A DNA stretch of 64,000 nt, taken from positions 1 to 64,000 of IMG/VR virus record IMGVR_UViG_3300042924_005664. One strand, written 5' to 3'. The notes under the pieces were generated by a model that did no database searches, had not been told where the DNA came from, and saw only the letters and a program-made list of their open reading frames with translations. The translations under genes were made by a program, and so were the position numbers. Of the stretch, positions 1 through 64,000 are shown in pieces (the first letter of the stretch is position 1; each line of letters opens with the position of its first letter). Source of the DNA: a virus.

Positions 1-1
1 A

Positions 2-508
2 AAAATTGCGGAGTATGGAATTTTAAGGACGCAGCACAGACGCGTTTCTACTGAGTCAGTGCAGCGTTTAGACGTAAGTTCCTGCGAAACGAGATACTCT
101 TCGGATGTGGACAAGGCATTTAGCCTACTAGTCGAGTGGTGTGGAGAGCTTGGACTAGAAGCAGTTCGTGTGTTTATAGATCCATGGCAGGAGATTTCTG
201 TAGGCATTCCTCAGTCCGATGAAAAAGAATCCTGCATCGTCCACGAAGATGGAACTTCAACTATTATTGAGCTTGAGCAGACCCCGTACGAAATTGCCAA
301 CTACAACGCCGAGTCGTGGTTTGCTACTGAAACGCAAACAGCTACTCTAACCTGCACAAGCGGCCTTGGATTCGACGTGTCTGCAACTGCTACCGCGTCC
401 GCAGAGTCATTTGTATCCTTGGCAGACGCAACACAGAAGGCAATTACATTGGCTGCACAAGCAGCATCAGCAGCTGCACAAAAGTACAGGCAACAGAACC
501 CCTGCTAG
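2..508 (+). CDS. C-terminal part of a virion/adhesin-like protein (5' end outside window)
   Basis: The reading frame is open from the first bases of the window, so the gene begins upstream. A GTG at 59 is only an internal possibility. About 168 residues are visible. The last 40 residues are Ala-rich with regularly spaced Ala, Gln and Phe/Tyr and end in a Cys (ATQKAITLAAQAASAAAQKY, then NPC). Ala-rich tails of this kind occur at the ends of phage tail-associated and Bacteroidota-type surface proteins (DUF5977-like), but that match is from memory. Two residues separate its stop from the next virion-like gene at 511, so it probably belongs to the same tail or adhesin operon. Role inferred from context only. 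Confidence 0.6.
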   Translation, partial: KIAEYGILRTQHRRVSTESVQRLDVSSCETRYSSDVDKAFSLLVEWCGELGLEAVRVFIDPWQEISVGIPQSDEKESCIVHEDGTSTIIELEQTPYEIANYNAESWFATETQTATLTCTSGLGFDVSATATASAESFVSLADATQKAITLAAQAASAAAQKYRQQNPC

Positions 509-510
509 TC

Positions 511-1689
511 ATGCCAACTATTCAGGATGCCAATACCAAGATCACGAATTTCCCCAATAAATTCGTTAGTCCATGGGGGAACGATGCGATCACACCTCTG
601 TACTCCTCAATGCCTTTGAAGAGCCCAGTAGAAGGATGCTTGGAGTGCATTGTATGTGGGAGTTATAGCTCTAGGTATGAGATCATTTCTAGTAGTGAAA
701 GCGGAGTTGTTGCGGCTTTGACAATTCCAAGCACGCCCGAGGCTAGAGTTGTAGTAGTTGGAGGTGGAGGTTCTTCTCAAAATGCTTCTGTTGGTTTTAA
801 TCAATTTGCTTCAGGCGGAGGTGGGGGTGGTTCCGTAAATGAAATTCTTAATTTGGGGCTAATAGCTGGCGAGACTTACACCGCTCACGTCGGTAAAGGA
901 GGTATGCGTTGGTCTAATAATCTGGGGTTACCTTATTTTTCAGGAGAGGCTAGTTATTTTGGAATATCAGGTGAGAATCCAATAATTATTAGTGCTGGAG
1001 GAAATACTTCTGGATGCAGCCCATGCGGCCCAGTAAATCCAGTATTACCCCGCAGTTCTGGTGGGGGAAGCGGTTCGTACCTAGGTGGCTATCCTCCAAC
1101 CCTTGGGACGACACCAGCACTTGGTGGAATTGGAACTTTTGCTAATAATGGTTTTCAAGGGTGGACTGTCATTGCTGGTGGTGGCGGAGTGGGAGGAGGC
1201 GGAGACGCATCATCGACAAAAAATTCTTTTGGCAACGCATCTGTAGTGAAAGCAGGAGATGGTGGATCAGGAGTCTATTCTGTAATTGCTGGTAGATCTT
1301 TCGGCGGTGGAGGTGGTGGCGGAGCAGTGTCTTATTCTTTTTTCGGAACACCTGCTACAATAGTGCAGGGAGTTGGTGGGGGTGGAGGTGCTGGTTCTGG
1401 ATTTATTCAACCACTAAATCCCAGTGGATTCCCAATACCTTTCAATTGCAACAATACACCTTCAGCTTCATCTCCGTGTCCCGAACAAAATAGTGGAAGT
1501 GGAGCTGGCGGAGTGGCGGGCGATTATGTTCAACAAGTAACTGGTGCTGATGGACTAATCTTGCTACAAGTTCGAGCGGATAAGTACACTGGAGTAGTTA
1601 CTGGAGATGTTCAAATTACAGATGTTCTCTTTAGAGGAACTCTTATGAAACAGATTAAGTTTTTGGGTTCTGGAACATACACTGCGTAG
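511..1689 (+). CDS. Glycine-rich virion protein (tail/adhesin-like)
   Basis: A 392-residue protein. The first 60 residues form a small domain (NKFVSPWGNDAITPLYSS and the cysteines of CLECIVCG) that is repeated almost unchanged in the next protein. From about residue 75 it becomes a Gly-rich solenoid with runs of Gly separated by hydrophobic beta strands, as in the glycine-rich domains of phage tail fibres that form poly-Gly-II-type bundles. It starts with ATG 3 nt after the preceding stop. A likely role is receptor binding or fibre tip; this is inferred from composition and position. Confidence 0.7.
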   Translation: MPTIQDANTKITNFPNKFVSPWGNDAITPLYSSMPLKSPVEGCLECIVCGSYSSRYEIISSSESGVVAALTIPSTPEARVVVVGGGGSSQNASVGFNQFASGGGGGGSVNEILNLGLIAGETYTAHVGKGGMRWSNNLGLPYFSGEASYFGISGENPIIISAGGNTSGCSPCGPVNPVLPRSSGGGSGSYLGGYPPTLGTTPALGGIGTFANNGFQGWTVIAGGGGVGGGGDASSTKNSFGNASVVKAGDGGSGVYSVIAGRSFGGGGGGGAVSYSFFGTPATIVQGVGGGGGAGSGFIQPLNPSGFPIPFNCNNTPSASSPCPEQNSGSGAGGVAGDYVQQVTGADGLILLQVRADKYTGVVTGDVQITDVLFRGTLMKQIKFLGSGTYTA

Positions 1690-1700
1690 CAATAAATTTT

Positions 1701-2519
1701 ATGCCCTCCATCCAAACAGCATCGATTCCAGTAACCTCATTCCCCAATGAGTTCGTGTCGCCATGGGGCAATGACGAACCGATTCCTTTGTACTCATCGG
1801 TTCCTCTTAGGAGCCCAGTAGTTGGTTGCTTGCCTTGTGTGGTATGTGGCAATTCTAATACTAGGTATGAAATTATTGGATCCCCCAACGCAAATCCGAT
1901 CACAGGTGATCGCGCTGGTGGAGACGGCGGAGGAGGCGGCGGCGTGGGAGGTGGCGGCGGCGGCGGGGGAGATGGAGTTGTCATCACCCTACTCCCAAGT
2001 TCTCCTCCTCCATGTATCACGACAAATAAGCGATTCTTGGGGCCGGGGTCTGAACCTCAAGAGGGAATGATTATTGTAAATAGGTTTATCATTAACTTAT
2101 CGGGCCTTGAGTTTTGCCCTTGTATAAACTTGGATGACCCATCTCTTCCCTGTAGTACCGAGTTTCAGGAATACTGGGATTATATTGTGAGTAATTTATA
2201 TTCAGAGCTTTCTAATCCGATTGTATTGGAATACATTCCCATCAATTCCCCAAATTACAGTCAAATAAGTGGTGATCCTTACTTTTGTATTAATGGAGGA
2301 GATCAGATATTCCCGCCCAATGAGCCATTTTCGGTGCTTCCGATAATAGGAGGCGACGGCTTCCCGTGCTCTACCCCAATGTTCTTTAACGGGCTATGCG
2401 TTACGTCAGAAACGGAAACAAGCATTACAGTTAGCAATAGCCAAACACTAGAAGCAGATTGCGGCCCACGCACTTTTCCTCTCGCGTATGGAGGTTCAGT
2501 AACTATAACTTGGGAGTAA
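1701..2519 (+). CDS. Virion protein sharing the N-terminal domain of its neighbour
   Basis: A 272-residue protein. Residues 1-60 match the N-terminus of the protein at 511 closely (NEFVSPWGNDEPIPLYSS, CLPCVVCG), indicating tandem duplication of an attachment domain with different C-termini. A short Gly-only stretch follows at about residues 72-92, then a unique 170-residue Cys-containing domain. The layout suggests interchangeable fibre tips on a shared anchor. Function is inferred. Confidence 0.7.
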   Translation: MPSIQTASIPVTSFPNEFVSPWGNDEPIPLYSSVPLRSPVVGCLPCVVCGNSNTRYEIIGSPNANPITGDRAGGDGGGGGGVGGGGGGGGDGVVITLLPSSPPPCITTNKRFLGPGSEPQEGMIIVNRFIINLSGLEFCPCINLDDPSLPCSTEFQEYWDYIVSNLYSELSNPIVLEYIPINSPNYSQISGDPYFCINGGDQIFPPNEPFSVLPIIGGDGFPCSTPMFFNGLCVTSETETSITVSNSQTLEADCGPRTFPLAYGGSVTITWE

Positions 2520-2523
2520 TAAA

Positions 2524-2991
2524 ATGAATTTTACGGAGTCCCCTCCTTGCAAAAATAGGGAAGCGTGTACAGCCTGTAGGTTCATTCCAGAATGGAGACT
2601 CCAGTTTAGTGCGCCAGAAGAATGTCCACACGGCATTACCTTGGACAATTTGCCAGAAGCTAAAAGCATGTTAAACAGGCTGATCCGTGAGAAGGGGGTA
2701 AGACCACAGGCAAGTCCCCATCCAACCTTATTGAAAAAGGCAGGATCATTGGCATCTAACTTAGGTGTTTGGGCCAAGGCTGGGTTTCAAGTGGTTGACG
2801 CATCACAACTCCAGAGCCGCCTAGACGTCTGCAAGGGTTGTGAATTTTGGGATCAATCGGGATTTGCTGGAACAGGAAGTTGCAAGAAATGCGGCTGTTC
2901 CACTCAGGCGAAGCTCCGAATGACTACTTCAAAATGCCCCGTTGACAAGTGGGGGCCGATAGAAATACCAATTATCGATGTATCACAATAA
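2524..2991 (+). CDS. Cysteine-rich zinc-binding phage protein
   Basis: A 155-residue protein with two cysteine clusters: CKNREACTACRF near the N-terminus, and a C-terminal ribbon with CKGCEFWD, then CKKCGCST and a final CPVDKW. The spacing is that of a zinc ribbon family common in tailed phages. A related Cys cluster is in the protein at 44053, which sits next to the portal gene. It lies among virion genes, so an assembly or minor virion role is possible; nothing shows a catalytic activity. Confidence 0.7.
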   Translation: MNFTESPPCKNREACTACRFIPEWRLQFSAPEECPHGITLDNLPEAKSMLNRLIREKGVRPQASPHPTLLKKAGSLASNLGVWAKAGFQVVDASQLQSRLDVCKGCEFWDQSGFAGTGSCKKCGCSTQAKLRMTTSKCPVDKWGPIEIPIIDVSQ

Positions 2992-2997
2992 AAATTT

Positions 2998-3378
2998 ATG
3001 AGAACACAGATAACCTACAAACTAGTGCTTCCCGGCACCCAAGAGTTCCTGCAGCTCCAGACCTTTGCAAAATCCTTCGATCACGAAATTGTCCCACATC
3101 CTAAAATAAATGTTTACGCGCACTACAGAGATGAGGTATGTTTTGGCTATTCGGAACACGTTTTCGTGCCCACCGTCTATCCTGCATTTCACCCCATGCT
3201 CACCAAACCTCAAGATGTCCTACAAGTGATGGCCGACTGGCGCTCTCATAGTCAGTTCTCCTGTTCGCCAGCCTACATTGGCGTACCGCTTTCTGAAGCA
3301 AGGCCAAACTTCCCTCAAAGGATCATGGAAAAACTAGGTCTTCGTCGCCACGAGCGCGAGATCTACACCCTCGCATAA
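2998..3378 (+). CDS. Hypothetical protein in virion gene cluster
   Basis: A 126-residue protein, not recognised. It is moderately hydrophobic with many aromatic and Pro residues in the middle and a basic C-terminus (KLGLRRHERE). The start follows the previous stop by 6 nt with an AATTT leader and no Shine-Dalgarno sequence; the gene ends 2 nt before the next ATG. This tight packing supports it as real. Confidence 0.65.
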   Translation: MRTQITYKLVLPGTQEFLQLQTFAKSFDHEIVPHPKINVYAHYRDEVCFGYSEHVFVPTVYPAFHPMLTKPQDVLQVMADWRSHSQFSCSPAYIGVPLSEARPNFPQRIMEKLGLRRHEREIYTLA

Positions 3379-3380
3379 TC

Positions 3381-4235
3381 ATGGGCGGATCTCCACAAGT
3401 ACAAGCACCCGATAACAGGCCCATGTGGGCTGCGCTGCAGATGCAGCAGAGTGGGCAGAATCAGGCGATGCAAAATCGTGCTGATCTACTCAAGTACATG
3501 TCTCAAATTTCTCCTGCGGTCTCTTATACCGACATTTGGGGGCAGAAGGGAGCTGCAAATGTGGCGAAAGATGCCGCAGAGATCAACTATCGCAACCAGC
3601 AGGCGATGCAGAAGGCGCTCGATCCTCAAGGTTTCCAGATTGCCGAGGATACTCGTAACCGAGTAGCCCAGATGGTTAGCCCAGCTGGACAGAGGGCGCT
3701 AGCCAACCAGCAGTTTGCACAGCGTACGTTACCGGGAATGTACAGCACTGGCCTCGATCCCCGTTCCACCATTTACGCGAGTGGATTGTTTGACGCCAAT
3801 ACGCTTCAGGGTCTCCAACTTCAGCAGCAACTTGCCAACATCGGACAAGGATATGGGGCTGCGAACCCAGCGCCTCGAGTTGGAATTGATCCCGGCATTG
3901 CGGCCTCTATCGCCTCTCAGGAAGGGGCACGTGCTGCGGATCGCGCAAACGCATTTACGCAAAATCTTCTCCAAGGTGCAGGAAACCTTCAGCAGAGCTA
4001 CGAGCAAGGAATGAACAGCCTCTACAGCAACATGGGACAAGCGGTTCAAACTGATGCGGCCAACCGATTGGCAGCACAGCAAGCAAGCCAGTCCGCACAA
4101 GCTCAGGGTGCAGGATCTTTGTATCAGGGTCTAGGTGCCCTAGGTGGCGGTATAATCGGATCCTTCGGAGGCCCAGCGGGAACTGCGAGTGGAAGTTCTT
4201 TGGGAAGTTATCTGCCCAGAGCTTTTGGAGCTTGA
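3381..4235 (+). CDS. Gln/Ala-rich probable internal virion protein
   Basis: A 284-residue protein starting MGGS and dominated by Gln, Ala, Asn and Gly, with long predicted helices (QMQQSGQNQAMQNRADLLKY). The last 45 residues are Gly-rich and apolar. Proteins of this composition next to a giant internal protein resemble podovirus ejection proteins. Role inferred from composition and from its place directly before the proteins at 4329, 4842 and 6537. Confidence 0.65.
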   Translation: MGGSPQVQAPDNRPMWAALQMQQSGQNQAMQNRADLLKYMSQISPAVSYTDIWGQKGAANVAKDAAEINYRNQQAMQKALDPQGFQIAEDTRNRVAQMVSPAGQRALANQQFAQRTLPGMYSTGLDPRSTIYASGLFDANTLQGLQLQQQLANIGQGYGAANPAPRVGIDPGIAASIASQEGARAADRANAFTQNLLQGAGNLQQSYEQGMNSLYSNMGQAVQTDAANRLAAQQASQSAQAQGAGSLYQGLGALGGGIIGSFGGPAGTASGSSLGSYLPRAFGA

Positions 4236-4249
4236 AAGTAAATTTATTT

Positions 4250-4279
4250 GTTGTATCCAATTAGAAATTGCAATACAAC
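4250..4279 (+). terminator. Stem-loop between virion genes
   Basis: A 7-bp stem (GTTGTAT with ATACAAC) stacks on a 5-bp stem (CAATT with AATTG) around a 3-nt loop, with a small internal bulge. It fills the 93-nt gap between the genes at 3381 and 4329. There is no U-tract afterwards, so it may be a partial terminator, an RNA processing site or a stability hairpin. Confidence 0.5.
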
Positions 4280-4328
4280 TGCTGACAAAATTAACCACTA
4301 AAACTAACCCCTAACCAATTAAAATATC

Positions 4329-4829
4329 ATGGGTGGATCAAGAGGCGGCGGCGGCGGTAATAACGACAATTCAATGGCAATGATGGCGATGATGCAGCGC
4401 CAGCAAGAAGCGGCTGCGGCTGCTGCTCGTGAAGCCGCAAGGCAAGCTGCCATCCAAGCTCAGAACCAAGCCAACCAGCAGATGGCTAATCAAAGCCAGC
4501 AGGCGGTTAGTCAATACTTGAGCCAGCAGAATCAATTGCAAAAGGGTCAGGATCTAGCTTCAACGCAAGCCGCTGCTCAAGCAGCCGCTGGAGCTGGTGG
4601 AGCCGCTACTGGCGGTGGTTATGATATCAACCAATCCAAGCAGGAAGCGCTTTCCAATCTCGGAGCAGCCGCTGGTGGAATGCCAATGACAGCAGCAAAC
4701 CAAGTTGGAGCTGGTGGATCTACAATGAACCCAGCCGCCGCAGGACAAGCTGCAATGGTCAATCAGTCCGCTCAACCTAATCAGTTCGCTATGCCGTCCA
4801 TGGCGGGGATCACTTTCGGAGGATCCTAA
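4329..4829 (+). CDS. Ala/Gln-rich low-complexity virion-associated protein
   Basis: A 166-residue protein: MGGSRGGGGG start, then a long Ala/Gln/Arg helix (AAAAAAREAARQAAIQ) and a Gly/Ala-rich tail. The opening resembles the protein at 3381, suggesting a related family. It sits after a hairpin gap and directly before the gene at 4842. Probably an internal or ejection component; no catalytic motif is visible. Confidence 0.6.
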   Translation: MGGSRGGGGGNNDNSMAMMAMMQRQQEAAAAAAREAARQAAIQAQNQANQQMANQSQQAVSQYLSQQNQLQKGQDLASTQAAAQAAAGAGGAATGGGYDINQSKQEALSNLGAAAGGMPMTAANQVGAGGSTMNPAAAGQAAMVNQSAQPNQFAMPSMAGITFGGS

Positions 4830-4841
4830 TCCCCTCCGAAA

Positions 4842-6530
4842 ATGGCGCTTGATACCTCTGGCTTTGGTTTGAATTTGGGTCAGGAGCAGGTGATTGTGCC
4901 TTCTCTTGCTTCCCTAGCTCCCTACGCACCCAACTTTCAGGGTCTCGCGTGGAAACCCGCTAATATTCAAGCTCCAGACATGTCGGAGGCTAAAGGACTA
5001 GGTGCAGCACTTGGTTCGATCGGTGCAGGAATTCAGGTTGCGTACAAGACGGCACAAGAAGAGCAGAGAGAACTTCGCAAGGACGCCCTAGACAGGGCAA
5101 AACTTGCTGCCGCTGAAAACAGGGACGCTATTCGGGAGGCACGTACTCAACAGACCCATGCCGACTCCATGGCGATGCAAGCGGCCAACCTCGCCGTGTC
5201 TCAGGGTCAGCTGCGACTAGCACAACAAAAGCAAGCGGACAAAGCGGGTGGAGCCCCCGATTACAGCGAGTATCTAAACCCCCAAAACGCTGAGGATACC
5301 GCTGCTGGAGACAGGATCATGGATGTGATGGAGGGGATTAAAAAGAAAGGGACTCCCCAGTACTTTCCAGAATCGAAACTTGAACTAGGTGCCCCAGCGC
5401 CTCAAGTGGACGAGCCTAGTATGTCTTTCGATGGCGGGAACAATCTCGGCTCTCTATCTGCTCCAGTAGTGATGCCTCCGCAGGAGGATCAAAGATATGC
5501 CGCGCTGCGAGAAATGGGCGGAAGTGTTTCTCCTTTCAGCGTAGCTAGTGCTGATGGAGCTGGGCCATCAGAACCAACTCCCAATCTGCCCTATTCGCTG
5601 CAGGGCGGAGTACCGAAGCCACTTGCTGGTGTGCAGGTTCCTAGCACAAGGGAGCTCTACGCTGGAACTGGATTCTCTCCAACTCCTATTCCAACTTACG
5701 GAACTGCGGCGCAAGAAACTTCTGCGGCTAGTGGCACAGCGGCGCAACCTTCCAGATCACCGATCGTAGCGTTTCCGATAACTGATCCAAATGGAGGCAC
5801 CCTAGGCTATGCGTACTACGATAAGGTTTCCCGAAAATTAATACCGGGTTCTTTCGTTTCTGAAACAAAGAAATCTGATTCCACAGCGCCCCTCGCTGGA
5901 GTTCAAATTCCAGAAGGACAAAAGTTAAAGGGCATGACTATCTCGGCGGAGGGTAAGCCTAGCTATACCTACGGACTAGAGAGTGAAGGAAAATCTGCTG
6001 CACCCCTGCTGCAGGATCAGATGAAAATCCTCACCAACCTTGAGGGCGCTAACGCCACCTTGAATAATATCGAGAAGACTCTCAAAGAAGTCGGCACTTC
6101 TACTGGCCCAGTTGTCGGCGTTGCTAGGGGATACAACCCCTACGATGTCGTCGCCCAGTCTGTGGAGAACATGGTGAATAGTTTGGTGCCGGGTCTTGCT
6201 CGCGGCGTCTTCGGCGAGGTCGGCGTTCTTACTGACCGAGATGTGGATAGGTACAAGAAACTTATCCCCAACATGAGGACAGATCCTAAAGTTGCAGAGC
6301 AGATCATGAAGGATCTGCGTGAAAAACTAAACAGCACCAAGAAAGCCAACTTGGGAGTCTGGGAAAAAGCTGGCTACAACGTGGGGGGATTCAAAGAGGA
6401 TCAATCTTCCGCGCAAACTGAGCTTGAAACTTTGGCAAAAGAAATTGATTCTGCTAAGGATCAAAACTCACCAGCTATTCTTGCAAAAAAGAAAAGAGCA
6501 ACTGAACTTTACCTCTCGCAACGCAAATAA
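4842..6530 (+). CDS. Probable internal virion (ejection-type) protein
   Basis: A 562-residue protein. An N-terminal helical region is followed by a Pro/Ser-rich middle, and the C-terminal 170 residues carry GVLTDRDVDRYKKLIPNM and a helical hairpin ending in LGVWEKAGYNVGGF. Blocks of the type VLTDxDxxRYKxxxP are frequent near the ends of large phage internal or DNA-ejection proteins. It lies directly before the giant virion protein, with 6 nt between them. Function is inferred from the block and the context. Confidence 0.65.
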   Translation: MALDTSGFGLNLGQEQVIVPSLASLAPYAPNFQGLAWKPANIQAPDMSEAKGLGAALGSIGAGIQVAYKTAQEEQRELRKDALDRAKLAAAENRDAIREARTQQTHADSMAMQAANLAVSQGQLRLAQQKQADKAGGAPDYSEYLNPQNAEDTAAGDRIMDVMEGIKKKGTPQYFPESKLELGAPAPQVDEPSMSFDGGNNLGSLSAPVVMPPQEDQRYAALREMGGSVSPFSVASADGAGPSEPTPNLPYSLQGGVPKPLAGVQVPSTRELYAGTGFSPTPIPTYGTAAQETSAASGTAAQPSRSPIVAFPITDPNGGTLGYAYYDKVSRKLIPGSFVSETKKSDSTAPLAGVQIPEGQKLKGMTISAEGKPSYTYGLESEGKSAAPLLQDQMKILTNLEGANATLNNIEKTLKEVGTSTGPVVGVARGYNPYDVVAQSVENMVNSLVPGLARGVFGEVGVLTDRDVDRYKKLIPNMRTDPKVAEQIMKDLREKLNSTKKANLGVWEKAGYNVGGFKEDQSSAQTELETLAKEIDSAKDQNSPAILAKKKRATELYLSQRK

Positions 6531-6536
6531 TTTATT

Positions 6537-9500
6537 ATGGGATTTCTTGACGAACTGGATCAAAAATATGCTCAAGAGACCCCGAAGGAGGAACCGACTA
6601 AGCCTAGTGGTTTCTTGGGGGAGCTAGAGAGTAAGTACAAGGATGCTCCCGTAGAGCAGCCCAAGTCATTCCTAGAAGAGCTGGATCAGAAATATGACGT
6701 AAACCCAGACTCTCTACGCAATAGGCAATCTCGTGGAGAACCTCTTTCCATGGAGCAGGAGCGCATCGTATTTGATGCGAACCGAGCACGTGGTCTTGGG
6801 GAACAAGCAGCTGCAGCTGGCAAGGGCGTCTATGCCAGCCTTAGCGAAATGGTTCCTCAAGCCTTCGAGGGAACCAAGAAAATCATGGGTGCAGGCAAAG
6901 ACTTGGCAAAAGAAATTGGAATCAAGTACCTAGACGTCAATCCGCTTGTGCCTGAGATTGCGGTCAACTATATCGCTGGCAATACAGCAGAAGACCGAAA
7001 AGCTAATTTGGAAAAAGCTGCTAAGAGAGAAGCAGATATCGTCAGGTCATTAGCATCTGGAGCCGTTCAGGCTGGCGAAGAAGTAATCAACGAAGCCGCA
7101 CGTGGAGCTTTCTTTGGTACGCCCATTACAGATCTCGTTCAGGAATACCCAGCTGGCAAGTTGGCAGTTGAAGCCATGAAGGCGGGTGGCCCTGTAGCAC
7201 TTGCCACTAAAGCACTTGGTGGAAAGATTTTCGGAGAGCCGCTGGTTGATCTGCAGCCGATCACAAAGGACGAATCGTTCCAGAGGTCGTTGAGTCGTGA
7301 GGACATGCGCCAGCAGGAGCAGCAGGAGTATAAAGATTTGCCAGAAAGAACTACCGCAGCGTTGGTAAAGCTAGCTGAAAGTTCCGCTGGATCTTTGCTT
7401 GGAAAATCTTTGGGAGTCCCTTCCGACGAGCAGTTCCAAAAGGACTTGGTTCAGGAGCTCAAGAATAACGCGATCGTCCCCGACGAAGACGTTGCGTTGA
7501 TGGGCAATATGTTGAGCCCGCTGGATCCTACCTTTGTCTTGGCTGGGCCGCTTGCAAGGGCATCCTCGAAGGTATTCGATGTAGCCTCAGAAGCTGGTCT
7601 TCGAGCGCTTACAAAGCCAACTATTGCTGGAATGAACCCCCTCGAAGCAACGGGACGGGTAATACGATTTAGTGGAGAGGGCGCACAGAATGTTGCAAGA
7701 AAGTTCAGCGACTTTTTGACTGGGTCAGAAGACAGCTTCATCGGCAAGCTAGCGGATCCGATCGTGGCGGTGACTCGACGCCCCGGCATAATGGTCGAGG
7801 GCGCAGGGCGGGCTCTCAGGGACGTCGGACGTCAGATCGACGACGTCGGAATCCGCTCCCGCACGGGCATCATCGAGCGGGCGGGGCAGGACGTACGTTC
7901 TGGGGATTTCATGCGGACGGTCTTCGGGGCTGGAACCGAGAAGGCTCAGGCCAAGGCACTCAAGGCGTCCGAAAAGCTAGCCGAGGAGGGCGTGGATACT
8001 GGCGCTTCCGCACCAGCGCTTTCCTCCAAGCGACGTGCAGCCGCGAGAACTGCGGACTGGGTATTCCGACAAGCCGAAGCCTTAGCGCGTTACGGCACAA
8101 GCGGAGCGGCCATCGGAACCGCGCTCGGACTGCCAGACATTGAGAACGCGGAGGCGCTTGGACAGATGGCTACTACTGGAGCCATGGTCGGAGCCATCGG
8201 AGGCGCGAGGCTCGGAGAGAAAGGCGCAAAGCTAATTGATCCTAGGGTTTCGCTTAAAGGAAAGATCGACGCCATCCTAGCCGACGATCCCGTATCAAGG
8301 CGTGCTGACGAGGACGCCGACATCGAGCGTTTCAGAAGTACTGCAGCACCAGACCTTATCAACAAGGCCAACGAATTTGGGAATATCAATTCCGTTCTGC
8401 AATCTTTTGACGGCCACCTCCAGAATCTAGACTTTCAACGCGAGCAAGCGATTGCCCGTGGCGAGGCGGACGTCGCCGCTGGGATAGAGCTTGAAATTAA
8501 GAAGACTGCAGCCAGCAAGGACGCCGTTTCCAAGATGACTCCTGACGCCATGAAGGAGTACCAGCGCCGAGTGGACTTGACGCTAGCTGACGCGCTAGAC
8601 CAAGCAAAAACTACTGGCGAGGCGGTGGGTCTCAACAACATCGAGATCAAGCTGCTCTCCCCAGTCGAGATGTTGGGCTACCTTCGCGACAAGTGGGGGA
8701 CGACCCTAACGAATGCCGAGTACGTTCTCCAGTCACTGGCTGGCAACAATGATCTAAGCGATCAAGATCAGCAAAAACTTAATCAGGCGAGGGAGACTAT
8801 CAACCAGTTCAACTACATGTATCAGACCGCGATGGGTCAGCGTGGATACGCCATGTCTGATAACACGTATTCAGATAGCCCCATGCATTTGCGTCCAGCA
8901 AATCTCAAGACTCCATCGGTTGTCATTAATTCCGAACTAGTCAAGAGCCAGCTCGGAAACAATCTGTACGGAACTCTGGTTCACGAAACCAATCACGCAC
9001 TTAGGAATTTCAAGGAAGTTAAATCCATGATGGCTCCCATTGAGGAGTACTTGTTTGGTAAGAAAGTTCAAAACGCTGATGGAAGCATCACGGAGATTTC
9101 CAAAGGAATTTACGACGACGCGGCGATCGATCGCATGGGCGATTACTACGCGGAGCTTTTGGGCGGAGACAAGTGGAAGGCAGGATTCGCTACCGAGGGT
9201 CAGTATAGGAACTACATCAAGGAAGAGATTCTTGCGGAGGCCGCTGGCCTGTCCTCCAACACGGCAAACCTACGAGCTGACTTGGATTCACCGGGTCAAG
9301 CCTTCATCGATTGGGCCGCTACCTCCAACAAGAATACCTTGATCGGAAAACTACGCGACGCACTCGGGCTGAAAGGAATCTTGCTAGACGACTCAGGAAG
9401 AATCTCAGACGTTCTGGGAGAGACGATCTCACCAGAAGTTCTCGCGCTGACTCGTCAGTTCCAGCGCCAGCTCAGAGACTACAATGGATCCTTGTCGCAA

Positions 9501-12500
9501 ATTACTTCCGCCAGTGGGCCAGAAGTTACAATCTCAGCTCCTGAGTTGCTATCGAGCAAAATTCTTCAGAACAAGTATCGTGGGCTAGACATCTGGCAAA
9601 AGGAACAGGTGCTCACGATCAAGGACGACGAAGGAAACGTGGTCAACGAGATCGTAGTGCCTCAGTCTGCGTCGCTCAACGCGCTCGTGGGTCAGTACCG
9701 CCTCGAAGATGGCATGCTTGTGGACGAGAACGGAAACAAGATGCAGATCGCTCCCGAGATCGCTGCAGCCAATCTCCCAAACAACACCAGTATTTCGGTA
9801 GACCAAAGAATTGCTAGGAACCCCGATGGGTCTCCAAGGATCCTATCGAATCGTGAGATTCAAGCACGTGCTAGAAAGCGCGCAGAAGTGCTGAAAAACG
9901 CCATCGAGGGCGCTATGGAGGATGGCTCAACAAACCGAGTCCGACCAGTCGGAGAAAACGAATACGCTGGAATCCTGAGCCCCACTCAGCTGCAGGCGAT
10001 CTTGGAACTCCCCAACGACATCGTGGCTCCTGAGTTGAAGCGCAAGATCGCGGCCTTCAACGAGACGGCCCTACGCAAGGATGGAACGCGAATGATCGTC
10101 GAGTACCAAGCTGCGATGAAGGGCGGAAAGTACAAGGCGCTCGCACCCAAGATCCGAGACGTCGTTCCATTTGGGTTCCGCATCACAAAGGATGGCAACT
10201 TCCTAGCGACTACGATTTCTGTCAGCAGAATTTTCGACAAGATCAACGAATGGGCGAAGCCAAACAGGAACAGGCTGAACCTTTGGAACGGCGACACCAA
10301 CGCGTTGTGGGAAGACATTATCCACGTCCTGAAGAATCACCAGAAGGGCGAGCGCGGAGAAGTCGGACTCGACGTTGATCCAGACATGGCGGTTCTCAAG
10401 AAGAATCGAATCAACGACATCTTCAATCTCTTCGACAAGGCTACCGAGTCTAAGAATCCCGATCGTTCCGTAAGCAAGACGCGTAAGGGCCAAGACTCAA
10501 TCGACCGCGTGATCATGGGAATGAGGATGGATCGTGTGAACGACTTCCAGATTTCAAACGCCCAGAAGATCCCCGTAGACTACGGCAAGATCAAAGAAAA
10601 CTACATGCCCAACGTGCCTGTGGACGTTGTTCAGAATAATGTTGCCGAGGAAGGCGGCTTAGGTTACAAAGAATCTCCAACCATCAAATATCGTGAACCA
10701 AAATACGAAACCACCAACCCCCCAAGACTGGGATACATCGATCCGCGAACTACAGCGGAAGGTCGAAGAGTCCTCAGCGAGAGTCCGATCCTCGCGCAAG
10801 CATACGACGCCCTTGAAAGAGCGTCTGAGGCTGGCGGAGATCAGCGCCCAACTTCAGGGTCTTCGGTAATACCAGCTGAGACAGAAGCTCTTAGGGAGTT
10901 TGCAAATAGTTCGGGGGCCATGGAGTCTCCTGAAGCCGTCCAAAAATTCACTGATGATTGGAACGCAGAAAATAGAAATGCTGGAACTGAACATCAGGTT
11001 TTATTCGGCGATAAAGATCGGATAGAAAAGCGTTTCACAGCCACGTATGACGACACGTGGAAAAACTATCTCGATAGGATTTTGTTGCACAATATCCTAT
11101 TTAAAGATTCGGCGATTAAACTAGAGGGCTTTCAGGAAGTTCCTGAGAAAACACAGGATCGTAGTGGGAACGAGTGGAGCCCGGGGCTTTACGCCAAGAT
11201 TTCTCAGCCCTACGCCGAAGGTCAACAGGTAGATCTCATAAAGGATCTCAAGCCGTACATGGAATCGTTGGGCTTCGTTTCTAATGGGCCGATGAATTAT
11301 TACCACCCTGAATATGGCGTCCACGTATCGGATTTGCACCCGGGCAATGCATACGTAGAAATAGATGCACAAGGAAACAAGCACGTAACCGTCTTTGATC
11401 CCGGCTTGCACATGACGGGCGAGAAAGAAGGTGACGCCAAGGAACGCGCCCGTGTTGAAGCCAAGTTGGCTGCTCAAAGACCCGTGGAGGACGTGGGTTT
11501 CAGCTGGCCGAAAGAGATTGATGACGCAATCGTTCGCGTGAGGTCGGTACTCGATAATCCAGACAACATGCCGACTCAGGTGAAGCCTGAAGCGCCGCTG
11601 CCCGTAAGCCTGTACGAGGCTGGTACTAGCTTGGAATCATTCGGGATCAATTCGCTCAAAGAAATTGCCGAGCACTATGGTTTCCCCATCCCAGAGAAAG
11701 CAAAGCGCGGAGAGATCATCGACCTAGTTGAAAACAGGTCGTCTGACGTACAATTCAGGCCCGCAAACATCACTCGTGAAGTCGGAGCTAACGAAGACTT
11801 CATCACGATACCCGAAGAGGAAGCCGCTAGGTCTGCGCTGAACAGCAGCAAGCAGCCGAAGTTTGGGGCAGCTAGAGATCTCGAAGCTGGGTATCCCGTG
11901 GCGCTGCGAATCGACATCCCTGCGTTCAAGTCAACTGGAAACTACGTTGTGACGGTTCACGAGAAGGGAACCCCCAGCAAGGTTGGCGAGGTCATCGGGT
12001 ACGACACCATTGCACGTATCGACAATCCCCAGTTCATGTCTAACGAGACTGGAGCGGAGAAGATTAAAAAAGGAGAGAGCAACAAGTTCCCGATTGCCAC
12101 GGTGGCGGGAGAGTTCAACCCATCACGCGAGATGCCTGCAGATATCAACGACTGGACACCAGTCGGATTCGATCCTAGCGAGCACTCGTACTTCTACGAC
12201 AAGGCGACCGACGAGCTTGTGCTTGGCGGAGACGAGGCCGTGAGTGTTGGCAACACCGTCTTCGTTAAGAATCCAGTCTACGGCGATAAAGCCACAGCTA
12301 GGTTCATGCCAGCCGCTGGCGAGTCAAAGCCTGTCCCAACGCAGGAAGAGCTTGATGCGATGAAAGAAGGGTTGCCTCCATATCAAGCAAAAATTGGAGA
12401 GCTTTCCGAGGGGAGGTTTGGATTGAACCTGTATACTGACAATGGTTTGTATGTCGGAAACATAGAGGGTCAAATTAGAGAGTCTGATCCAAGTAAAGTG

Positions 12501-15374
12501 TATATCTATGATGCCGAAGTCATGCCTCAATATAAAAAACTAGGCTACGGACAAGCCTTGTATCGTGAGCTTGCAAAATATGCACAAGACAATGGTGTGA
12601 AAACTATCTGGGGAAACCCCGTAAGCAAAGAAGCGGTAGCTGTTCGCAGGAAATTATTTGATACCTATACTGGGAAAGAAAACACGCTTGGCGGCTATAG
12701 TTATGCAGGAAGTAGGATTCCAAGCGACATCTCCTTCATGCCAGCAAGCAAGGGCGACTCGCCAGCCTCCAGCCTCTCCAAGGACGAGCGCGACACCGCA
12801 GTAAAGTTCCTCGAACGCGGAACACTAACCGCAGCCAACGTCTTCGACGCGCTCGCGAAGCTCGCCAACGGCGACATGCAGTCCATTACCGAGAAGCTAT
12901 CTACGGGACGCCTCTTCGAGCTCGCGCACCGCGCAACGGGCACTCCCATCCTGAACCGCGTCGATGCGATCTCCGCCATCCGCAACGAGATCAATAGCCG
13001 CAAGGACGCAATGCCTCAGAGCAGCATTGCATCACCCATGGCCGACGACATCATCCGCACGCCAGTAAATCGTATGGCCGCGCAGGGCGCTCAATTCAAG
13101 CCCGCAACTAAAATTGAAGGGGCGGAAGAGATCGAAATAGCTCCCGGGTTCCAGAAAGCGCTAACTAAAGGCGGGAAGTGGGCTGTTTATGCTTCCAATA
13201 ATATATTAGCTACTGGAAAGCAATTCGATAGTCCTGAAGCTGCAGATGAAGCGGCTAAAATAATAGCTAACGCCAATGAACCACTTCAAGGAATCCCTTA
13301 TTCCTTGCAAGAAGGACGCACTGGAAAGTGGAAGATTATCGACAAGAAGGGAGAAGCCGCAGCGTCCAAAACTTTTTCTAATCCTGCTGAAGCCGCAGAG
13401 TATGCCGTAGCATTGCATCGTGAATCATTGCCGCTTTCTGCAGTCAAAAAGTTGATGCCTAAAGCAGATAGAGATGCGGTTACTGAGGCTGAACAACGCA
13501 TTGCTGACATGCAGGCTAAGAATCCTGAAGCAATGCCTCTGGTGGTGACTAGAGATGCTGATACTGGTCTTCCGAAGATTGATCTTTTAGAAGACGCAGA
13601 AGGCAATCCAGTTCTTGATGAAAAAGGCAAGCAGGTTCGTGGAGTGATCTTTAGTCAGGTTCCCTACAAGTTGCGTCAGTCTCCAATGCTTGATGCTAAA
13701 GACGACAATGTCGCAGTGCAGCAGGCAGCAGACTTAATGACTCCTGAAGTAGAAATAGCCATGGCGGATCCTTCGGTAGCCAAGGCTATCGGATGGTACA
13801 AGAAAATGCGTCAGCAGCTGCAGCAATACTACGGCGCAAATATTGAGCTTTTCGGACAACTTCTCGGAGCTACTAGCGCACGTACTCCCGTTGATGAGAA
13901 TTTCAAGCAGACTATTGAAGCTGCAAGACAATATTCTAAGGGAGCCTATGACGCTCTGCTTCAAAGATTCCATGAACATATTGTTAAGGCTACCGAAGAT
14001 CTTGCTTCAGGTGCTTTACAAGCGAGTTGGGAGAAAAAGAATCCTACTAAAACTTGGAACCAAGAAAAAGATGGAGCGGACGCTCTCCGCATGGAGATCA
14101 ATAAATTCAGTGAAGTTCCAGTCAGGTCTAACGGCAAAAAGTTCAATGCTAATTCCCAGAAAGTTCTGCACGCATTGTATGGGAATTGGTTGACTCAAAC
14201 CGTAGGGCCGAAAACCCCCAATTTTGCTGGCAACCTCACGGGGCGCACTCTCAGAGCTACAATCGACGTTTGGGCCGCACGCAATCTTCGTCGTTTGCTT
14301 TACGACGATGGTTCTAGTCAGTGGCGTTTGCTCCCTGAACAAGAGAAAGGAGTAGACTCTGCTTACAATGCCAAAGGCGAGCTGACGGGAGATTTCCCGT
14401 TTGCCCAGAATGTGTACGACGAAGTTGCCAGTCGCGTTAATATGAACGCTGATGATTTGCAGGCTTTGATGTGGTTCTATGAAAAGGGAATCTGGGATCA
14501 AAACGGATGGACTGGGGCACTTGGCGCTAAAAAGAGTTCCTTTGAAGAGGAGGCTGAAAAGCTGTCTCTTGATCGCTACCAAGCTGGAGTTACGGCTTAC
14601 ACGAACGAAGGCCAATATCCAAACCTAGAAGAATTCACTGCTGGGGTGCAGGAAAAAACCCGCAAGGAATTGCGTGATTCAATCGGCCAGCTTCCCGGTG
14701 TGGAAATCTCCAGAGTTACCCACACGGATGGACTCTATGGTGGGTCTGTAGAGCCTTCCTTGGACGTTGAATTTAGCGTTTCTCGGGATAAGAACGGAAA
14801 ACCCCAGTCGATTGCTTCCGTAATTGACAGGCTCAAGGCTATTGGAAAGGAACAAAATCAATACGATACGTTCATATCTCAGCTAGTAGACAAAGAGCAT
14901 CCGAATGCACGTCCGATGGTCGAGATAGGCTTTAAAAACGCCGCGAAACCAGAAGAAGTAGAGGCTGTTGTCAAAGCCTTCCGTGACGCTGGGATCGACG
15001 GCTTTACCCTAGCCAAGGACAGCAAAGGAAACGTGATCGGAATCCGCGCACAATACATCCCAGAGATATCTTCCCGTTGGGATGAAGAAGGCCGAACAGA
15101 TCTCTTAGATCCAGAAAAACACGGCGAATCATCGCAGAATTGGGCGGATAAAGCTCGTCAAGCCATTAATTCCCTTGGCGATCAAGAGAATGTGAGCTAT
15201 AAGAATGAAGGATATGTCTCAACCCACGTTTATGGAAAAGAAGAATACGACGCAGAAACCAGCCCACAAGACCTTCTCGGAAGCGATGTCCGAGATCAAT
15301 TGGGGAGAAGGAAACGAATCCTTGAAGCCCTTGCCGGGGAGGGACAGATACCTAGCGGGATCGGCTCGGACTGA
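6537..15374 (+). CDS. Giant polyvalent virion protein (metallopeptidase-, kinase- and GNAT-like blocks)
   Basis: At 2945 residues this is the largest gene in the window. Three short N-terminal repeats (FLDELDQKY, FLGELESKY, FLEELDQKY) open it. A zinc-peptidase-type HETNH lies at residues 816-820, with a possible downstream Glu ligand near 895-900. Around 1500-1625 the segment YLDRILLHNILF, then VSDLHPGNAYVE, then VFDPG matches the kinase domain described in phage polyvalent proteins. Residues about 1870-1925 (TPVGFDPSEHSYFYD) are a block recurrent in such proteins. Residues about 1955-2060 look like a GNAT acetyltransferase (YKKLGYGQALYRELAKYA). Proteins of this class are thought to be packaged and injected to counter host defences. 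The catalytic assignments are motif-level only. Confidence 0.8.
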   Translation: MGFLDELDQKYAQETPKEEPTKPSGFLGELESKYKDAPVEQPKSFLEELDQKYDVNPDSLRNRQSRGEPLSMEQERIVFDANRARGLGEQAAAAGKGVYASLSEMVPQAFEGTKKIMGAGKDLAKEIGIKYLDVNPLVPEIAVNYIAGNTAEDRKANLEKAAKREADIVRSLASGAVQAGEEVINEAARGAFFGTPITDLVQEYPAGKLAVEAMKAGGPVALATKALGGKIFGEPLVDLQPITKDESFQRSLSREDMRQQEQQEYKDLPERTTAALVKLAESSAGSLLGKSLGVPSDEQFQKDLVQELKNNAIVPDEDVALMGNMLSPLDPTFVLAGPLARASSKVFDVASEAGLRALTKPTIAGMNPLEATGRVIRFSGEGAQNVARKFSDFLTGSEDSFIGKLADPIVAVTRRPGIMVEGAGRALRDVGRQIDDVGIRSRTGIIERAGQDVRSGDFMRTVFGAGTEKAQAKALKASEKLAEEGVDTGASAPALSSKRRAAARTADWVFRQAEALARYGTSGAAIGTALGLPDIENAEALGQMATTGAMVGAIGGARLGEKGAKLIDPRVSLKGKIDAILADDPVSRRADEDADIERFRSTAAPDLINKANEFGNINSVLQSFDGHLQNLDFQREQAIARGEADVAAGIELEIKKTAASKDAVSKMTPDAMKEYQRRVDLTLADALDQAKTTGEAVGLNNIEIKLLSPVEMLGYLRDKWGTTLTNAEYVLQSLAGNNDLSDQDQQKLNQARETINQFNYMYQTAMGQRGYAMSDNTYSDSPMHLRPANLKTPSVVINSELVKSQLGNNLYGTLVHETNHALRNFKEVKSMMAPIEEYLFGKKVQNADGSITEISKGIYDDAAIDRMGDYYAELLGGDKWKAGFATEGQYRNYIKEEILAEAAGLSSNTANLRADLDSPGQAFIDWAATSNKNTLIGKLRDALGLKGILLDDSGRISDVLGETISPEVLALTRQFQRQLRDYNGSLSQITSASGPEVTISAPELLSSKILQNKYRGLDIWQKEQVLTIKDDEGNVVNEIVVPQSASLNALVGQYRLEDGMLVDENGNKMQIAPEIAAANLPNNTSISVDQRIARNPDGSPRILSNREIQARARKRAEVLKNAIEGAMEDGSTNRVRPVGENEYAGILSPTQLQAILELPNDIVAPELKRKIAAFNETALRKDGTRMIVEYQAAMKGGKYKALAPKIRDVVPFGFRITKDGNFLATTISVSRIFDKINEWAKPNRNRLNLWNGDTNALWEDIIHVLKNHQKGERGEVGLDVDPDMAVLKKNRINDIFNLFDKATESKNPDRSVSKTRKGQDSIDRVIMGMRMDRVNDFQISNAQKIPVDYGKIKENYMPNVPVDVVQNNVAEEGGLGYKESPTIKYREPKYETTNPPRLGYIDPRTTAEGRRVLSESPILAQAYDALERASEAGGDQRPTSGSSVIPAETEALREFANSSGAMESPEAVQKFTDDWNAENRNAGTEHQVLFGDKDRIEKRFTATYDDTWKNYLDRILLHNILFKDSAIKLEGFQEVPEKTQDRSGNEWSPGLYAKISQPYAEGQQVDLIKDLKPYMESLGFVSNGPMNYYHPEYGVHVSDLHPGNAYVEIDAQGNKHVTVFDPGLHMTGEKEGDAKERARVEAKLAAQRPVEDVGFSWPKEIDDAIVRVRSVLDNPDNMPTQVKPEAPLPVSLYEAGTSLESFGINSLKEIAEHYGFPIPEKAKRGEIIDLVENRSSDVQFRPANITREVGANEDFITIPEEEAARSALNSSKQPKFGAARDLEAGYPVALRIDIPAFKSTGNYVVTVHEKGTPSKVGEVIGYDTIARIDNPQFMSNETGAEKIKKGESNKFPIATVAGEFNPSREMPADINDWTPVGFDPSEHSYFYDKATDELVLGGDEAVSVGNTVFVKNPVYGDKATARFMPAAGESKPVPTQEELDAMKEGLPPYQAKIGELSEGRFGLNLYTDNGLYVGNIEGQIRESDPSKVYIYDAEVMPQYKKLGYGQALYRELAKYAQDNGVKTIWGNPVSKEAVAVRRKLFDTYTGKENTLGGYSYAGSRIPSDISFMPASKGDSPASSLSKDERDTAVKFLERGTLTAANVFDALAKLANGDMQSITEKLSTGRLFELAHRATGTPILNRVDAISAIRNEINSRKDAMPQSSIASPMADDIIRTPVNRMAAQGAQFKPATKIEGAEEIEIAPGFQKALTKGGKWAVYASNNILATGKQFDSPEAADEAAKIIANANEPLQGIPYSLQEGRTGKWKIIDKKGEAAASKTFSNPAEAAEYAVALHRESLPLSAVKKLMPKADRDAVTEAEQRIADMQAKNPEAMPLVVTRDADTGLPKIDLLEDAEGNPVLDEKGKQVRGVIFSQVPYKLRQSPMLDAKDDNVAVQQAADLMTPEVEIAMADPSVAKAIGWYKKMRQQLQQYYGANIELFGQLLGATSARTPVDENFKQTIEAARQYSKGAYDALLQRFHEHIVKATEDLASGALQASWEKKNPTKTWNQEKDGADALRMEINKFSEVPVRSNGKKFNANSQKVLHALYGNWLTQTVGPKTPNFAGNLTGRTLRATIDVWAARNLRRLLYDDGSSQWRLLPEQEKGVDSAYNAKGELTGDFPFAQNVYDEVASRVNMNADDLQALMWFYEKGIWDQNGWTGALGAKKSSFEEEAEKLSLDRYQAGVTAYTNEGQYPNLEEFTAGVQEKTRKELRDSIGQLPGVEISRVTHTDGLYGGSVEPSLDVEFSVSRDKNGKPQSIASVIDRLKAIGKEQNQYDTFISQLVDKEHPNARPMVEIGFKNAAKPEEVEAVVKAFRDAGIDGFTLAKDSKGNVIGIRAQYIPEISSRWDEEGRTDLLDPEKHGESSQNWADKARQAINSLGDQENVSYKNEGYVSTHVYGKEEYDAETSPQDLLGSDVRDQLGRRKRILEALAGEGQIPSGIGSD

Positions 15375-15444
15375 GTCCGAACCTAGTCCCGAAGACATAG
15401 CTCTTCTGAAACAACTATACGCAAACCGATCAACCATTCTATAA
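15232..15444 (+). CDS. Possible small overlapping gene
   Basis: A +1-frame reading frame overlaps the last 140 nt of the giant gene and continues 70 nt beyond its stop, ending 2 nt before the next ATG. The chosen ATG gives about 70 residues; ATGs at 15205 and 15214 are alternatives. The part outside the overlap is ordinary (LAGSARTESEPSPEDIALLK). It is not recognised. It could be a real coupled gene or a chance frame. Confidence 0.4.
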   Translation: MEKKNTTQKPAHKTFSEAMSEINWGEGNESLKPLPGRDRYLAGSARTESEPSPEDIALLKQLYANRSTIL

Positions 15445-15446
15445 CC

Positions 15447-15590
15447 ATGCCACTCAAATACTGCGCCTCCCAAAATTGCTTTGAACGCAACATCGCCTCA
15501 GAAGTTCGTTCTGGCAAACCTGTAAAACAAGCTGTTGCCATCGCGTATAGCGTCAAACGTAAGGCCCAAGCAAAAGCTAGGAAAAAATAG
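15447..15590 (+). CDS. Small conserved phage protein with a GKPVKQAVAIA motif
   Basis: A 47-residue basic protein opening with two cysteines, containing RSGKPVKQAVAIAYSVKRKA and ending in a Lys-rich tail. Small proteins with this GKPxKQAVAIA signature are widespread in tailed phages, function unknown; they look like short helical nucleic-acid-binding peptides. Its start lies 2 nt after the preceding reading frame and its stop 10 nt before the next ATG. Confidence 0.8.
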   Translation: MPLKYCASQNCFERNIASEVRSGKPVKQAVAIAYSVKRKAQAKARKK

Positions 15591-15600
15591 TCGCGTTCAA

Positions 15601-16227
15601 ATGCGAATCGAAATCAAGGCAGTTGATCCGATCGCACTGCGCGAAAAATCGGCGTGGCTAAAGGACGGCTCGCTGCAGGTTCTTGTTCCAGATTACGGAA
15701 GGAATCACGATGGCGCGTTTCTAGTTGGATTGTATGAATTGGTAAAAGCGTGGCAGTGCCACAAGGCACACATCCCCGAGGGGGCAGTTAAGCTCAAACA
15801 AGAAATCGTTGCAGCCGAGGTCGAGAGGCACGTTGCAGACGCACTCGAAATTGATTGGGAGCAGCACGAAAAGTGGGTCGAGAATTCGTATGACGAAGTC
15901 GCTCGTAGTAGTGCAATAGAAGCTCCAAGAATTTTACTTCAAGGCCCTCGTGCTTGGGCCGAGCTGCACATCTTTGCATTACGTCATGAAGCAATGCGTC
16001 AGGGCGTCAGTGAAGCAAGTTGGTTTGAGAATTGGGTATCGGATCTCCCCTTCGATGGCTGTCCCTGCAAGGGACACCTGCACGAATTTCTCGCGCACAA
16101 TCCGCCAGACTGGGACAAGTTTTTTGCGTGGTCGGTGAACCTGCACAACGCGGTGAATGCTCGTATTGGAAAACTCACGATCGGCGTCGAGCAGGCGCGT
16201 GAGCTTTGGTCTTCGAGGTTGTTCTAG
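15601..16227 (+). CDS. Erv/ALR-like thiol-oxidase-related protein
   Basis: A 208-residue protein. The C-terminal third reads FDGCPCKGHLHEFL, then FFAWSVNLHNAVNARIGK. This resembles the Erv/ALR sulfhydryl oxidase helix pair (active Cys pair, then a W..xFHNxVN..xGK FAD-contact motif). The Cys pair here is CPC rather than CxxC, so activity is uncertain. The N-terminal half is a different domain (LVPDYGRNHDGAFLVGL). ATG at 15601 was chosen because an earlier in-frame ATG lies inside the gene at 15447. A thiol-oxidase role would fit disulphide formation in the many Cys-rich phage proteins here, but that is inference. Confidence 0.55.
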   Translation: MRIEIKAVDPIALREKSAWLKDGSLQVLVPDYGRNHDGAFLVGLYELVKAWQCHKAHIPEGAVKLKQEIVAAEVERHVADALEIDWEQHEKWVENSYDEVARSSAIEAPRILLQGPRAWAELHIFALRHEAMRQGVSEASWFENWVSDLPFDGCPCKGHLHEFLAHNPPDWDKFFAWSVNLHNAVNARIGKLTIGVEQARELWSSRLF

Positions 16228-16240
16228 CTCCTAGAGCTAG
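16224..16240 (+). terminator. Perfect hairpin at the end of the thiol-oxidase-like gene
   Basis: CTAGCTC and GAGCTAG form a perfect 7-bp stem with a 3-nt loop, overlapping the stop codon at 16225. It is followed by TGTTTATGCGGGTC, a 14-mer that recurs at 34392, also just downstream of a hairpin and before the same promoter type. It probably marks a transcript end, though no long U-tract follows. Confidence 0.5.
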
Positions 16241-16250
16241 TGTTTATGCG

Positions 16251-16320
16251 GGTCAAAATAATTAAAACTTTTTGTTGCGTACCGAAGCGGAATAGGCAAT
16301 ACTCACTCCAGTCAGTAACA
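16251..16320 (+). promoter_or_regulatory. Repeated promoter block, copy 1
   Basis: An AT-rich upstream element (AAAATAATTAAAACTTTTT) precedes a -35-like TTGCGT (16275-16280), a 17-bp spacer ACCGAAGCGGAATAGGC, and a -10-like AATACT (16298-16303). The transcribed start CACTCCAGTCAGTAACAAC is shared with the copies at 17512 and 34436. Spacer and leader are conserved between otherwise unrelated places, which argues for a phage promoter/operator family rather than chance. Confidence 0.7.
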
Positions 16321-16348
16321 ACACAACCAACCAAAGGAACCTAATCCA

Positions 16349-16750
16349 GTGAACACACAACTACCAGTCCTCAACCAGCTCGTCATCAAGGCGCTCGAAG
16401 TCATCGGGCACCCAGCATCGATCGCCGAGATCTGCAACGAGATCGAGCGTCAGGGAAATTACTTCTCCCGCAAGCACCCCCGTCAGGAGCTGTATGTCCG
16501 CATCGGAAAGTTCCACGGCATCCGCAAGATCAGCACGGCCACCTACGCTCTCGACGAGCCCGCAGAGGTTTACGTCGAGTACGTCGGCCAGCGTGAGGGC
16601 GAGGAGCCATTCGAGCTCAACGGCCAGCGGTGGCAGTACGTCAACGTCCTCAACGGGCAGGGCAAGCGCGACATCGGAGTCTACAGCTTCGGAGAAGACC
16701 GCTGCTACGACTACAGCATCTGGCGCAGCCGCGAGCTCGCCATCAACTAA
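16349..16750 (+). CDS. Winged-helix-like small protein (GTG start)
   Basis: A 133-residue protein starting with GTG; AAAGGA lies 10 nt upstream. Residues 10-65 (ALEVIGHPASIAEICNEIER, then ISTATYAL) resemble a winged-helix or HARE-HTH-type DNA-binding domain. The C-terminal half is a Tyr-rich beta domain. It is first in the cluster behind the promoter block at 16275, so a regulatory role is plausible. The GTG start with following Asn is shared with the genes at 16782, 17610 and 18394. Confidence 0.65.
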   Translation: MNTQLPVLNQLVIKALEVIGHPASIAEICNEIERQGNYFSRKHPRQELYVRIGKFHGIRKISTATYALDEPAEVYVEYVGQREGEEPFELNGQRWQYVNVLNGQGKRDIGVYSFGEDRCYDYSIWRSRELAIN

Positions 16751-16781
16751 TCAACCTCAACCAACCAAGGAGACCAAACCA

Positions 16782-17504
16782 GTGAACCACATCATCAGCA
16801 CACCAGCAGTCACACGAGTCTACAGCGACGCAGGACGCGGCGCAGCCGACAAGGCGCACAGCGACACGAACTCCTGCACCGTCAACGCTCTCGCCAATAC
16901 CACGGGCTGGGAGTGGAACCTCTGCCACGACATCGCGGCAGAGTCGGGACGCAAGCGCGGCAAGGGCCACGACCCCATCAAGCTGCTAAAGCACGCGGGG
17001 CACTACGGCGTCAAGAGTCGTCGTCTTACAAGGATCAAGCGAAGCAACTCGTGGACGGTTCAAAAGTTCATCAAGAAAAACCCCACGGGGAAATTCTACG
17101 TCTGCTCATCGCGTCACGCGTTTGCAATCGTTGACGGCGTCGTCAAGGACTGGCTGCACAACGGCGACCTCGTGCGAATCGTTCAGGCGTGGCGCATCCT
17201 CGACTCGGTCTACAACAACCGCAAGGTGGTCGTGCCAGTGCACAAGCCGAAGCCACGGCCTGCAGCACGTGGAAAGCGCGTCGAGTACAGCGTGCGTCCT
17301 AGGGACAAGTACGGCGACGCACATGACGTGTGGTACTGCGACTCCAGAGCGCAGGCGCTGAAGCTCGCAAGAGAATTCAAACTGGACGAGGAAACACCGA
17401 GCATCGATGTCGAGCGCTGCACGATTGATCGCTACGACTGGACGACGGTCTTCAAGAAGACGCTGAAAGATGGCGTCGTACATGTTGACTGCGGAGCCGC
17501 ATAA
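16782..17504 (+). CDS. Papain-like cysteine peptidase-type phage protein
   Basis: A 240-residue protein from GTG at 16782, preceded by AAGGAG 9 nt upstream. The order of a candidate catalytic Cys32 (DTNSCTVNALA), His112 (SSRHAFAIVDG) and Asp123 (VVKDW) fits papain/C39-like cysteine peptidases found in phages. The C-terminal 80 residues form a separate basic domain. An in-frame extension far upstream exists but overlaps the gene at 16349 and lacks a ribosome site. The substrate is unknown; it could process a host or phage protein early in infection. Confidence 0.6.
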   Translation: MNHIISTPAVTRVYSDAGRGAADKAHSDTNSCTVNALANTTGWEWNLCHDIAAESGRKRGKGHDPIKLLKHAGHYGVKSRRLTRIKRSNSWTVQKFIKKNPTGKFYVCSSRHAFAIVDGVVKDWLHNGDLVRIVQAWRILDSVYNNRKVVVPVHKPKPRPAARGKRVEYSVRPRDKYGDAHDVWYCDSRAQALKLAREFKLDEETPSIDVERCTIDRYDWTTVFKKTLKDGVVHVDCGAA

Positions 17505-17511
17505 TTACAGG

Positions 17512-17580
17512 CTCAAAAATAATTAAAATTTTTCTATACAACCGAAGCGGAATAGGCAATGATCACTCCAGTCAGTAACA
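17512..17580 (+). promoter_or_regulatory. Repeated promoter block, copy 2
   Basis: Same block as at 16251: AT-rich element, TATACA at 17535-17540, spacer ACCGAAGCGGAATAGGC identical to copy 1, AATGAT at 17558-17563, then CACTCCAGTCAGTAACAAC. An ATG at 17559 lies inside the -10 element and is therefore not a likely start for the next gene. Confidence 0.7.
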
Positions 17581-17609
17581 ACCAACCACCAACCAAAGGA
17601 ACCAATAAA

Positions 17610-18122
17610 GTGAACGACATCAGCATCCCAGCAGCCTTCTACGACATCGCACTCGACCGCAACGTCGCGGTGCCCGTCGAGCAAGAGATCCGCTCCAAGG
17701 GGCGCGGCAAGCAGTACGTCATCGATCGCAACGACGAGGCGTTGCCCTACCTCATCCAGCACGCGGACGAAAGCCTTACCAAGGAGCCGAAGATCGCAGC
17801 CGCCGCACGTGGCCTCCTGCTCTCTCTCAGGAAGCAGGGAGTTCCATTCAAGCTCGTCATCAACGAGGACGCGCTGCGAGTCAGCTCCGCCAAGCCAGTC
17901 ACCCGCCGCACCGCAGCCAAGGCCACGGGACGCGACTACAACCGCGAGCTGATCGTAACGATCACTCCACGCGGTGACCTGATCCTTCGCCCAGTGGGAC
18001 GCCGTCAGTCCGAGCAGGTCGCTCTCTCCGACGTCTATGCTTGGGTGCAGCGCAGCCGCTGCCTCAAGATCGCCCGTGAAAAGGCCGCGCTCAAAGCCTC
18101 CAAGCGCAAGAGCCGCCGATAA
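17610..18122 (+). CDS. Hypothetical basic early protein (GTG start)
   Basis: A 170-residue protein, not recognised. GTG at 17610 is chosen because AAAGGA lies 9 nt upstream and because the longer ATG at 17559 falls in the promoter. The protein is rich in Arg and Lys, particularly the last 20 residues (KAALKASKRKSRR). It has its own promoter block and another promoter directly after its stop, suggesting separate control. Confidence 0.7.
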   Translation: MNDISIPAAFYDIALDRNVAVPVEQEIRSKGRGKQYVIDRNDEALPYLIQHADESLTKEPKIAAAARGLLLSLRKQGVPFKLVINEDALRVSSAKPVTRRTAAKATGRDYNRELIVTITPRGDLILRPVGRRQSEQVALSDVYAWVQRSRCLKIAREKAALKASKRKSRR

Positions 18123-18131
18123 AAATAATCC

Positions 18132-18160
18132 TTTACAACCCAAGCCGATTAGATAGTATC
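18132..18160 (+). promoter_or_regulatory. Repeated promoter block, divergent copy 3
   Basis: TTTACA (18132-18137), 17-bp spacer ACCCAAGCCGATTAGAT, then AGTATC (18155-18160; TAGTAT at 16-bp spacing also possible). The spacer keeps the pattern of copies 1 and 2 (A-C-C-x-A-A-G-C), and the leader retains TCGTCAGTAA. It drives the small gene at 18204 and probably DUF932. Confidence 0.6.
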
Positions 18161-18203
18161 GCTCTCGTCAGTAAACACCAAACCAACAAACACACACACT
18201 ACC

Positions 18204-18353
18204 ATGCACAGCCTACAAACCATCATCTACGCCAACGCCAACGCCGAGCGCAAAGCCCGCGCAAAGGCACTCACCCACCGCGCCGAACAGGCACAGCGCA
18301 AGATCGCTGAACGCATCGCCATCTCACGCGGAATCCCCGTAAGCCATCGCTAG
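18204..18353 (+). CDS. Small basic helical protein
   Basis: 49 residues, nearly all helix-forming (ANANAERKARAKALTHRAEQ), with a high positive charge. It starts with ATG after an A/C-rich leader of CA repeats lacking a Shine-Dalgarno sequence. It lies between the promoter at 18132 and DUF932. No family is recognised. Continuous frame, tight fit and promoter support it as real. Confidence 0.6.
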   Translation: MHSLQTIIYANANAERKARAKALTHRAEQAQRKIAERIAISRGIPVSHR

Positions 18354-18393
18354 TCAACCCGTCAGTCAACCTAACCAACAACCCACCAACAAC

Positions 18394-19215
18394 GTGAACA
18401 ACACCAACACACTCCGCCCTCAGTTCGACACCGCCACCCGCTACGTCGACACCACCACCGAGAAGTTCGCCCCGATCCGCACTGCGGACGCGGTAGACGC
18501 GCTCCTCGACAACGGCTGGCAGATCCAGACCGCGAGCGTCGCCAAGACGCGCACGCTGGCTCGTCAACCATTCGCACGCCACGCGGCCACGCTCTCGTTC
18601 CCAGACGACCAGTCCTCCGCTGAGTTCCGCCCGCAGATCCTGATCGTCAACAGCAACGACGGCGGATCAGCGTTCAAACTCTTCGCGGGCATCTACCGCT
18701 TCATCTGCGCCAACGGCATCGTTGTCGGCTCGACCTTCGAGGGCATCTCGATTCGCCACATCGGCGACGTCGATACCATCAAGGCTCGCATCGTCGAGGG
18801 CGCTGACCGCATCCGCCGTGGGGCTCCCGTACTCGGAACCTTGGCCGAGCAGTTCCGCAATACCGAGCTGAACCCATCGCAGATCCTGCAGTTCAATTCG
18901 GTCGCCGCTGGCCTCCGCTTCCCCAAGCTCGGAGACCGCGACAAGCTCGCCAACCTCGCGCTGAAGTTCGACGTGGTTCGTCGCCGCGAAGACCAGAACA
19001 ACGACCTCTGGACGACCTTCAACCGCGTTCAGGAGACCGCCATTCGTGGCGGCATCCAGAACGGACGCAGGCGCGTCAGGGGGCTCTCGAGCATCGGTCG
19101 CAACGTCTCGCTTAACCGCTCCCTCTGGGATCTCGCGGTGGACACTCAGGAGGGTCGCCTAGCCGAGCGCTACGACGCCTTCCAGAGCAGCATTCAGGAC
19201 GCCGTACTAATCTAA
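18394..19215 (+). CDS. DUF932 phage/plasmid-like protein
   Basis: A 273-residue protein from GTG at 18394. The middle block (FKLFAGIYRFICANGIVVGS, then HIGDVD) and the C-terminal segment (LWTTFNRVQE, SLNRSLWDLA) are typical of DUF932, a family spread on phages and plasmids with unresolved function, often near replication or anti-defence genes. It is the last gene before a UUCG-capped hairpin, closing the early cluster. Confidence 0.85.
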   Translation: MNNTNTLRPQFDTATRYVDTTTEKFAPIRTADAVDALLDNGWQIQTASVAKTRTLARQPFARHAATLSFPDDQSSAEFRPQILIVNSNDGGSAFKLFAGIYRFICANGIVVGSTFEGISIRHIGDVDTIKARIVEGADRIRRGAPVLGTLAEQFRNTELNPSQILQFNSVAAGLRFPKLGDRDKLANLALKFDVVRRREDQNNDLWTTFNRVQETAIRGGIQNGRRRVRGLSSIGRNVSLNRSLWDLAVDTQEGRLAERYDAFQSSIQDAVLI

Positions 19216-19255
19216 GGTTTAATTTGGGGGCTCCCTTCGGGGAGCCTCCAAAACC
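19216..19255 (+). terminator. UUCG-loop hairpin after DUF932
   Basis: GGCTCCC-TTCG-GGGAGCC forms a perfect stem with a UUCG tetraloop at 19229-19246. Flanking GGTTT and AAAACC extend the pairing. No strong U-tract follows, but the stability and position directly after a stop codon indicate a transcript end or 3' protective hairpin. Confidence 0.75.
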
Positions 19256-19267
19256 ATCATCACTTCA

Positions 19268-19567
19268 ATGAGCGAAGAATTTATCAAGGCGCTAACCGAC
19301 GCGATCGACGAGCTTACTGGCAGCACCGCCATCGAGTTCCCAGAATCAGCGGATCAGGGCGACCCAGCGACAAGGCGTAAGATTGCAAAACTAATTTGCA
19401 GCAATCCTGAGCACTACAAGGTGTGCTGCGGCTGCGAAGCAATTGTCCGAGAGACAGCTCCAGTCTGCCCCCAGTGCGACGCGTACCGCTTCGAGACCGA
19501 CGCCACCCTCATCAGGGAGCAGGCAAACATCTTGGCAGATCGTACACCCACAACTTGGCTAAATTAA
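19268..19567 (+). CDS. Small zinc-ribbon protein
   Basis: A 99-residue protein. CCGCEAIVRE followed by CPQCDAYRFE gives a four-Cys zinc ribbon at about residues 53-75. The N-terminal half is acidic and helical. It opens the gene run after the terminator; its stop overlaps the next ATG (TAATG). Confidence 0.7.
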   Translation: MSEEFIKALTDAIDELTGSTAIEFPESADQGDPATRRKIAKLICSNPEHYKVCCGCEAIVRETAPVCPQCDAYRFETDATLIREQANILADRTPTTWLN

Positions 19568-19755
19568 TGAACTGGATCATCAGAAAACCAATTTGGGGAT
19601 CTTTAGAAGACCCAGTACTCGACCCCCTAGAAATTGATTTCGGACTTGGGTTTCACAATGGACGACCAATTTTAACAACTGGAAAAGACTCCGAGTCGAT
19701 CGACCACCTCGTCGAAATCCGCAGATGCCTACGTGAATATGAGCAATCGAATTGA
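19567..19755 (+). CDS. Hypothetical small protein
   Basis: 62 residues from ATG at 19567, which overlaps the stop of the preceding gene. It is not recognised (PIWGSLEDPVLDPLEIDFGL, then a charged helix). The 3' end overlaps the next gene by 17 nt. Translational coupling on both sides supports it. Confidence 0.6.
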   Translation: MNWIIRKPIWGSLEDPVLDPLEIDFGLGFHNGRPILTTGKDSESIDHLVEIRRCLREYEQSN

Positions 19756-20011
19756 CGAAATTTTAAAGGAGCTCGGCCTCCCAGTAAACAAGATGTACCG
19801 ACCCCCCGAGCCTGAGCGCGAGAAACGCGAGCGTGGCCCATGCGGCAAAGTAATGTTTTCATCGGAGACAGCGGCCAAGAAGGGAGCCCGCTCGCTGCTG
19901 CGTAGTGGCAGGACAAATACTTCTTTCCTGCGGACATACTTCTGCGATACATGCAAGGCTTGGCACATGTCTTCGAGCTACTTCGGCGAGTTTGCCAAAC
20001 CTACAAAATAA
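19739..20011 (+). CDS. Small Cys/His zinc-binding protein
   Basis: 90 residues from ATG at 19739 (a GTG two codons upstream is possible). The pattern GPCGKVMFSSETAAKKGAR, then YFCDTCKAWHMSS, is a Cys-Cys-x-x-Cys-His arrangement seen in small phage zinc-finger proteins. Function unknown; possibly nucleic-acid binding. Confidence 0.7.
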   Translation: MSNRIDEILKELGLPVNKMYRPPEPEREKRERGPCGKVMFSSETAAKKGARSLLRSGRTNTSFLRTYFCDTCKAWHMSSSYFGEFAKPTK

Positions 20012-20014
20012 AAT

Positions 20015-20368
20015 ATGATTACACCATCGCAGCAGGCCAAGATCGACGAGATCATGGACGAGTTTAACTTTTACCGCGTCCACCTAGTCATGGAGCACCT
20101 CGACTGGAAATGGGCTAGTACGAATGGCGTGCCTTCCATCGGTGACATCCGCAGGGCCGCTAGGGGGCTCTTAAACGCGCTAGCACTGCGGCCCGCTACG
20201 TCTGGCCCATGGGAGCATAATACGATTACTGGCGGGCTCTCAGCGCATCGCTGGGGCGATACCGACGAGTACGGCCCATGGGAAAACTTTTCCTTGGAGT
20301 TCGTGCTGGAAAGCTGGAGGACTGAGGAGCCAGAAAGAAAAAATGAAAATTTCAATAAACTCTATTGA
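20015..20368 (+). CDS. Hypothetical phage protein
   Basis: 117 residues. The N-terminal block (FNFYRVHLVMEHLDWKWAS) resembles a domain found repeatedly in uncharacterised phage proteins, with a following helix (IRRAARGLLNALA) and a Gly/His-rich centre. No catalytic signature. The start follows the previous stop by 3 nt. Confidence 0.65.
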   Translation: MITPSQQAKIDEIMDEFNFYRVHLVMEHLDWKWASTNGVPSIGDIRRAARGLLNALALRPATSGPWEHNTITGGLSAHRWGDTDEYGPWENFSLEFVLESWRTEEPERKNENFNKLY

Positions 20369-20525
20369 CTCCCGAAAGCGATTAGCTTTAAGGTCGCAAC
20401 TTGTGAAAAAGCTACTTACTATTCTCGACAAGGAATTGCCCTTCATGGCCCTGACCTCGCTAGCTTTGGTCGGAGTCGTACAACTACTTAAATACGGATG
20501 CGCCGTCCTAGAAGCTCACGTATGA
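20343..20525 (+). CDS. Small membrane-segment protein upstream of the resolvase
   Basis: 60 residues from ATG at 20343, with an apolar segment ALTSLALVGVVQLLKYG that could span a membrane. A promoter-like pair lies inside the frame (20365-20393), and an in-frame GTG at 20403 sits 9 nt after its -10 box, so a 40-residue product from GTG is an alternative. Its stop overlaps the ATG of the resolvase (ATGA). Confidence 0.5.
   Translation: MKISINSIDSRKRLALRSQLVKKLLTILDKELPFMALTSLALVGVVQLLKYGCAVLEAHV
20365..20393 (+). promoter_or_regulatory. Candidate promoter inside 20343
   Basis: TTGACT (20365-20370), 17-bp spacer CCCGAAAGCGATTAGCT, TTAAGG (20388-20393). The spacer resembles those of the repeated blocks (CCGAAGCGGAATAG). 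An in-frame GTG lies 9 nt after the -10 box, as in the leaderless set. The -10 box is weak. Confidence 0.4.
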
Positions 20526-21001
20526 TTTACGGAATTGACCCCGGCAAAGGCGGAGCAATCGTGATGCTGAATCACGATGGCACGATCAAGGCCGTTGACG
20601 AAATGCCGCAGGAGGACGCCGATCTAGGCGCGTACCTGAGCATGATCGTGGACGACTCGAAGCTCGCCGACGTATGGATCGAGCGCGTGCCCAAGTACGC
20701 TGGCAAGAATCAGTCAGGATCGTCTGTAGCTACCTTGTTCGCCAACTACCGCTACATCGTTGGGTATCTCGAGGGGCGCGGAGTAGTGGTCAATCAGGTC
20801 ATCCCACAAGTCTGGATGAAGCCTTACCGACTAATGACACCGACGTGGCAGGTTCTCACGTACCCCCAGAGGAAGAAGACTTTGCACGAGCTCGCTCTTG
20901 CTGAGTTTTTTACCGACAAGAAAACCTTGCCACGTTGGGCTGCGGACGCAGCTCTGATCGCTTTGCACGGGCATACCGCCTGTGCTCTAACCACAAAATA
21001 A
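20522..21001 (+). CDS. RuvC-like Holliday-junction resolvase
   Basis: 159 residues from ATG at 20522, overlapping the upstream stop. The RNase H-fold pattern is complete: first Asp in MIYGIDPGKGGAIV (residue 6), Glu in VWIERVP, and a C-terminal Asp in WAADAALIAL. This matches RuvC-type resolvases of phages, which would cut branched replication or recombination intermediates before packaging. An endonuclease VII-family gene is also present at 57010, so the phage may have two junction-cutting enzymes. Confidence 0.85.
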   Translation: MIYGIDPGKGGAIVMLNHDGTIKAVDEMPQEDADLGAYLSMIVDDSKLADVWIERVPKYAGKNQSGSSVATLFANYRYIVGYLEGRGVVVNQVIPQVWMKPYRLMTPTWQVLTYPQRKKTLHELALAEFFTDKKTLPRWAADAALIALHGHTACALTTK

Positions 21002-21008
21002 AAACACC

Positions 21009-21191
21009 ATGGCAAAAACAAGCGCTACCCTAAAAGTTGGATCTCCTGAGATCCGCGTCCCTCTTGACGCGAAGAAACCCAAGTCCTCGATGATGAAGGT
21101 CACGGGAACAAAGAAAAAACCAGTCTTCACGAACGAGGCGTCCATGCCGAAGAACAAGAAGATGAAACTCCCCAAGCGGGCAAAATACTAA
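21009..21191 (+). CDS. Small Lys-rich protein
   Basis: 60 residues, about one quarter Lys (KKPKSSMMKVTGTKKKP and a PKNKKMKLPKRAKY end). No domain recognised; the charge suggests nucleic-acid or acidic-protein binding. Its stop overlaps the next ATG. Confidence 0.65.
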   Translation: MAKTSATLKVGSPEIRVPLDAKKPKSSMMKVTGTKKKPVFTNEASMPKNKKMKLPKRAKY

Positions 21192-21283
21192 TGGCTTCCA
21201 ATACTAACTGGTACGATGCATTCATGCTCTTCTCCCTATTAGCATTTTGCACGTACATCATTTGGACAACTAATCGCCACTAA
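21191..21283 (+). CDS. 30-residue single-span membrane peptide
   Basis: ATG at 21191 overlaps the preceding TAA. The product is mostly one apolar segment (AFMLFSLLAFCTYIIW) with a short charged tail. It fits exactly between its neighbours. It could be a small membrane effector or holin-like peptide; this is inference. Confidence 0.55.
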   Translation: MASNTNWYDAFMLFSLLAFCTYIIWTTNRH

Positions 21284-21286
21284 TTT

Positions 21287-21637
21287 ATGTCAGACACAAC
21301 CACACCAGAAAACGTGGTGCCCTTCGATGCGGCACCAGAAACCCCGAACGCAGCCCCTTTGTCTTCGGACGCCGAGCAGAACCAACAGGCTGCATCGGCT
21401 GCTTCAGAGACCCCTGTTGCAGGACAAGCCGACCTGCCAGCTCCGAACGAGGCCAACACGATCGACTTGAACACGATCACCCATGAGGACGTCATCCAGC
21501 GCCTCATCGACGTGAACAAGCGCCTCACCTACGAGCTGCTGGTTAGCCTCAAGCTGCACGAGCACATCAATGTTCGTGATAATCCCGAGCTCGCTGCTCA
21601 GGCCGAAGCCAATGCCGCTGGCACGAACGAAAGCTAG
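21287..21637 (+). CDS. Acidic Ala/Pro-rich hypothetical protein
   Basis: 116 residues: a disordered Ala/Pro/Glu N-terminal half, then a helical region (THEDVIQRLIDVNKRLTYEL). No family recognised. It is followed at once by a long hairpin, so it ends a transcription unit. Confidence 0.65.
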   Translation: MSDTTTPENVVPFDAAPETPNAAPLSSDAEQNQQAASAASETPVAGQADLPAPNEANTIDLNTITHEDVIQRLIDVNKRLTYELLVSLKLHEHINVRDNPELAAQAEANAAGTNES

Positions 21638-21640
21638 CTT

Positions 21641-21710
21641 CTTGCCAGTATTTGAGACTCTCTCCCGCCGCAAGCGGGAGGGGGTTCCTCAAACTGCCAG
21701 CAAGATTTTA
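21641..21710 (+). terminator. Long imperfect hairpin ending the resolvase operon
   Basis: A nested structure: outer CTTG/CAAG, middle TTTGAG/CTCAAA, inner perfect CTCCCGC/GCGGGAG (21662-21680), then ATTTT. The layered pairing right after a stop codon makes a terminator the most likely reading. Confidence 0.75.
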
Positions 21711-21760
21711 AAGGTTCCAGAGACCAACAAAACCAAACCAAAATTAAAGGCAACAAAACC

Positions 21761-22387
21761 ATGAATGGATTAGAGTTCAACCCCGATACAGAGATTCAGC
21801 GCTTGAAGGAAAAAGTGCTCTCACTTGAGCGCCAGCTTAAAAGACCAAAGCTCGTCGGACTTATCGGCGCTGCAGGAGCTGGCAAATCGACCGTCGCAAA
21901 CATCCTCGAATACAACTACGAATTCTCTAAGATTCGATTCGCAAACGGAATCAAGAGCATGCTTCGGGCCTTGCTCTACGAGGCTGGAGTTGATCATGGG
22001 CGGATCCACGAGATGATCGATGGATCGCTGAAGGAAACCGCGTGCGACGAGCTCGCAGGCAAGAGCCCAAGGTACTGCCTGCAAACACTAGGCACAGAAT
22101 GGGGCCGTGACTTCCTATCCCAGAACTTCTGGGTAGACCTCACCATGCACACTGTGGACAACGTGCTAGCAATCTCAAAGTCGGTCGTTATCGACGACGT
22201 GAGGTTTCCAAACGAGGTGCAGGCCGTGAAAGATTCTGGAGGTAGAATCTTCCGAGTCATGCGCGATCAGGACGCAATACCAGAAGCTGGGCACAAGAGC
22301 GAAGGACAAATACTTGAATTCGACGCGTGTATCCTCAATACTGGGAGCGTATCGGATCTAGAAGATCAGATCGCAAAATTAATCTAA
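21761..22387 (+). CDS. Deoxynucleoside monophosphate kinase-like
   Basis: 208 residues. A coiled N-terminal helix is followed by Walker A GLIGAAGAGKSTVANIL (about residues 33-49). A later VVIDDVRFPNEVQAVKD is the conserved strand-and-helix of phage dNMP kinases (T4 gp1-like P-loop family). It would phosphorylate dNMPs to feed phage DNA synthesis. It lies after a terminator with an A/C-rich, SD-less leader. Confidence 0.8.
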   Translation: MNGLEFNPDTEIQRLKEKVLSLERQLKRPKLVGLIGAAGAGKSTVANILEYNYEFSKIRFANGIKSMLRALLYEAGVDHGRIHEMIDGSLKETACDELAGKSPRYCLQTLGTEWGRDFLSQNFWVDLTMHTVDNVLAISKSVVIDDVRFPNEVQAVKDSGGRIFRVMRDQDAIPEAGHKSEGQILEFDACILNTGSVSDLEDQIAKLI

Positions 22388-22683
22388 TGAGCTTAGAGGC
22401 ACAATGTCGGGCATTCACAACTCCTAGGTGGCTAGCATGCATCTATGAGCGCCTTTCTGCGCCCTTTGCTGTAGTGGTCGAGGGATCTCTCCCAGTATCG
22501 GGAGAAGTCTCTGTCCTGAACTTTCCAAACTACAAGCTCCCGCCATACACTAGAAGGACATTTACAACTACTGACGGCAACATCACTCAGATAACCTACT
22601 TCGATGGATCTACTCAGGTGGCTACCCGCGCACTAGTTTATAGCGCTGGTGCCATCGTCTCCGATACTCTCTCACTCCCCTAA
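22387..22683 (+). CDS. Small beta-rich virion-module protein
   Basis: 98 residues from ATG at 22387, overlapping the preceding stop. A pattern of alternating beta strands (VSVLNFPNYKLPPYTRRTFT, then GNITQITYFDGS) recalls the small proteins before repeat-type virion proteins, for example at 53831. It may be a linker or decoration protein; this is inferred. Confidence 0.6.
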   Translation: MSLEAQCRAFTTPRWLACIYERLSAPFAVVVEGSLPVSGEVSVLNFPNYKLPPYTRRTFTTTDGNITQITYFDGSTQVATRALVYSAGAIVSDTLSLP

Positions 22684-22687
22684 TATC

Positions 22688-22903
22688 ATGTCTGAACAAA
22701 TCTCACTCGCATTCTCCGCACAGCCTACTGGCTACACTTCTACATCAATTAGCATCATCCCAACCAAGGAAGATGGATCGCTGAATACGGATGCCATTGT
22801 GTCTGTGAACATTGCATCTCCAGTTGCAGGATCACCAGAAGCAAACTTGGTTGAATCCATTCGTAATTCGCTGTCAGATTACAGGACAGCAAAAAGTATC
22901 TAA
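22688..22903 (+). CDS. Hypothetical small protein
   Basis: 71 residues from ATG at 22688 (an in-frame TTG/GTG further upstream would overlap the previous gene). Ser/Thr-rich with a predicted C-terminal helix (NLVESIRNSLSDYRTAKS). No family recognised. It belongs to the virion-like module 22387-24258. Confidence 0.6.
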   Translation: MSEQISLAFSAQPTGYTSTSISIIPTKEDGSLNTDAIVSVNIASPVAGSPEANLVESIRNSLSDYRTAKSI

Positions 22904-22905
22904 TC

Positions 22906-24258
22906 ATGGCTACAAGATGGGCAGTCGCATCTGGTAACTGGTCGTCCAATGCAACTTGGAATGGAACCTCTTCCATACCTAGCAACGGAGATACTGTTTT
23001 TGCCAACGGCTTTAACGTAACGATCAACCAAAACGTAAGCATTGGTGGTGCAAACAATTTTTCAGTCAATGCTGGAAGTTTTTTAATTGGATCTCGTTAT
23101 GTAATTACTTCGGTTGGATCTACACTATGGACTAACATAGGTGCTTCATCTAATACTGTTGGCGTAATATTCGTTGCAACTGGAGTTGGATCTGGAACAG
23201 GGGTTGCGTCAACAGTTGCAAGCATCAACACGACTGCCGTTGCCTCAATTCCAATTGCCGCTGGCGGTTCTTTTACCATTGCTGATACATTCACTTTAAC
23301 CGCTGATATTTTTGCAGGGACTACGACTTGTTTGTTGTTTTCAGCAAACTCTCCTGCAACTGCCGCCGTTGTTGGAAATATAACTGGTGGGTCAGCTTCA
23401 AGTGGGTTGAGTATAACTGGCACAGGGACGATGAATGTTACTGGCAATGCATTCGGTCTTAATGCAGGAGCCTCTGGCCCTGCCGTTAATAATGCCTCAA
23501 CAGGCATTTTGAACTTTACTGGAAACGCAAGTGGCGGATCTTCTACTAACACATACGGAATTGCAAACTCCTCAACAGGGTCAGTAGTTATGGTTGGAAA
23601 TGGACTTCCAAGTGGTATAACAAACTCAAGTGCCGCTGTTGCAAACCTTGCGGCTGGATCATTTACACTAACTGGAAACGCAACGGCTGGGTTAAGTGCC
23701 AATGGTGCGGCTAATTTGGGAACAGGTACATTTACTCTAATTGGAAATGTAACTGCTTCTACAAGTGTAGTTGGTTTCAATTCAACCAATCCTAATGCCA
23801 CAAATAGGATTTCTGGATCAACATTTGATTCTGCAAATGGTTTTGCGGCAATTTTTGCCGCTAAAATATTCCTCAATACCGCAGTAACAAATGGTGAAAT
23901 TAGAAGATCCCTAAATGGAACTTCTACATTCCAATCGTTCTACACAGCAGATTACTCAGGATTCGGACAACCAGCCACTTCCAACGTGCGGTCTGGAGTA
24001 ACTTATGCCGCTGGAGCTTTGACAGGAACCGCCGCAATACCAGCCGCTGGAAGTGTTGCCCTTGGTGTGCCTGTAGACGCAACCACAGGAACCGCTGTTC
24101 TGACAGCCGCAAACGTCCAGACTGCGCTCACTTCGCAGGGACTCACCACGACTCGTGCTGATAAACTAGATAACCTAGATAACCTAGATGCTTCAGTATC
24201 GTCTAGATCAACTCTCACCGCTGCGCAGGTACAAGCTGCAGTGATTCCGATTCTATGA
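22906..24258 (+). CDS. Beta-helix virion/adhesin protein with G8-like start
   Basis: 450 residues. The N-terminus (ASGNWSSNATWNG, then IPSNGDTVFANGFNVTI) resembles the G8-like opening of phage surface beta-helix proteins. A YVITSVGSTLWTNIGASS segment, recurrent in freshwater phage proteins, follows. The middle is a solenoid of GN-rich strands (TGNATAGL, TLIGNVTAS). The C-terminus has two helices. It resembles in layout the protein at 54105, but lies among replication genes. A receptor-binding or capsid-decoration role is inferred. Confidence 0.7.
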   Translation: MATRWAVASGNWSSNATWNGTSSIPSNGDTVFANGFNVTINQNVSIGGANNFSVNAGSFLIGSRYVITSVGSTLWTNIGASSNTVGVIFVATGVGSGTGVASTVASINTTAVASIPIAAGGSFTIADTFTLTADIFAGTTTCLLFSANSPATAAVVGNITGGSASSGLSITGTGTMNVTGNAFGLNAGASGPAVNNASTGILNFTGNASGGSSTNTYGIANSSTGSVVMVGNGLPSGITNSSAAVANLAAGSFTLTGNATAGLSANGAANLGTGTFTLIGNVTASTSVVGFNSTNPNATNRISGSTFDSANGFAAIFAAKIFLNTAVTNGEIRRSLNGTSTFQSFYTADYSGFGQPATSNVRSGVTYAAGALTGTAAIPAAGSVALGVPVDATTGTAVLTAANVQTALTSQGLTTTRADKLDNLDNLDASVSSRSTLTAAQVQAAVIPIL

Positions 24259-24425
24259 GCCAACCTATCAAATCAAATCAGTTCTCACATGGAGCAGGCA
24301 AGGGCGACGACGAGCGCCCCGTAAACCGCATCCGATATCGCCAAAATTACGACGCTATCAAAAAACTGGGACTCAAAGGTACGCCAGCTAAAACTAAAGG
24401 CGCTAAGACAACTTACAAGTACTAG
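24255..24425 (+). CDS. Small conserved phage protein (SHGAGKGDDERPVNR motif)
   Basis: 56 residues; ATG overlaps the previous stop and its TAG overlaps the GTG of the next gene. The motif SHGAGKGDDERPVNRIRY with following NYDAI is characteristic of a small, widespread phage protein family of unknown function, usually near replication genes. Confidence 0.75.
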   Translation: MSQPIKSNQFSHGAGKGDDERPVNRIRYRQNYDAIKKLGLKGTPAKTKGAKTTYKY

Positions 24426-25768
24426 TGATAACTCTACGAGAGTATCAGAAGACGGCGGTCGATCAGCTCTGCGCTAGTCTTGTAAAGCATCACTGCGCGG
24501 TCGATCTGTCCGATACGGGTCTTGGAAAGACGATGCACTCGCTGGGAACCATTCAGCGTTTCGAGCACGTGCCATTCATCGTGATCTGCAGGGCCGTATC
24601 CCGCCACAAGTGGGAAAAGGCCGTAAAAGATTTCGGCCTGCAGGATCGCTGCATCGCAGTGGACAGCTACCAGAAATTTACCTCTGGCCGTCACTACAAG
24701 GATCACGTCACAAAGATCAAGACGCGTGGCGTGAAGTACGTGTGGGCCGAGCGGAAGGATCCAATGATCGTGATCTTTGACGAGTGTCAGGACGCGGGCG
24801 GGCTCACAAGCCTGAACAGCCAGCTCCTGATTGGCTGCGGAGAGTGCAGCGGCACGTTCCCGCTGTGCCTGAGCGCTACGGTGGCTGACAGCCCCCTGAA
24901 GCTCAAGGCGCTGGGATTCCTTACAGGCATGCACGACTTGCGGAACTACTACCAGTGGTGCCTTCAGAACGGCTGCGGAAAGAGCCCCTTCGGGTTCAAC
25001 AATCTTTACTTCCGCAACTCCGATCGCAAGGCGGTAGTCGGAAGGCTGCACCAGCACCTCAAACAGTACGGCGTACGCGTCAAGCGCGAGGAGGTACTCG
25101 AGTACATGCCCGAAGAGACCATCGAGGTGGAGCTCTGGGACGTGGGCAGCAGGCCCAAGTCTGGAGTCGTGGCCGATGCGCTCGAGATGCTGGAGCGCAC
25201 GCGTGACGAGGATCTAGTGCGGCACGAGGAGGCGGTGCCCGGGGCCGTAGAGACCATGCGTAATCGCCAAGAGGCGGAGCTGCTAAAACTCCCAGCGCTG
25301 GCACGTGAGATCATTGCAGCCGTCGAGGACGGGCTCTACGTTCCCGTATTCCTGAACTTCGTAAACTCGATCGACACGCTCGTCTCCCTACTCGCTGGCG
25401 AGGGCGTCACCGCAGGCGTCTTCGATGGTCGCGATACAAAGAACCGCAACCAGACGCTTCAGGATTTCATGGACGCAAAGCTGCAGTGCATCATCCTCCA
25501 GTCTCAGGCTGGATCAGCTGCGATCGACTTGCACGACGTAGTTGGAGGACGTCCACGATGCACGTTCATCTGCCCCACGTACCACGCGGAGACGATGCTA
25601 CAAATGCTCGGACGTGCCACGCGTTTCGGTGCCAAGTCTCCAGTGCTTCAGCGCATCTGCTTCGCGGAGGGAACGATCGAGGAGCGCGTGTACCGCGTAG
25701 CGGAGACGAAGTGCGAAAACATCCGCGCAATGAATGATGGCGAGTGGGCAAACGCTTTCGGTGTTTGA
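24425..25768 (+). CDS. SF2 DNA helicase
   Basis: 447 residues from GTG at 24425. Motifs: Q-like LREYQKTAV, Walker A LSDTGLGKT (residues about 29-37), Walker B IVIFDECQD, motif III LCLSATVAD, and motif VI LQMLGRATRFG with an arginine finger. It belongs to the SNF2/DEAD-type phage helicases that unwind or remodel DNA during replication. It opens the replication core and ends just inside a promoter for the next gene. Confidence 0.9.
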   Translation: MITLREYQKTAVDQLCASLVKHHCAVDLSDTGLGKTMHSLGTIQRFEHVPFIVICRAVSRHKWEKAVKDFGLQDRCIAVDSYQKFTSGRHYKDHVTKIKTRGVKYVWAERKDPMIVIFDECQDAGGLTSLNSQLLIGCGECSGTFPLCLSATVADSPLKLKALGFLTGMHDLRNYYQWCLQNGCGKSPFGFNNLYFRNSDRKAVVGRLHQHLKQYGVRVKREEVLEYMPEETIEVELWDVGSRPKSGVVADALEMLERTRDEDLVRHEEAVPGAVETMRNRQEAELLKLPALAREIIAAVEDGLYVPVFLNFVNSIDTLVSLLAGEGVTAGVFDGRDTKNRNQTLQDFMDAKLQCIILQSQAGSAAIDLHDVVGGRPRCTFICPTYHAETMLQMLGRATRFGAKSPVLQRICFAEGTIEERVYRVAETKCENIRAMNDGEWANAFGV

Positions 25769-25793
25769 CATTAGTGACGATACAAATTACTTA
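25765..25793 (+). promoter_or_regulatory. Candidate leaderless-type promoter
   Basis: TTGACA (25765-25770), 17-bp spacer, TACTTA (25788-25793). The next ATG at 25800 begins 7 nt after the -10 box. The -35 box overlaps the helicase stop. Confidence 0.45.
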
Positions 25794-25799
25794 TTCCTC

Positions 25800-26444
25800 A
25801 TGGCTGTTACTAAAAGAACCACCACCCCGCAATCTGTAGGTCTATCTACAGCAGGAAAACCTATAGGTCAGTCCACAGCGGGAAAACCTATGGGTCAGTC
25901 TACGGCTGGAGTTCCAATTGGTACATCCACGGCTAGAGTTCTTACCCCAACTACCTTGCGGGTTCCAGTTACTACTACCTTGCGAGTTCCTACTCCGACA
26001 TCTCCTAGGGTTTCAAATACAGGCCCAAGAGTTCCTACTCCAACAACTCCTAGAGTTTCAAATACGGGGCCGAGAGTTCCTACTCCGACATCTCCTAGGG
26101 TTTCAAATACAGGCCCAAGAGTTCCTACTCCGACATCTCCTAGAGTTTCAAATACGGGGCCGAGAGTTCCTACTCCGACATCTCCTAGGGTTTCAAATAC
26201 AGGCCCAAGAGTTCCTACTCCGACATCTCCTAGAGTTTCAAATACGGGGCCGAGAGTTCCTACTCCAACAACTCCTAGAGTTTCAAATACGGGGCCGAGA
26301 GTTCCTACTCCAACAACTCCTAGAGTTTCAAATACGGGGCCGAGAGTTCCTACTCCAACAACTCCTAGAGTTCCCACCCCGAGCGTTACTCAAAGAGCCC
26401 CAGTGAAGCCTGTGCAAACGGTCAAACCGGGCGGTGTGCGGTAA
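25800..26444 (+). CDS. Pro/Thr-rich tandem repeat protein
   Basis: 214 residues from ATG at 25800. An N-terminal set of STAGKPxGQ repeats is followed by eight and a half copies of a 15-residue unit (RVPTPTTPRVSNTGP), then a basic tail. No folded domain is apparent; Pro/Thr-rich repeats suggest an extended stalk or mucin-like protein. Its own promoter and a strong terminator make it an independent unit between two replication genes. Function unknown. Confidence 0.7.
   Translation: MAVTKRTTTPQSVGLSTAGKPIGQSTAGKPMGQSTAGVPIGTSTARVLTPTTLRVPVTTTLRVPTPTSPRVSNTGPRVPTPTTPRVSNTGPRVPTPTSPRVSNTGPRVPTPTSPRVSNTGPRVPTPTSPRVSNTGPRVPTPTSPRVSNTGPRVPTPTTPRVSNTGPRVPTPTTPRVSNTGPRVPTPTTPRVPTPSVTQRAPVKPVQTVKPGGVR
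25986..26385 (+). repeat. 45-bp tandem repeat array within a gene
   Basis: Units start at 25986, 26031, 26076, 26121, 26166, 26211, 26256, 26301 and 26346 (last one partial). Two sequence variants alternate in the first part (CTAGGG...CAGGCCCAAGA and CTAGAG...CGGGGCCGAGA), giving a 90-bp higher-order period, and the last copies are one variant only. This is the mark of recent unequal recombination or slippage. All units stay in frame. Confidence 0.95.
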
Positions 26445-26454
26445 AAATTAATTT

Positions 26455-26487
26455 GCCCCCTCATCAAGGGGGGTATTTTTTTATTTT
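26455..26487 (+). terminator. Rho-independent terminator
   Basis: CCCCCT, 5-nt loop CATCA, AGGGGG, then a U-tract (TATTTTTTTATTTTT). A clear intrinsic terminator, closing the repeat-protein gene. A similar CCCCCT/AGGGGG hairpin occurs at 39949. Confidence 0.92.
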
Positions 26488-26515
26488 TGACACCCCAATC
26501 CTTTTCGGTTCATTC
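26487..26515 (+). promoter_or_regulatory. Candidate leaderless-type promoter
   Basis: TTGACA (26487-26492), 17-bp spacer starting CCCCAATCC, then TCATTC (26510-26515). ATG follows at 26525, 9 nt after. The TTGACACCCCA start is shared with the promoter at 43880. Confidence 0.6.
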
Positions 26516-26524
26516 TCGTAACTT

Positions 26525-26713
26525 ATGGACAATCTCAATTTCCCAAAAATGAAAAACAAAAAAGAAATCCCCGAATGTGTGCGCGAGTACCTGAGTGCGC
26601 TTGGTAAGAAGGGCGGAAGCGTTAGCAGCGAAGCGAAGCGCCAGTCCTGCATTATCAATGGTCTCAAGGGCGTCGAGGCACGCAGAAAGAAAAAAGAAAA
26701 GTTGGAAGAATAA
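26525..26713 (+). CDS. Small basic helical protein
   Basis: 62 residues: YLSALGKKGGSVSSEAKR with a following helix and a Lys-rich end. The YLxxLGKKGG pattern is found in small phage proteins that look like degenerate DNA-binding peptides. It has its own promoter at 26487, so it is a candidate regulator. Confidence 0.65.
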   Translation: MDNLNFPKMKNKKEIPECVREYLSALGKKGGSVSSEAKRQSCIINGLKGVEARRKKKEKLEE

Positions 26714-26716
26714 GCA

Positions 26717-26745
26717 TTGACCCAATCTGGTTCGCTTAGTAATCT
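26717..26745 (+). promoter_or_regulatory. Candidate leaderless-type promoter
   Basis: TTGACC (26717-26722), 17-bp spacer CAATCTGGTTCGCTTAG, TAATCT (26740-26745). The ATG at 26754 begins 8 nt later, leaving essentially no 5' leader. One of the best promoters in the window. Confidence 0.65.
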
Positions 26746-26753
26746 CCTGACTT

Positions 26754-27896
26754 ATGCCAACAAAACCCACACATCAACCCAAACCGATCGTTACCCATGC
26801 CGACTCCGAAACGCGCCCTCATCATCCCTACGGCCCAAGTTCGCTCAAGAACTACGAGGCATGTCCCAGCTACAAAAGCAAAGGAGGATCAAACCCCATC
26901 GCCGAAGCTGGCACAAGGATCCACAACGCGATCGAAAAAGGAAACCCCAGCCTCCTCATCGACGGGGAGGAGCAGTCTCTCGCCGAAACATGCTTGGACT
27001 TTCTTGATGACGTCCGACGAGCTCGTGCAGTCTCTGCAAATCTTATCGCTAGCCATCAGGAAGTATTTTTTGAAATTGATCTTGGCGAGCACTCAACTTA
27101 CGGGACGTGTGACCTCTTGGATATTTACGATGACGGTGATGCTACGCTTTTCGACTGGAAGACGGGCTACGGATCTGTGGACGATGCTGAGACTAACAGC
27201 CAAGGTATCGCCTATTGTCTGGGAGCTTTTGCCGCTTTTACAGACATCAAAAGAATTCAGCTCTATTTCGTCCTCCCTAGGCGACATGAGGTTTCCATGG
27301 CTGAATTCACGCGAGACGACATTCCTGCGCTCAGTCTTAGAATCTCAACAATCATTGCTCGAGCAAAAGAGCTCGCTGGAAAAGAGTTTAATCCAACGGA
27401 AGGCGTCTGCAACTACTGCTCGTTCCAAGGCTCCTGCAAAGCGCTCGCGGGCCGTGCGCTCGTAGTCGCTCAGAAGGCTGGCTTCGATGTTCCATCCAAC
27501 ATCAGCGGCACTGGGTCTCCAGAGGAGAAGGCACAGCTCTTGAAGCTAGCCAACATCCTAGCCGACTGGTGCGACGCGACGAAGAAGGAGATGCTGCGTC
27601 AGGCGCTGGAGGAGGGAGTGGAGATACCGGGCTACCGCCTCGATCACCGCAAGACCCCGCGCATCGTGGACTCTCCCCTACTCGGCTTCGCAGCAGTAAG
27701 TGACATGATGACTTTCGACGAATTTCTTGGAGCTTGCACCCGCGTAAGCGTGGTCGAGCTTGAGAAGATAGTCGCGGACAAAGCAGACCGAGGTCAGAAG
27801 GGCAATGCCCGTCAGACCTTGGAGTGCCGACTACGTGACAAGGGAGCGCTGAAGGATGAAGGAATTATCCACGTCCTGAAGGCGATCCGAAACTAA
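26754..27896 (+). CDS. PD-(D/E)XK nuclease, Cas4/RecB-like
   Basis: 380 residues. The nuclease core is visible: an early His in GTRIHNAIEKG, Asp120 in TYGTCDLLDIY, then Asp134 and Lys136 in LFDWKTGYG, and QGIAYCLG of the QxxxY motif. Cysteines near the N-terminus (YEACPSYK) and at CNYCSFQGSCKAL could hold a 4Fe-4S cluster as in Cas4/AddB. It would act as an exonuclease in recombination or DNA degradation. It is followed by the protein at 27925, often its partner in phage genomes. Confidence 0.85.
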   Translation: MPTKPTHQPKPIVTHADSETRPHHPYGPSSLKNYEACPSYKSKGGSNPIAEAGTRIHNAIEKGNPSLLIDGEEQSLAETCLDFLDDVRRARAVSANLIASHQEVFFEIDLGEHSTYGTCDLLDIYDDGDATLFDWKTGYGSVDDAETNSQGIAYCLGAFAAFTDIKRIQLYFVLPRRHEVSMAEFTRDDIPALSLRISTIIARAKELAGKEFNPTEGVCNYCSFQGSCKALAGRALVVAQKAGFDVPSNISGTGSPEEKAQLLKLANILADWCDATKKEMLRQALEEGVEIPGYRLDHRKTPRIVDSPLLGFAAVSDMMTFDEFLGACTRVSVVELEKIVADKADRGQKGNARQTLECRLRDKGALKDEGIIHVLKAIRN

Positions 27897-27924
27897 ACAA
27901 CAAACCCAAAATAACAACCATACC

Positions 27925-28659
27925 ATGGCTACACTAACACTAACGCCGAAAGGCACCACCAAGCCCGCCACCGCCCCCGTCGAGATCGTCGAGGAATCCA
28001 GCGAGCTCGTAACCGCGCAGTCCGCTCTCGTGGCTCCAGTCAAGGTCTCGGCCTCGGGAATCGAGGGAGAGATCACCACGGCGGACGTCAACACTCCACG
28101 CATCAACCTCGTCCAGAAGTCTGGTCAGCTGGTCGATAACTTCAGCCCGGGCACCTTCCTCCTCGTCAAGGAGGTCGTTCTCGCCAAGCCGAACGAGTCG
28201 TTCAAGTTCACTCCGCTTCGCCTGAAGAAGTACTACCAGCTCAAGGTTGAGTTCGGTACGTCTCAGGACATGCCTCCCAAGTTCAACACCATGCAGGAAG
28301 TCATCGACTTCGGCGGGTCGTTGCAATACGGCGACGAGAAGTACTGCGTCGAGATGGCGGACATCCTCATGGCCGTCGAGGCTCCTGAAGGTGCCGACGA
28401 TCAGCTCTTCCCGTACAGCGACGGGACGAACAACTACGCGCTCGCCCTCTACACCGTGGGCAGCAGCTCGTACACGTCGCTCGCAAAGCGCCTGATCACC
28501 GACTCGGTTGGTCTCCTCCGCAGCGGCCTTTACACGGGCTGCTACGAGATTCACAGCGAGCTCCGCAAGAACGCAGTCAACAGTTGGTACGTGCCAGTCG
28601 CCAAGTTCATTGGCAAGCATCAGGATCCCGAGTTCTTCAAGAACATCGCGGGTCTCTAA
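27925..28659 (+). CDS. Probable ssDNA-binding/replication accessory protein
   Basis: 244 residues. It contains TPRINLVQKSGQLVDNFSPG and a later LAKRLITDSVGLLRSG, blocks found in an uncharacterised phage family located between the Cas4-like nuclease and the polymerase. The Thr/Pro-rich N-terminus is disordered. Single-strand DNA binding is a guess from position. SD-less leader (CAACCATACC); a strong terminator follows, so its level may be set separately. Confidence 0.6.
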   Translation: MATLTLTPKGTTKPATAPVEIVEESSELVTAQSALVAPVKVSASGIEGEITTADVNTPRINLVQKSGQLVDNFSPGTFLLVKEVVLAKPNESFKFTPLRLKKYYQLKVEFGTSQDMPPKFNTMQEVIDFGGSLQYGDEKYCVEMADILMAVEAPEGADDQLFPYSDGTNNYALALYTVGSSSYTSLAKRLITDSVGLLRSGLYTGCYEIHSELRKNAVNSWYVPVAKFIGKHQDPEFFKNIAGL

Positions 28660-28670
28660 GTTAATCGCGG

Positions 28671-28707
28671 CCCGTCGTCTTCTCGGCGGCGGGTCGCCCT
28701 ACTTTTT
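28671..28707 (+). terminator. Rho-independent terminator
   Basis: A 9-bp stem CCCGTCGTC/GGCGGCGGG (with G-U pairs), 5-nt loop TTCTC, then a CTTTTT tract. Confidence 0.85.
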
Positions 28708-28719
28708 AAGAATTACTTT

Positions 28720-28938
28720 ATGACTGATTGGAAAGAAGAATGGAAGGGCATGCCAGAGTTTGTGCAAGAGGATCTATCCTCGTTTCGCAAGGTGGTCGTG
28801 CACTTCAGGAATCAGGAGGACGTCGATCTGTTTGCCGAGTTGATCGGCCAGAAGCTAACGCCGAAGCAACCCAGCTGCTGGTATCCTCACCTACCCATCA
28901 TGCGCGTGCGCGGAAAATTCTACGTGGATGAACCCTAG
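28720..28938 (+). CDS. Small partner protein of the glycosyltransferase
   Basis: 72 residues (MPEFVQEDLSSFRKVVVHFR, FAELIGQKLTPK, CWYP). This short domain is found in phages, often linked to ParB-like nuclease or hypermodification genes. Its end overlaps the start of the TET-associated-type glycosyltransferase by 11 nt, suggesting a coupled function, perhaps target selection. The biochemical role is not established. Confidence 0.65.
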   Translation: MTDWKEEWKGMPEFVQEDLSSFRKVVVHFRNQEDVDLFAELIGQKLTPKQPSCWYPHLPIMRVRGKFYVDEP

Positions 28939-29797
28939 TCATCCCGTCTACATCATATCCAAGGGACGCTGGGACAAGGGGCTTACAAGCAGGGCGCTTG
29001 ATCGCCTAAAGGTTCCGCACTTCGTTGTAGTGGAGCCGCAGGAGTTCTTGCTGTACGCGTCTACCATGGACGAGTCGAAGCTCCTCATGCTTCCGCAGAG
29101 TTATCTTAAAGATTATGATACGTGCGACGATCTTGGGTTGACGAAGAGCGTGGGCCCGGGCGCTGCACGCAACTTCTGCTGGGATCACTCCATAACGCGT
29201 GGCGCTACACGTCACTGGGTAATGGACGACAACATCGCAGCCTTCAACCGCCTGAATCGAAACCTGCAATGCAAGGTCACAAGCGGCACAATCTTTAAAT
29301 GCGCCGAGGACTTCGTCGAACGCTACGAGAACGTCGCCATAGCTGGCTTTCAGTACGACTTCTTTATCAAGGCCAAGACCATCGTGCCACCCATCATCAT
29401 GAACACGCGCATCTACTCGTGCCTGCTCATCAAGAACGATATCCCCTACCGCTGGCGCGGACGCTACAACGAGGACACCGACCTATGCCTACGCGCTTTG
29501 AAGGACGGGCTCTGCACCATAGAGTTCAACGCGTTCACTCAGGAGAAGGCTACGACCCAGACCATGGGCGGAGGCAACACCGAGGAGTTCTACAAGCACG
29601 AGGGCACCATGGCTAAGTCCCAGATGCTAGCAGACCTTCATCCTGACGTAGCCAAAGTCGTTTGGAAGTTTAACCGCTGGCATCATCAGGTAGACTACAA
29701 GCCTTTCAAAAACAACAAGCTCATTCGGAAACCAAACCTCGTAATCCCAGAGGGCATCAACAACTACGGGATGAAACTTATCGACACACTATCATGA
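28928..29797 (+). CDS. TET-associated glycosyltransferase-like (TAGT) protein
   Basis: 289 residues with a GT-A fold signature: N-terminal YIISKGRWDKGLTSRALD, the GPGAARNFCWDHS block, a metal-binding DD in HWVMDDNIAAFN, and RGRYNEDTDLCLRALKDG near the C-terminus. This is the TAGT family that glycosylates modified bases in phage DNA. No TET/JBP oxygenase or nucleotide hydroxymethylase is visible in this window, so the substrate is open: another modified base supplied from outside the window, or a protein. The gene overlaps both neighbours. Confidence 0.75.
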   Translation: MNPSHPVYIISKGRWDKGLTSRALDRLKVPHFVVVEPQEFLLYASTMDESKLLMLPQSYLKDYDTCDDLGLTKSVGPGAARNFCWDHSITRGATRHWVMDDNIAAFNRLNRNLQCKVTSGTIFKCAEDFVERYENVAIAGFQYDFFIKAKTIVPPIIMNTRIYSCLLIKNDIPYRWRGRYNEDTDLCLRALKDGLCTIEFNAFTQEKATTQTMGGGNTEEFYKHEGTMAKSQMLADLHPDVAKVVWKFNRWHHQVDYKPFKNNKLIRKPNLVIPEGINNYGMKLIDTLS

Positions 29798-31548
29798 TCG
29801 TTGCACTCGACACTGAAACTTATTACGACGACGAGGTCTCCATCAAGACGCTCGGGACTTGGCACTACCTTCGTCACCCAAAGGCCGATCTGTACCTGCT
29901 CTCGGTAGCTGCTGACAACGGGCTCAGATGGGCGGGTCACCCCAAGGATTTTGACTGGTCGCAGATCGTTGGCCCCGACGTCACTTGGCTCTCTCACAAC
30001 GTCTCGTTCGACTCCATGGTCATCGAGCGGCTGCAGGAGCTGGGACACGCTCCAGAGAGCATCGAGATCGCGGAGTGGGTATGCACAGCCGACATGGCCG
30101 CGTACCTAGGACACAATCGAAGCCTGAAGGAAAGCGCCAACAGCCTGCTTGGAGTCGAGATGACGAAGACCATCCGCGACAACATGAAGGGCCAGCGCTG
30201 GGAGGACATGGACGTGTTCTTTCGTGACGACGTGGTCAAGTACGCTCTCGACGACGCGGTTCATTGCCTCAACCTCTACCTGCAGCACGGAGACAAGTTC
30301 GTGGAGCACGAGCGCGAGATAAGCGCCATGACGCGCACCATGTGCTCACGCGGAGTTCCCCTCGACGTGCCCGCTCTCGACAAGGCGATCACCAAGCTGC
30401 AGACGGCTATCTGGCAGGCCAAGCTCGACATCCCATGGGCCGATCGTGAGTCGATACTATCGCCGCTGGCCGTGCGTGCTGAGTGCGAGAAGGTAGGCAT
30501 CTGGGCACCAGCGTCATTCGCCAAGGGCGACGACGAGGCGGAGCGCTGGGAGGACGAGTTCTCCCACCTGCACCCATGGATCAAGGCTGTACGTAACTTC
30601 AGGCGCGGCAACAAGCATTTGAGCACACTTGAGACCATGAGAAGCCGCTGCAGGGAAGATGGGACTATGCCCTACGGCTTGAAATTCTTCGGAGCTCACA
30701 CGGGAAGGGACAGCGGCGACGGCTCTTGGAACGCGCAGAACCTTCCCAAGGGCGAGGTCTTCGACGTCGATGTCCGCAGCATGATCAAGGCTCCCGAAGG
30801 CTACACCTTCGCGATCGTTGACCTCAGCCAGATCGAGCCACGCGTGCTTCACTGGCTCGCTGGCGATACCAAGATGCTTGAGCACATCCGCCAGTGCCCC
30901 GACTTCTACGAGGCTCAGGCGCGTGCCATGGGGCTCTGGAGCGGAGACGAGCCCCTGCGGACTGACCCCAAGAAGCGCCACCTGATCAAGGGATTGAACC
31001 TCGGCTTGGGATACGGCATGGGCGCGAAGAAATTTGCGTCGGTCGCGAACATCCCCACCGATGAGGCGGAGCGCCTAACGCGTCTGTACCGCGTCAAGAA
31101 CCCCCTCGTAACTAAGCTCTGGAAAGACTTGGAGGAGGTGCTACGTAGCACCGCGACTAGTAAGGACGACAAGAACGCGGAGATCGAGATGCCTTCGGGT
31201 CGCAAGATGACATATCGAAACGTGTCAGTGGATCACGGCGGACTCACCGCGCAGATACCGCGCCAAGGCAAGTTCATGCGCTTAGGATTTTGGGGCGGAG
31301 TCGTTACGGAAAATCTCGTGCAGGCGACGGCCCGTGACGTGTTCATGGATTGCTGCCTACGCATCGAGGCGCAGGGATTCCCAGTAATCATGCGGATCCA
31401 TGACGAGGTCGTGTGTCAGGTGCCAGCTGGCGACGAGGGCAAGCGCTGCTTGGACACCATCGTCAAGATCATGTCAACCGCCCCAGAATGGGCCGAGGGA
31501 CTTCCCCTTTCCGCCGAGGGCTCACTCTCAGACGTCTACAAGAAATAA
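29794..31548 (+). CDS. polA: DNA polymerase, family A
   Basis: 584 residues with 3'-5' exonuclease and polymerase domains and no 5'-3' nuclease. Exonuclease: ALDTETYYDD (DxE), HNVSFDSM, YALDDAVHC. Polymerase: HTGRDSGDGSWNAQNLPKG, motif A VDLSQIEPRVLHWLAGD, O-helix KGLNLGLGYGMG, motif C MRIHDEVV. The O-helix residue equivalent to E. coli Phe762 is Leu (N-L-G), a class reported to be enriched in slower, often temperate phages. It replicates the phage genome with the primase-helicase at 32147. Its ATG overlaps the preceding stop. Confidence 0.97.
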   Translation: MIVALDTETYYDDEVSIKTLGTWHYLRHPKADLYLLSVAADNGLRWAGHPKDFDWSQIVGPDVTWLSHNVSFDSMVIERLQELGHAPESIEIAEWVCTADMAAYLGHNRSLKESANSLLGVEMTKTIRDNMKGQRWEDMDVFFRDDVVKYALDDAVHCLNLYLQHGDKFVEHEREISAMTRTMCSRGVPLDVPALDKAITKLQTAIWQAKLDIPWADRESILSPLAVRAECEKVGIWAPASFAKGDDEAERWEDEFSHLHPWIKAVRNFRRGNKHLSTLETMRSRCREDGTMPYGLKFFGAHTGRDSGDGSWNAQNLPKGEVFDVDVRSMIKAPEGYTFAIVDLSQIEPRVLHWLAGDTKMLEHIRQCPDFYEAQARAMGLWSGDEPLRTDPKKRHLIKGLNLGLGYGMGAKKFASVANIPTDEAERLTRLYRVKNPLVTKLWKDLEEVLRSTATSKDDKNAEIEMPSGRKMTYRNVSVDHGGLTAQIPRQGKFMRLGFWGGVVTENLVQATARDVFMDCCLRIEAQGFPVIMRIHDEVVCQVPAGDEGKRCLDTIVKIMSTAPEWAEGLPLSAEGSLSDVYKK

Positions 31549-31550
31549 TT

Positions 31551-31820
31551 ATGAAACCAGAACACAAACCCGTATACATGGTCTTCCGCGTTGGCGGAGG
31601 ATCTCCATCACAAATGCACGCAACGCGTGAGAAGGCTAACGAGGAGGCTGTCAGGCTGTGCCACAAACACCCCAGCAACACGTTCTACGTGCTGGAAGCT
31701 GTGTCCGCCTACTCGTCTGTAGTAAAAGTAGAAAACACTCATTTTAAACCCATTCACGAAAGAAATCAGTGGTGCAGCTGCAACGACTGCACTTATTACT
31801 ACAGCCATAAATTGCAATGA
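31551..31820 (+). CDS. Hypothetical small protein with Cys pair
   Basis: 89 residues from ATG at 31551 (longer in-frame starts lie inside polA). The middle (ANEEAVRLCHKHPSNTFYVL) resembles small phage proteins that mirror host dNTP or protein-sorting domains. The C-terminal WCSCNDCTYYY may bind a metal. It overlaps the next gene by 4 nt. Confidence 0.55.
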   Translation: MKPEHKPVYMVFRVGGGSPSQMHATREKANEEAVRLCHKHPSNTFYVLEAVSAYSSVVKVENTHFKPIHERNQWCSCNDCTYYYSHKLQ

Positions 31821-32110
31821 GCTGCGCTAAGAAAAAAGTTCTCTGTTTTCTCATCTCCGAGGATTTAGAGGTTTTCATCGGAGAAAACAACTGCTTGAAT
31901 CCCCAACCAGCTTGCCCCCGAGAGCAGGGCGAGGGATACGAAAAATGCAAAACAATCTGCCAACAAACCGCACACGCCGAGGTCAACGCAATCGCGAAGG
32001 CTGGAGCAAAGGCACGGGGAGCCAAGGCACTCGTGCTTCACAAGCGCGTGTGCTGCGATTGTCAGAAGGCGCTCGATAGCGCTGGAGTAAAGTCAGTAAC
32101 GCTAGTTTAA
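31817..32110 (+). CDS. Small cytidine/dCMP deaminase-like protein
   Basis: 97 residues. Zinc-site motifs: HAEVNAIAKAG (about residue 53) and CCDCQKAL (about residues 77-84), plus a preceding CPREQGEGYEKCKTIC stretch seen in phage dCMP deaminases. It is shorter than usual (dCMP deaminases are about 150-190). The core fits a deaminase acting on deoxycytidine nucleotides, balancing dTTP supply; a modified-base role is also possible given the TAGT gene nearby. Confidence 0.75.
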   Translation: MSCAKKKVLCFLISEDLEVFIGENNCLNPQPACPREQGEGYEKCKTICQQTAHAEVNAIAKAGAKARGAKALVLHKRVCCDCQKALDSAGVKSVTLV

Positions 32111-32138
32111 ACACACACACACACACACACACACACAC
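32111..32138 (+). repeat. (AC)14 dinucleotide repeat in the primase-helicase leader
   Basis: Fourteen uninterrupted AC units begin right after the deaminase stop and end 8 nt before the ATG at 32147. They provide an unstructured, SD-less leader. Shorter CA runs also precede the genes at 18204 and 34880. Slippage could change leader length. Confidence 0.95.
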
Positions 32139-32146
32139 CGAACCAT

Positions 32147-34327
32147 ATGAAGTTATTCTCACTGAAGAACCTCGTCACACACGAGATCCTCGAAACCGAC
32201 GACCTGTACCTAGCTGGAACCGAGAACCCGCGCAACCTGCTCGACACGCCCCTCAAGACCAAAGAGGAGTACTCGAACTGGTGCGCCGACGCAACGACCA
32301 GCGGCGTCTTCCTATCAGCTGCTGAGGGCGTCAATCCTCACGATAGAGTGAAGGATGGCAACCCCGCTAAAAGGTTGCACGGCATCATCGGCGATTACGA
32401 CGCGGAGACCGCCATGGACAACATCGACAAGCTCTCGAAGAGCACCGCGTACATGCCCGCGTACATCATCAGCACCTTTACGCCGGGCAAGGTTCGCCTC
32501 ATCTGGGCCTTCGAGGCTCCAGTCAACGTGCTCAACGAGGCCATTACCGAGAAGTTCCTGCAGGAGCTCAACAAGGCGGTTCGGATCTCGTCGGCGCTCC
32601 CGGGCTTCGACAAAAAGTCCTTCGAGCTCAACCAGTACTTTGAGATGGGCACGCAGTGGAACGCGGTCACGATTGACGGCGCGGCTCCAGTTCTTCCCTC
32701 CACGCTACTCGAGACCTGCCTGCTGCAGGGCGCTGAAAAGGCCAAGATCCAGCCCACCGACGCACCACTCATCCCCATCGAGATCGTCGCAGCTGAGGTC
32801 GAGCAGCAGTTCCCAAACCGCATTCAGGGAGCCTTTGAGATCGGCAAGAAGCAGCCCCTGTTCTGGATAAACGACGGCATCGATCGCCTCGCGTCTGTCA
32901 TCTCGGAGAACGGCATGGTGATCTTCTCAGACCGCGAGGGCACCAACTTCAAGACGTGGCGTCAGATCCTAGGCGGAAAGTTCGTCGAGCGTTTCGAGCA
33001 GGAGCAGACTGGCAAGGCGGCTCAGATGTTCTGGTTCGATGGCAAGACGTACTGGACGAAGCACCACGCGGACAACTTCGTGTACCTAGCCAAGGAGGAC
33101 GCCAAGCTCCACCTGCGGGGCGCGGGAGTCAACGATCGTCCCCAGCGCGGGCAGCAGGTCAGCGACGTGGAGCGCGTGCTCATTCACGTGCAGACTCAGC
33201 GCCGAGTCACCGCAGCGGTTCCCATCCTGTTCTCACCAGAGGAGACCGTGGACTTCGGCGGCGAGCGCTACCTCAACATCAGCAACAAGCGCGTCACGCA
33301 GCCCGCTAGCAGCGCGTCAGTGGATCAGTTCCCATGGCTGCACGACTTCATCACCAACGCGTTTGACGGCGAGCTGGACGGCATCCCAGCGTACGAGTAC
33401 TTCCTCGGGTGGTTCAGGCGCTTCTACGAGTCAGCGCTGAACTGCAGGCCGCTCCCGGGTCAAGTCATCATCGTCGCTGGCGACGCTCACACTGGGAAGT
33501 CGTTCATCAACAAGTGGGTCATCGGCGAGGCGCTGGGCGGATCCGTTGACGCGGAGCCCCTACTCATGAAGGAGACCAGCTTCAACAAGCAGGGCGCTGA
33601 GTGCGCTCTATGGCGCTGCGACGACGCCGCTACAGACGGCAACTGGAAGACCCGCGAGATGTTCACCAAGAGCCTGAAGCAGATGGCCGCGAACCCATCG
33701 CAGCTCTACCAGCCCAAGTTCAGGGACAGCGTCGAGCTCCCATTCCTAGGGCGCGTTGTCGTCACCTGCAATACTGACCCCGAGTCGCTGCGAATCCTCC
33801 CAACTCTCGACGGCACGATCCGAGACAAGATCATGCTCTTCAAGCTCAAGGAGGGATACCGCCCCCACTTCCACGGCACCAACTACGACAACGAGCAGCG
33901 CGTGTGCAAGGAGCTTCCATTCTTCCTCCGCTGGCTGCTCGATCGTGAGATGCCAGAGGGCATCATTGATCCAGTGTACAAGCGCTTCGGTGTGAAATCG
34001 TTTCACCACGCGGAGCTCGTGACTTCGGCGCAGACAACGCAGAGCGAGTACGTGTTCTCGGAGATCCTTGACGCGTGGCTCAACGCGAAGCGCGAGGAGA
34101 AGGTCAAGGCCGTCGAGGTAACTGCTACCGAGCTCAGGACGCAGCTAGCAGCGGTGCTGGGTCAGGGCGCGGATCTGTCCAACTTCAAGACGGTGAGCAT
34201 CGGCAAGCAACTTTCCAAGCTGATGCAGCAAGACATGGTGCGAGAGCTCAAGGGCAAGCGCATGCTCGATGGAAAGGTCAAGTACCAGTTCGTATTTACG
34301 GACGCGCCAGTCGAGCAGCCGTTCTAA
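32147..34327 (+). CDS. Primase-polymerase/helicase (AEP-like plus DUF5906-type)
   Basis: 726 residues. The N-terminal 200 residues contain LHGIIGDYDAE, compatible with the paired acidic motif of archaeo-eukaryotic primases, followed by FTPGKVRLIWAF. The C-terminal half is an SF3/DUF5906-like helicase: Walker A IVAGDAHTGKSFINKW (about residues 442-457), CALWRCDDAA as Walker B, and VVVTCNTDPESLRILP as the sensor. It thus resembles the phage NrS-1 polymerase layout. It would prime and unwind for PolA. The primase assignment is weaker than the helicase one. Confidence 0.8.
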   Translation: MKLFSLKNLVTHEILETDDLYLAGTENPRNLLDTPLKTKEEYSNWCADATTSGVFLSAAEGVNPHDRVKDGNPAKRLHGIIGDYDAETAMDNIDKLSKSTAYMPAYIISTFTPGKVRLIWAFEAPVNVLNEAITEKFLQELNKAVRISSALPGFDKKSFELNQYFEMGTQWNAVTIDGAAPVLPSTLLETCLLQGAEKAKIQPTDAPLIPIEIVAAEVEQQFPNRIQGAFEIGKKQPLFWINDGIDRLASVISENGMVIFSDREGTNFKTWRQILGGKFVERFEQEQTGKAAQMFWFDGKTYWTKHHADNFVYLAKEDAKLHLRGAGVNDRPQRGQQVSDVERVLIHVQTQRRVTAAVPILFSPEETVDFGGERYLNISNKRVTQPASSASVDQFPWLHDFITNAFDGELDGIPAYEYFLGWFRRFYESALNCRPLPGQVIIVAGDAHTGKSFINKWVIGEALGGSVDAEPLLMKETSFNKQGAECALWRCDDAATDGNWKTREMFTKSLKQMAANPSQLYQPKFRDSVELPFLGRVVVTCNTDPESLRILPTLDGTIRDKIMLFKLKEGYRPHFHGTNYDNEQRVCKELPFFLRWLLDREMPEGIIDPVYKRFGVKSFHHAELVTSAQTTQSEYVFSEILDAWLNAKREEKVKAVEVTATELRTQLAAVLGQGADLSNFKTVSIGKQLSKLMQQDMVRELKGKRMLDGKVKYQFVFTDAPVEQPF

Positions 34328-34357
34328 AAATTTGGGGTCGGTAGTAGTGTGTAAAAG

Positions 34358-34387
34358 GGCTCCAGTCGTCTTCGGATGGCTGGAGCT
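34358..34387 (+). terminator. Hairpin after the primase-helicase gene
   Basis: GCTCCAG (34359-34365) pairs with CTGGAGC (34380-34386) around a 14-nt loop, followed by TCCTTTGTTT. It is followed by the 14-mer TGTTTATGCGGGTC (34392-34405), also found at 16241, and by a small AACCC/GGGTT hairpin near 34420. Confidence 0.6.
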
Positions 34388-34435
34388 CCTTTGTTTATGC
34401 GGGTCTAGGAGCCATTGAAACCCTTCGGGTTAGGG

Positions 34436-34508
34436 GGTCAAAATTATTAAAACTTTTTCTTGATACCGAAGCGGAATTGGACAATGATCACTCCAGTCAG
34501 TAACAACA
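34436..34508 (+). promoter_or_regulatory. Repeated promoter block, copy 4
   Basis: AT-rich element AAAATTATTAAAACTTTTTC, TTGATA (34460-34465), 17-bp spacer CCGAAGCGGAATTGGAC, AATGAT (34483-34488), then CACTCCAGTCAGTAACAAC as at 16251 and 17512. It drives the small-gene region beginning at 34533. Confidence 0.72.
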
Positions 34509-34532
34509 ACCCAAACCAAAAAAACCACTACA

Positions 34533-34847
34533 ATGAGCAACAAGATCAAATACATCGCCACCGCCCCCAACGGAAACACCACGACCGTCACCAGCACCCG
34601 CGCTGTCAAGAATTGCCACATCGCCATCAACAAGGAGACAGGCGAAATCAGAGTGGCTCGCTGGACGACTAACGACAACCCACTCGCTTCCGCTTCCGCT
34701 TCTTCCTGCGGATTCTCACTTGGGTACTGGAAGGGATGGAGTCGAGACCGCAAGGCGCAAGCCGAGCAGAACGCTCTCGCCGACGCCCATAAGGCCGAAC
34801 TCGAAGCTCTGTACACCTTCCTAATCGTTCCAGCCATCGCAGCATAA
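34533..34847 (+). CDS. Hypothetical small protein
   Basis: 104 residues, not recognised. A beta-rich start (IKYIATAPNGNTTTVTSTRA) precedes a Ser/Ala-rich centre (LASASASSCGFSLGYWKG) and a long helix. First gene behind promoter copy 4, with an A/C-rich leader. Confidence 0.6.
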   Translation: MSNKIKYIATAPNGNTTTVTSTRAVKNCHIAINKETGEIRVARWTTNDNPLASASASSCGFSLGYWKGWSRDRKAQAEQNALADAHKAELEALYTFLIVPAIAA

Positions 34848-34879
34848 TCACCAACCAACCAACACACACACACACGACC

Positions 34880-35341
34880 ATGGGATACACACACTACTAC
34901 ACGTTTAACAGGGCCGCGCTGACGCCAGCGGAAATCGCCACGGGCTTCGCGAGCGCTGCTAAAGAGATCAAGCGCCTGAAGCAGTACCTGCCAAAGGATA
35001 TCAAGATCAAGGGCGGGCTAGGAACAGGCGCTGCAGCAATCAACGAAGAAGAGATCTGGTTCAATGGCGACGCCAAGCACGGCCTCGACCACGAGACCTT
35101 CAGCGTAGAGCGCGACGCGGATCCATTGTACCCAGAACGCAACCGTAACTTCTGCAAGACTGCACGCAAGCCTTACGACGTCCTCGTGTGCTGCGCGTTG
35201 ATTAGCCTGAAGCGCCACCTGCCCGGGGCATTTACGTTCACCAGCGACGGCGATCGCAGCGACTGGGCCAGCGCAATCGCGTTCTACGACGCCAATGCAG
35301 GCGGGCATCACGGCACCAACAACACCACACACCTCCAATAA
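34880..35341 (+). CDS. MGYTHYY-family phage protein
   Basis: 153 residues beginning MGYTHYYTFNR, the signature of a widespread uncharacterised phage family. Conserved blocks NEEEIWFNGDA, GLDHETF and NFCKTARKPYDVLVCC are all present. No activity known. The leader is a CA-repeat without SD, and the stop overlaps the next ATG. Confidence 0.82.
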   Translation: MGYTHYYTFNRAALTPAEIATGFASAAKEIKRLKQYLPKDIKIKGGLGTGAAAINEEEIWFNGDAKHGLDHETFSVERDADPLYPERNRNFCKTARKPYDVLVCCALISLKRHLPGAFTFTSDGDRSDWASAIAFYDANAGGHHGTNNTTHLQ

Positions 35342-35586
35342 TGAACAAGCCACCACTACACAAACGCGGAGACCTGAGCCCATGCGGCACCAAGCAATTC
35401 TGGCAGTACCAGAAGCACGTGTCCAAAAAGACTGGGCAGCGCTGCGAGCGATGGATCCCAGTAGAAAACTACGATCGGTACCGAAAGCAGGCGTGTTTTA
35501 ACAACGAGCTGTGCTGCGCTCGATCCGAGTACATCAAGACTCAACAAGCGAGAGCAAGGGCCAAGGCAAAATCAGAATGCAATTGA
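35341..35586 (+). CDS. Small HKRGDL-type basic protein
   Basis: 81 residues: LHKRGDLSPCGTKQFWQYQK, then CERWIPVENYDRYRKQA, and a basic helix. The N-terminal layout (H-K-x-G-D, aromatic core, W-x-x-x-x-x-Y) is that of the N-terminal domain in the endonuclease VII protein at 57010 and of the proteins at 38246 and 38493. Possibly a stand-alone DNA-binding module; inferred. Confidence 0.6.
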   Translation: MNKPPLHKRGDLSPCGTKQFWQYQKHVSKKTGQRCERWIPVENYDRYRKQACFNNELCCARSEYIKTQQARARAKAKSECN

Positions 35587-35726
35587 CTCGAGCAGCCGCA
35601 GACGTTCAGGATGCAAAGAGGATTCGCAAAGCATCAACAACCTCAAAGCAGAACTATGAAACCCAAGATCAAAGCCTCACTCCCCACGTGCGCCGAATGC
35701 GGTCGATTGGCCCCCGTAAGCGTTAA
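35577..35726 (+). CDS. Possible small basic protein
   Basis: 49 residues from ATG at 35577, overlapping both the gene at 35341 and, in another frame, the zinc ribbon at 35656. It is basic (VQDAKRIRKASTTSK). Overlap on both sides makes it less certain; it may be a chance frame. Confidence 0.35.
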   Translation: MQLTRAAADVQDAKRIRKASTTSKQNYETQDQSLTPHVRRMRSIGPRKR

Positions 35727-35763
35727 AACCAACAAGTGCATCAGGTGCGACAAGGCAAAATGA
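35656..35763 (+). CDS. 35-residue zinc ribbon
   Basis: CAECGRLAPVSVKTNKCIRC gives two CxxC knuckles in 35 residues. The stop overlaps the ATG at 35760. Small ribbons like this are common in phages. The knuckle arrangement is why this frame is preferred over that of 35577. Confidence 0.6.
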   Translation: MKPKIKASLPTCAECGRLAPVSVKTNKCIRCDKAK

Positions 35764-35876
35764 GCTCAATACTTGCACTACAATGCTTCGGCGTGGGGGC
35801 AGCGGGCGCTTTCATCATGTTTTTGGTGATATGCTTCATACCAGAGATCGAGGAATTCTTTAAGAACAGAAAATGA
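35760..35876 (+). CDS. 38-residue single-span membrane protein
   Basis: The product is mainly one apolar helix (AAGAFIMFLVICFIPE) with a charged tail (EIEEFFKNRK). Both ends overlap neighbours by 4 nt (ATGA), supporting it as a coupled gene. Function unknown. Confidence 0.6.
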   Translation: MSSILALQCFGVGAAGAFIMFLVICFIPEIEEFFKNRK

Positions 35877-36469
35877 CAACCGACACACCACGAACCGATG
35901 CCGCTCGTGAGCGCTACTATGACGGTAAAACCTCAGACTGGGTGCATTACACAATCTGCCGAATGATTGAGCAAGAACTCGCCGCATCCAAAGCCGAGGT
36001 TAAAGAGATCCGAGCCGCATTAGGTGACGACCTGCTGGAGTGGAAAATATCAAATTGCACTCTTAGTGCCGAGGTCGAGAGGCTGCAAACGCTTCCAGAG
36101 TCTCGCCATAAAGCGTTTTTAGATTTGCTTGAGCGAGGCGAGAAAGCACAGGCCGAGGTCAAAGAGATCCGAGCCGCACTAGGTGATGACGGCAGGAGAA
36201 CTCACAAGGAGTTAATTGAATTAGCAACCAAGGCTTCAGGGTGGCGTGAATGGAAGCAGAGATTTATCGACCTGCGAAACGCTCACATAGCAGAGGGGCA
36301 AGACCCCGCTGGAACCATCTGGGAACACGCAGACAAATTGCAGAAAGAGTTGAAAGAAGCAAAGGCCGAGGTCGAGAGGCTCAGGGTCTTGCTCGACAAG
36401 GCAATCCCTGCCGTTTCCTCAACCGTCTTCATGCTTCAACTCCGCGACGAGCTAAACAACACCAAATGA
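35873..36469 (+). CDS. TDTPRTDA coiled-coil protein 1
   Basis: 198 residues. It opens TTDTPRTDAARERYY and continues as long coiled coil (ELAASKAEVKEIRAALGDD, which occurs twice with a near-identical 45-nt DNA repeat at 35991 and 36150, and KAEVERLRVLLDKA). The TDTPRTDA opener is shared with the genes at 36798 and 37502. Such proteins are common in environmental phages and have no assigned role; oligomeric scaffolds or decoys are possible. Confidence 0.7.
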   Translation: MTTDTPRTDAARERYYDGKTSDWVHYTICRMIEQELAASKAEVKEIRAALGDDLLEWKISNCTLSAEVERLQTLPESRHKAFLDLLERGEKAQAEVKEIRAALGDDGRRTHKELIELATKASGWREWKQRFIDLRNAHIAEGQDPAGTIWEHADKLQKELKEAKAEVERLRVLLDKAIPAVSSTVFMLQLRDELNNTK

Positions 36470-37333
36470 GCCTAGCAAAAGAATTGGCAAAATTAAGAGC
36501 CGCGCTAGACGCGCCTTGGCCCGAAGAAATATGGAAAGCGAAAGCCGAAATAGCTGAGCGCGAACTGTCTGCAACAAAAGATGAGTATTGCGAAACGGCG
36601 TTTGCTTTGACCGAACAGACAGAACGAGCCGAGAAAGCCGAGGCCGAGGTCGAGAGGCTTCGGGGACTCCTCAATGCCCACGCCGAGTTTCTTATTAAAA
36701 ACGGATTCTACCGAGAATCACGCGACCTGATGGGAGGTTCGTGGTCAGACGGATTTGTAGCCCTCGCAAAGAAATGCGGAATCAATCCTTGCGACCAATG
36801 AACCACGAAACCGACGTATCCCACGCTTTCAAAGACGGAGTGAACGCAACCCTAATTGACGACCCGAAAAACGAGGTTGCCCGATTTTTTAATGAGGTTA
36901 ACTGCAAATTTTGCGGGGCTGAAACTCAAGAAAAACCAAAAATGACCACCACCACCGACACACCACGCACGGATGCCGCAAGATTTGAAGCTTTGCGATC
37001 ATCGGCGTTTCGACAGGACTGCATCCCATTGAAGCTTGGGCAGGAGCTAGAGCGTGAGCTAAAGGCATCTAAAGCCGAGGTCGCCCTACTCCAGAAGGAG
37101 CTAGACGCAACTTGCAATGCTGAAGAACTGCGGCAGGAACGCGAGACGAGGAAGAGAGCCGAGGCCGAGGTCGATTTCTACAAAAAGAGCGTCAAAGCCT
37201 ATGTCCATGTCTGCGAACCAATTCGAGGAATGGCTGACAAGCTGGGTCTTCGGCTAGGTGAGTGCATAATCCAACATGGCGTTCCTCTACTATTGGAAGG
37301 CCATAAGAAAGCCGAGGCCGAGGTCGAGAGGCT
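36068..37333 (+). repeat. Dispersed 17-bp direct repeats across the TDTPRTDA cluster
   Basis: GCCGAGGTCGAGAGGCT occurs at 36068, 36365, 36643 and 37317, each encoding AEVERL in frame in three adjacent genes. A second repeat, GACACACCACG followed by GATGC, encodes TDTPRTDA at about 35880, 36958 and 37510. DNA-level identity beyond the protein need suggests recombination between the copies. Confidence 0.9.
36466..36801 (+). CDS. Coiled-coil protein of the TDTPRTDA cluster
   Basis: 111 residues from ATG at 36466 (overlapping the previous stop). It lacks the TDTPRTDA opener but has the same coiled coil (KAEAEVERLRGLLNAHAEFL) and a C-terminal GGSWSDGFVALAKKCG. It probably derives from the same family by recombination. 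Confidence 0.65.
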   Translation: MSLAKELAKLRAALDAPWPEEIWKAKAEIAERELSATKDEYCETAFALTEQTERAEKAEAEVERLRGLLNAHAEFLIKNGFYRESRDLMGGSWSDGFVALAKKCGINPCDQ

Positions 37334-37505
37334 TCGATCGCAGCTCGCAAGATCCATCGAGATTGCTGAAACAGCGTGTAAGTACCTAGATACTGGCGGC
37401 TGGAATGAGGACGAGATGTATTCTGGAAAAGATGGATGGGTAACGGAGACGGAGATAGATGAGGTGTGTGCCACCCTCGCCGCACTCAAATCTGAAATCA
37501 AATGA
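36798..37505 (+). CDS. TDTPRTDA coiled-coil protein 2 with N-terminal Cys extension
   Basis: 235 residues from ATG at 36798. The first 50 residues are a separate piece (FFNEVNCKFCGAET) placed before an internal MTTTTDTPRTDAARF, so this looks like a fusion of a small zinc-type peptide to a family member. Coiled coil follows, then a C-terminal TGGWNEDEMYSGKDGW block. An internal start at 36942 would give the unfused form. Confidence 0.65.
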   Translation: MNHETDVSHAFKDGVNATLIDDPKNEVARFFNEVNCKFCGAETQEKPKMTTTTDTPRTDAARFEALRSSAFRQDCIPLKLGQELERELKASKAEVALLQKELDATCNAEELRQERETRKRAEAEVDFYKKSVKAYVHVCEPIRGMADKLGLRLGECIIQHGVPLLLEGHKKAEAEVERLRSQLARSIEIAETACKYLDTGGWNEDEMYSGKDGWVTETEIDEVCATLAALKSEIK

Positions 37506-37750
37506 CAACTGACACACCACGAACTGATGCGGTCATGGCTTCATCAAATTGGCCATATCACATTACATTCGAGATGAAAAAACTAGAAAGAGAACTCTCC
37601 GCATCAAATGCGGAGGCCGCAAGGCTTCGGGAACAACTCGCAAGCGCCTTCGAGATCGCGCAGGAATTTCGAGCGTTCAAGGCACTCCATTACCAGTGCA
37701 GCTGCGACATGTGCAAGAAGTTGGCATCGCTCAAAGCGGAAATTAAATAA
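37502..37750 (+). CDS. TDTPRTDA coiled-coil protein 3 (short)
   Basis: 82 residues: opener TTDTPRTDAVMASS, one coiled coil (KLERELSASNAEAARLREQL), and a CSCDMCKKL metal-type cluster near the end. It overlaps the previous gene by 4 nt and closes the repeat cluster. Confidence 0.65.
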   Translation: MTTDTPRTDAVMASSNWPYHITFEMKKLERELSASNAEAARLREQLASAFEIAQEFRAFKALHYQCSCDMCKKLASLKAEIK

Positions 37751-37755
37751 ACCAC

Positions 37756-38046
37756 ATGAACTATGAATGGGTTGCTTTCATATTATTATTCCCTGTATCC
37801 GCAATCCTTGGATGCATATCCGCAAAATTGATGACCCACAACAAAAGAAAAACAACCAAGAACCCCATGAAAATAAAGATAAAACTATCTTCGAATCAGG
37901 AATCAAAGATCGTCGCAAAGAGCCTGCAACAGGCGTACGACCTAAACTATGGAATGGACAGCGGGATCAACAAGGGCGACATCCAAGAACTTCAAGAGGC
38001 GCTGCGAATCGTGTTTCACTACTACACGGGAAAGACACTAAAATGA
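37756..38046 (+). CDS. Membrane-anchored small protein
   Basis: 96 residues. An N-terminal membrane segment (VAFILLFPVSAILGCISA) is followed by a basic linker and a helical soluble part. An internal ATG at 37867 could give a separate soluble protein (MKIKIKLSSNQES), so this may be two overlapping genes. Function unknown. Confidence 0.55.
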   Translation: MNYEWVAFILLFPVSAILGCISAKLMTHNKRKTTKNPMKIKIKLSSNQESKIVAKSLQQAYDLNYGMDSGINKGDIQELQEALRIVFHYYTGKTLK

Positions 38047-38249
38047 AAGCAACACTCACCTTCGACCTGCCAGAAGAGCAGCCACAACACCTCGCAGCTG
38101 TCCATGGCATGGACTGGAAACTCGTAGCTTGGCGCATGAACGAGTTCCTCAGGCGCTGCAGGAAAGACGATATCAATGCGTCAGTGCAGCAGATTGAGGA
38201 GCACCTGCACGAGCAGATCGAGATGCTGGGCTTGTCGCTCGAGGAATGA
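38043..38249 (+). CDS. Hypothetical small acidic protein
   Basis: 68 residues from ATG at 38043 (4-nt overlap). One beta segment (KATLTFDLPEEQPQH), then helices (AWRMNEFLRRCRKDD) and an acidic tail. This layout is common in small phage proteins paired with anti-repressor or recombination genes, function unknown. Confidence 0.6.
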   Translation: MKATLTFDLPEEQPQHLAAVHGMDWKLVAWRMNEFLRRCRKDDINASVQQIEEHLHEQIEMLGLSLEE

Positions 38250-38449
38250 GAAGCGATTGTCCGCAGGATTGGAGCGATTGTCCCGTGTGCTCGAGCCCGG
38301 GCCGCGTCGTGCGTCACTGCAGGATCCTGAAGCGCGGCGACATTTGTCCCACGAGGAAATTGCTCTTCATGGGAGGCTCGACCTTCAAGCGACCCACGTG
38401 GTTCAGGCGGCTGAAGTGCTGGTACGACAACTGGCTATGCGGCATCTAA
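38246..38449 (+). CDS. Small Cys-rich protein of the KRGDI family
   Basis: 67 residues, CPQDWSDCPVCSSPGR at the start, then LKRGDICPTRKLLFMGGS and a Trp-rich end. The K-R-G-D-I module followed by an aromatic strand resembles the proteins at 35341 and 38493 and the N-terminus of the endonuclease at 57010. Probably a small nucleic-acid-binding protein. Confidence 0.55.
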   Translation: MRSDCPQDWSDCPVCSSPGRVVRHCRILKRGDICPTRKLLFMGGSTFKRPTWFRRLKCWYDNWLCGI

Positions 38450-38456
38450 ATAGCGG

Positions 38457-38503
38457 TTGCAATGTTGCGAAAAGTTGACTTATTGTAGTTGCATGACAAC
38501 TAC
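38457..38503 (+). promoter_or_regulatory. Candidate promoter with operator-like palindrome over the start codon
   Basis: TTGCAA (38457-38462), 18-bp spacer, TATTGT (38481-38486); the ATG at 38493 is 6 nt after. A perfect inverted repeat GTAGTTG-catga-CAACTAC (38485-38503) covers the expected start of transcription and the ATG. As DNA it would be an operator; as RNA it would hide the start codon. Confidence 0.55.
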
Positions 38504-38906
38504 TGACAAATCAAAAAGGCTACACAAGCAGGGTGACATTCGGGAAGACGGCAAAATATTTTTCAAATATAGTGCGCGTATGGACGGCGCTCTTACCGAG
38601 CATTGGGTAACGACAAAGTACTTTGAAGAATACAAAAAGTACGGCGAAAAATGGAGAAAACAAAACAAAGGACTCATCCTGAGATACGGAGAAATTCGGA
38701 AAGAAACAAATTCTAGGTTGAAGAAAGGGAGAATCAAACTAGAGATACCAGCCGAAAGATTACGTCCAGAAGACACAAGTAAGTTGGGAATTAAACGTAG
38801 TCAAAAGAAGGCCGAGCTTCAGGCTTATCGACAACAATGTGAAGAAGCAGCCAAACAAAATCTATCGAAAGCGACGAGTAATTTGGCACCAGAATGGAAT
38901 CTGTAA
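38493..38906 (+). CDS. Stand-alone GDIREDGKIF-domain protein
   Basis: 137 residues from ATG at 38493 (an in-frame ATG at 38457 lies in the promoter). The N-terminal domain (HKQGDIREDGKIFFKY, then EHWVTTKYFEEYKK) matches the N-terminal domain of the endonuclease VII protein at 57010 (GDVRGDGFIFGGY, EKWYSPESFVRLL), but the nuclease part is missing and a basic helical tail replaces it. A DNA-binding repressor or freestanding targeting domain is plausible; the palindrome over its start fits autoregulation. Confidence 0.6.
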   Translation: MTTTDKSKRLHKQGDIREDGKIFFKYSARMDGALTEHWVTTKYFEEYKKYGEKWRKQNKGLILRYGEIRKETNSRLKKGRIKLEIPAERLRPEDTSKLGIKRSQKKAELQAYRQQCEEAAKQNLSKATSNLAPEWNL

Positions 38907-39078
38907 AGCTAAACGTGTAAATAAATACATGTTACATTGATTCAACGCGTCAGGGCTTCAGTGCTTCAAAGTAACATCAATTAGCTCGCTTTGTTAAGTG
39001 GGAGTGGGGAAGAAAAATACGGGGGAAATGAAGTCCACTACAGCTAAGTGACTAATAGACAGGAAATTACAAACAAAA

Positions 39079-39204
39079 AAGTGGAGAAGTGTAGAAGTGC
39101 GTAAAAAAAAAACCTCGGCGGCGGCGGCGGCGGCGGCGGCGGCGGGGCCTATATCTATATATTTTCCCTACAATAATTTATATTATTACTCCACTTCTCC
39201 ACTT
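39079..39204 (+). repeat. 13-bp inverted repeat around CGG and AT-rich tracts
   Basis: AAGTGGAGAAGTG (39079-39091) and its exact complement CACTTCTCCACTT (39192-39204). Between them lie an A-tract, (CGG)10 at 39116-39145 and an AT-rich stretch (TATATCTATATATTTTCC, AATAATTTATATTATTAC). GC-repeat, AT-rich and repeated binding-type motifs together are the usual ingredients of an origin. Confidence 0.8.
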
Positions 39205-39876
39205 CCACTGGCCTTTGGCCCTGTGTCTATGCGGCTGCGCGGCGGAGTGGAGATGAAAAAATCAAGTCCACTTTACCCCACTTGTCTCTGTACAACCCCA
39301 CTTCGGGTTCTCGTAACTTCTGCAGCGGTCTCCTTTGTACCAGTGTATCGGGTTTCATTGCTTCAGGGTTACAGAGTAAACCTCATGGCTCGTCTCTGTT
39401 CAGGCGTCTCGATCATGCGCTGGGTGCTTTCTCTGATCGCGTCGCTCTCTTATGCGGCCCTTTGCCGCGTCGCTAAGGCACCCTGCGCTCGTTTTCAGTG
39501 TCGCCCTGCTGCATTGTCGCGAACCAACTTGGAAAACTCGATAGCGGGGCTTTAAACGCTTTCGGTAATCGGCGGCTCAATATTAAATTAGTTATATGCT
39601 GCATTGCTGCAGTGAATCGGTGACGCATTGTTTCGGCTCCTAACACCATGTTAATGTTTTAACGATATTATGGGTAGTGATCCAAGCGCTTCGATTACTC
39701 TGTCCGAACCTGATAATCGTCCATAACATCAGATAACCTTTGTCATGGATACTTCTCGCGTATTCGTATCACTATCTCACTACTTACTACCTAAGTGCAT
39801 CATACACACAGGGTTACCTATGTTACTCAACCATGCCATCGACGGCTCGGCGGGCGGGCTGGGCGATCGATCGGGC

Positions 39877-39935
39877 TGGGGGTGGGGGGAGGAGGAGGAG
39901 GGGGGGTAGGGGTAGGGGGAGGAGGGACGCGTCCC
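39877..39935 (+). repeat. G-run zone and GGGACGCGTCCC palindrome
   Basis: Ten or so runs of two to seven G separated by single A or T make a strong G-quadruplex candidate on the + strand (39877-39926). It ends in the perfect 12-bp palindrome GGGACGCGTCCC (39924-39935). Nothing comparable occurs elsewhere in the window. Confidence 0.85.
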
Positions 39936-39948
39936 GCCAGCGGCGCGG

Positions 39949-39987
39949 CCCCCTCAAATAGGGGGGTGGCGAAATTTTTAGAAATAA
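39949..39987 (+). terminator. Terminator before the terminase genes
   Basis: CCCCCT, loop CAAAT, AGGGGG (39949-39965), followed by T-rich sequence (AAATTTTTAG, AATAATTTTTTT). The stem matches the terminator at 26455. It would insulate the packaging operon from upstream transcription. Confidence 0.65.
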
Positions 39988-40044
39988 TTTTTTTAGATTG
40001 CCTTGTCCTACCTATTCGACATAGGGTCTCCAACTGCTACACCC

Positions 40045-40605
40045 ATGCCAGTCTTAGAAAACCTCACACACGAACGATTCTGTTCCCTCATCGCCGAGAC
40101 GGGCGATACGGCGGCGGTTGCATACGGAAAGGTGAATCCTACCGCCAAGGCTCCCAAGGTCTACGCGAGCAGCCTGATGAAGCGGACAGATATCATTTCG
40201 CGCATCGCCGAGATCCGTACGGAGGTCGCCACCCGTAGCGTCGCCGTCATTGGACGAAAGCGTGAGATCCTACGTCTCATGATCGAGGGTGCGGTGCCCA
40301 CCAAGGTTGTCAACCGAGCCAACGGCGTGGAGGAGACCTACGACAAGCTAGCGGCCATAGCGCTGGACGCAAAACTCGCCGGGGAACTCTCGGACAACAT
40401 TAACCTCACGGCGAGCAGCGACCTGAAACTAAACTTCACGGTTCGCGACCGCGATAGCAAAACCCTAGATGGATCAGGCGTCATGGACGCCGTACTCATT
40501 CCCGACGCAAACGACGAACCGCTAGCGCTTCCCGAGCCAGAGCCCGACGTCGAATTTGCCCACCTCGTAGATGACGACCAAACCTCCCCAGACACCAGCG
40601 CGTAA
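40045..40605 (+). CDS. terS: Terminase small subunit-like protein
   Basis: 186 residues from ATG at 40045. The N-terminal half has a helix-turn-helix-like segment (FCSLIAETGDTAAVAYGKV, then YASSLMKRTDIISRIAEIR), typical of small terminases that recognise the packaging site; the C-terminus is acidic and disordered. It overlaps the large terminase by 35 nt, the usual order. Called from position and fold-like pattern. Confidence 0.7.
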   Translation: MPVLENLTHERFCSLIAETGDTAAVAYGKVNPTAKAPKVYASSLMKRTDIISRIAEIRTEVATRSVAVIGRKREILRLMIEGAVPTKVVNRANGVEETYDKLAAIALDAKLAGELSDNINLTASSDLKLNFTVRDRDSKTLDGSGVMDAVLIPDANDEPLALPEPEPDVEFAHLVDDDQTSPDTSA

Positions 40606-42457
40606 CGTAAGCCACGCCCTGAAGCTCGCTGAGGAGATCCGCAAGCAGGTCGATAGGGACGAGGAGAGGGGCATTCTTTACGGCGCTAGCCACATCCTGC
40701 GACACGCTACGGCCAACGCCAACAACGTCGTTCTCGACGTCCCCAAGGCCAAGGCGATTGTACTGCAATTTGTACAACACCTGCTCGATAAGAATCAGTT
40801 CGAGGCTGCGGCTACGATCCTATGGGGGTCTGAGGTGTACGACTGGAGACCAGAGTCGGCACGAGACACATGGCGCTGCCTGTTCAAGTACGACAAGCTA
40901 CTCATTCAGGGTGCGGGAGCCATGGGCAAGTCGTTCAACGGAGCCGCGTGGTTCTACCTCGATTGGCTGAGGGATCCCTTTTATACCTGTATCAAGGTCA
41001 TCAGTCTTACCCGCGAGCACGCGGAGCGAAACATCTACGCGCACATCAAAAATTTTCACAGGTCGGCGCTAGTCAAGCCCGAGTTCCCGAAGGGCGAGGC
41101 GCTGGTCACATCGATTCAGGCCAACGAGGATTCCAAGCAGGGCATTCACCTAGTCGCAATTCCTCGCGGAGACAGCGGAGCGGGAACGCTGCGCGGGTTC
41201 CACCCAGCACCGCGATTCGGAAAGGCGCACCCAAAGTACGGGCGGCTGTCTCGGATCAGGGTTGTCTTGGATGAGGCGGAGGAGATCCCGGGCGGCGTCT
41301 GGGAAGGCGTAAACAACATCGCCTCCTCCATGGACGACGAGCACTTCGCTGGGCATATCAAAATTCTCGGTGCGTCAAACCCCAAGGATCGCACCAGCGA
41401 CTTCGGCGCACGCTGCGAGCCCAAGAACGGGTGGGCTAGCGTTGACTGCGAGGACGACTTCGAGTGGACAAGTCGCGACGGCTTCAGGGTACTTCGCGTC
41501 GATGCATCAAAGTGCGAGAACGTCATCGAGAAGAAGATCGTCTACGCGGGATTGCAGACGTACGACGGCTACATGAACTACGCGAATCGTGGTCACACGG
41601 CGGAATACTTCACGATGGCACGTGGCTGGTTCCCCGAGGAGGGCATAGCCATGGCCGTCATGACCCCATCGATGCTCGACAATGCCCTAGGAACCGTCCG
41701 ATTCATCGGCCCAGTAGTTCCCCTCGCAGCGTTCGATCTAGCGCTTGAGGGCAACGATAGCGTCGTCTGCAGCTACGGACGCTTCGGGCTATCCGATGGC
41801 TATACGCCGCAGTCTGGGAAGTTTGTCCCCTACGAGAGTCCTAGAACCGTCCTGCAGCTCGATTCTCAAATCACCTTCCCCAAACGCGCCACGCTCGAAC
41901 AGACGACCGCGATCATCAAGTTCTGCCAGCAGATGAAGATCAGTCCCAACTGGCTGTGCGTCGATAGAACTGGCAATGGGTCGGGAATTCACGACGGGCT
42001 CTGCACGCTCTTCGGGGAGGAGGTGATGGGCGTGAACTACTCGTGGGCGGCTACTGACTCGCGCATCCTTGGAGATGACTCGCAGCTAGCGAACGAGCTG
42101 TATAGCGGAGTCGTCACCGAGCTGCTCTTCGGACTCGCGAAGTACATCGAGTTCGGGTATCTGAAGATTTCGCCCGGGTTCCGAACCGAGGATCTCATTC
42201 GTCAGGCCACGGGGAGGAGGTACAAGCAGAAGGGCAAGGGACTCGTGCGCGTGGAGGCCAAGGCGGAGTACGTCAAGCGCACGCGCAGCAAGTCACCAGA
42301 CGCGCTCGACTCCCTCTCACTACTCGTGTACCTCATGCGTCAGCGCTCGGGCGTCGCAGCCGAGATGGTAACCGACAAACCCAAGGAAAAAAGAATTAGG
42401 GAGCGACGACTCGAAAGTTTGGTAGATGCCATGTCTTATGTTGACATGTCGGAATAA
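40571..42457 (+). CDS. terL: Terminase large subunit
   Basis: 628 residues. ATPase: Walker A LIQGAGAMGKSFNGAAW (about residues 112-128) and Walker B RVVLDEAEEIP (about residues 229-239). Nuclease: Asp residues in PLAAFDLALEGND, NWLCVDRTGNG and KSPDALDSLSLL. It packages DNA into the prohead through the portal and cuts the concatemer. A terminator and two tRNAs follow. Confidence 0.9.
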   Translation: MTTKPPQTPARNVSHALKLAEEIRKQVDRDEERGILYGASHILRHATANANNVVLDVPKAKAIVLQFVQHLLDKNQFEAAATILWGSEVYDWRPESARDTWRCLFKYDKLLIQGAGAMGKSFNGAAWFYLDWLRDPFYTCIKVISLTREHAERNIYAHIKNFHRSALVKPEFPKGEALVTSIQANEDSKQGIHLVAIPRGDSGAGTLRGFHPAPRFGKAHPKYGRLSRIRVVLDEAEEIPGGVWEGVNNIASSMDDEHFAGHIKILGASNPKDRTSDFGARCEPKNGWASVDCEDDFEWTSRDGFRVLRVDASKCENVIEKKIVYAGLQTYDGYMNYANRGHTAEYFTMARGWFPEEGIAMAVMTPSMLDNALGTVRFIGPVVPLAAFDLALEGNDSVVCSYGRFGLSDGYTPQSGKFVPYESPRTVLQLDSQITFPKRATLEQTTAIIKFCQQMKISPNWLCVDRTGNGSGIHDGLCTLFGEEVMGVNYSWAATDSRILGDDSQLANELYSGVVTELLFGLAKYIEFGYLKISPGFRTEDLIRQATGRRYKQKGKGLVRVEAKAEYVKRTRSKSPDALDSLSLLVYLMRQRSGVAAEMVTDKPKEKRIRERRLESLVDAMSYVDMSE

Positions 42458-42481
42458 CAACAATACTTTTCAACGTAGTAA

Positions 42482-42531
42482 ACCGATTGGGCCTCTGCAC
42501 ATGCACGCTATCTCTCAGTCGGTCTTCTTTT
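42482..42531 (+). terminator. Hairpin with U-tract after terL
   Basis: ACCGATTG (42482-42489) pairs with CAGTCGGT (42516-42523) around a long loop containing TGCACATGCA, then CTTCTTTT. Probably ends the terminase transcript. Confidence 0.6.
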
Positions 42532-42596
42532 ATCACATATTCGCCCCATTCCCTCTCCATGATTTAAAAGTTGTGTGAAGGCCAAGGCGCGGCTTC

Positions 42597-42632
42597 CCGA
42601 CAAGCCACAATCCACTGACGAGTGGAAGTCGG
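42597..42632 (+). other. Nested hairpin upstream of the tRNAs
   Basis: CCGAC pairs with GTCGG, enclosing a perfect CCACT-GACG-AGTGG stem. It lies 10 nt before the first tRNA. It could be part of the tRNA precursor or a degenerate tRNA; I cannot fold it as a cloverleaf. Confidence 0.35.
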
Positions 42633-42641
42633 TAAATTTAT

Positions 42642-42715
42642 CGCGCGGTAGTGAAGAAGCCTCACGTTGCTTTCATACGGCAAAAACTCTGGTGCAATTC
42701 CAGACCGCGCCACCA
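42642..42715 (+). tRNA. tRNA with CAU anticodon (Met or Ile2), unusual
   Basis: A cloverleaf can be built by hand: acceptor CGCGCGG/CCGCGCC with a C1-C72 mismatch, D stem GTGA/TCAC with a 7-nt loop lacking the usual GG, anticodon stem TTGCT/GGCAA with loop TTCATAC (anticodon CAU), variable loop AAAC, T arm TCTGG-TGCAATT-CCAGA, and encoded ACCA. The unpaired 1-72 position recalls initiator tRNAs, but the three G-C pairs of an initiator anticodon stem are absent. The short D loop also raises the possibility of decay. Confidence 0.7.
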
Positions 42716-42730
42716 AATAAAATTCAATTT

Positions 42731-42804
42731 TACCCTTTGGTGTAACGGTAGCACAGATCGCTTTGACCGATCTAGTCATGGTTCAAATCCATGAGGGGTA
42801 GCCA
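42731..42804 (+). tRNA. tRNA-Gln (UUG)
   Basis: A complete cloverleaf: acceptor TACCCTT/AGGGGTA, D stem GTGT/GCAC with loop AACGGTA, anticodon stem GATCG/CGATC with loop CTTTGAC (anticodon UUG), variable TAGT, T arm CATGG-TTCAAAT-CCATG, discriminator G and encoded CCA. It reads CAA (and CAG by wobble). Confidence 0.93.
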
Positions 42805-42815
42805 AAAATTTCCAC

Positions 42816-42844
42816 TTGCCACGCAACACGCGTTGCATTACAAA
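42816..42844 (+). promoter_or_regulatory. Candidate leaderless-type promoter with palindromic spacer
   Basis: TTGCCA (42816-42821), 17-bp spacer, TACAAA (42839-42844). The ATG at 42853 begins 8 nt later. The spacer contains GCAAC-ACGC-GTTGC (42823-42836), an operator-like inverted repeat. Confidence 0.5.
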
Positions 42845-42852
42845 AGCGTCTT

Positions 42853-42993
42853 ATGGGACTATATTCTAACATCCACGCAAAGAAGAAGCGCATCAAGGCT
42901 GGCAGCGGAGAACGCATGAGGAAGGCGGGATCTGCAGGAGCCCCTACGGCAAAAGCATTCAAGCAGTCCGCCAAGACCGCAAAGAAGCGATAA
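42853..42993 (+). CDS. Small basic conserved phage protein (MGLYSNIHAKKKRI)
   Basis: 46 residues: MGLYSNIHAKKKRIKAGSGE, then KAGSAGAPTAKAFKQSA. This small Lys-rich protein is widespread in phages near portal or terminase genes; function unknown. Its stop overlaps the next ATG. Confidence 0.8.
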   Translation: MGLYSNIHAKKKRIKAGSGERMRKAGSAGAPTAKAFKQSAKTAKKR

Positions 42994-43658
42994 TGGAAAA
43001 ACAAGCGGGTGTATATGAGATTGAAATTGCTGGCTATAAATACTATGGCAGTAGCATCAATATCTACGCTCGCAAACGAAACCATATAGCAAAACTACGA
43101 TCTGGAAAACATCGCAATCAACGACTGCAAAGATGTTTTGATAAATATGGAGAAGATGCAATAGCATTCAAGACACTTGTCCTTTGCGATAAAGAATCTG
43201 TTCTCGATGAAGAGCAAAAATACTTGGACAAGAATATCGGTAAAGATAATTGTTTAAACTTTTGCAAAAGCGCATCTGCTCCAATGGCTGGAATTAAATT
43301 TTCAGATAACCATAAAAAGAAAATGTCAGACTCGCAGGTCAGAAATAAATACATTTTTTATTATGACTGCGGCAAAGTCGAATCGTTTGATAGCTTGAAA
43401 TTAGCTGGGAATAGATTCAATGTAAAAAGGGCGATTGTTTCAAAATGGTTTAAGAGAAAAGACCTTGGAAGAAAACACGGCATACTACGATCCAGTAGGA
43501 TTATAAAAGCTGAAAAAATTGGAGATGAAAATATTATCCTTCTACCTTGGCAATACAAACAAGAGCCGTGGATAGTAGCTGGAGCAACAAGCAAAAATAA
43601 TTACTACAAAGAAAAAAGAAATGAAATCAAAACCCACAACAGGCAAAGCGTCAGTTAA
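42993..43658 (+). CDS. GIY-YIG homing endonuclease-like protein
   Basis: 221 residues. GIY-YIG core at the N-terminus: GVYEIEIAGYKYYGSSINIYARKRNHIAKL fits the GIY(x)nYIG pattern with the catalytic Arg and Tyr; Glu lies in DEEQKYLDK. C-terminal NUMOD-type helices follow (GIKFSDNHKKKMSDS, GNRFNVKRAIVSKWF). The gene is clearly more A-rich than its neighbours, a sign of recent arrival. It overlaps the following gene by 38 nt. Probably a freestanding homing endonuclease inserted beside the terminase/portal genes. Confidence 0.85.
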   Translation: MEKQAGVYEIEIAGYKYYGSSINIYARKRNHIAKLRSGKHRNQRLQRCFDKYGEDAIAFKTLVLCDKESVLDEEQKYLDKNIGKDNCLNFCKSASAPMAGIKFSDNHKKKMSDSQVRNKYIFYYDCGKVESFDSLKLAGNRFNVKRAIVSKWFKRKDLGRKHGILRSSRIIKAEKIGDENIILLPWQYKQEPWIVAGATSKNNYYKEKRNEIKTHNRQSVS

Positions 43659-43866
43659 AATAGTAAAAAATCCAGAGACTGGAAGAACCAACAAGGTTTC
43701 TTACGGACAAAAAGGAGCGAATGTTGATCCGGGATCAAAACGTGCAGACGCGTACTGCGCTCGCTCCAACAAGATCAAGGGAGACTGGCGAGACGATCCA
43801 AACTCTCCCAACAACCTGAGTCGCCGCAAGTGGAAGTGCATCGGCGGAAGAAGCAAGCGCGGATAG
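43621..43866 (+). CDS. Conserved small phage protein
   Basis: 81 residues: GRTNKVSYGQKGANVDPGSK, RADAYCARSNKIKGDWRDD, NNLSRRKWKC. These blocks recur in a small phage protein family, usually near head genes, of unknown function. Its start overlaps the homing endonuclease, whose insertion may have used this junction. Confidence 0.8.
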   Translation: MKSKPTTGKASVKIVKNPETGRTNKVSYGQKGANVDPGSKRADAYCARSNKIKGDWRDDPNSPNNLSRRKWKCIGGRSKRG

Positions 43867-43879
43867 TTTTGATTGTTGT

Positions 43880-43908
43880 TTGACACCCCATGCATCCCTT
43901 GATTATTT
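43880..43908 (+). promoter_or_regulatory. Candidate promoter for a small RNA or attenuator
   Basis: TTGACA (43880-43885), 17-bp spacer starting CCCCATGCATCC, TTATTT (43903-43908; TATTTT at 18 bp also fits). No start codon follows at the distance seen for the other promoters; instead hairpins begin at about +1. Confidence 0.6.
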
Positions 43909-43914
43909 TAGTCG

Positions 43915-44002
43915 TCTAAACCCAGTACCGCGAAAGCCGTACAGGGGTTTAGGGGAAAAAACGCTCTCCTGCTTCCTATGAGGCAGGGGAGTTTCTTTTT
44001 TT
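43915..44002 (+). ncRNA. Candidate small RNA or attenuator with two hairpins
   Basis: Hairpin 1 (43916-43952): CTAAACCC/GGGTTTAG outer stem, GTAC/GTAC middle stem, and GC-GAAA-GC with a GNRA tetraloop. Hairpin 2 (43964-43991): CTCTCCTGC/GCAGGGGAG followed by TTTCTTTTTTT, an intrinsic terminator. It sits between a promoter at 43880 and another promoter at 44016, so it would be a stand-alone RNA of about 88 nt. Alternatively it is the decaying leader of the structural operon and controls read-through. Confidence 0.6.
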
Positions 44003-44015
44003 AAAAGATAAATGC

Positions 44016-44044
44016 TTGCGTCGTAGTACAATGTTGAGTAATTT
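44016..44044 (+). promoter_or_regulatory. Candidate promoter of the structural operon
   Basis: TTGCGT (44016-44021), 17-bp spacer CGTAGTACAATGTTGAG, TAATTT (44039-44044). ATG at 44053 lies 8 nt after the -10 box. It is directly downstream of the terminator of the candidate RNA, so it would restart transcription into the portal, scaffold and capsid genes. Confidence 0.6.
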
Positions 44045-44052
44045 TCGCGCAG

Positions 44053-44634
44053 ATGGCAAAACCCATTAACGGAATGATCCCGCCCAACGGGTGGCATTAC
44101 TTTCAAAGTGATGTCAAGCTGGTTGGAGATTCGCTCGATGATTTGTATAAAGTCGTCGAGAATTTTCGTGCCAACAACTCGTATCCAGCTGGAGACGTGA
44201 AGGGGGACGTGGATGGATACATCTGCGGAAACTATCCATCGTTCTGCCATGGCGTGGACGACGTCACGATCAACCTTGTAAGCAGACAAGCAGCGACACG
44301 CTCGGGAGAATTGCTGCAGGACGTTTCGACGTGGGCCAACAACATGCTCCGATCCAAGGAGCCCATCAAACTTGTTCAGGACGACGAAGCGGAGCGCCGT
44401 GCCAAGATCTGCAAAGCGTGCCCGCACAACGCTAGCTGGCGATCGGGATGCATTTCATGCATCGTCAGTGCTGACCGCATCAGTGCTTCAGTGCGTCAGG
44501 CGCGTGATACGGATACCTCCAAGAAGCTGGGCGGGTGCCACTTGCTCAGGCACGACAACAGGTCAGCTGTATTCTTTGAGAAAGAAAATCTTGCAACGAC
44601 TGGCGATTTGCCTACTAATTGCTGGCTAACGTAA
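44053..44634 (+). CDS. Cys-rich protein at the start of the head operon
   Basis: 193 residues. N-terminal PPNGWHYFQSDVKLVGDSLD, then KICKACPHNASWRSGCISC, a Cys cluster like that in the protein at 2524 (CKGCEFWD...CKKCGC). The central part resembles phage neck or head-associated zinc proteins. It directly precedes the portal gene. Role not known. Confidence 0.65.
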   Translation: MAKPINGMIPPNGWHYFQSDVKLVGDSLDDLYKVVENFRANNSYPAGDVKGDVDGYICGNYPSFCHGVDDVTINLVSRQAATRSGELLQDVSTWANNMLRSKEPIKLVQDDEAERRAKICKACPHNASWRSGCISCIVSADRISASVRQARDTDTSKKLGGCHLLRHDNRSAVFFEKENLATTGDLPTNCWLT

Positions 44635-44638
44635 GACT

Positions 44639-47023
44639 ATGGCATCTGACATCAAACCACTTCCTCCGCGCATTACCGACGTATTTGCAAACAAGTCGGC
44701 GCGTATCGACGACCAGTCGAAGCCCAGAATACTTGGTTTGGATGTGGTAAATGCTGACAACAGCACGTCCGATACGGTCAACCCCGAGACGCTACAAGTA
44801 CGTCGTACCTTTAGGGATTCACGTCAGGCGCACAGCGCTTACCGCAGGTTGAAGCAGCAGAATCTTGAGCGCAACCGCAAGAACCAGCTAATCCAAAAGA
44901 AGCTGAACCTCGAGCCACCCTACCAGAACAAGAAGTTGGAGAGCATGGGCCAGAGCTGGAGGAGCAATCGTCCTACTGGGTTCTTGTCCACCATGGTCAG
45001 TAGGATCCAGCCCCCTTTCCGAGAGGTCATCGAGACGGCTCCGACGCTCACCTACAGCAAGTACCCGCTTGAATCGGTTGACTCTGAAAACAAGACAAAG
45101 GTTTTCCGCGAAGAGATCACAAAGACGATCCGCGCATGGAAGGGACACGACGATATACTCGCTCAGACGACACACGAAAACACTTGCTTTGGATTTTGCG
45201 GTTGGGTATGGGATGACTTGCGCGATTGGAAACCTGAATTCCTAAGACAGGACTACACGTTTTTCTCGATCGAAACACCACAAGTAACTGATGCAACACC
45301 TATTTGGGCTCGTAAACGTCGCTATCAAATCTCCGAACTGCTTCCAGTGCTTGAGAAGCCTGAAATATCCGCGCTGGCGGGATGGCATATCAACAACCTC
45401 GTCACGTCTATCAACAATGCGATTCCTGCTGGACGAACTTTGGACTCAAACGACGACGCTCGTCGATACGAAGATTGGATCCGCGAAGGATCTTACGGCG
45501 CGGCTTACGAGAACGACGCGAAGTATGTTGAACTAGGCGAGATCTTCGTCAAGGAGCCTCACGGCAAAATCTCCAGATACTTGTTTGACGACAAGAGCGG
45601 AGAGGAAATCTGTACGCAGGTCGATCGCTACAACAGCATGTCCGAGTGCTTGGCACTCTTCTCCGTTGAGATTGGAAGTGGAAACCTCATGTCTAGCCGA
45701 GGAGCTGGACGCGATCTTTACAACACGCACGTGGCGATTGAGAAGGCGCGTAACCTTGTCATCGATAACGTCTATCTCAAGGGTCTTCTTCTCCTGAAAA
45801 AGGGGCCGAATGCACGTCCCGATACCGCGCCACTTTCTGTAGCACATCCTGTTGCGTATGTTTCCGATGGATATGAAGTTATCCCGCAGCAGATTCCTGC
45901 CGATGTGGATGACTTCTTGAGGCTTGACCAGTTTGTCAGCGGACTGGCTGAGATTCAAGTTGGGACGTTCCTCCCCGGAGCGGCTACCGAGTCTGGAGGT
46001 GGAAGAAAAACCGCGTCCGAGGTCAACCGAGTCGCCGCCATCGAGAACCAACTTCGTCAGGGAATTCTCATGCGCTGGTCTCGCCAGTACTCCAAGGGCA
46101 TCGAGCGCATGCAGCGTGGAATCTGCCACCCTGAACACGTAAAGGCCGCTGCAGATCTCTATGGAATGCTGCAGCAGGTGCGTATGGTAGACCCTTCGGC
46201 AATCTGGGCTCGCAAAGAGATTGTAGACGCCTTCAAGCGCTCAGAAATTGAGATGCCGAGATTCCTAGTTCCTTTTGAGATCGATCAGCATCTGGATGAA
46301 GACGCCGTAGCGTGTTGCTTGGCGATGATGGATAGGAATCTCCCCCCATCCGACATCCTGCTTATGGCTTATAGTTCAGCGTCCGAGCTGCTTGTTGACG
46401 ACACACTTCAGATCAATCAGATGATCGACTTGGTGGTTCAGCGCTACATCGGAAACCAGAACATCAATCAGGACGAGCTCATGAAACTCGACCTCGCTTC
46501 CAAGGTTGGAGCTGCAAAGGCGAATGCGCTTGTGCTTCCGAAGGATCACGTCGAAGCGGTCGGCATCGAGGCAACTCGCCAGCAGGTAATCGAGCTTCAG
46601 TCCATCATGTCTGGTCAGGACATTGGAGTGTCTCCTCGTGACAATGACATCGTGCATCTTGAGACAATGACGCAGAGACTCATGCCGCTCATTGAGCAGG
46701 CTCCCGCTGGATCACTTTCACCTGAGATCATGGGGCCGCTGCAGGCCGCTGTTCAGCACTACGCGAACCACATCAAGCAGGCCGACGCCAAGGGCGTGCA
46801 TGGTCAGATTACTGGGCCATTCAAGAAGGCGCTCAACGCTGCTGTCAATCATCTCAGCGCAGGCGCTATCAAGAACGTCCCTACGGACGTGGGGCCAGCC
46901 GCTGCGATGCCCGCTATGGGTCGCTCGCGTGGGCCAGCTCCCCTTGAAATTGGAACAGAAGCATCTCAGGCTGGAATCGTTGAAAGCATAGCGACACCTC
47001 CAAAGCCACCAACTGCGGCATAA
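44639..47023 (+). CDS. Portal protein
   Basis: 794 residues. Size, position between terminase and scaffold, and blocks such as LPGAATESGGGRKTASEV, NQLRQGILMRWSRQ and a long helical C-terminus fit a podovirus-type portal (head-tail connector). It forms the dodecameric channel for DNA packaging. ATG at 44639 follows the preceding stop by 4 nt. Confidence 0.82.
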   Translation: MASDIKPLPPRITDVFANKSARIDDQSKPRILGLDVVNADNSTSDTVNPETLQVRRTFRDSRQAHSAYRRLKQQNLERNRKNQLIQKKLNLEPPYQNKKLESMGQSWRSNRPTGFLSTMVSRIQPPFREVIETAPTLTYSKYPLESVDSENKTKVFREEITKTIRAWKGHDDILAQTTHENTCFGFCGWVWDDLRDWKPEFLRQDYTFFSIETPQVTDATPIWARKRRYQISELLPVLEKPEISALAGWHINNLVTSINNAIPAGRTLDSNDDARRYEDWIREGSYGAAYENDAKYVELGEIFVKEPHGKISRYLFDDKSGEEICTQVDRYNSMSECLALFSVEIGSGNLMSSRGAGRDLYNTHVAIEKARNLVIDNVYLKGLLLLKKGPNARPDTAPLSVAHPVAYVSDGYEVIPQQIPADVDDFLRLDQFVSGLAEIQVGTFLPGAATESGGGRKTASEVNRVAAIENQLRQGILMRWSRQYSKGIERMQRGICHPEHVKAAADLYGMLQQVRMVDPSAIWARKEIVDAFKRSEIEMPRFLVPFEIDQHLDEDAVACCLAMMDRNLPPSDILLMAYSSASELLVDDTLQINQMIDLVVQRYIGNQNINQDELMKLDLASKVGAAKANALVLPKDHVEAVGIEATRQQVIELQSIMSGQDIGVSPRDNDIVHLETMTQRLMPLIEQAPAGSLSPEIMGPLQAAVQHYANHIKQADAKGVHGQITGPFKKALNAAVNHLSAGAIKNVPTDVGPAAAMPAMGRSRGPAPLEIGTEASQAGIVESIATPPKPPTAA

Positions 47024-47043
47024 CAACTAACCAAACTACGACC

Positions 47044-47277
47044 ATGGGCGGCGCAAATCCAACAGCAACAGAAAATTACAGAAAGTTTCAAAATCAACTT
47101 CCAGCTCAAAAAGTTGGGTATGGAGTTGGTGGTGAGATGTTGGCAAAACCAGCTTCTACTCCCGAAGCAAAAGCATCCGAAACTCCAAACTTTTTTGGAC
47201 GCGATGCTAGCAAGCCCCTGAGCGCCGACGAACAAGTTGAGATGGAACTTCGCAAGAGTGAGCTCGGTAAAAAATAA
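47044..47277 (+). CDS. Small head-operon protein
   Basis: 77 residues: MGGANPTATENYRKFQ start, disordered Pro/Ala middle, acidic-basic end. It lies between portal and scaffold. Not recognised; possibly a minor capsid or assembly protein. Confidence 0.6.
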   Translation: MGGANPTATENYRKFQNQLPAQKVGYGVGGEMLAKPASTPEAKASETPNFFGRDASKPLSADEQVEMELRKSELGKK

Positions 47278-47280
47278 TTT

Positions 47281-47526
47281 ATGTGGACACAAACAGACGC
47301 GGTTAATCTTAAAGAATATCTTGGTCACTCTAGGGCCAATCTGATTCATCACTTGAAGGAAATTGTACCCGCTTTTTCCGTTGAGATTGATTCCAAGGTA
47401 GAGGGCATTGCCCTTCGTGGAGCCTACAAAGAAGGGTTCCTCCTAGCCATTCAGCGCATCGAAGAGATGTCTGTACCCACAAGCAAACAGGACGACGCTG
47501 CAACCAGCTCGTTCGTATCCATGTAA
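47281..47526 (+). CDS. Small helical head-operon protein
   Basis: 81 residues, largely helical (NLIHHLKEIVPAFSVEID, GAYKEGFLLAIQRIEEM). Between portal and scaffold; its helical pattern would suit an assembly cofactor. Not recognised. Confidence 0.6.
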   Translation: MWTQTDAVNLKEYLGHSRANLIHHLKEIVPAFSVEIDSKVEGIALRGAYKEGFLLAIQRIEEMSVPTSKQDDAATSSFVSM

Positions 47527-47529
47527 TTT

Positions 47530-48807
47530 ATGTCAAACGATACAGAAAACGACAACGTAGTACCAGAATCCAACGCCATTAACGGCATGCTTGGAGCACC
47601 ATCACTCGATGCTGATCCCATCGAGGAGTCAACATCCGATCTCCTAGACTCTCTGCTCGATAGCGCGGAGGGAATTAGTAACGAGACTTCTCCTGAAATT
47701 CCTGAAATTCCTGAAAGTGTTGAGGAAGATCTTGCCTTGGAAGAGGTTGCTCCAGTTCCCGTTGAGGAAGTCGTTCCTGAAGCAGCTCCAGAGCCGATCG
47801 CTGCTCCCGAAGTAGACATTGACCCTGAGATCTCTTCAATCCCGCAGCCCCGTAATCTTTCCGAGGCCAACCAAAACAACTGGAAGAAGCTGCAGGAGAC
47901 CGCGACGAACTACAAGAAGCAGGCGGCGGAGGCCGAATATCTGCGTCAAAAAGTTCAAGAGCTTGAGCAGCGCCCAAGCCAGACGCCTCCCGACTACGAC
48001 GAGCTCAAGAAGTTCCGCGCTATCTTCGATACCGAGAACGATCCCGAGTTCAAGAGCAAGTACGACGTGCCCATCGCTACCGCGAAGGAAAACATCTACA
48101 ACATCCTAAAGAAGAATGGCGCAAGCGAAGACGTCATCAACTCCATCGAGTCCGCTGGTGGCCCCGACAAGATCAGTCAGGAGTGGTGGAAGAGCCAAGC
48201 CATCGACAAGCTGCCCATGATCGACGCGGAGCGCCTGAAGAAGGATCTCTTCAACGTCATCGACCTCAAGGAGGGACGCACCAAGGAGATCGGAGATACC
48301 GCCGAGAAGCGCGACGAGTTCCTTCAGTCCAGACAGACCGAGCTTGTTGAGAACTTCAAGAAGCAGAACGAAGAGATCTACAGCCACACCGACGAGATCA
48401 CCAAGGAGATTCCATGGGCTCGTTACAAGGAGATCAATCCGAACGATCCTCCCGAGGTTCAGGCCGAGATCGAGAATCACAACGCAAAGGTTCAAGATCT
48501 CTCGAACAAGTTTGAAGCCGCTCTATGGCCCAAGACCCCGCAGGAACGCGCCGATGTCGCCGCTGCTGCCTCTGGGTTCCATGTCGTTGTTGGACAACTT
48601 CGCTACGAGCAGGAGACCAAGCAGGCGATGCAGGCCAAACTTGAAGCGATGACAAAGGAGCTTACCGCGCTGAAAAACGCGGGAAGGATGCCCAAGGCTA
48701 ATCCTACTCCAGCAAATGCCAAAACAAGTACAAACGTCCAAGACCGCATCAAAATGAATGCGTCCGACGCAATTGATCTTGGCCTCGATGAGGCTAGTGG
48801 CTTCTAA
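47530..48807 (+). CDS. Scaffolding protein
   Basis: 425 residues. The first 110 are very acidic and Pro/Val-rich with EIPEIPE repeats, followed by a long helical part (KKQAAEAEYLRQKVQELEQR, YEQETKQAMQAKLEAMTKEL). Acidic disorder plus coiled coil between portal and capsid is the scaffold layout. The five genes that follow separate it from the capsid gene. Confidence 0.75.
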   Translation: MSNDTENDNVVPESNAINGMLGAPSLDADPIEESTSDLLDSLLDSAEGISNETSPEIPEIPESVEEDLALEEVAPVPVEEVVPEAAPEPIAAPEVDIDPEISSIPQPRNLSEANQNNWKKLQETATNYKKQAAEAEYLRQKVQELEQRPSQTPPDYDELKKFRAIFDTENDPEFKSKYDVPIATAKENIYNILKKNGASEDVINSIESAGGPDKISQEWWKSQAIDKLPMIDAERLKKDLFNVIDLKEGRTKEIGDTAEKRDEFLQSRQTELVENFKKQNEEIYSHTDEITKEIPWARYKEINPNDPPEVQAEIENHNAKVQDLSNKFEAALWPKTPQERADVAAAASGFHVVVGQLRYEQETKQAMQAKLEAMTKELTALKNAGRMPKANPTPANAKTSTNVQDRIKMNASDAIDLGLDEASGF

Positions 48808-48812
48808 AGTAT

Positions 48813-49823
48813 ATGCCTGATCCCATCATCACTCCCCTAGTAAACGTAACTGCTAGGGCACTGGAGTCGTTCAACCCCATGGGCGGAACGATCGTAGATC
48901 AACCTCTGTCAGCTCAGAGGCTTAAACTCTCCCCGAAGGCCGAGGCTCCTGAAGACGTTGAAGAGGAAACGCCAATTGAAGTCGAAGAAGACGACTTCGA
49001 GTTTGATTCGATCGAACCGATTGTTGAGAAGGCACCTGAACCAGAGGTTGTTGTGGTGGAGAAGAAGAAACCCACCAAGAAGGCTAAGAATCCTATCATC
49101 GAGACGCGCTCCAAGGAGGGACTGCCCTCGTACCGCTGCGAGTTTGAAGGCAGGGATATTTTTGTGGGTTTCCCATGCTACAAGACAACCAATCCAGTTA
49201 CCTGTTTTTCTCTCATCGCAATGGCGCTGGATTTTGGCCGTGACAAAATTCGTTTTGATATGGCGATCGGCGATAGCAAGATCGAACACGCACGCAATCG
49301 ACTGGCTCACAAGTTTCTGGAAACTGACGCCAAGTGGATGTTGATGATCGACGACGACATCATTCCATGTATCGGAAGACCCGAATGGTCAAAGTACTGG
49401 GTTCAGAATCTCAGAAATGTTCCTGAACTGCCCTTAAAACGTCACGTTCTTCACAGGCTAATGGGTGCTGGTAAAACCCTAGTGGGAGCTTCGTACTTCG
49501 GAAGGCAGGAAGGGGGAGCACTTATGGCTAGCGATCAGTCACTTGTCCCTCGCGCACGTGCGTACGAAGACGCTGTAGTTGAGGTGGATTGGGTAGCTAC
49601 AGGCTGCATGCTAGTCCACCGAAAGGTATTTGAAGACATTCGTGAAAAGTTCGGCGACGAGCTGAAGATCGAAGTTCCAGACTACGACTACGATTACTTT
49701 CGTCCGTTTGATAGCGCACACGGCGAGGACGTTTCGTTCTGCAAACGTGCGAAGCAAGCGGGACATCAACCCCACTTGGACTTGGGTCTCCCAGTATCAC
49801 ACTTGGGGTACAAGACGTATTAA
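48813..49823 (+). CDS. GT-A glycosyltransferase with acidic N-terminal extension
   Basis: 336 residues. About 105 residues of acidic, Pro/Glu-rich linker ending in EKKKPTKKAK, then a GT2-like domain: IFVGFPCYKTTNPV, IEHARNRLAHKF, the metal-binding DDD of WMLMIDDDIIP, and a C-terminal AHGEDVSFCKRAKQAG catalytic-type motif. The first of five decoration genes between scaffold and capsid. The acidic extension resembles the scaffold N-terminus and may tether the enzyme to the assembling head; that is inference. Confidence 0.8.
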   Translation: MPDPIITPLVNVTARALESFNPMGGTIVDQPLSAQRLKLSPKAEAPEDVEEETPIEVEEDDFEFDSIEPIVEKAPEPEVVVVEKKKPTKKAKNPIIETRSKEGLPSYRCEFEGRDIFVGFPCYKTTNPVTCFSLIAMALDFGRDKIRFDMAIGDSKIEHARNRLAHKFLETDAKWMLMIDDDIIPCIGRPEWSKYWVQNLRNVPELPLKRHVLHRLMGAGKTLVGASYFGRQEGGALMASDQSLVPRARAYEDAVVEVDWVATGCMLVHRKVFEDIREKFGDELKIEVPDYDYDYFRPFDSAHGEDVSFCKRAKQAGHQPHLDLGLPVSHLGYKTY

Positions 49824-49824
49824 G

Positions 49825-50388
49825 ATGAAAAAGAAGATCTACGCTTACTACGAGTCGATTCCTTCCATACGTCAGGAGGAAGAGTTCGCCTGCTCCAATC
49901 TCTGGAAAGGATCTTGGGAGAGTAATGGATGGGAATGCAACATGCTGAACAAGACGCACGCCGCAGTCAGTCCGCTATTCAGGTCTTTGATGGGTAGATT
50001 TTTAAAGTACGAAGGAATAGCTCCATCCGCCATGGCTAGGTTTTCTAGGTGGTGCGCCCTGCAAGCTGCAGGAGGCGGCTGGATGAGTGACTACGACGTT
50101 TTGAATTTAGGATTTACTCCTTCTCTGGCAACGGAGATCGAGTCTGTGCATCCATTGCACATGGTGGCGGGGAAGCGTTCGCATATTTTTTATGCGACAC
50201 AGGAGAAGGCCGAGGAGGTGATTGGGAGCTTCATTGCGAAAGAAATTCTTAGCAATGGGGCTCCCATCCCCGAATCGGAGATCGTTGATTGCAAAGTGTT
50301 TTTTCCAACATTCGATAATTTGTTTCACCCTGAGCGAGATGGAGAGCTAACTCGATCTCAACAAATGGTTCAGAAAATTTCTAACTAG
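49825..50388 (+). CDS. GT32-like glycosyltransferase
   Basis: 187 residues from ATG at 49825. SRWCALQAAGGGWMSDYDV is the Gly-Gly-x-x-x-D-x-D region of GT32-type (OCH1-like) sugar transferases, and KKIYAYYESIPSIRQEEEF resembles their N-terminus. Smaller than typical GT32 members, though the core motif is intact. Confidence 0.75.
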   Translation: MKKKIYAYYESIPSIRQEEEFACSNLWKGSWESNGWECNMLNKTHAAVSPLFRSLMGRFLKYEGIAPSAMARFSRWCALQAAGGGWMSDYDVLNLGFTPSLATEIESVHPLHMVAGKRSHIFYATQEKAEEVIGSFIAKEILSNGAPIPESEIVDCKVFFPTFDNLFHPERDGELTRSQQMVQKISN

Positions 50389-50403
50389 TTCCACGTAGAA
50401 CAA

Positions 50404-51141
50404 ATGGAATCCCCCTTCTCCAGACAGGTAATAGTGCTGCACCAAGGTCATATTGGTGACATCATTGCATTCATACCTATCTACAGAAAACTAGGAGCGA
50501 CTAGGCTTTTAGTTACTGACGCGTCGTGGGGAGTGCCAATGACTGGGTACAAGTACGACTCCTTGAAACCGCTGCTAGATAGCCAAGGGATACCATCTGA
50601 TCTGAACGTCTGCAAATCGAGTATTGATTACGACACGACCAACTGGAGGGAGTGCTACGAGGATCACATCTCTTTGATGGATTCTCAGGCGAGATACCTG
50701 AACTTGGTGGACAGGAAAAATGGGCACATGGAAATTACTGAGCCATGGTTAAAAGTAGAGCCCAACGAAGATTTACGCGGAAAAGTAGTGATGAATCGCT
50801 CTCACAGGTACAGGAACGATAAATTCCCATGGAAGAAAGTCGTGGAGCGATACGGAAATGAGGCGGTATTTGTCGGAACAGACGAAGAGTACGACGATTT
50901 TGTCCAATCTTTCGGCAAAATCACCCGTCACTTGACCAAAGACTGCCTAGAAGTTGCCCAAGCAATCGCCGCGAGCAAGTTGTATGTCGGGAATCAGTCT
51001 AGCGCCTACTGGATCGCAGCAGGATTGCGCGTTCCTTTGCTACAAGAGGTCTACGAAACAGCTCCCAACAGCATCATACGCTATTCTGGAGCTGTTTATT
51101 GCTTCGATGGAAACGTGGACTTTGAATCTTTACCAAAATGA
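50404..51141 (+). CDS. GT9-like (heptosyltransferase-type) GT-B glycosyltransferase
   Basis: 245 residues. VLHQGHIGDIIAFIPIYRKL is the GDxxxxxP start of ADP-heptose-type GT9 enzymes, and CLEVAQAIAASKLYVGNQSS with WIAAGLRVPLLQE is the sugar-nucleotide site. A GT-B enzyme among GT-A ones suggests a multi-sugar chain. Confidence 0.75.
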   Translation: MESPFSRQVIVLHQGHIGDIIAFIPIYRKLGATRLLVTDASWGVPMTGYKYDSLKPLLDSQGIPSDLNVCKSSIDYDTTNWRECYEDHISLMDSQARYLNLVDRKNGHMEITEPWLKVEPNEDLRGKVVMNRSHRYRNDKFPWKKVVERYGNEAVFVGTDEEYDDFVQSFGKITRHLTKDCLEVAQAIAASKLYVGNQSSAYWIAAGLRVPLLQEVYETAPNSIIRYSGAVYCFDGNVDFESLPK

Positions 51142-51722
51142 AAGCGGTAATCGTCGCAGCCGAGAGGCAACACAAGGAAGTTGACAACCTTGTCAACCAC
51201 ATCAAGCGGCTAGATGGGACTGAAGTACTTGTGATCCCAGCAATTGACGAGACCGAGGAGTACCCAGCTAGGAACAACTACGCGTTTTATCAGGCGGGTC
51301 AAATTATGAAGGGAGAGGCATTTTTCTGGCTAGAACCAGACTCCACACCCCTTTGTGCTGGATGGCTCGACCGCATTGAAGCTGAGTACGCAGTATGTTG
51401 TAAGCAATTCATGCTATCTTCAGATAGAAATCCCCCTTTCGATATTGTCGGAGGGATAGGAGTATATGGCCCAAGAACTTTTGAAATAATCCCGAAGGAT
51501 ATTGATGGAGATTTGAGGGGACAAGGTTGGGACATGTGGATGCTGCGTAACGCTTTCAATCTAATTCATAAATCTCCCCTGATTCAGCATAGCTACGGCA
51601 AATATGATAGCAGTGGAAACGCTGCTCCCCATAGGTTTCCACAAGAGAGCGGCATGATTAGAAAAGACGCCGTAATCTTTCACCGAGACAAGTACCAAGA
51701 CCTCATCAACAACAAATCCTAA
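51138..51722 (+). CDS. GT-A-like sugar transferase domain protein
   Basis: 194 residues overlapping the previous gene by 4 nt. AFFWLEPDSTPLCAGWLDRI carries an ExD metal motif; VGGIGVYGPRTFEIIPK and RGQGWDMWMLRNAF fit a GT-A-like domain found in phage proteins that also carry carbohydrate-binding sites. Catalysis is plausible but the C-terminus is not typical. Confidence 0.65.
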   Translation: MKAVIVAAERQHKEVDNLVNHIKRLDGTEVLVIPAIDETEEYPARNNYAFYQAGQIMKGEAFFWLEPDSTPLCAGWLDRIEAEYAVCCKQFMLSSDRNPPFDIVGGIGVYGPRTFEIIPKDIDGDLRGQGWDMWMLRNAFNLIHKSPLIQHSYGKYDSSGNAAPHRFPQESGMIRKDAVIFHRDKYQDLINNKS

Positions 51723-51726
51723 AACT

Positions 51727-52314
51727 ATGTGCCAAGAATCCTCAAAAGCAATGACCCGCAGACTATCGGGAGAAGAAAAGCCTTTCTGGGAAAAAGTATT
51801 TACTGGTAGGGGGATCGACATTGGCGCGGGGGATGACCTGATCGCCGTGGATGGCGTAATTGGTTTCGATGTCGAGGATGGAGACGCCAATAGGATTCAC
51901 GATTACTTCCCCGCTAATTCTTTCGACTACGTCCACGCGTCACAATGCTTGGAGCACATGCACGATCCCGTGCTGGCGTTGAAATCGTGGATGAGTATCC
52001 TGAAGCCGGGTGGCTACGCCGTCGTCACAATCCCCTCTTGGGAGCTGTACGAGGGCATGGTCTGGCCCTCGCGCTACAATCCCGACCACAAGAGCACCTT
52101 CTCGATGTGGCAGAAAGGATCCCCAGCGCCGAACCACGTTCTATTCCCCGATTGGTTGAAGGACAATTTTAGTGAGCACAAAGTGGAGATTTGCCGACTT
52201 GTGGATACCAACTACAACTACAAGCTGGGCACGTCCGTTGACCAGACGTTCGATCGGGAAAACGCCGTCGAAGCGTTCATTGAATTTATTTTGAAAAAAG
52301 ATCTTGCGTTGTAA
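51727..52314 (+). CDS. SAM-dependent methyltransferase
   Basis: 195 residues. Motif I is GRGIDIGAGDDL; GFDVEDGDA, DYVHASQCLEHMHDPVLAL and ILKPGGYAVVTIP follow in the order of class I (type 11) methyltransferases. It closes the glycosyltransferase group and may cap the sugar chain or modify a sugar nucleotide. A 233-nt gap then leads to the capsid gene. Confidence 0.82.
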   Translation: MCQESSKAMTRRLSGEEKPFWEKVFTGRGIDIGAGDDLIAVDGVIGFDVEDGDANRIHDYFPANSFDYVHASQCLEHMHDPVLALKSWMSILKPGGYAVVTIPSWELYEGMVWPSRYNPDHKSTFSMWQKGSPAPNHVLFPDWLKDNFSEHKVEICRLVDTNYNYKLGTSVDQTFDRENAVEAFIEFILKKDLAL

Positions 52315-52547
52315 TACGCACGCTAGTAAAAACAACTTAACTCGGCGTGCTTCCTCCGTATGGAAGTGACTCGGTAGGGGTCAAAAAAATCTACTAATCA
52401 GGCCGCAAACAAAAACTTCCAGCGTGCCGGGAAGTGACACAAAACCAAACTTCGTATCGAAAGCGCACGCGCCTTCCGTACAACTCTGTGGTTGTCACTT
52501 CCAAAATTGGACGAGGTGGCTACAGGGAAAACAAAAAACAAAATCCC
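52315..52547 (+). promoter_or_regulatory. Long leader of the major capsid gene
   Basis: A 233-nt gene-free leader. GGAAGTGACA (about 52430) and TGTCACTTCC (about 52493) form a perfect 10-bp long-range stem enclosing about 53 nt. A smaller CTTCC/GGAAG hairpin lies near 52362. The last 20 nt (GGGAAAACAAAAAACAAAAT) are A-rich and have no SD. A weak TTGGAC/AACAAA pair at 52507 may be a promoter. It presumably boosts or protects capsid mRNA. Confidence 0.55.
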
Positions 52548-53756
52548 ATGGCATCTAATTGCATCGATCTGGCAACAGTCCAGAACTTCGCGTCCAAGGA
52601 CACGAATCGTATCATTGGTCAAATCGCAAAGGTTCTTGCCCGCAAGAGCCCCTACATCAACTCCATCGATGGTGGAACTCTCCCCAACGTCTCCGACGTT
52701 GTGCGTTCCGTTGTTGAGGAAATGGCCGTTCCCGCTTCTTCGCTGGCGTCCCCGACCTTCACCGCAGACATCAACCTCTGTGGTATCGGCGCGACTCCCG
52801 ACCGCGTAGGTTCGACCGAGTATCAGTTCCAGCTCGCCACTCTTCGTGGTGCTGGCCCACGCGTCTGCGTCAAGCAAGCCCGTACCGCCTTCAAGGGTTC
52901 CTACCTTCAGGCTCAGGTCTCGCTTGAGAAGACGATCCTCCAGCTCATCAACGCTGATATCCGCTATCAGTTCCTGATCCAGTCTGGCATCAAGTACACC
53001 TGCTCCAGCGTTAACACCTTTAACTCAAACTTGACTGGTGACATGCAGCAGATCAACACCCAGTTCTCGACCAACGTCGTTGACAGCCCGCTGAACTTCA
53101 AGACCCTCTACAAGATCGGTAGCTTCCTCCGCGAGGAGATGCTTGCCGAGCCCTTCGCATCGAAGGACGGGGAGTTCTTCCAAGTTCTTCTTGGTGCAGA
53201 CGCCATCGAGAACATCCGCAACGACGCCGACGTGAAAGAGGATCTCCTCTATCTCACCGCTGGTTCGTTCAAGCTCGGTGAGGAGTCCATCTCTGGTTAC
53301 CAGTTCATGGGCTATCGTGGGTTCGCCTTCGGCATCGATCAGCAGCCCTTGCGCAGCACGGGTCTCGGTGAAGACGGCAACCTCGTCCTCGTCAATCCTA
53401 TCATCGCTCAGGCCGTCACCAATGGTTTCGGACAGCGCCGTAACCCATCTTGGGTGAACGCTCCTTACGAGGTCGGATTCGTCATCGCAGGTGAGAGCTT
53501 CAAGCGTCTCGTTCCCGAGCAGTACGTGGGTGAGGGCACCTTCCGCTTCGCTCCCCAGCTTAGCATGGGCGAGCTCGAGTGGACGTACTTCCGCGACAAC
53601 GATTGCAACCTGTATGGTGACTTCGGTCAGCATATCTATCAAATCCAGCGTGCGATCCAGCCGATCCGCCCACAGAACGTGTGCGCGATCCTGTTCAAGC
53701 GCTGCCCGTTTGATGGTCAGGCTCTGCCTTGCTCGACCTCCACGACTGGTCTCTAA
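52548..53756 (+). CDS. Major capsid protein
   Basis: 402 residues from ATG at 52548 (38 codons of upstream in-frame sequence belong to the leader). Position after scaffold, size, a pattern of strands and short helices, and strong, regular codon choice fit a HK97-fold capsid protein. Blocks: SLASPTFTADINLCGIG, FVIAGESFKRLVPEQY, YGDFGQHIYQIQRAIQPIRP. A cysteine-rich end (KRCPFDGQALPCST) is unusual. Confidence 0.82.
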   Translation: MASNCIDLATVQNFASKDTNRIIGQIAKVLARKSPYINSIDGGTLPNVSDVVRSVVEEMAVPASSLASPTFTADINLCGIGATPDRVGSTEYQFQLATLRGAGPRVCVKQARTAFKGSYLQAQVSLEKTILQLINADIRYQFLIQSGIKYTCSSVNTFNSNLTGDMQQINTQFSTNVVDSPLNFKTLYKIGSFLREEMLAEPFASKDGEFFQVLLGADAIENIRNDADVKEDLLYLTAGSFKLGEESISGYQFMGYRGFAFGIDQQPLRSTGLGEDGNLVLVNPIIAQAVTNGFGQRRNPSWVNAPYEVGFVIAGESFKRLVPEQYVGEGTFRFAPQLSMGELEWTYFRDNDCNLYGDFGQHIYQIQRAIQPIRPQNVCAILFKRCPFDGQALPCSTSTTGL

Positions 53757-53774
53757 GAGGTAGTTTAACACGGG

Positions 53775-53804
53775 TGGGAGTTTAGGAAATATCCTAGACT
53801 CCCA
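53775..53804 (+). terminator. 13-bp hairpin after the capsid gene
   Basis: TGGGAGTTTAGGA pairs with TCCTAGACTCCCA (one G-U) around AATA. No U-tract follows. Strong hairpins after capsid genes often protect mRNA or cause partial termination. Confidence 0.7.
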
Positions 53805-53830
53805 TCTAGTTAGCCTATATCAATATTACC

Positions 53831-54091
53831 ATGTCCAACATTCCCTCAATCCTCGATGACGCTAGATTTAGGCGTCTTGTTCTTGAAAGCCTGAACTCAG
53901 TAACTTCTAGCACGACTAGCTTAGTTGGGTTCAACATCCCACCATACAACGATGTGGTGATGCTCTATCAGAACGCCTCATTCCCAACCAAGCCAACCTT
54001 CATCACGTTCAAGCAGGATGGAACAATTGTTTACGAGGTCACATTGACTTATGATGCCAATGGTGCGTTGACTCGTGTTTACGAGTCCTAA
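53831..54091 (+). CDS. Small beta-rich protein of the virion module
   Basis: 86 residues. FNIPPYNDVVMLYQ, TFITFKQDGTIVYEVTLTYD fits a small domain found in phages before repeat-rich surface proteins; the protein at 22387 is similar in kind. Probably a capsid or tail decoration linker. Confidence 0.65.
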   Translation: MSNIPSILDDARFRRLVLESLNSVTSSTTSLVGFNIPPYNDVVMLYQNASFPTKPTFITFKQDGTIVYEVTLTYDANGALTRVYES

Positions 54092-54104
54092 TCTGCTTTA
54101 GCGA

Positions 54105-55013
54105 ATGGCTAATCTTTACTACAACGCCGCAGTAGATACGGCATGGGACACACTAGGCAACTGGTGGAATGATGACATATTTACTGACCCTGCGTTAGCC
54201 CTCCCTACTACTGGGGATACTGTGTATCTCTATGGCTATATGACTAGCGGCCCAACAACGCCAGTCACCCTTAATCACATCTATGCCTATACTCTTAGCT
54301 ACGGAGGGCTGTTAAGTTTTACGGGAGCAATTGGTAACGCAACTTTTCAAGATAGCCAAAACTCTGGCACAGTCACGGGAGATGCCACATTTAACGGCTC
54401 TAGCTACAACTTCGGCACAGTAACAGGCAACGCCACGTTTAACGATACTAGCATAAACTACAGCGGCGCAGAAGTAGAAGGCAACGCCACGTTTAATGGC
54501 ACTAGCTACAATAATGGGGAAGTCACAGGAGATGCCACATTTAACGACTCTAGCTACCACGACATCTTTGGCGAAGTCGGAGGAGAGGCCACGTTTAACG
54601 ACTATAGCTACAATGGGGGCATTATAGGCTACTTCAACGGAATGCCGACTGGACTCCCTGTGACTTTTAACGACATTAGCTACAACAATTCGGTAGTCGT
54701 TGGAACCGCCACATTTAACGATGTTAGCTATAACGCCATTGGTGCGTCTGTCAATGGTGCCACGTTTAACGACTCTAGCTACAACGGAGGCTCAGTCTCA
54801 GGAGATGCCACATTTAACGATACTAGCTTTGCCCAAAGCGGAGGATCAGTCGGAGGAGAGGCCACGTTTGATTTAACTGCCGCCGCTACGCAAATTATTG
54901 GGGGGTATGATGTATCTTTTAATGGAGGTGTTGTCGTCAGCGGGGGAAGTGGTGGCGGCTCAGACAACACTATTGCCAGACTGCTAGACCTTCCTTGGTT
55001 CATTAATCTCTAA
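54105..55013 (+). CDS. ATFND-repeat solenoid protein (capsid-adjacent)
   Basis: 302 residues. The start (GNWWNDDIFTDPALALPTTG, then DTVYLYG) resembles the protein at 22906. Residues about 75-265 are about eleven repeats of roughly 14-22 residues with the core ATFNDSSYN and GG/SG turns, encoded by DNA repeats such as GCCACATTTAACGA. A regular beta-solenoid is expected. A surface decoration or host-glycan-binding role is inferred from its place next to the capsid gene. Confidence 0.75.
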   Translation: MANLYYNAAVDTAWDTLGNWWNDDIFTDPALALPTTGDTVYLYGYMTSGPTTPVTLNHIYAYTLSYGGLLSFTGAIGNATFQDSQNSGTVTGDATFNGSSYNFGTVTGNATFNDTSINYSGAEVEGNATFNGTSYNNGEVTGDATFNDSSYHDIFGEVGGEATFNDYSYNGGIIGYFNGMPTGLPVTFNDISYNNSVVVGTATFNDVSYNAIGASVNGATFNDSSYNGGSVSGDATFNDTSFAQSGGSVGGEATFDLTAAATQIIGGYDVSFNGGVVVSGGSGGGSDNTIARLLDLPWFINL

Positions 55014-55024
55014 CCCCAACACCT

Positions 55025-55330
55025 ATGTCCATTAAACTCAAATCCCCCATCACGATCAACGTCCCTTCCATCAAGAAATCGGATGGAACTACTAAGGAGT
55101 TTGCTCCTGTTGTTCTCAACGAAATCGACTTGATCGTTTCCTATGACAATAGCCGCAAGTTTGCTTCCGCAATCATCAAGGGAGTTAACCGCAACATCAC
55201 TCTCTGGAGTGGCGATGATTACGACAAGGCTGGTCAGTTTACGGATAAAGACGTAGACGCTCGCGTGAACGAGATCCTTGGCAAAGATCCTGTCAAGTCA
55301 ATTGAGGCTCTATTCCAGCCTAAGAAATAA
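55025..55330 (+). CDS. Hypothetical beta-rich structural protein
   Basis: 101 residues: KLKSPITINVPSIKKSDGTT, LNEIDLIVSYDNSRK, ITLWSGDDYDKAGQFTD. Similar small proteins are found in phage structural operons; no function known. The stop overlaps the next ATG. Confidence 0.65.
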   Translation: MSIKLKSPITINVPSIKKSDGTTKEFAPVVLNEIDLIVSYDNSRKFASAIIKGVNRNITLWSGDDYDKAGQFTDKDVDARVNEILGKDPVKSIEALFQPKK

Positions 55331-55509
55331 TGAGCAACGGCGGAACAACTTCAGACGTAGGGCCGACTAGCGCAATCGTCTCGCTTGTTTCGCTTGTGGT
55401 ATCTTTCTTCGACTCAACCCATGTGTGGTTGCAAAACACCACCCTGCTTGTTTCCTTGCTGGCTGGTTGCCTAGCAATTGTTGCAGGAATCAAGAAGCTA
55501 ATCAAATGA
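55330..55509 (+). CDS. Holin-like membrane protein 1
   Basis: 59 residues with two apolar segments (TSAIVSLVSLVVSFF and LLVSLLAGCLAIVAGI) and a basic C-terminus (KKLIK). Start overlaps the previous stop and its stop overlaps the spanin ATG. First gene of the lysis cassette; it may be a class II holin that permeabilises the inner membrane. Confidence 0.65.
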   Translation: MSNGGTTSDVGPTSAIVSLVSLVVSFFDSTHVWLQNTTLLVSLLAGCLAIVAGIKKLIK

Positions 55510-55874
55510 ACAAAATCCTTATTGTTTGTGCGTCAGCACTTCTTATTGGATGTGCATCAGAGGAGCCTGTAAAGTACACTCCTCCTTCCGTTGTTGCGGT
55601 TAAGTCTGGTATTGAACGGCTCAAGCCGCACGTTACAAACACCGCAGGAAATGCGGCGATTAAAGAGCTAATCACCGCAGTCGATACCTACGAAGCTCAA
55701 GTTGACCAGCAAGCAAGGGATCTGGCCAAGGCTCAAAACGATGCTTCATACTGGCACGCAAAACAAATCAAGGCACTTAAAGAGTTGTGGACTTGGCGAA
55801 TTATTACAATTTCTGGCATTTTGTGTGTAGTGGTTTATGTGGGGATTAAAACTGCTTGGAAGTTTCGTCCATGA
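55506..55874 (+). CDS. Unimolecular spanin (u-spanin)
   Basis: 122 residues from ATG at 55506. The N-terminal lipoprotein signal (KILIVCASALLIGCAS) has a lipobox LIGC with Cys16 as the acylated residue. A soluble helical region follows, and a C-terminal membrane segment lies at about residues 97-117 (RIITISGILCVVVYVGI). An outer-membrane lipid anchor plus an inner-membrane anchor in one chain is the u-spanin architecture, which fuses the two membranes at the end of lysis. It indicates a diderm host. Confidence 0.8.
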   Translation: MNKILIVCASALLIGCASEEPVKYTPPSVVAVKSGIERLKPHVTNTAGNAAIKELITAVDTYEAQVDQQARDLAKAQNDASYWHAKQIKALKELWTWRIITISGILCVVVYVGIKTAWKFRP

Positions 55875-56194
55875 TTCCCAAACTTGTATCACAAAGGCTG
55901 GTTGTCTCGTTGATTGGGATTGCTTTGATTCAAGCATCTTGGAGGTGGGCGGTAGAACATCTATACACGCTTCCTGAAATAGCGCTAGCAGGGTTTGTCA
56001 CCATTACCACGAACACCCTTTATGTTACGGGTGCCATTGTAATTTTTCTTGTGACTGGTCGTATGGTTTACGATTGGAAGATGGGAACTAGCCAAGTTCA
56101 GGAAGTGGTTTCTAGTGTTGCTAGAGTCAAGCAAGACATTTCAGAAAAGATTACTCACAACGCCAAGGAGAACGACTATGAAACCTCCATCTAA
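55871..56194 (+). CDS. Holin-like membrane protein 2
   Basis: 107 residues from ATG at 55871 (4-nt overlap). Two candidate membrane segments (VVSLIGIALIQASW and LYVTGAIVIFLVTGRMVY) and a polar helical tail. Position between spanin and endolysin supports a holin or antiholin. Confidence 0.6.
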   Translation: MIPKLVSQRLVVSLIGIALIQASWRWAVEHLYTLPEIALAGFVTITTNTLYVTGAIVIFLVTGRMVYDWKMGTSQVQEVVSSVARVKQDISEKITHNAKENDYETSI

Positions 56195-56789
56195 GCGGAC
56201 TATAGACCTGATATTTGAGTACGAAGTCGGGGGCGGGGAGCAATACTACAACAAGTTCTTGAAGCGTTTCACGTGGCCGGGTGGAGCCTCTGGCCCAACT
56301 ATTGGAATCGGAGTTGACTGCGCTTACTACACCCCCAAAGAACTAGCGAACTTGTTTTCGTTCCTTCAATTCCAACAGAGGAAACTCGTTGAAGATGCTA
56401 GTGGGAAAATGGGAGTTGCTGGAAAGGAATACACCAAAGTCCTACGCAAAGCAGGAATAGAAATGTCGTGGGAAGAGGCGCAGAAGATATTCATGACTAC
56501 TACGTGGCAGAAATTTGCTGCCCTGACTGACAGGACGTTTCCGCAGGCGGATCGACTTTGTGACTCAGCCTACGGAGCACTCGTATCGCTAGTATTTAAC
56601 CGAGGAGGAAGTCTTTCTGGAAACTCAAGATCAGAAATGAGAGCTATTCGAGAACTCGTTCCAACGAAAAACTACAACGCAATTGCCAAAGAAATCCGAC
56701 TTATGAAAAGGATCTGGAAAGGCAAGAATATGGAAGGATTGCTACGCAGGCGGGACGCAGAAGCTGATCTCGTCGCTTCGTGCGCTTAA
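56178..56789 (+). CDS. Endolysin (lysozyme-like)
   Basis: 203 residues from ATG at 56178. Catalytic-type Glu in FEYEVGGGEQYYN, then WPGGASGPTIGIGVDCAYYT (lysozyme GxTIGxG block), FNRGGSLSG and a final GLLRRRDAEADL. The family is a phage muramidase-like group. No signal peptide, so release needs the holin. Overlaps the gene at 55871 by 17 nt. Confidence 0.85.
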   Translation: MKPPSKRTIDLIFEYEVGGGEQYYNKFLKRFTWPGGASGPTIGIGVDCAYYTPKELANLFSFLQFQQRKLVEDASGKMGVAGKEYTKVLRKAGIEMSWEEAQKIFMTTTWQKFAALTDRTFPQADRLCDSAYGALVSLVFNRGGSLSGNSRSEMRAIRELVPTKNYNAIAKEIRLMKRIWKGKNMEGLLRRRDAEADLVASCA

Positions 56790-56801
56790 AATCAAATTAC
56801 C

Positions 56802-57041
56802 ATGTCAAATAACTTTACTAAAAAAGTAGAAGTGATCAACAAGGCGATTACTTTCATTACAGAATTTTTAGACTCAGCAAATGTCTGTGTGTTTGTGAAT
56901 TGGGTCGAGGACGGGGAGACACTCCGAGCTGAAGTGCTGCATGGAAATCAATTTGCCCTGAAAGGTCACATCGAAAAATGGGCGTGCGAAAACCTAGATG
57001 AAGTAAAAGATGGCTACCAAGAAGACCACCAAGACAACTAG
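56802..57041 (+). CDS. Hypothetical small acidic protein
   Basis: 79 residues, not recognised. One beta segment (NVCVFVNWVEDGETLRAEVL) between two helices. Its end overlaps the endonuclease start by 32 nt. Confidence 0.55.
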   Translation: MSNNFTKKVEVINKAITFITEFLDSANVCVFVNWVEDGETLRAEVLHGNQFALKGHIEKWACENLDEVKDGYQEDHQDN

Positions 57042-57585
57042 GGAGTTCAAGATTGGAGACGTACGGGGAGATGGATTTATTTTTGGTGGCTACACCCCCC
57101 GAAAATATAAAGACGGCTCCAAGAAGATAGTCGAGAAGTGGTATTCTCCCGAGTCGTTTGTAAGGCTATTGAAAGCTAGGCGTAACGCTACGAATCGTTT
57201 GCGAAGACAAGATCCCAAAAAATATACCGCTCAGACTCAGGCTTGGAGGAGAGCAAACGCCGAGAAGTATCGAAATTACAGGCTTATGAAGGGTTTCGGG
57301 ATATCTACTACAGAGTACGATAAAAAACTTAAAAAACAGAAGAACGGATGTGCAATTTGCTGTAAACCATGCGCTTCTGGCAAAAATTTAGCCGTCGATC
57401 ACTGCCACAAGAGCGGGATGATTCGTGGTCTCTTGTGCAGCAAGTGCAATTTAGGTCTTGGACTCTTTAAAGATGACATTATCTTACTCGCTACAGCTAA
57501 AAAATATTTGACCAAACACAGAAAACGGCCATGCAAAAAACCAAAAAAGTGTCCATCCAAATCTCGGGCAAAAAGTGGACGATAG
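57010..57585 (+). CDS. Recombination endonuclease VII-family HNH nuclease
   Basis: 191 residues. The N-terminal domain (FKIGDVRGDGFIFGGY, EKWYSPESFVRLL) is shared with the proteins at 35341, 38246 and 38493. The C-terminal domain has STTEYDKKLKKQKNGCAICC, AVDHCHKSGMIRGLLCSKCN and LGLGLFKDD, the zinc-Cys and Asp-His motifs of endonuclease VII. It could resolve branched DNA or act as a homing nuclease. The next gene overlaps its end by 55 nt. Confidence 0.85.
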   Translation: MATKKTTKTTREFKIGDVRGDGFIFGGYTPRKYKDGSKKIVEKWYSPESFVRLLKARRNATNRLRRQDPKKYTAQTQAWRRANAEKYRNYRLMKGFGISTTEYDKKLKKQKNGCAICCKPCASGKNLAVDHCHKSGMIRGLLCSKCNLGLGLFKDDIILLATAKKYLTKHRKRPCKKPKKCPSKSRAKSGR

Positions 57586-57812
57586 AGTTTGGGAACCCCG
57601 GCAAAACGGACGGCAAGCCAGACGACGCAGTCTGCATCTACGACGAGAGGAGGATCATCCTCCGCAGGAAAGCCAAAGGAAGTCTGTTAAATTGTGCCGC
57701 ACACGAAATAATCCACGCAAGGTGCCCAGATCTTGAGGAAAGCGCCGTCCACGACTGCGGAGACCTGATAGACGAGGCCGTGAACAAGATCCTAGAAAAT
57801 CTAGTCGATTAG
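57531..57812 (+). CDS. Small HExxH metallopeptidase-like protein
   Basis: 93 residues. CAAHEIIHARCPDL has the HEIIH zinc motif at residues 58-62, and a downstream ESAVHDCGD could give the third ligand. Small HExxH proteins of this kind (ImmA/SprT-like) can act on phage or host regulators. ATG at 57531 overlaps the endonuclease gene; no strong start exists after its stop. Confidence 0.6.
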   Translation: MQKTKKVSIQISGKKWTIEFGNPGKTDGKPDDAVCIYDERRIILRRKAKGSLLNCAAHEIIHARCPDLEESAVHDCGDLIDEAVNKILENLVD

Positions 57813-57823
57813 CATTTTTCATC

Positions 57824-57852
57824 TTTACACTTCGTCTTACTAACCTTATTTT
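57824..57852 (+). promoter_or_regulatory. Candidate leaderless-type promoter before the tail fibre
   Basis: TTTACA (57824-57829), 17-bp spacer, TATTTT (57847-57852). ATG at 57860 begins 7 nt after. The only gap in this part of the genome, so probably the start of a tail transcript. Confidence 0.6.
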
Positions 57853-57859
57853 TCAACCC

Positions 57860-59242
57860 ATGAGCTGCGATTGTAATTCTACCAACGGCAATGTGTACGG
57901 GCAGGTGTGCCGACAAGACATCCCCTACCCCAATATTTCGCACGAGTCTGTTCCATCGATGATGGACAACCTGATTACCGCTTTGTACGGGGTTTTCACA
58001 AAGTCAATTGTCGATGGCCGAGTCGTTTGGAATATCCCTTGCGATCCAGTCACTTCTCCCGGTGAGATTTCTTGGCTACCCCGCGAAGAGGGTGAAGGAT
58101 TCCTCTGCTACATGCTTCGTGCGTTTAACGCGGTGTTCCCAGCTACGGTCACTCTCACTGGAGTTCAGACCCTCACCAACAAAACGCTGATCTCTCCGAT
58201 CCTCACTACTCCTACTGGAATCCTCGCCTCTGATATTGGTGCTGGAGCTTTCGGAGGATCAGTTACTCTTGCAGCCACTCAACTCACGGGGACTGTTCCG
58301 AACAATCGCACGACGGCTACCAATCTTTCAACTCCATCAACAATTGTTCTTCGTGATGGCTCTGGAGATTTTGCTGCAGGAACTATTTCCGCTGATCTCA
58401 TTGGAGATGTTACGGGAACGATTATTGGAAACGTCACTGGGAACGTCACTGGAAACGTCACTGGAAACCTTACGGGGTCAGTTTCTGGAAACGCTACAAC
58501 TGCAACTCAAGCAGTGTTGGCTACCAATCTCTTTGGTGGCGCTACTGGATCCCTTCCCTATCAGTCTTCTGCTAGCAACTCCACAACTCTCCCAATTGGA
58601 AGCTCTAGTCAAATTCTAACCGTAAATAGTGGTGCCACTGCGCCACAATGGACTACTCCTTCCTCTATTGTGGTCGGAACTGCAACCAACATTGCCGCAG
58701 GTGCTACTGGATCCATCCCGTACCAATCTGCTTCTGGAACTACTGCGTTCCTTGCTGCTGGAGCCACTGGCAGAATTCTCACCCAAAATGCTGGGTCTCC
58801 ACAATGGTCTATTGACCATATCGGAACTGCCAGCAACGACTCCGCAGCTACAGGATATGTTGGGGAATACGTTTTCAGTCAAAATACAGCTGGAACTTCT
58901 ATGACCCAGAATGTTGTGACAAACATCACTTCAATCACACTATCCGCTGGTGACTGGGATGTTTCAAGCAATGTAAACCTTACCTACACGACAACGAACA
59001 GTACTACCTTTACATTGCAGGGTGGCATTACCACGACATCCGCAACCCTTGGAGCACTAGACACCTATTCTCAATTTGTTGTTCATGCTGGAAATGCGGC
59101 GGCTCAAACTCAAATTTTTGCCTCACCGGAAGTTCGTCTATCACTATCAACAAGCACAATTGTTTATTTGATTGGGTTTGCTAATGGAGGATTGAGCTCA
59201 ATTACAGGAAGAGGAACAATCCGAGCCCGCAGAGCCCGTTAA
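57860..59242 (+). CDS. Tail fibre-like protein
   Basis: 460 residues. N-terminal Cys-containing anchor (MSCDCNSTNGNVYGQVCRQD, then PYPNIS), then TLTGVQTLTNKTL and a run of GNVTGNVTGN repeats, a TGSIPYQSASG-type repeat, and a C-terminal beta domain (TTTSATLGALDTYSQF, SLSTSTIVYLIGFANGG) that resembles a trimeric receptor-binding tip. A tail fibre or fibre-knob function is inferred from the pattern. Confidence 0.8.
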   Translation: MSCDCNSTNGNVYGQVCRQDIPYPNISHESVPSMMDNLITALYGVFTKSIVDGRVVWNIPCDPVTSPGEISWLPREEGEGFLCYMLRAFNAVFPATVTLTGVQTLTNKTLISPILTTPTGILASDIGAGAFGGSVTLAATQLTGTVPNNRTTATNLSTPSTIVLRDGSGDFAAGTISADLIGDVTGTIIGNVTGNVTGNVTGNLTGSVSGNATTATQAVLATNLFGGATGSLPYQSSASNSTTLPIGSSSQILTVNSGATAPQWTTPSSIVVGTATNIAAGATGSIPYQSASGTTAFLAAGATGRILTQNAGSPQWSIDHIGTASNDSAATGYVGEYVFSQNTAGTSMTQNVVTNITSITLSAGDWDVSSNVNLTYTTTNSTTFTLQGGITTTSATLGALDTYSQFVVHAGNAAAQTQIFASPEVRLSLSTSTIVYLIGFANGGLSSITGRGTIRARRAR

Positions 59243-59254
59243 TATATAAATACT

Positions 59255-59665
59255 ATGTCATACGCATCCGCACCCGTAACTCTTCCCGAAGGTTTCTATG
59301 ACCTGAGTGAGAAGATTGTTGATCACCCCTTGATTGAATCTGCTGAGAAGGCAGAAGAGACCGAGATGGCCGAGCAAAATCTCCACTATCCTTGCCTGTA
59401 CTTCTCCCACGCTCCAGAGGGTCTCAAAGAACTCCCCAAGGAGGGAACTGCAGTCATCCATTACAAGAAAGTGATGGAGCGCACCGAAAAAGTAGAGCGG
59501 TCTGGAAAGACACTTACCAACTACTGCATCGAACTTGAGATCCATGGAATTAAGCCCTCAGAGGACTCCGCTACTTACGAGACCAAGGAAATTGAACCCG
59601 ACGATGAGGACGCCATCGAGAAGGGCTTAGAAGAAGCGTCAGAAGAAACCTCAACCGAAGATTAA
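59255..59665 (+). CDS. Hypothetical acidic protein in tail operon
   Basis: 136 residues. Central strand-rich part (LYFSHAPEGLKELPKEGTAV, YCIELEIHGIKPSED), very acidic end (IEPDDEDAIEKGLEEASEE). Not recognised; a scaffold-like or regulatory role in tail assembly is possible. Confidence 0.6.
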   Translation: MSYASAPVTLPEGFYDLSEKIVDHPLIESAEKAEETEMAEQNLHYPCLYFSHAPEGLKELPKEGTAVIHYKKVMERTEKVERSGKTLTNYCIELEIHGIKPSEDSATYETKEIEPDDEDAIEKGLEEASEETSTED

Positions 59666-59669
59666 TACC

Positions 59670-59999
59670 ATGCCCTCAGATCCCTCCATGCCTCCTACAG
59701 AGGCTCCTACCCCCTCTCCTACTCCCGCTGGCATGCCAGAGGGTATCCCCACTCCCATGGGCGGTGGATCCGTTATGATGCAGATGCCGAAGGACGCCTT
59801 CGATTCCATCCGAGACATCGTCATGCAACTTGCAACTGCCTTGGAACAGGCGGGTAGCCAAGTTGATTCTGAAGCTGCCCTAGCTGAAGCTCCAGTCCAA
59901 GAGGGAATGCTTCCTGAAGAGATTCCTGCTGAGATGGCTTCTGCTGACGAACAGGATCTAGCTATGTTTGCTCAAGAGCTCAACAATCGCGGCCAGTAA
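59670..59999 (+). CDS. Pro/Met-rich small protein in tail operon
   Basis: 109 residues. Pro/Thr/Gly start (PPTEAPTPSPTPAGM), then an acidic helical part (FDSIRDIVMQLATALEQAGS). Similar disordered proteins precede tail-tubular proteins in other phages. Not recognised. Confidence 0.55.
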   Translation: MPSDPSMPPTEAPTPSPTPAGMPEGIPTPMGGGSVMMQMPKDAFDSIRDIVMQLATALEQAGSQVDSEAALAEAPVQEGMLPEEIPAEMASADEQDLAMFAQELNNRGQ

Positions 60000-60011
60000 A
60001 ATTTAAAAATT

Positions 60012-63000
60012 ATGTTCGTCTCAGAAATCTTTAGCGAGGCGGCTGAGATTTTAGGAACAACCGACGAAAGCAGGGTATTCCGAAAGCTCACTCAGGCCGT
60101 GCAGGCTCTCATGGAGAGTGGACATTGGTTCCACACTACCCGTGAGGTTGACGTTTGCACTGGTTGGGACGGGTTTACGGTCACGCTCCCCAAGGACATT
60201 GAAGTTCCCTTGGCAGTCAATGTCGATGGATCCCCTTTGTATTTCCGAGGGAAACTTTTCCAGTACCACGTCAATCAGGGCGGTAGATTCGAGTCAGTGA
60301 ATTGGGCTTGGGACGACCGAGGATTCGTCGCTACTCAGATGGACATTCGCCAGCCAGCTCAGGTCATTGCAGTTGCCGAGAGCGAAGCAGACGTTGGAGC
60401 AACTCTTAGACTTGTTGGAACCAATCAATGGAATCGCGATCTGCGAGGTCAAACTCCTGATGGAACTGGAGTCGATGGGTTGATCATACCCATCCATAGC
60501 ATGAGTGATTTTGCTCGCGGAACAATTAGACCTGATGACGATACTATCGTTACCCGTGAAGTAGCCGTCACTCCGATCACAAAATTTGTTTCAACTACTC
60601 CCCATGAACTTAACTCTGGACAAGGAGCAATTCTCTCCACCATTACTGGAACCACTCCAACTGGACTTACTGATTCCAATCAATACTTTGTGGGGGTAGT
60701 CAATCCTACAACCATTCAGCTCTACAATGATCCTCTCTACGCAAAGAGTGGAACGTATCCAATTGCTTTGTCAAATATTACAAATGCAGGAACCTTGAGA
60801 CTGACTGATCAAAGGACTGCAAAATTAGTGACTACTGTTGAGCTAAATGCAGCGCCAACAATTTCGGTTAGCATGGGGAATCCTGTAACTTTTGAAGGAG
60901 CAGTTCTACCAAGCCCCTTGGTACAGGGAGTCACGTACTACGTGAACGCTATCGATGCTACAAATTTTCAAATATTTGCAAGTCTCTCGGATGCACAAAC
61001 TAAAACCCGTCCAGTTTATTTGACGGGCTATACAGGTGGGTTTTCTATTTTCTTCAGAAAGCCGATTGCACCCATAACAAAGCTAACCTTTTCTGTACCG
61101 CATTACTACTCCACGGGAGATATAGTTCAAGCAACTTCCAATGGCGGAAATCTTCCCCAACCCCTCGTAACGTCTCAAAATTACTACATTTACAAGATTG
61201 ATGACTACACGGTTACCCTTCACGTATCGAATTCGGATGCAGAGACAGGAATCAATCCGATTGTTTTGATAACTTCTGGATCTGGTCAGAACTCTTTGGC
61301 GAAATTGATTCCCGCAACGGTCGCCATTGGAACCACAAGCAATGTGCTGGCTACAGACGTTGGATTGATACCAGCTACTGGTTCTGGGGCTTCTGTTAGA
61401 GCCAATCGAGTTGGCCCGATCACGAACATAATCGTCACTGCACAGGGTTCTAGTTATGAAACTGCTCCCAGCATTGCATTTGATAGCACTGGCGGAACTG
61501 GATACGTATCCACCCCCTCCGTACAATTAGTTGGTGGAGCTGGAGCTGGAGCAGTATTCACTGCCAATGTTGCTGGAGGTAAAATCACATCTTTTACAAA
61601 AGTATCGGGTGGCAGTGGGTACACATTTCCCCCCAACGTAGTTATTACAGGTGGAGGCGGTGGATATGGCGCAGACGCTACCGCTGTAATAGTTGCTGGT
61701 GCCGTTGATTCCCTTGTTCTCAATCCTGTTGGAACTGGACTTACCGCACGAGTGCTGATAAATGCAACTTCAAAGGTAGTGACAAACGTGGTCATCGATG
61801 ACCCGGGTCAAGACTATCAATTCCCCCCTAGGGTGACTATTTCTGGTGGCGGCGGAGCTGGTGCTACCGCATCCTGCACATTGACCACATCGTTCATAAC
61901 GAGCTACACGATTCTTGACGGTGGATCTAACTACCTATATCCACCAGCGGTGTCTATCTCTGGTGGTGGTGGTACGGGAGCATCGGCAACTGCTGTGGTT
62001 CAAAACGGAGTAGTAGTGTCGATATCTGTGGTTGCTGAAGGAACTGGATACGCATCACCTGCGACTGTGAATATAATTCCCTCCACTGGTGCATTTGTTC
62101 AGTTCACGAGTACTGGAACTCTTCCAGCGCCATTAGTTCAAGGCACTACTTACCGAGCAGAAGCCCCATTGTCGGCCAATGGCTTCACTGTTGTGAACGC
62201 TGATTTTAGCCCAGTGAATATTACGTCACTTGGTTCGGGGTCATTGTTCGTGGTTATTTCTAGGACATTTGGAGTTTCATTCACGAATGATTGGGCTGGA
62301 GATTTTTCCGCAACACCTACTGGAACTGGCTTTTATTTTGGAACCGATTACTTGCTGCCAATCACATCTCCACCGATCGATACCGAAACTGAATTCTGGT
62401 TGAGGAAATTAACTAATGATACGGCTCAAGTTTACGACACCCAAGCCCATGCAAATGCTGGCGGTGCCACTGGAAAGATAACTATTACTTCATTTGGAAC
62501 GGGTCAGTCGTACTACGCAATTGAAGAAACAGCTCAAGCAGTTTCTTACGACAACCAAGTGTCTGTAAGTAATATCCAGTACCTTTCGGATGGAGAACGA
62601 GTGAAGATGTCCACAACTGGAACTCTACCAGCACCACTACTCGATACCCGCGAGTACAATGTTAAAATCGTAGAGTCAAACATTCAACTTTTTTACGAGG
62701 GATTGCTTGTTGATTTTACTACGCTTGGAGTCGGTGAATTAAGATTGAATATCATTAGAGATTTTTCCGTTGTCCCAGCCACAACCATAACTCTAAACAA
62801 TGCCTTTTTCGACTCAGGTACTCAGGTTATTCCTAGAGCGTCTGAAAACGATTCGCTGCCCACTCCGCTTTTGCCAAACACCTCGTACTTCGTGAGGTTC
62901 TTTGATAAGAATGAGATTGAGTTGTACGACACCTTTGCGAATGCCATGGCGACAGGAAATACTGGTCGTATCTCATACACAAAGACGGGCGACTCACTAG

Positions 63001-63470
63001 AAAGCGTATTTTTTGTAGACGCAATTGAAGAGAAAACCCTTGTAAAAGCTATTTACCACGTTGAAAAGCCAGTGACTCAGGGATACGTGAGTCTTTATGC
63101 TTACGACTATGGTCGCAGCAACGACATGACTTTAATCGGTCAGTACCATCCTACCGAAGTGAATCCTAAGTATCGGCGTGTGCGTCTTGGATCCGCCTGC
63201 TCTTGGGCTAGAATTATCTACCGAGTCAAGGCACCCAAGATAACTAGCATGTTTGATTATATCCCCGTTGAACAGGAACGCGCTTTGATTGCGGCTGTTC
63301 ACGCGGTTGATTTGGAAGACAAGGACTTCATGGATCAGTCTGCAAGATACTGGGCGATGGCGTTGAACTATCTGAAGAACCAGCAGAACAGCATGGATGG
63401 GCACGCCTTCGTTCCTCCACAGATCAACAACATCACGTACGGAGACGGCACAGATCCCGTGATGTTCTAG
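60012..63470 (+). CDS. Large tail-tubular/structural protein with Gly-rich repeats
   Basis: 1152 residues. N-terminal EIFSEAAEILGTTDESRVFR and TQAVQALMESGHWFHT resemble the head-to-tail or tail-tubular A-like start of short-tailed phages. Middle: repeated Gly-rich strands (AGAGAVFTANV, SGGGGTGASATAVV) and TYYVNAIDATNFQIFASLSD-type repeats. The C-terminus contains conserved MALNYLKNQQNSMDGH. It probably forms the tail shaft or base. Confidence 0.72.
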   Translation: MFVSEIFSEAAEILGTTDESRVFRKLTQAVQALMESGHWFHTTREVDVCTGWDGFTVTLPKDIEVPLAVNVDGSPLYFRGKLFQYHVNQGGRFESVNWAWDDRGFVATQMDIRQPAQVIAVAESEADVGATLRLVGTNQWNRDLRGQTPDGTGVDGLIIPIHSMSDFARGTIRPDDDTIVTREVAVTPITKFVSTTPHELNSGQGAILSTITGTTPTGLTDSNQYFVGVVNPTTIQLYNDPLYAKSGTYPIALSNITNAGTLRLTDQRTAKLVTTVELNAAPTISVSMGNPVTFEGAVLPSPLVQGVTYYVNAIDATNFQIFASLSDAQTKTRPVYLTGYTGGFSIFFRKPIAPITKLTFSVPHYYSTGDIVQATSNGGNLPQPLVTSQNYYIYKIDDYTVTLHVSNSDAETGINPIVLITSGSGQNSLAKLIPATVAIGTTSNVLATDVGLIPATGSGASVRANRVGPITNIIVTAQGSSYETAPSIAFDSTGGTGYVSTPSVQLVGGAGAGAVFTANVAGGKITSFTKVSGGSGYTFPPNVVITGGGGGYGADATAVIVAGAVDSLVLNPVGTGLTARVLINATSKVVTNVVIDDPGQDYQFPPRVTISGGGGAGATASCTLTTSFITSYTILDGGSNYLYPPAVSISGGGGTGASATAVVQNGVVVSISVVAEGTGYASPATVNIIPSTGAFVQFTSTGTLPAPLVQGTTYRAEAPLSANGFTVVNADFSPVNITSLGSGSLFVVISRTFGVSFTNDWAGDFSATPTGTGFYFGTDYLLPITSPPIDTETEFWLRKLTNDTAQVYDTQAHANAGGATGKITITSFGTGQSYYAIEETAQAVSYDNQVSVSNIQYLSDGERVKMSTTGTLPAPLLDTREYNVKIVESNIQLFYEGLLVDFTTLGVGELRLNIIRDFSVVPATTITLNNAFFDSGTQVIPRASENDSLPTPLLPNTSYFVRFFDKNEIELYDTFANAMATGNTGRISYTKTGDSLESVFFVDAIEEKTLVKAIYHVEKPVTQGYVSLYAYDYGRSNDMTLIGQYHPTEVNPKYRRVRLGSACSWARIIYRVKAPKITSMFDYIPVEQERALIAAVHAVDLEDKDFMDQSARYWAMALNYLKNQQNSMDGHAFVPPQINNITYGDGTDPVMF

Positions 63471-63474
63471 GCTT

Positions 63475-64000
63475 ATGAAATCGCCGAACGTAACATCGGG
63501 TAGAGTTGAAAAGGTTACCGCTGGGTGGACTAAGGGCATTAATAGCGTTAGAAACCCATGGAACCTTCCAGCTGATCAGCTGAAGTGGGGTGTAAATGTT
63601 GCTGTTAGAGGTGGCATAGCACAAACAAGGCCGGGTCAAGGAATGAGGCTGTCTCTTCCTCCGGGCAACCTGCAAGGTGGATGTTTTTTCGCCTCAAACA
63701 AGCAGGCAAAAGCTGCCAGCATTTCGACCTCCAGCGGGACGACTTCTACAGTCAACGCAACCATTTACAACTACGACGGCACTACATCATTTGAAGACGA
63801 ATTGCCCTACATCTTGTTTGCTGTTGGTGGATCCGTTTACTTCGCTCCATTTCCATTAGTGCAGCCAACAGATTGGAACGACTACAAACTCACAAACATC
63901 TCTCTTAGCCCCGACGTCAAAGATGTTGTTTTTACTATCGCTACTCAGACTGCGACTCTTAGCGCAGGTGGAGACGTTAGCGTTACTCCATCCAACCGAG
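63475..64000 (+). CDS. Virion structural protein (3' end outside window)
   Basis: ATG at 63475, 4 nt after the preceding stop; open to the end of the window (175 codons). GRVEKVTAGWTKGINSVRNP, LKWGVNVAVRGGIAQTRPG and LPYILFAVGGSVYFAP are typical of tail-tubular B or neck proteins of podovirus-type phages. It may continue toward the gene cut at the left end if the genome is circularly permuted. Confidence 0.75.
   Translation, partial: MKSPNVTSGRVEKVTAGWTKGINSVRNPWNLPADQLKWGVNVAVRGGIAQTRPGQGMRLSLPPGNLQGGCFFASNKQAKAASISTSSGTTSTVNATIYNYDGTTSFEDELPYILFAVGGSVYFAPFPLVQPTDWNDYKLTNISLSPDVKDVVFTIATQTATLSAGGDVSVTPSNR

What the first reader, a model, noticed from the sequence alone, without database searches (positions are those of the whole stretch)
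6537..15374. Giant injected-type protein combining peptidase, kinase and acetyltransferase blocks
One 2945-residue chain carries HETNH (816-820), a phage polyvalent kinase-like block (about 1500-1625) and a GNAT-like block (about 1955-2060), plus other blocks seen in polyvalent proteins. Such proteins are believed to enter the cell with DNA and disable defences. The N-terminal triple FLxELxxKY repeat may be a packaging or attachment tag.
Basis: partly seen in the sequence, partly recalled or inferred. Interest (0 to 1): 0.65.

Follow-up and report, generated by a model that had tools for sequence, protein, structure and literature searches.

The report
Phage giant protein with swappable cassettes
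This uncultured phage makes a 2,945-residue protein whose front half is constant and carries a peptidase, and whose back half is a string of exchangeable enzyme parts joined by short 'Phe/Tyr-x-Pro' peptides, which may be where the protein is cut after being carried into the bacterium.

Summary
One intact 2945-aa ORF carries HETNH at 816-820, a Kinase-PolyVal domain (1448-1606, E 1e-15) and a GNAT (1962-2025; GNAT fold confirmed), plus three N-terminal FLxELxxKY copies. It is a phage polyvalent protein, a kind already described (Iyer 2017). Comparison with twelve further relatives fetched here, nine of them complete, showed more. Residues 1 to about 1365 form a conserved scaffold with exactly one HExxH/HExxxH site in every member reaching that region. 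The rest is a string of cassettes that are present, absent or reordered between phages. A short peptide, [FY]-[MLKRQ]-P-[AG], recurs at cassette borders. Several cassettes match end to end from one motif to the next, and the same upstream end is followed by three different cassettes. Homology breaks fall within 6 residues of a motif 23 of 84 times (3.8 expected), but not always; the kinase's right edge lacks one. In one distant relative the peptide is constant while codons vary as chance predicts. The motif also brackets cassettes in two giants with another scaffold. I propose that the zincin cuts at or near these peptides and releases effectors. This, and virion delivery, are inferred and untested. 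New variant of a known kind.

The parts
6537..15374 (+). Giant polyvalent protein gene, 2945 aa
6543..6569 (+). N-terminal repeat copy 1, FLDELDQKY (res 3-11)
6612..6638 (+). N-terminal repeat copy 2, FLGELESKY (res 26-34)
6669..6695 (+). N-terminal repeat copy 3, FLEELDQKY (res 45-53)
6537..10631 (+). Constant scaffold (res 1-1365), 35-91% identical in most relatives fetched and about 32% in the most distant one
8982..8996 (+). Zincin motif HETNH (res 816-820); HELLAH (HExxxH) in L001
9225..9227 (+). Glu897, invariant in A6, candidate third zinc ligand
   Evidence: in a predicted helix
9861..10613 (+). Region (res 1109-1359) whose best structural matches are WYL-domain regulators; tentative
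   Evidence: no sequence support
10602..10613 (+). Junction peptide 1, YMPN (res 1356-1359), end of scaffold
10878..11354 (+). Kinase-PolyVal domain (res 1448-1606)
11619..11750 (+). Rho-N/SAP-like stretch (res 1695-1738), weak PHROG matches to phrog_10541 and an endonuclease VII family
11754..11765 (+). Junction peptide 2, FRPA (res 1740-1743)
11766..12302 (+). Cassette shared with L001, L003 and L206 (phrog_586-like; sub-cutoff Phage_L5_gp82 in relatives)
12303..12314 (+). Junction peptide 3, FMPA (res 1923-1926)
12315..12734 (+). GNAT cassette (res 1927-2066), absent from L001 and L003, present in L206 and L207
12735..12746 (+). Junction peptide 4, FMPA (res 2067-2070)
12747..13094 (+). Cassette of unknown function (res 2071-2186), shared with L001 and L003
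13095..13106 (+). Junction peptide 5, FKPA (res 2187-2190)
13107..15371 (+). C-terminal part (res 2191-2945), different in each close relative; DUF7178-like stretch at 2503-2647 (sub-cutoff)
3381..6530 (+). Three upstream genes (284, 166 and 562 aa) in the same order before the giant in relatives; likely ejection-protein partners
   Evidence: role inferred from composition and position

Best explanation
The gene makes a phage polyvalent protein built like a polyprotein. Shown: a constant scaffold of about 1365 residues (N-terminal triple repeat, one zincin-type site, possibly a WYL-like fold) is followed by exchangeable cassettes (kinase, Rho-N-like stretch, LPD-like block, GNAT, C-terminal block in this phage; ART and others in relatives) whose borders are often marked by an aromatic-x-Pro peptide. 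Inferred: the protein is packaged with the neighbouring gene products and ejected with the DNA, the N-terminal repeats dock it to a lineage-specific virion partner, and the zincin cuts at or beside the [FY]xP[AG] peptides to free the cassettes, which then modify host targets. My odds: architecture 0.9, virion delivery 0.75, cleavage at the junction peptides 0.4.
For: Cassettes match end to end between motifs in different contexts: 161/161 residues at 100% (L138.2/L139.3), 206/206 at 97% (L138.4/L140.3), 110/110 at 95% (L139.5/L144.3), and the same upstream end GPGAKFMP is followed by three different cassettes. The GNAT cassette is bounded by FMPA..FMPA in the window, FLPA..YLPA in L206 and FIPP..YMPQ in L207, and is missing between the same seams in L001 and L003. 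Motif counts exceed composition: window 5 seen against 0.31 expected, none in its first 1250 residues. 23 of 84 homology breaks lie within 6 residues of a motif, 3.8 expected, maximum 11 in 5000 placements. In L206 six junctions keep [FY]LPA while codons vary as free synonymous choice predicts (0.733 against 0.714 +/- 0.028), which favours selection on the peptide. Two giants without this scaffold (L215, L217) also bracket cassettes with [FY]MP peptides and carry one HExxH each. Two of the junctions fall in stretches of pLDDT below 50 beside a well-modelled GNAT core. Iyer 2017 (PMC5512222) proposes autoproteolytic release by such zincins; the passages and search terms I checked give no cleavage sites.
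Against: No cleavage or virion data exist here. Not all cassette edges carry the motif: the right edge of the kinase (about 1649) and many breaks in L138-L144 (around 1800-1930 and 2250) do not. In L138/L143 the junction DNA is more alike than the peptide requires (0.844 against 0.773), so DNA-level seam homology or recent common descent also contributes. L001, with HExxxH instead of HExxH, has the same junction peptides. The zincin fold itself was not confirmed (best Foldseek E 0.05; weak Z about 4 to PprI). The mean model confidence is low (66 and 52), so low pLDDT at the junctions is weak evidence. The phages are related, so the homology breaks are not independent.
Confidence: 0.42

Rival explanations
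1. The [FY]xP peptide is a passive seam: a flexible linker that tolerates fusion, kept because recombination at short shared DNA and protein sequence assembles new cassette combinations; the protein works uncut.
For: Junction DNA in L138/L143 is more alike than synonymous choice predicts; cassettes exchange there; junctions lie in low-confidence stretches; N4 virion RNAP is packaged uncut (Iyer 2017).
Against: In L206 the peptide is constant with free codon variation, and the aromatic and Pro are kept across lineages, which a passive linker would not need.
Confidence: 0.35
2. The [FY]xP peptide is a docking motif, one per cassette, for a virion partner, chaperone or unfolding machine that loads or threads the giant through the tail.
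For: The variant tends to be uniform within a protein but differs between lineages ([RK]FMP, [FY]LPAK), as does the N-terminal triple repeat, which suggests a lineage-specific recognition partner.
Against: No partner identified; the scaffold, which also has to be delivered, has the motif at its end but almost none inside.
Confidence: 0.2
3. The protein is not delivered; it acts in the producing cell as a late assembly or takeover factor.
For: No proteomics exists; delivery rests on precedent and gene position.
Against: Position after a conserved block of Ala/Gln-rich, ejection-protein-like genes, and virion packaging reported for N4 gp50 and P1 DdrB polyvalents.
Confidence: 0.12
4. The ATG inside FMP junctions is an internal translation start that makes separate cassette proteins.
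For: Many junctions read TTC-ATG-CC.
Against: FKPA, FRPA, YQPA and FLPA junctions have no ATG at that place, and no consistent Shine-Dalgarno is visible by eye upstream.
Confidence: 0.03

Closest known systems
Phage/plasmid polyvalent proteins (Iyer et al. 2017, PMC5512222), e.g. N4 gp50 virion RNAP and P1 DdrB
   Same: Several unrelated enzyme domains in one chain, a zincin (HExxH or HExxxH), Kinase-PolyVal, GNAT, ART; predicted entry with DNA; autoprocessing proposed
   Different: Here the cassette borders often carry one recurrent [FY]xP[AG] peptide and there is a lineage-specific N-terminal triple repeat; I found neither in the parts of that paper I read or searched
Mosaic polyvalent proteins of Helicobacter (jhp1044) and the Verrucomicrobium spinosum cassette loci (same paper)
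   Same: Shuffling of domains between related elements
   Different: Those accounts, as far as read, describe domain combinations, not a shared junction peptide
Uncultured Caudovirales phage proteins A0A6J7WBL0, A0A6J5R0Z9, A0A6J7X551 (BFVD; names ART-PolyVal-like, NAT_SF, Large polyvalent protein associated)
   Same: Predicted fold of the scaffold matches, E 3e-15 to 1e-8, probability 1.00
   Different: Low TM-scores (0.16-0.29); sequences and junctions not examined; known by automatic names only
Polymorphic toxins (CdiA VENN, Rhs PxxxxDPxGL; from memory)
   Same: A short conserved motif marks where cassettes are exchanged
   Different: There one C-terminal cassette is exchanged in a secreted toxin; here several internal cassettes in a phage protein
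Planktothrix phage Pag-Yong1 'large polyvalent protein'
   Same: Shares the ETRGQN module found in L003
   Different: No recurrent [FY]MP junctions

Membership tests
Polyvalent proteins (Iyer 2017) | Two or more unrelated enzymatic domains in one phage polypeptide | tested here: met
   Kinase-PolyVal and GNAT above cut-offs, HExxH motif
Polyvalent proteins (Iyer 2017) | Encoded by a phage or mobile element | tested here: met
   IMG/VR virus record of 65,289 bases with a TerL-like gene and a DNA polymerase
Polyvalent proteins (Iyer 2017) | Injected with the DNA | not testable with these tools
   Only gene context
Zincin-like MPTase of polyvalent proteins | HExxH (or HExxxH) helix and a second helix with Glu | tested here: met
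   Motif in all 13 family members that reach the region, E897 invariant in A6, both in predicted helices
Zincin-like MPTase of polyvalent proteins | Zincin fold | tested here: inconclusive
   Model pLDDT 66; weak match to PprI, Z 4.0
Kinase-PolyVal (PF18762) | Profile match above the curated cut-off | tested here: met
   58.5 bits against 27
Kinase-PolyVal (PF18762) | Active-site residues present (catalytic-loop D and N, metal-binding D) | tested here: met
   SDLHPGN at 1598-1604, FDPG at 1620-1623; assignment by eye
GNAT | GNAT fold | tested here: met
   Foldseek matches to protein lysine acetyltransferases, GCN5 and RimI, E 6e-6 to 1e-4
GNAT | Acetyl-CoA loop (R/Q-x-x-G-x-G) | tested here: inconclusive
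   KKLGYG in the window (Lys in place of R/Q); RGKGYG in L206
WYL-domain proteins | WYL fold and sequence signature | tested here: inconclusive
   Top five VIA-align rows are all WYL regulators, Z 6.0-9.1 over 83-99 residues, but no sequence match
T7 gp15/gp16-type internal virion proteins | Sequence homology to known ejection proteins | tested here: inconclusive
   Only a marginal match to an Escherichia phage mellemsur 'internal head protein' (tblastn E 0.8, HMM 8.7 bits)
Self-cleaving polyprotein | Cleavage between modules by an embedded protease | not testable with these tools
   Needs protein chemistry

The most novel reading that the evidence does not exclude
These phages deliver a true self-cleaving polyprotein of effectors: a lineage-specific zincin in the constant half recognises an aromatic-x-Pro junction peptide that marks exchangeable cassettes, so any cassette gaining such ends can be plugged in and released inside the host.
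Probability: 0.35. Interest if true: 0.85.

Novelty: new variant of a known kind. Interest (0 to 1): 0.6.

Why it matters
Polyvalent proteins have been predicted since 2017 to be cut by their own zincins, but I found no sites proposed in the parts of that paper I checked. A recurrent junction peptide that often coincides with natural cassette exchange gives concrete sites to test, a way to parse unannotated cassettes in giant phage proteins into units, and, if it is a cleavage or docking signal, a tag for effectors carried in phage virions.

Tried and rejected
Exact DNA match to phage records: none. Protein match to phage records: only the LPD-like block. Scaffold in bacterial genomes: none. 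PADLOC defence families: none. Blind scan for GARFMPG: the only ORFs with more than one [RK]FMP are the giant family. Two-copy FLxELxxKY scan, restricted to TTC-CTN in the first copy: none. FSxRG-type peptides after the LPD block in L218-L232 were considered as an equivalent junction and dropped, because they are not clearly repeated along those proteins. Internal starts at FMP were rejected because many junctions have no ATG there. T7 gp15-like homology was not accepted (8.7 bits). A first alignment of the GNAT region misplaced L206 and was replaced by A7. PDB sequence searches with the scaffold profiles gave nothing below E 0.1. No PDB fold for the scaffold reached E 0.001 with Foldseek.

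Full report
Check of the observation. The ORF at 6537-15374 is intact, 2945 aa. Kinase-PolyVal (1448-1606, E 1.1e-15) and Acetyltransf_1 (1962-2025, E 5.5e-6) pass Pfam's cut-offs; a DUF7178 match at 2503-2647 does not. HETNH is at 816-820. The three N-terminal FLxELxxKY copies score far above shuffles. The window lies in a 65,289-base IMG/VR virus record.

Relatives. Scans of viral contigs with the protein and then with alignments of its N-terminal half gave twelve further relatives besides duplicates: L001, L002, L003, L197 (close), L138, L139, L140, L143 (the same contig as L069), L144, L204, L205 (about 35-40% over the scaffold) and L206 (about 32%). In addition there are L200 (cut short at a contig end), L141 and L142 (same as L140 as far as they go) and the C-terminal part L207. 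L001, L003, L138, L139, L140, L143, L144, L204 and L206 are complete; L002, L197 and L205 are cut off at contig ends. The homology of distant members covers residues 22 to about 1361 and then stops. No relative was found in bacterial genome contigs. In the close family and in L206 the same small genes precede the giant (126, 284, 166 and 562 aa in the window); the 126-aa and 284-aa genes are also recognisable in L138, L139, L144, L204 and L205.

Constant half. Each of the 13 members listed has exactly one HExxH or HExxxH. In A6 the two His and both Glu (E817, E897) are invariant; L001 has HELLAH, an HExxxH form that Iyer 2017 already describes for other polyvalent proteins, although its scaffold is 94% identical to the window's in this part. 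The AlphaFold model (725 aa, pLDDT 66) puts HETNH and E897 in helices. No PDB fold reached E 0.001 with Foldseek. VIA-align's five best rows are all WYL-domain regulators (BrxR, PafBC twice, CapW, DriD; Z 6.0-9.1) for the region 1109-1359, without sequence support, so this is a lead only. Viral predicted structures give E 3e-15 to 5e-5 matches to uncultured phage proteins, most with automatic polyvalent-type names.

Variable half. Between the window and close relatives that are 82-88% identical over the shared parts, whole blocks are present or absent: L003 lacks the kinase and GNAT and has another module; L001 lacks the GNAT; C-termini differ. In L206 the kinase sits near the C-terminus instead, and ART-PolyVal, GNAT and kinase are all found. 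The LPD-like cassette is 81% identical between the window and L206 while the scaffolds are 32% identical, the GNAT 44% and the kinase 33%; the terminase of those two phages is 67% identical. Cassettes therefore have histories of their own.

Junction peptide. [FY]-[MLKRQ]-P-[AG or similar] occurs at window residues 1356, 1740, 1923, 2067 and 2187. In the L138-L144 group, segments cut at this motif match each other end to end in different order, and one upstream end (GPGAKFMP) precedes three different cassettes: NRSEL in L138 and L139, DTSRLID in L140, and GFYDPDED in L144. Three divergent GNAT cassettes align from motif to motif. Against composition the motif is enriched in all eight giants tested, and 23 of 84 homology breaks lie within 6 residues of it, against 3.8 expected. 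These breaks come from related phages and BLAST ends are imprecise, so the exact odds should not be trusted; and most breaks are not at a motif, among them the right edge of the kinase. The motif was also defined on part of the same proteins before the break test was run. The codon test is mixed: in L206 the peptide is kept with free codon variation, in L138/L143 the DNA is also alike. The motif is not confined to this scaffold: L215 and L217, found through the LPD-like cassette, do not match the scaffold profile but have three [FY]MP each (P 0.001-0.003), placed around cassettes, and one HExxH each. It is not universal: Pag-Yong1, Mel-JY33 and L218-L232 do not show it repeated.

N-terminal repeat. 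Three copies are kept in position while the repeat sequence differs between lineages and is alike within a protein: window, L001, L003, L197, L204, L205 and L206 exceed all shuffles; L143 does not. This pattern suits docking to a lineage-specific partner; that is inference.

Interpretation. As a kind, this is a polyvalent protein in the sense of Iyer and colleagues, who read the zincins as likely processing enzymes and noted mosaicism in other groups. What is added here is a candidate signal at the module borders. I favour cleavage at or beside it by the embedded zincin (0.4), with a passive seam (0.35) and a docking motif (0.2) as close rivals. None of these can be decided from sequence. Delivery in the virion rests on gene position and precedent.

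Noticed in passing
window 511-1689 and 1701-2519: Two neighbouring genes share the first ~60 residues (MPxIQ..FPNxFVSPWGND..PLYSSxPL..) but have different Gly-rich C-terminal parts; the same N-terminus recurs in neighbouring gene pairs of L001, L002 and L003, and once each in L197 and L206. It looks like a virion anchor with exchangeable ends.
   Followed up: partly
L001:10001-18634, residue 826: The zincin motif is HELLAH (one residue longer) where all other members have HExxH, in a scaffold part 94% identical to the window's.
   Followed up: partly
L003:10001-18508, residues 1455-1972: Module with FRAVHDAIAH and ETRGQN, related to phrog_3170 and found in cyanophages and in hypothetical proteins of many mycobacteriophages; function unknown.
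   Followed up: no
window 14043-14477 (residues 2503-2647): DUF7178/phrog_3842-like stretch (GPKTPNFAGNLTGRTLRATIDVWAAR) that by eye resembles a helix-hairpin-helix DNA-glycosylase core; L001 and L003 seem by eye to carry divergent versions at their C-termini.
   Followed up: no
L218-L232: After the LPD-like block these other giants read FLFSTRGEQA or DFAFSxGG and then diverge at once, possibly another junction type, but it is not clearly repeated along those proteins.
   Followed up: partly
window 60012-63470: 1152-aa ORF with several PHROG matches to baseplate, connector and virion structural families at residues 580-700, probably a repeated adhesion-type domain.
   Followed up: no
window 42642-42804: tRNA-Met (cat) and tRNA-Gln (ttg) side by side after the terminase gene.
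   Followed up: no
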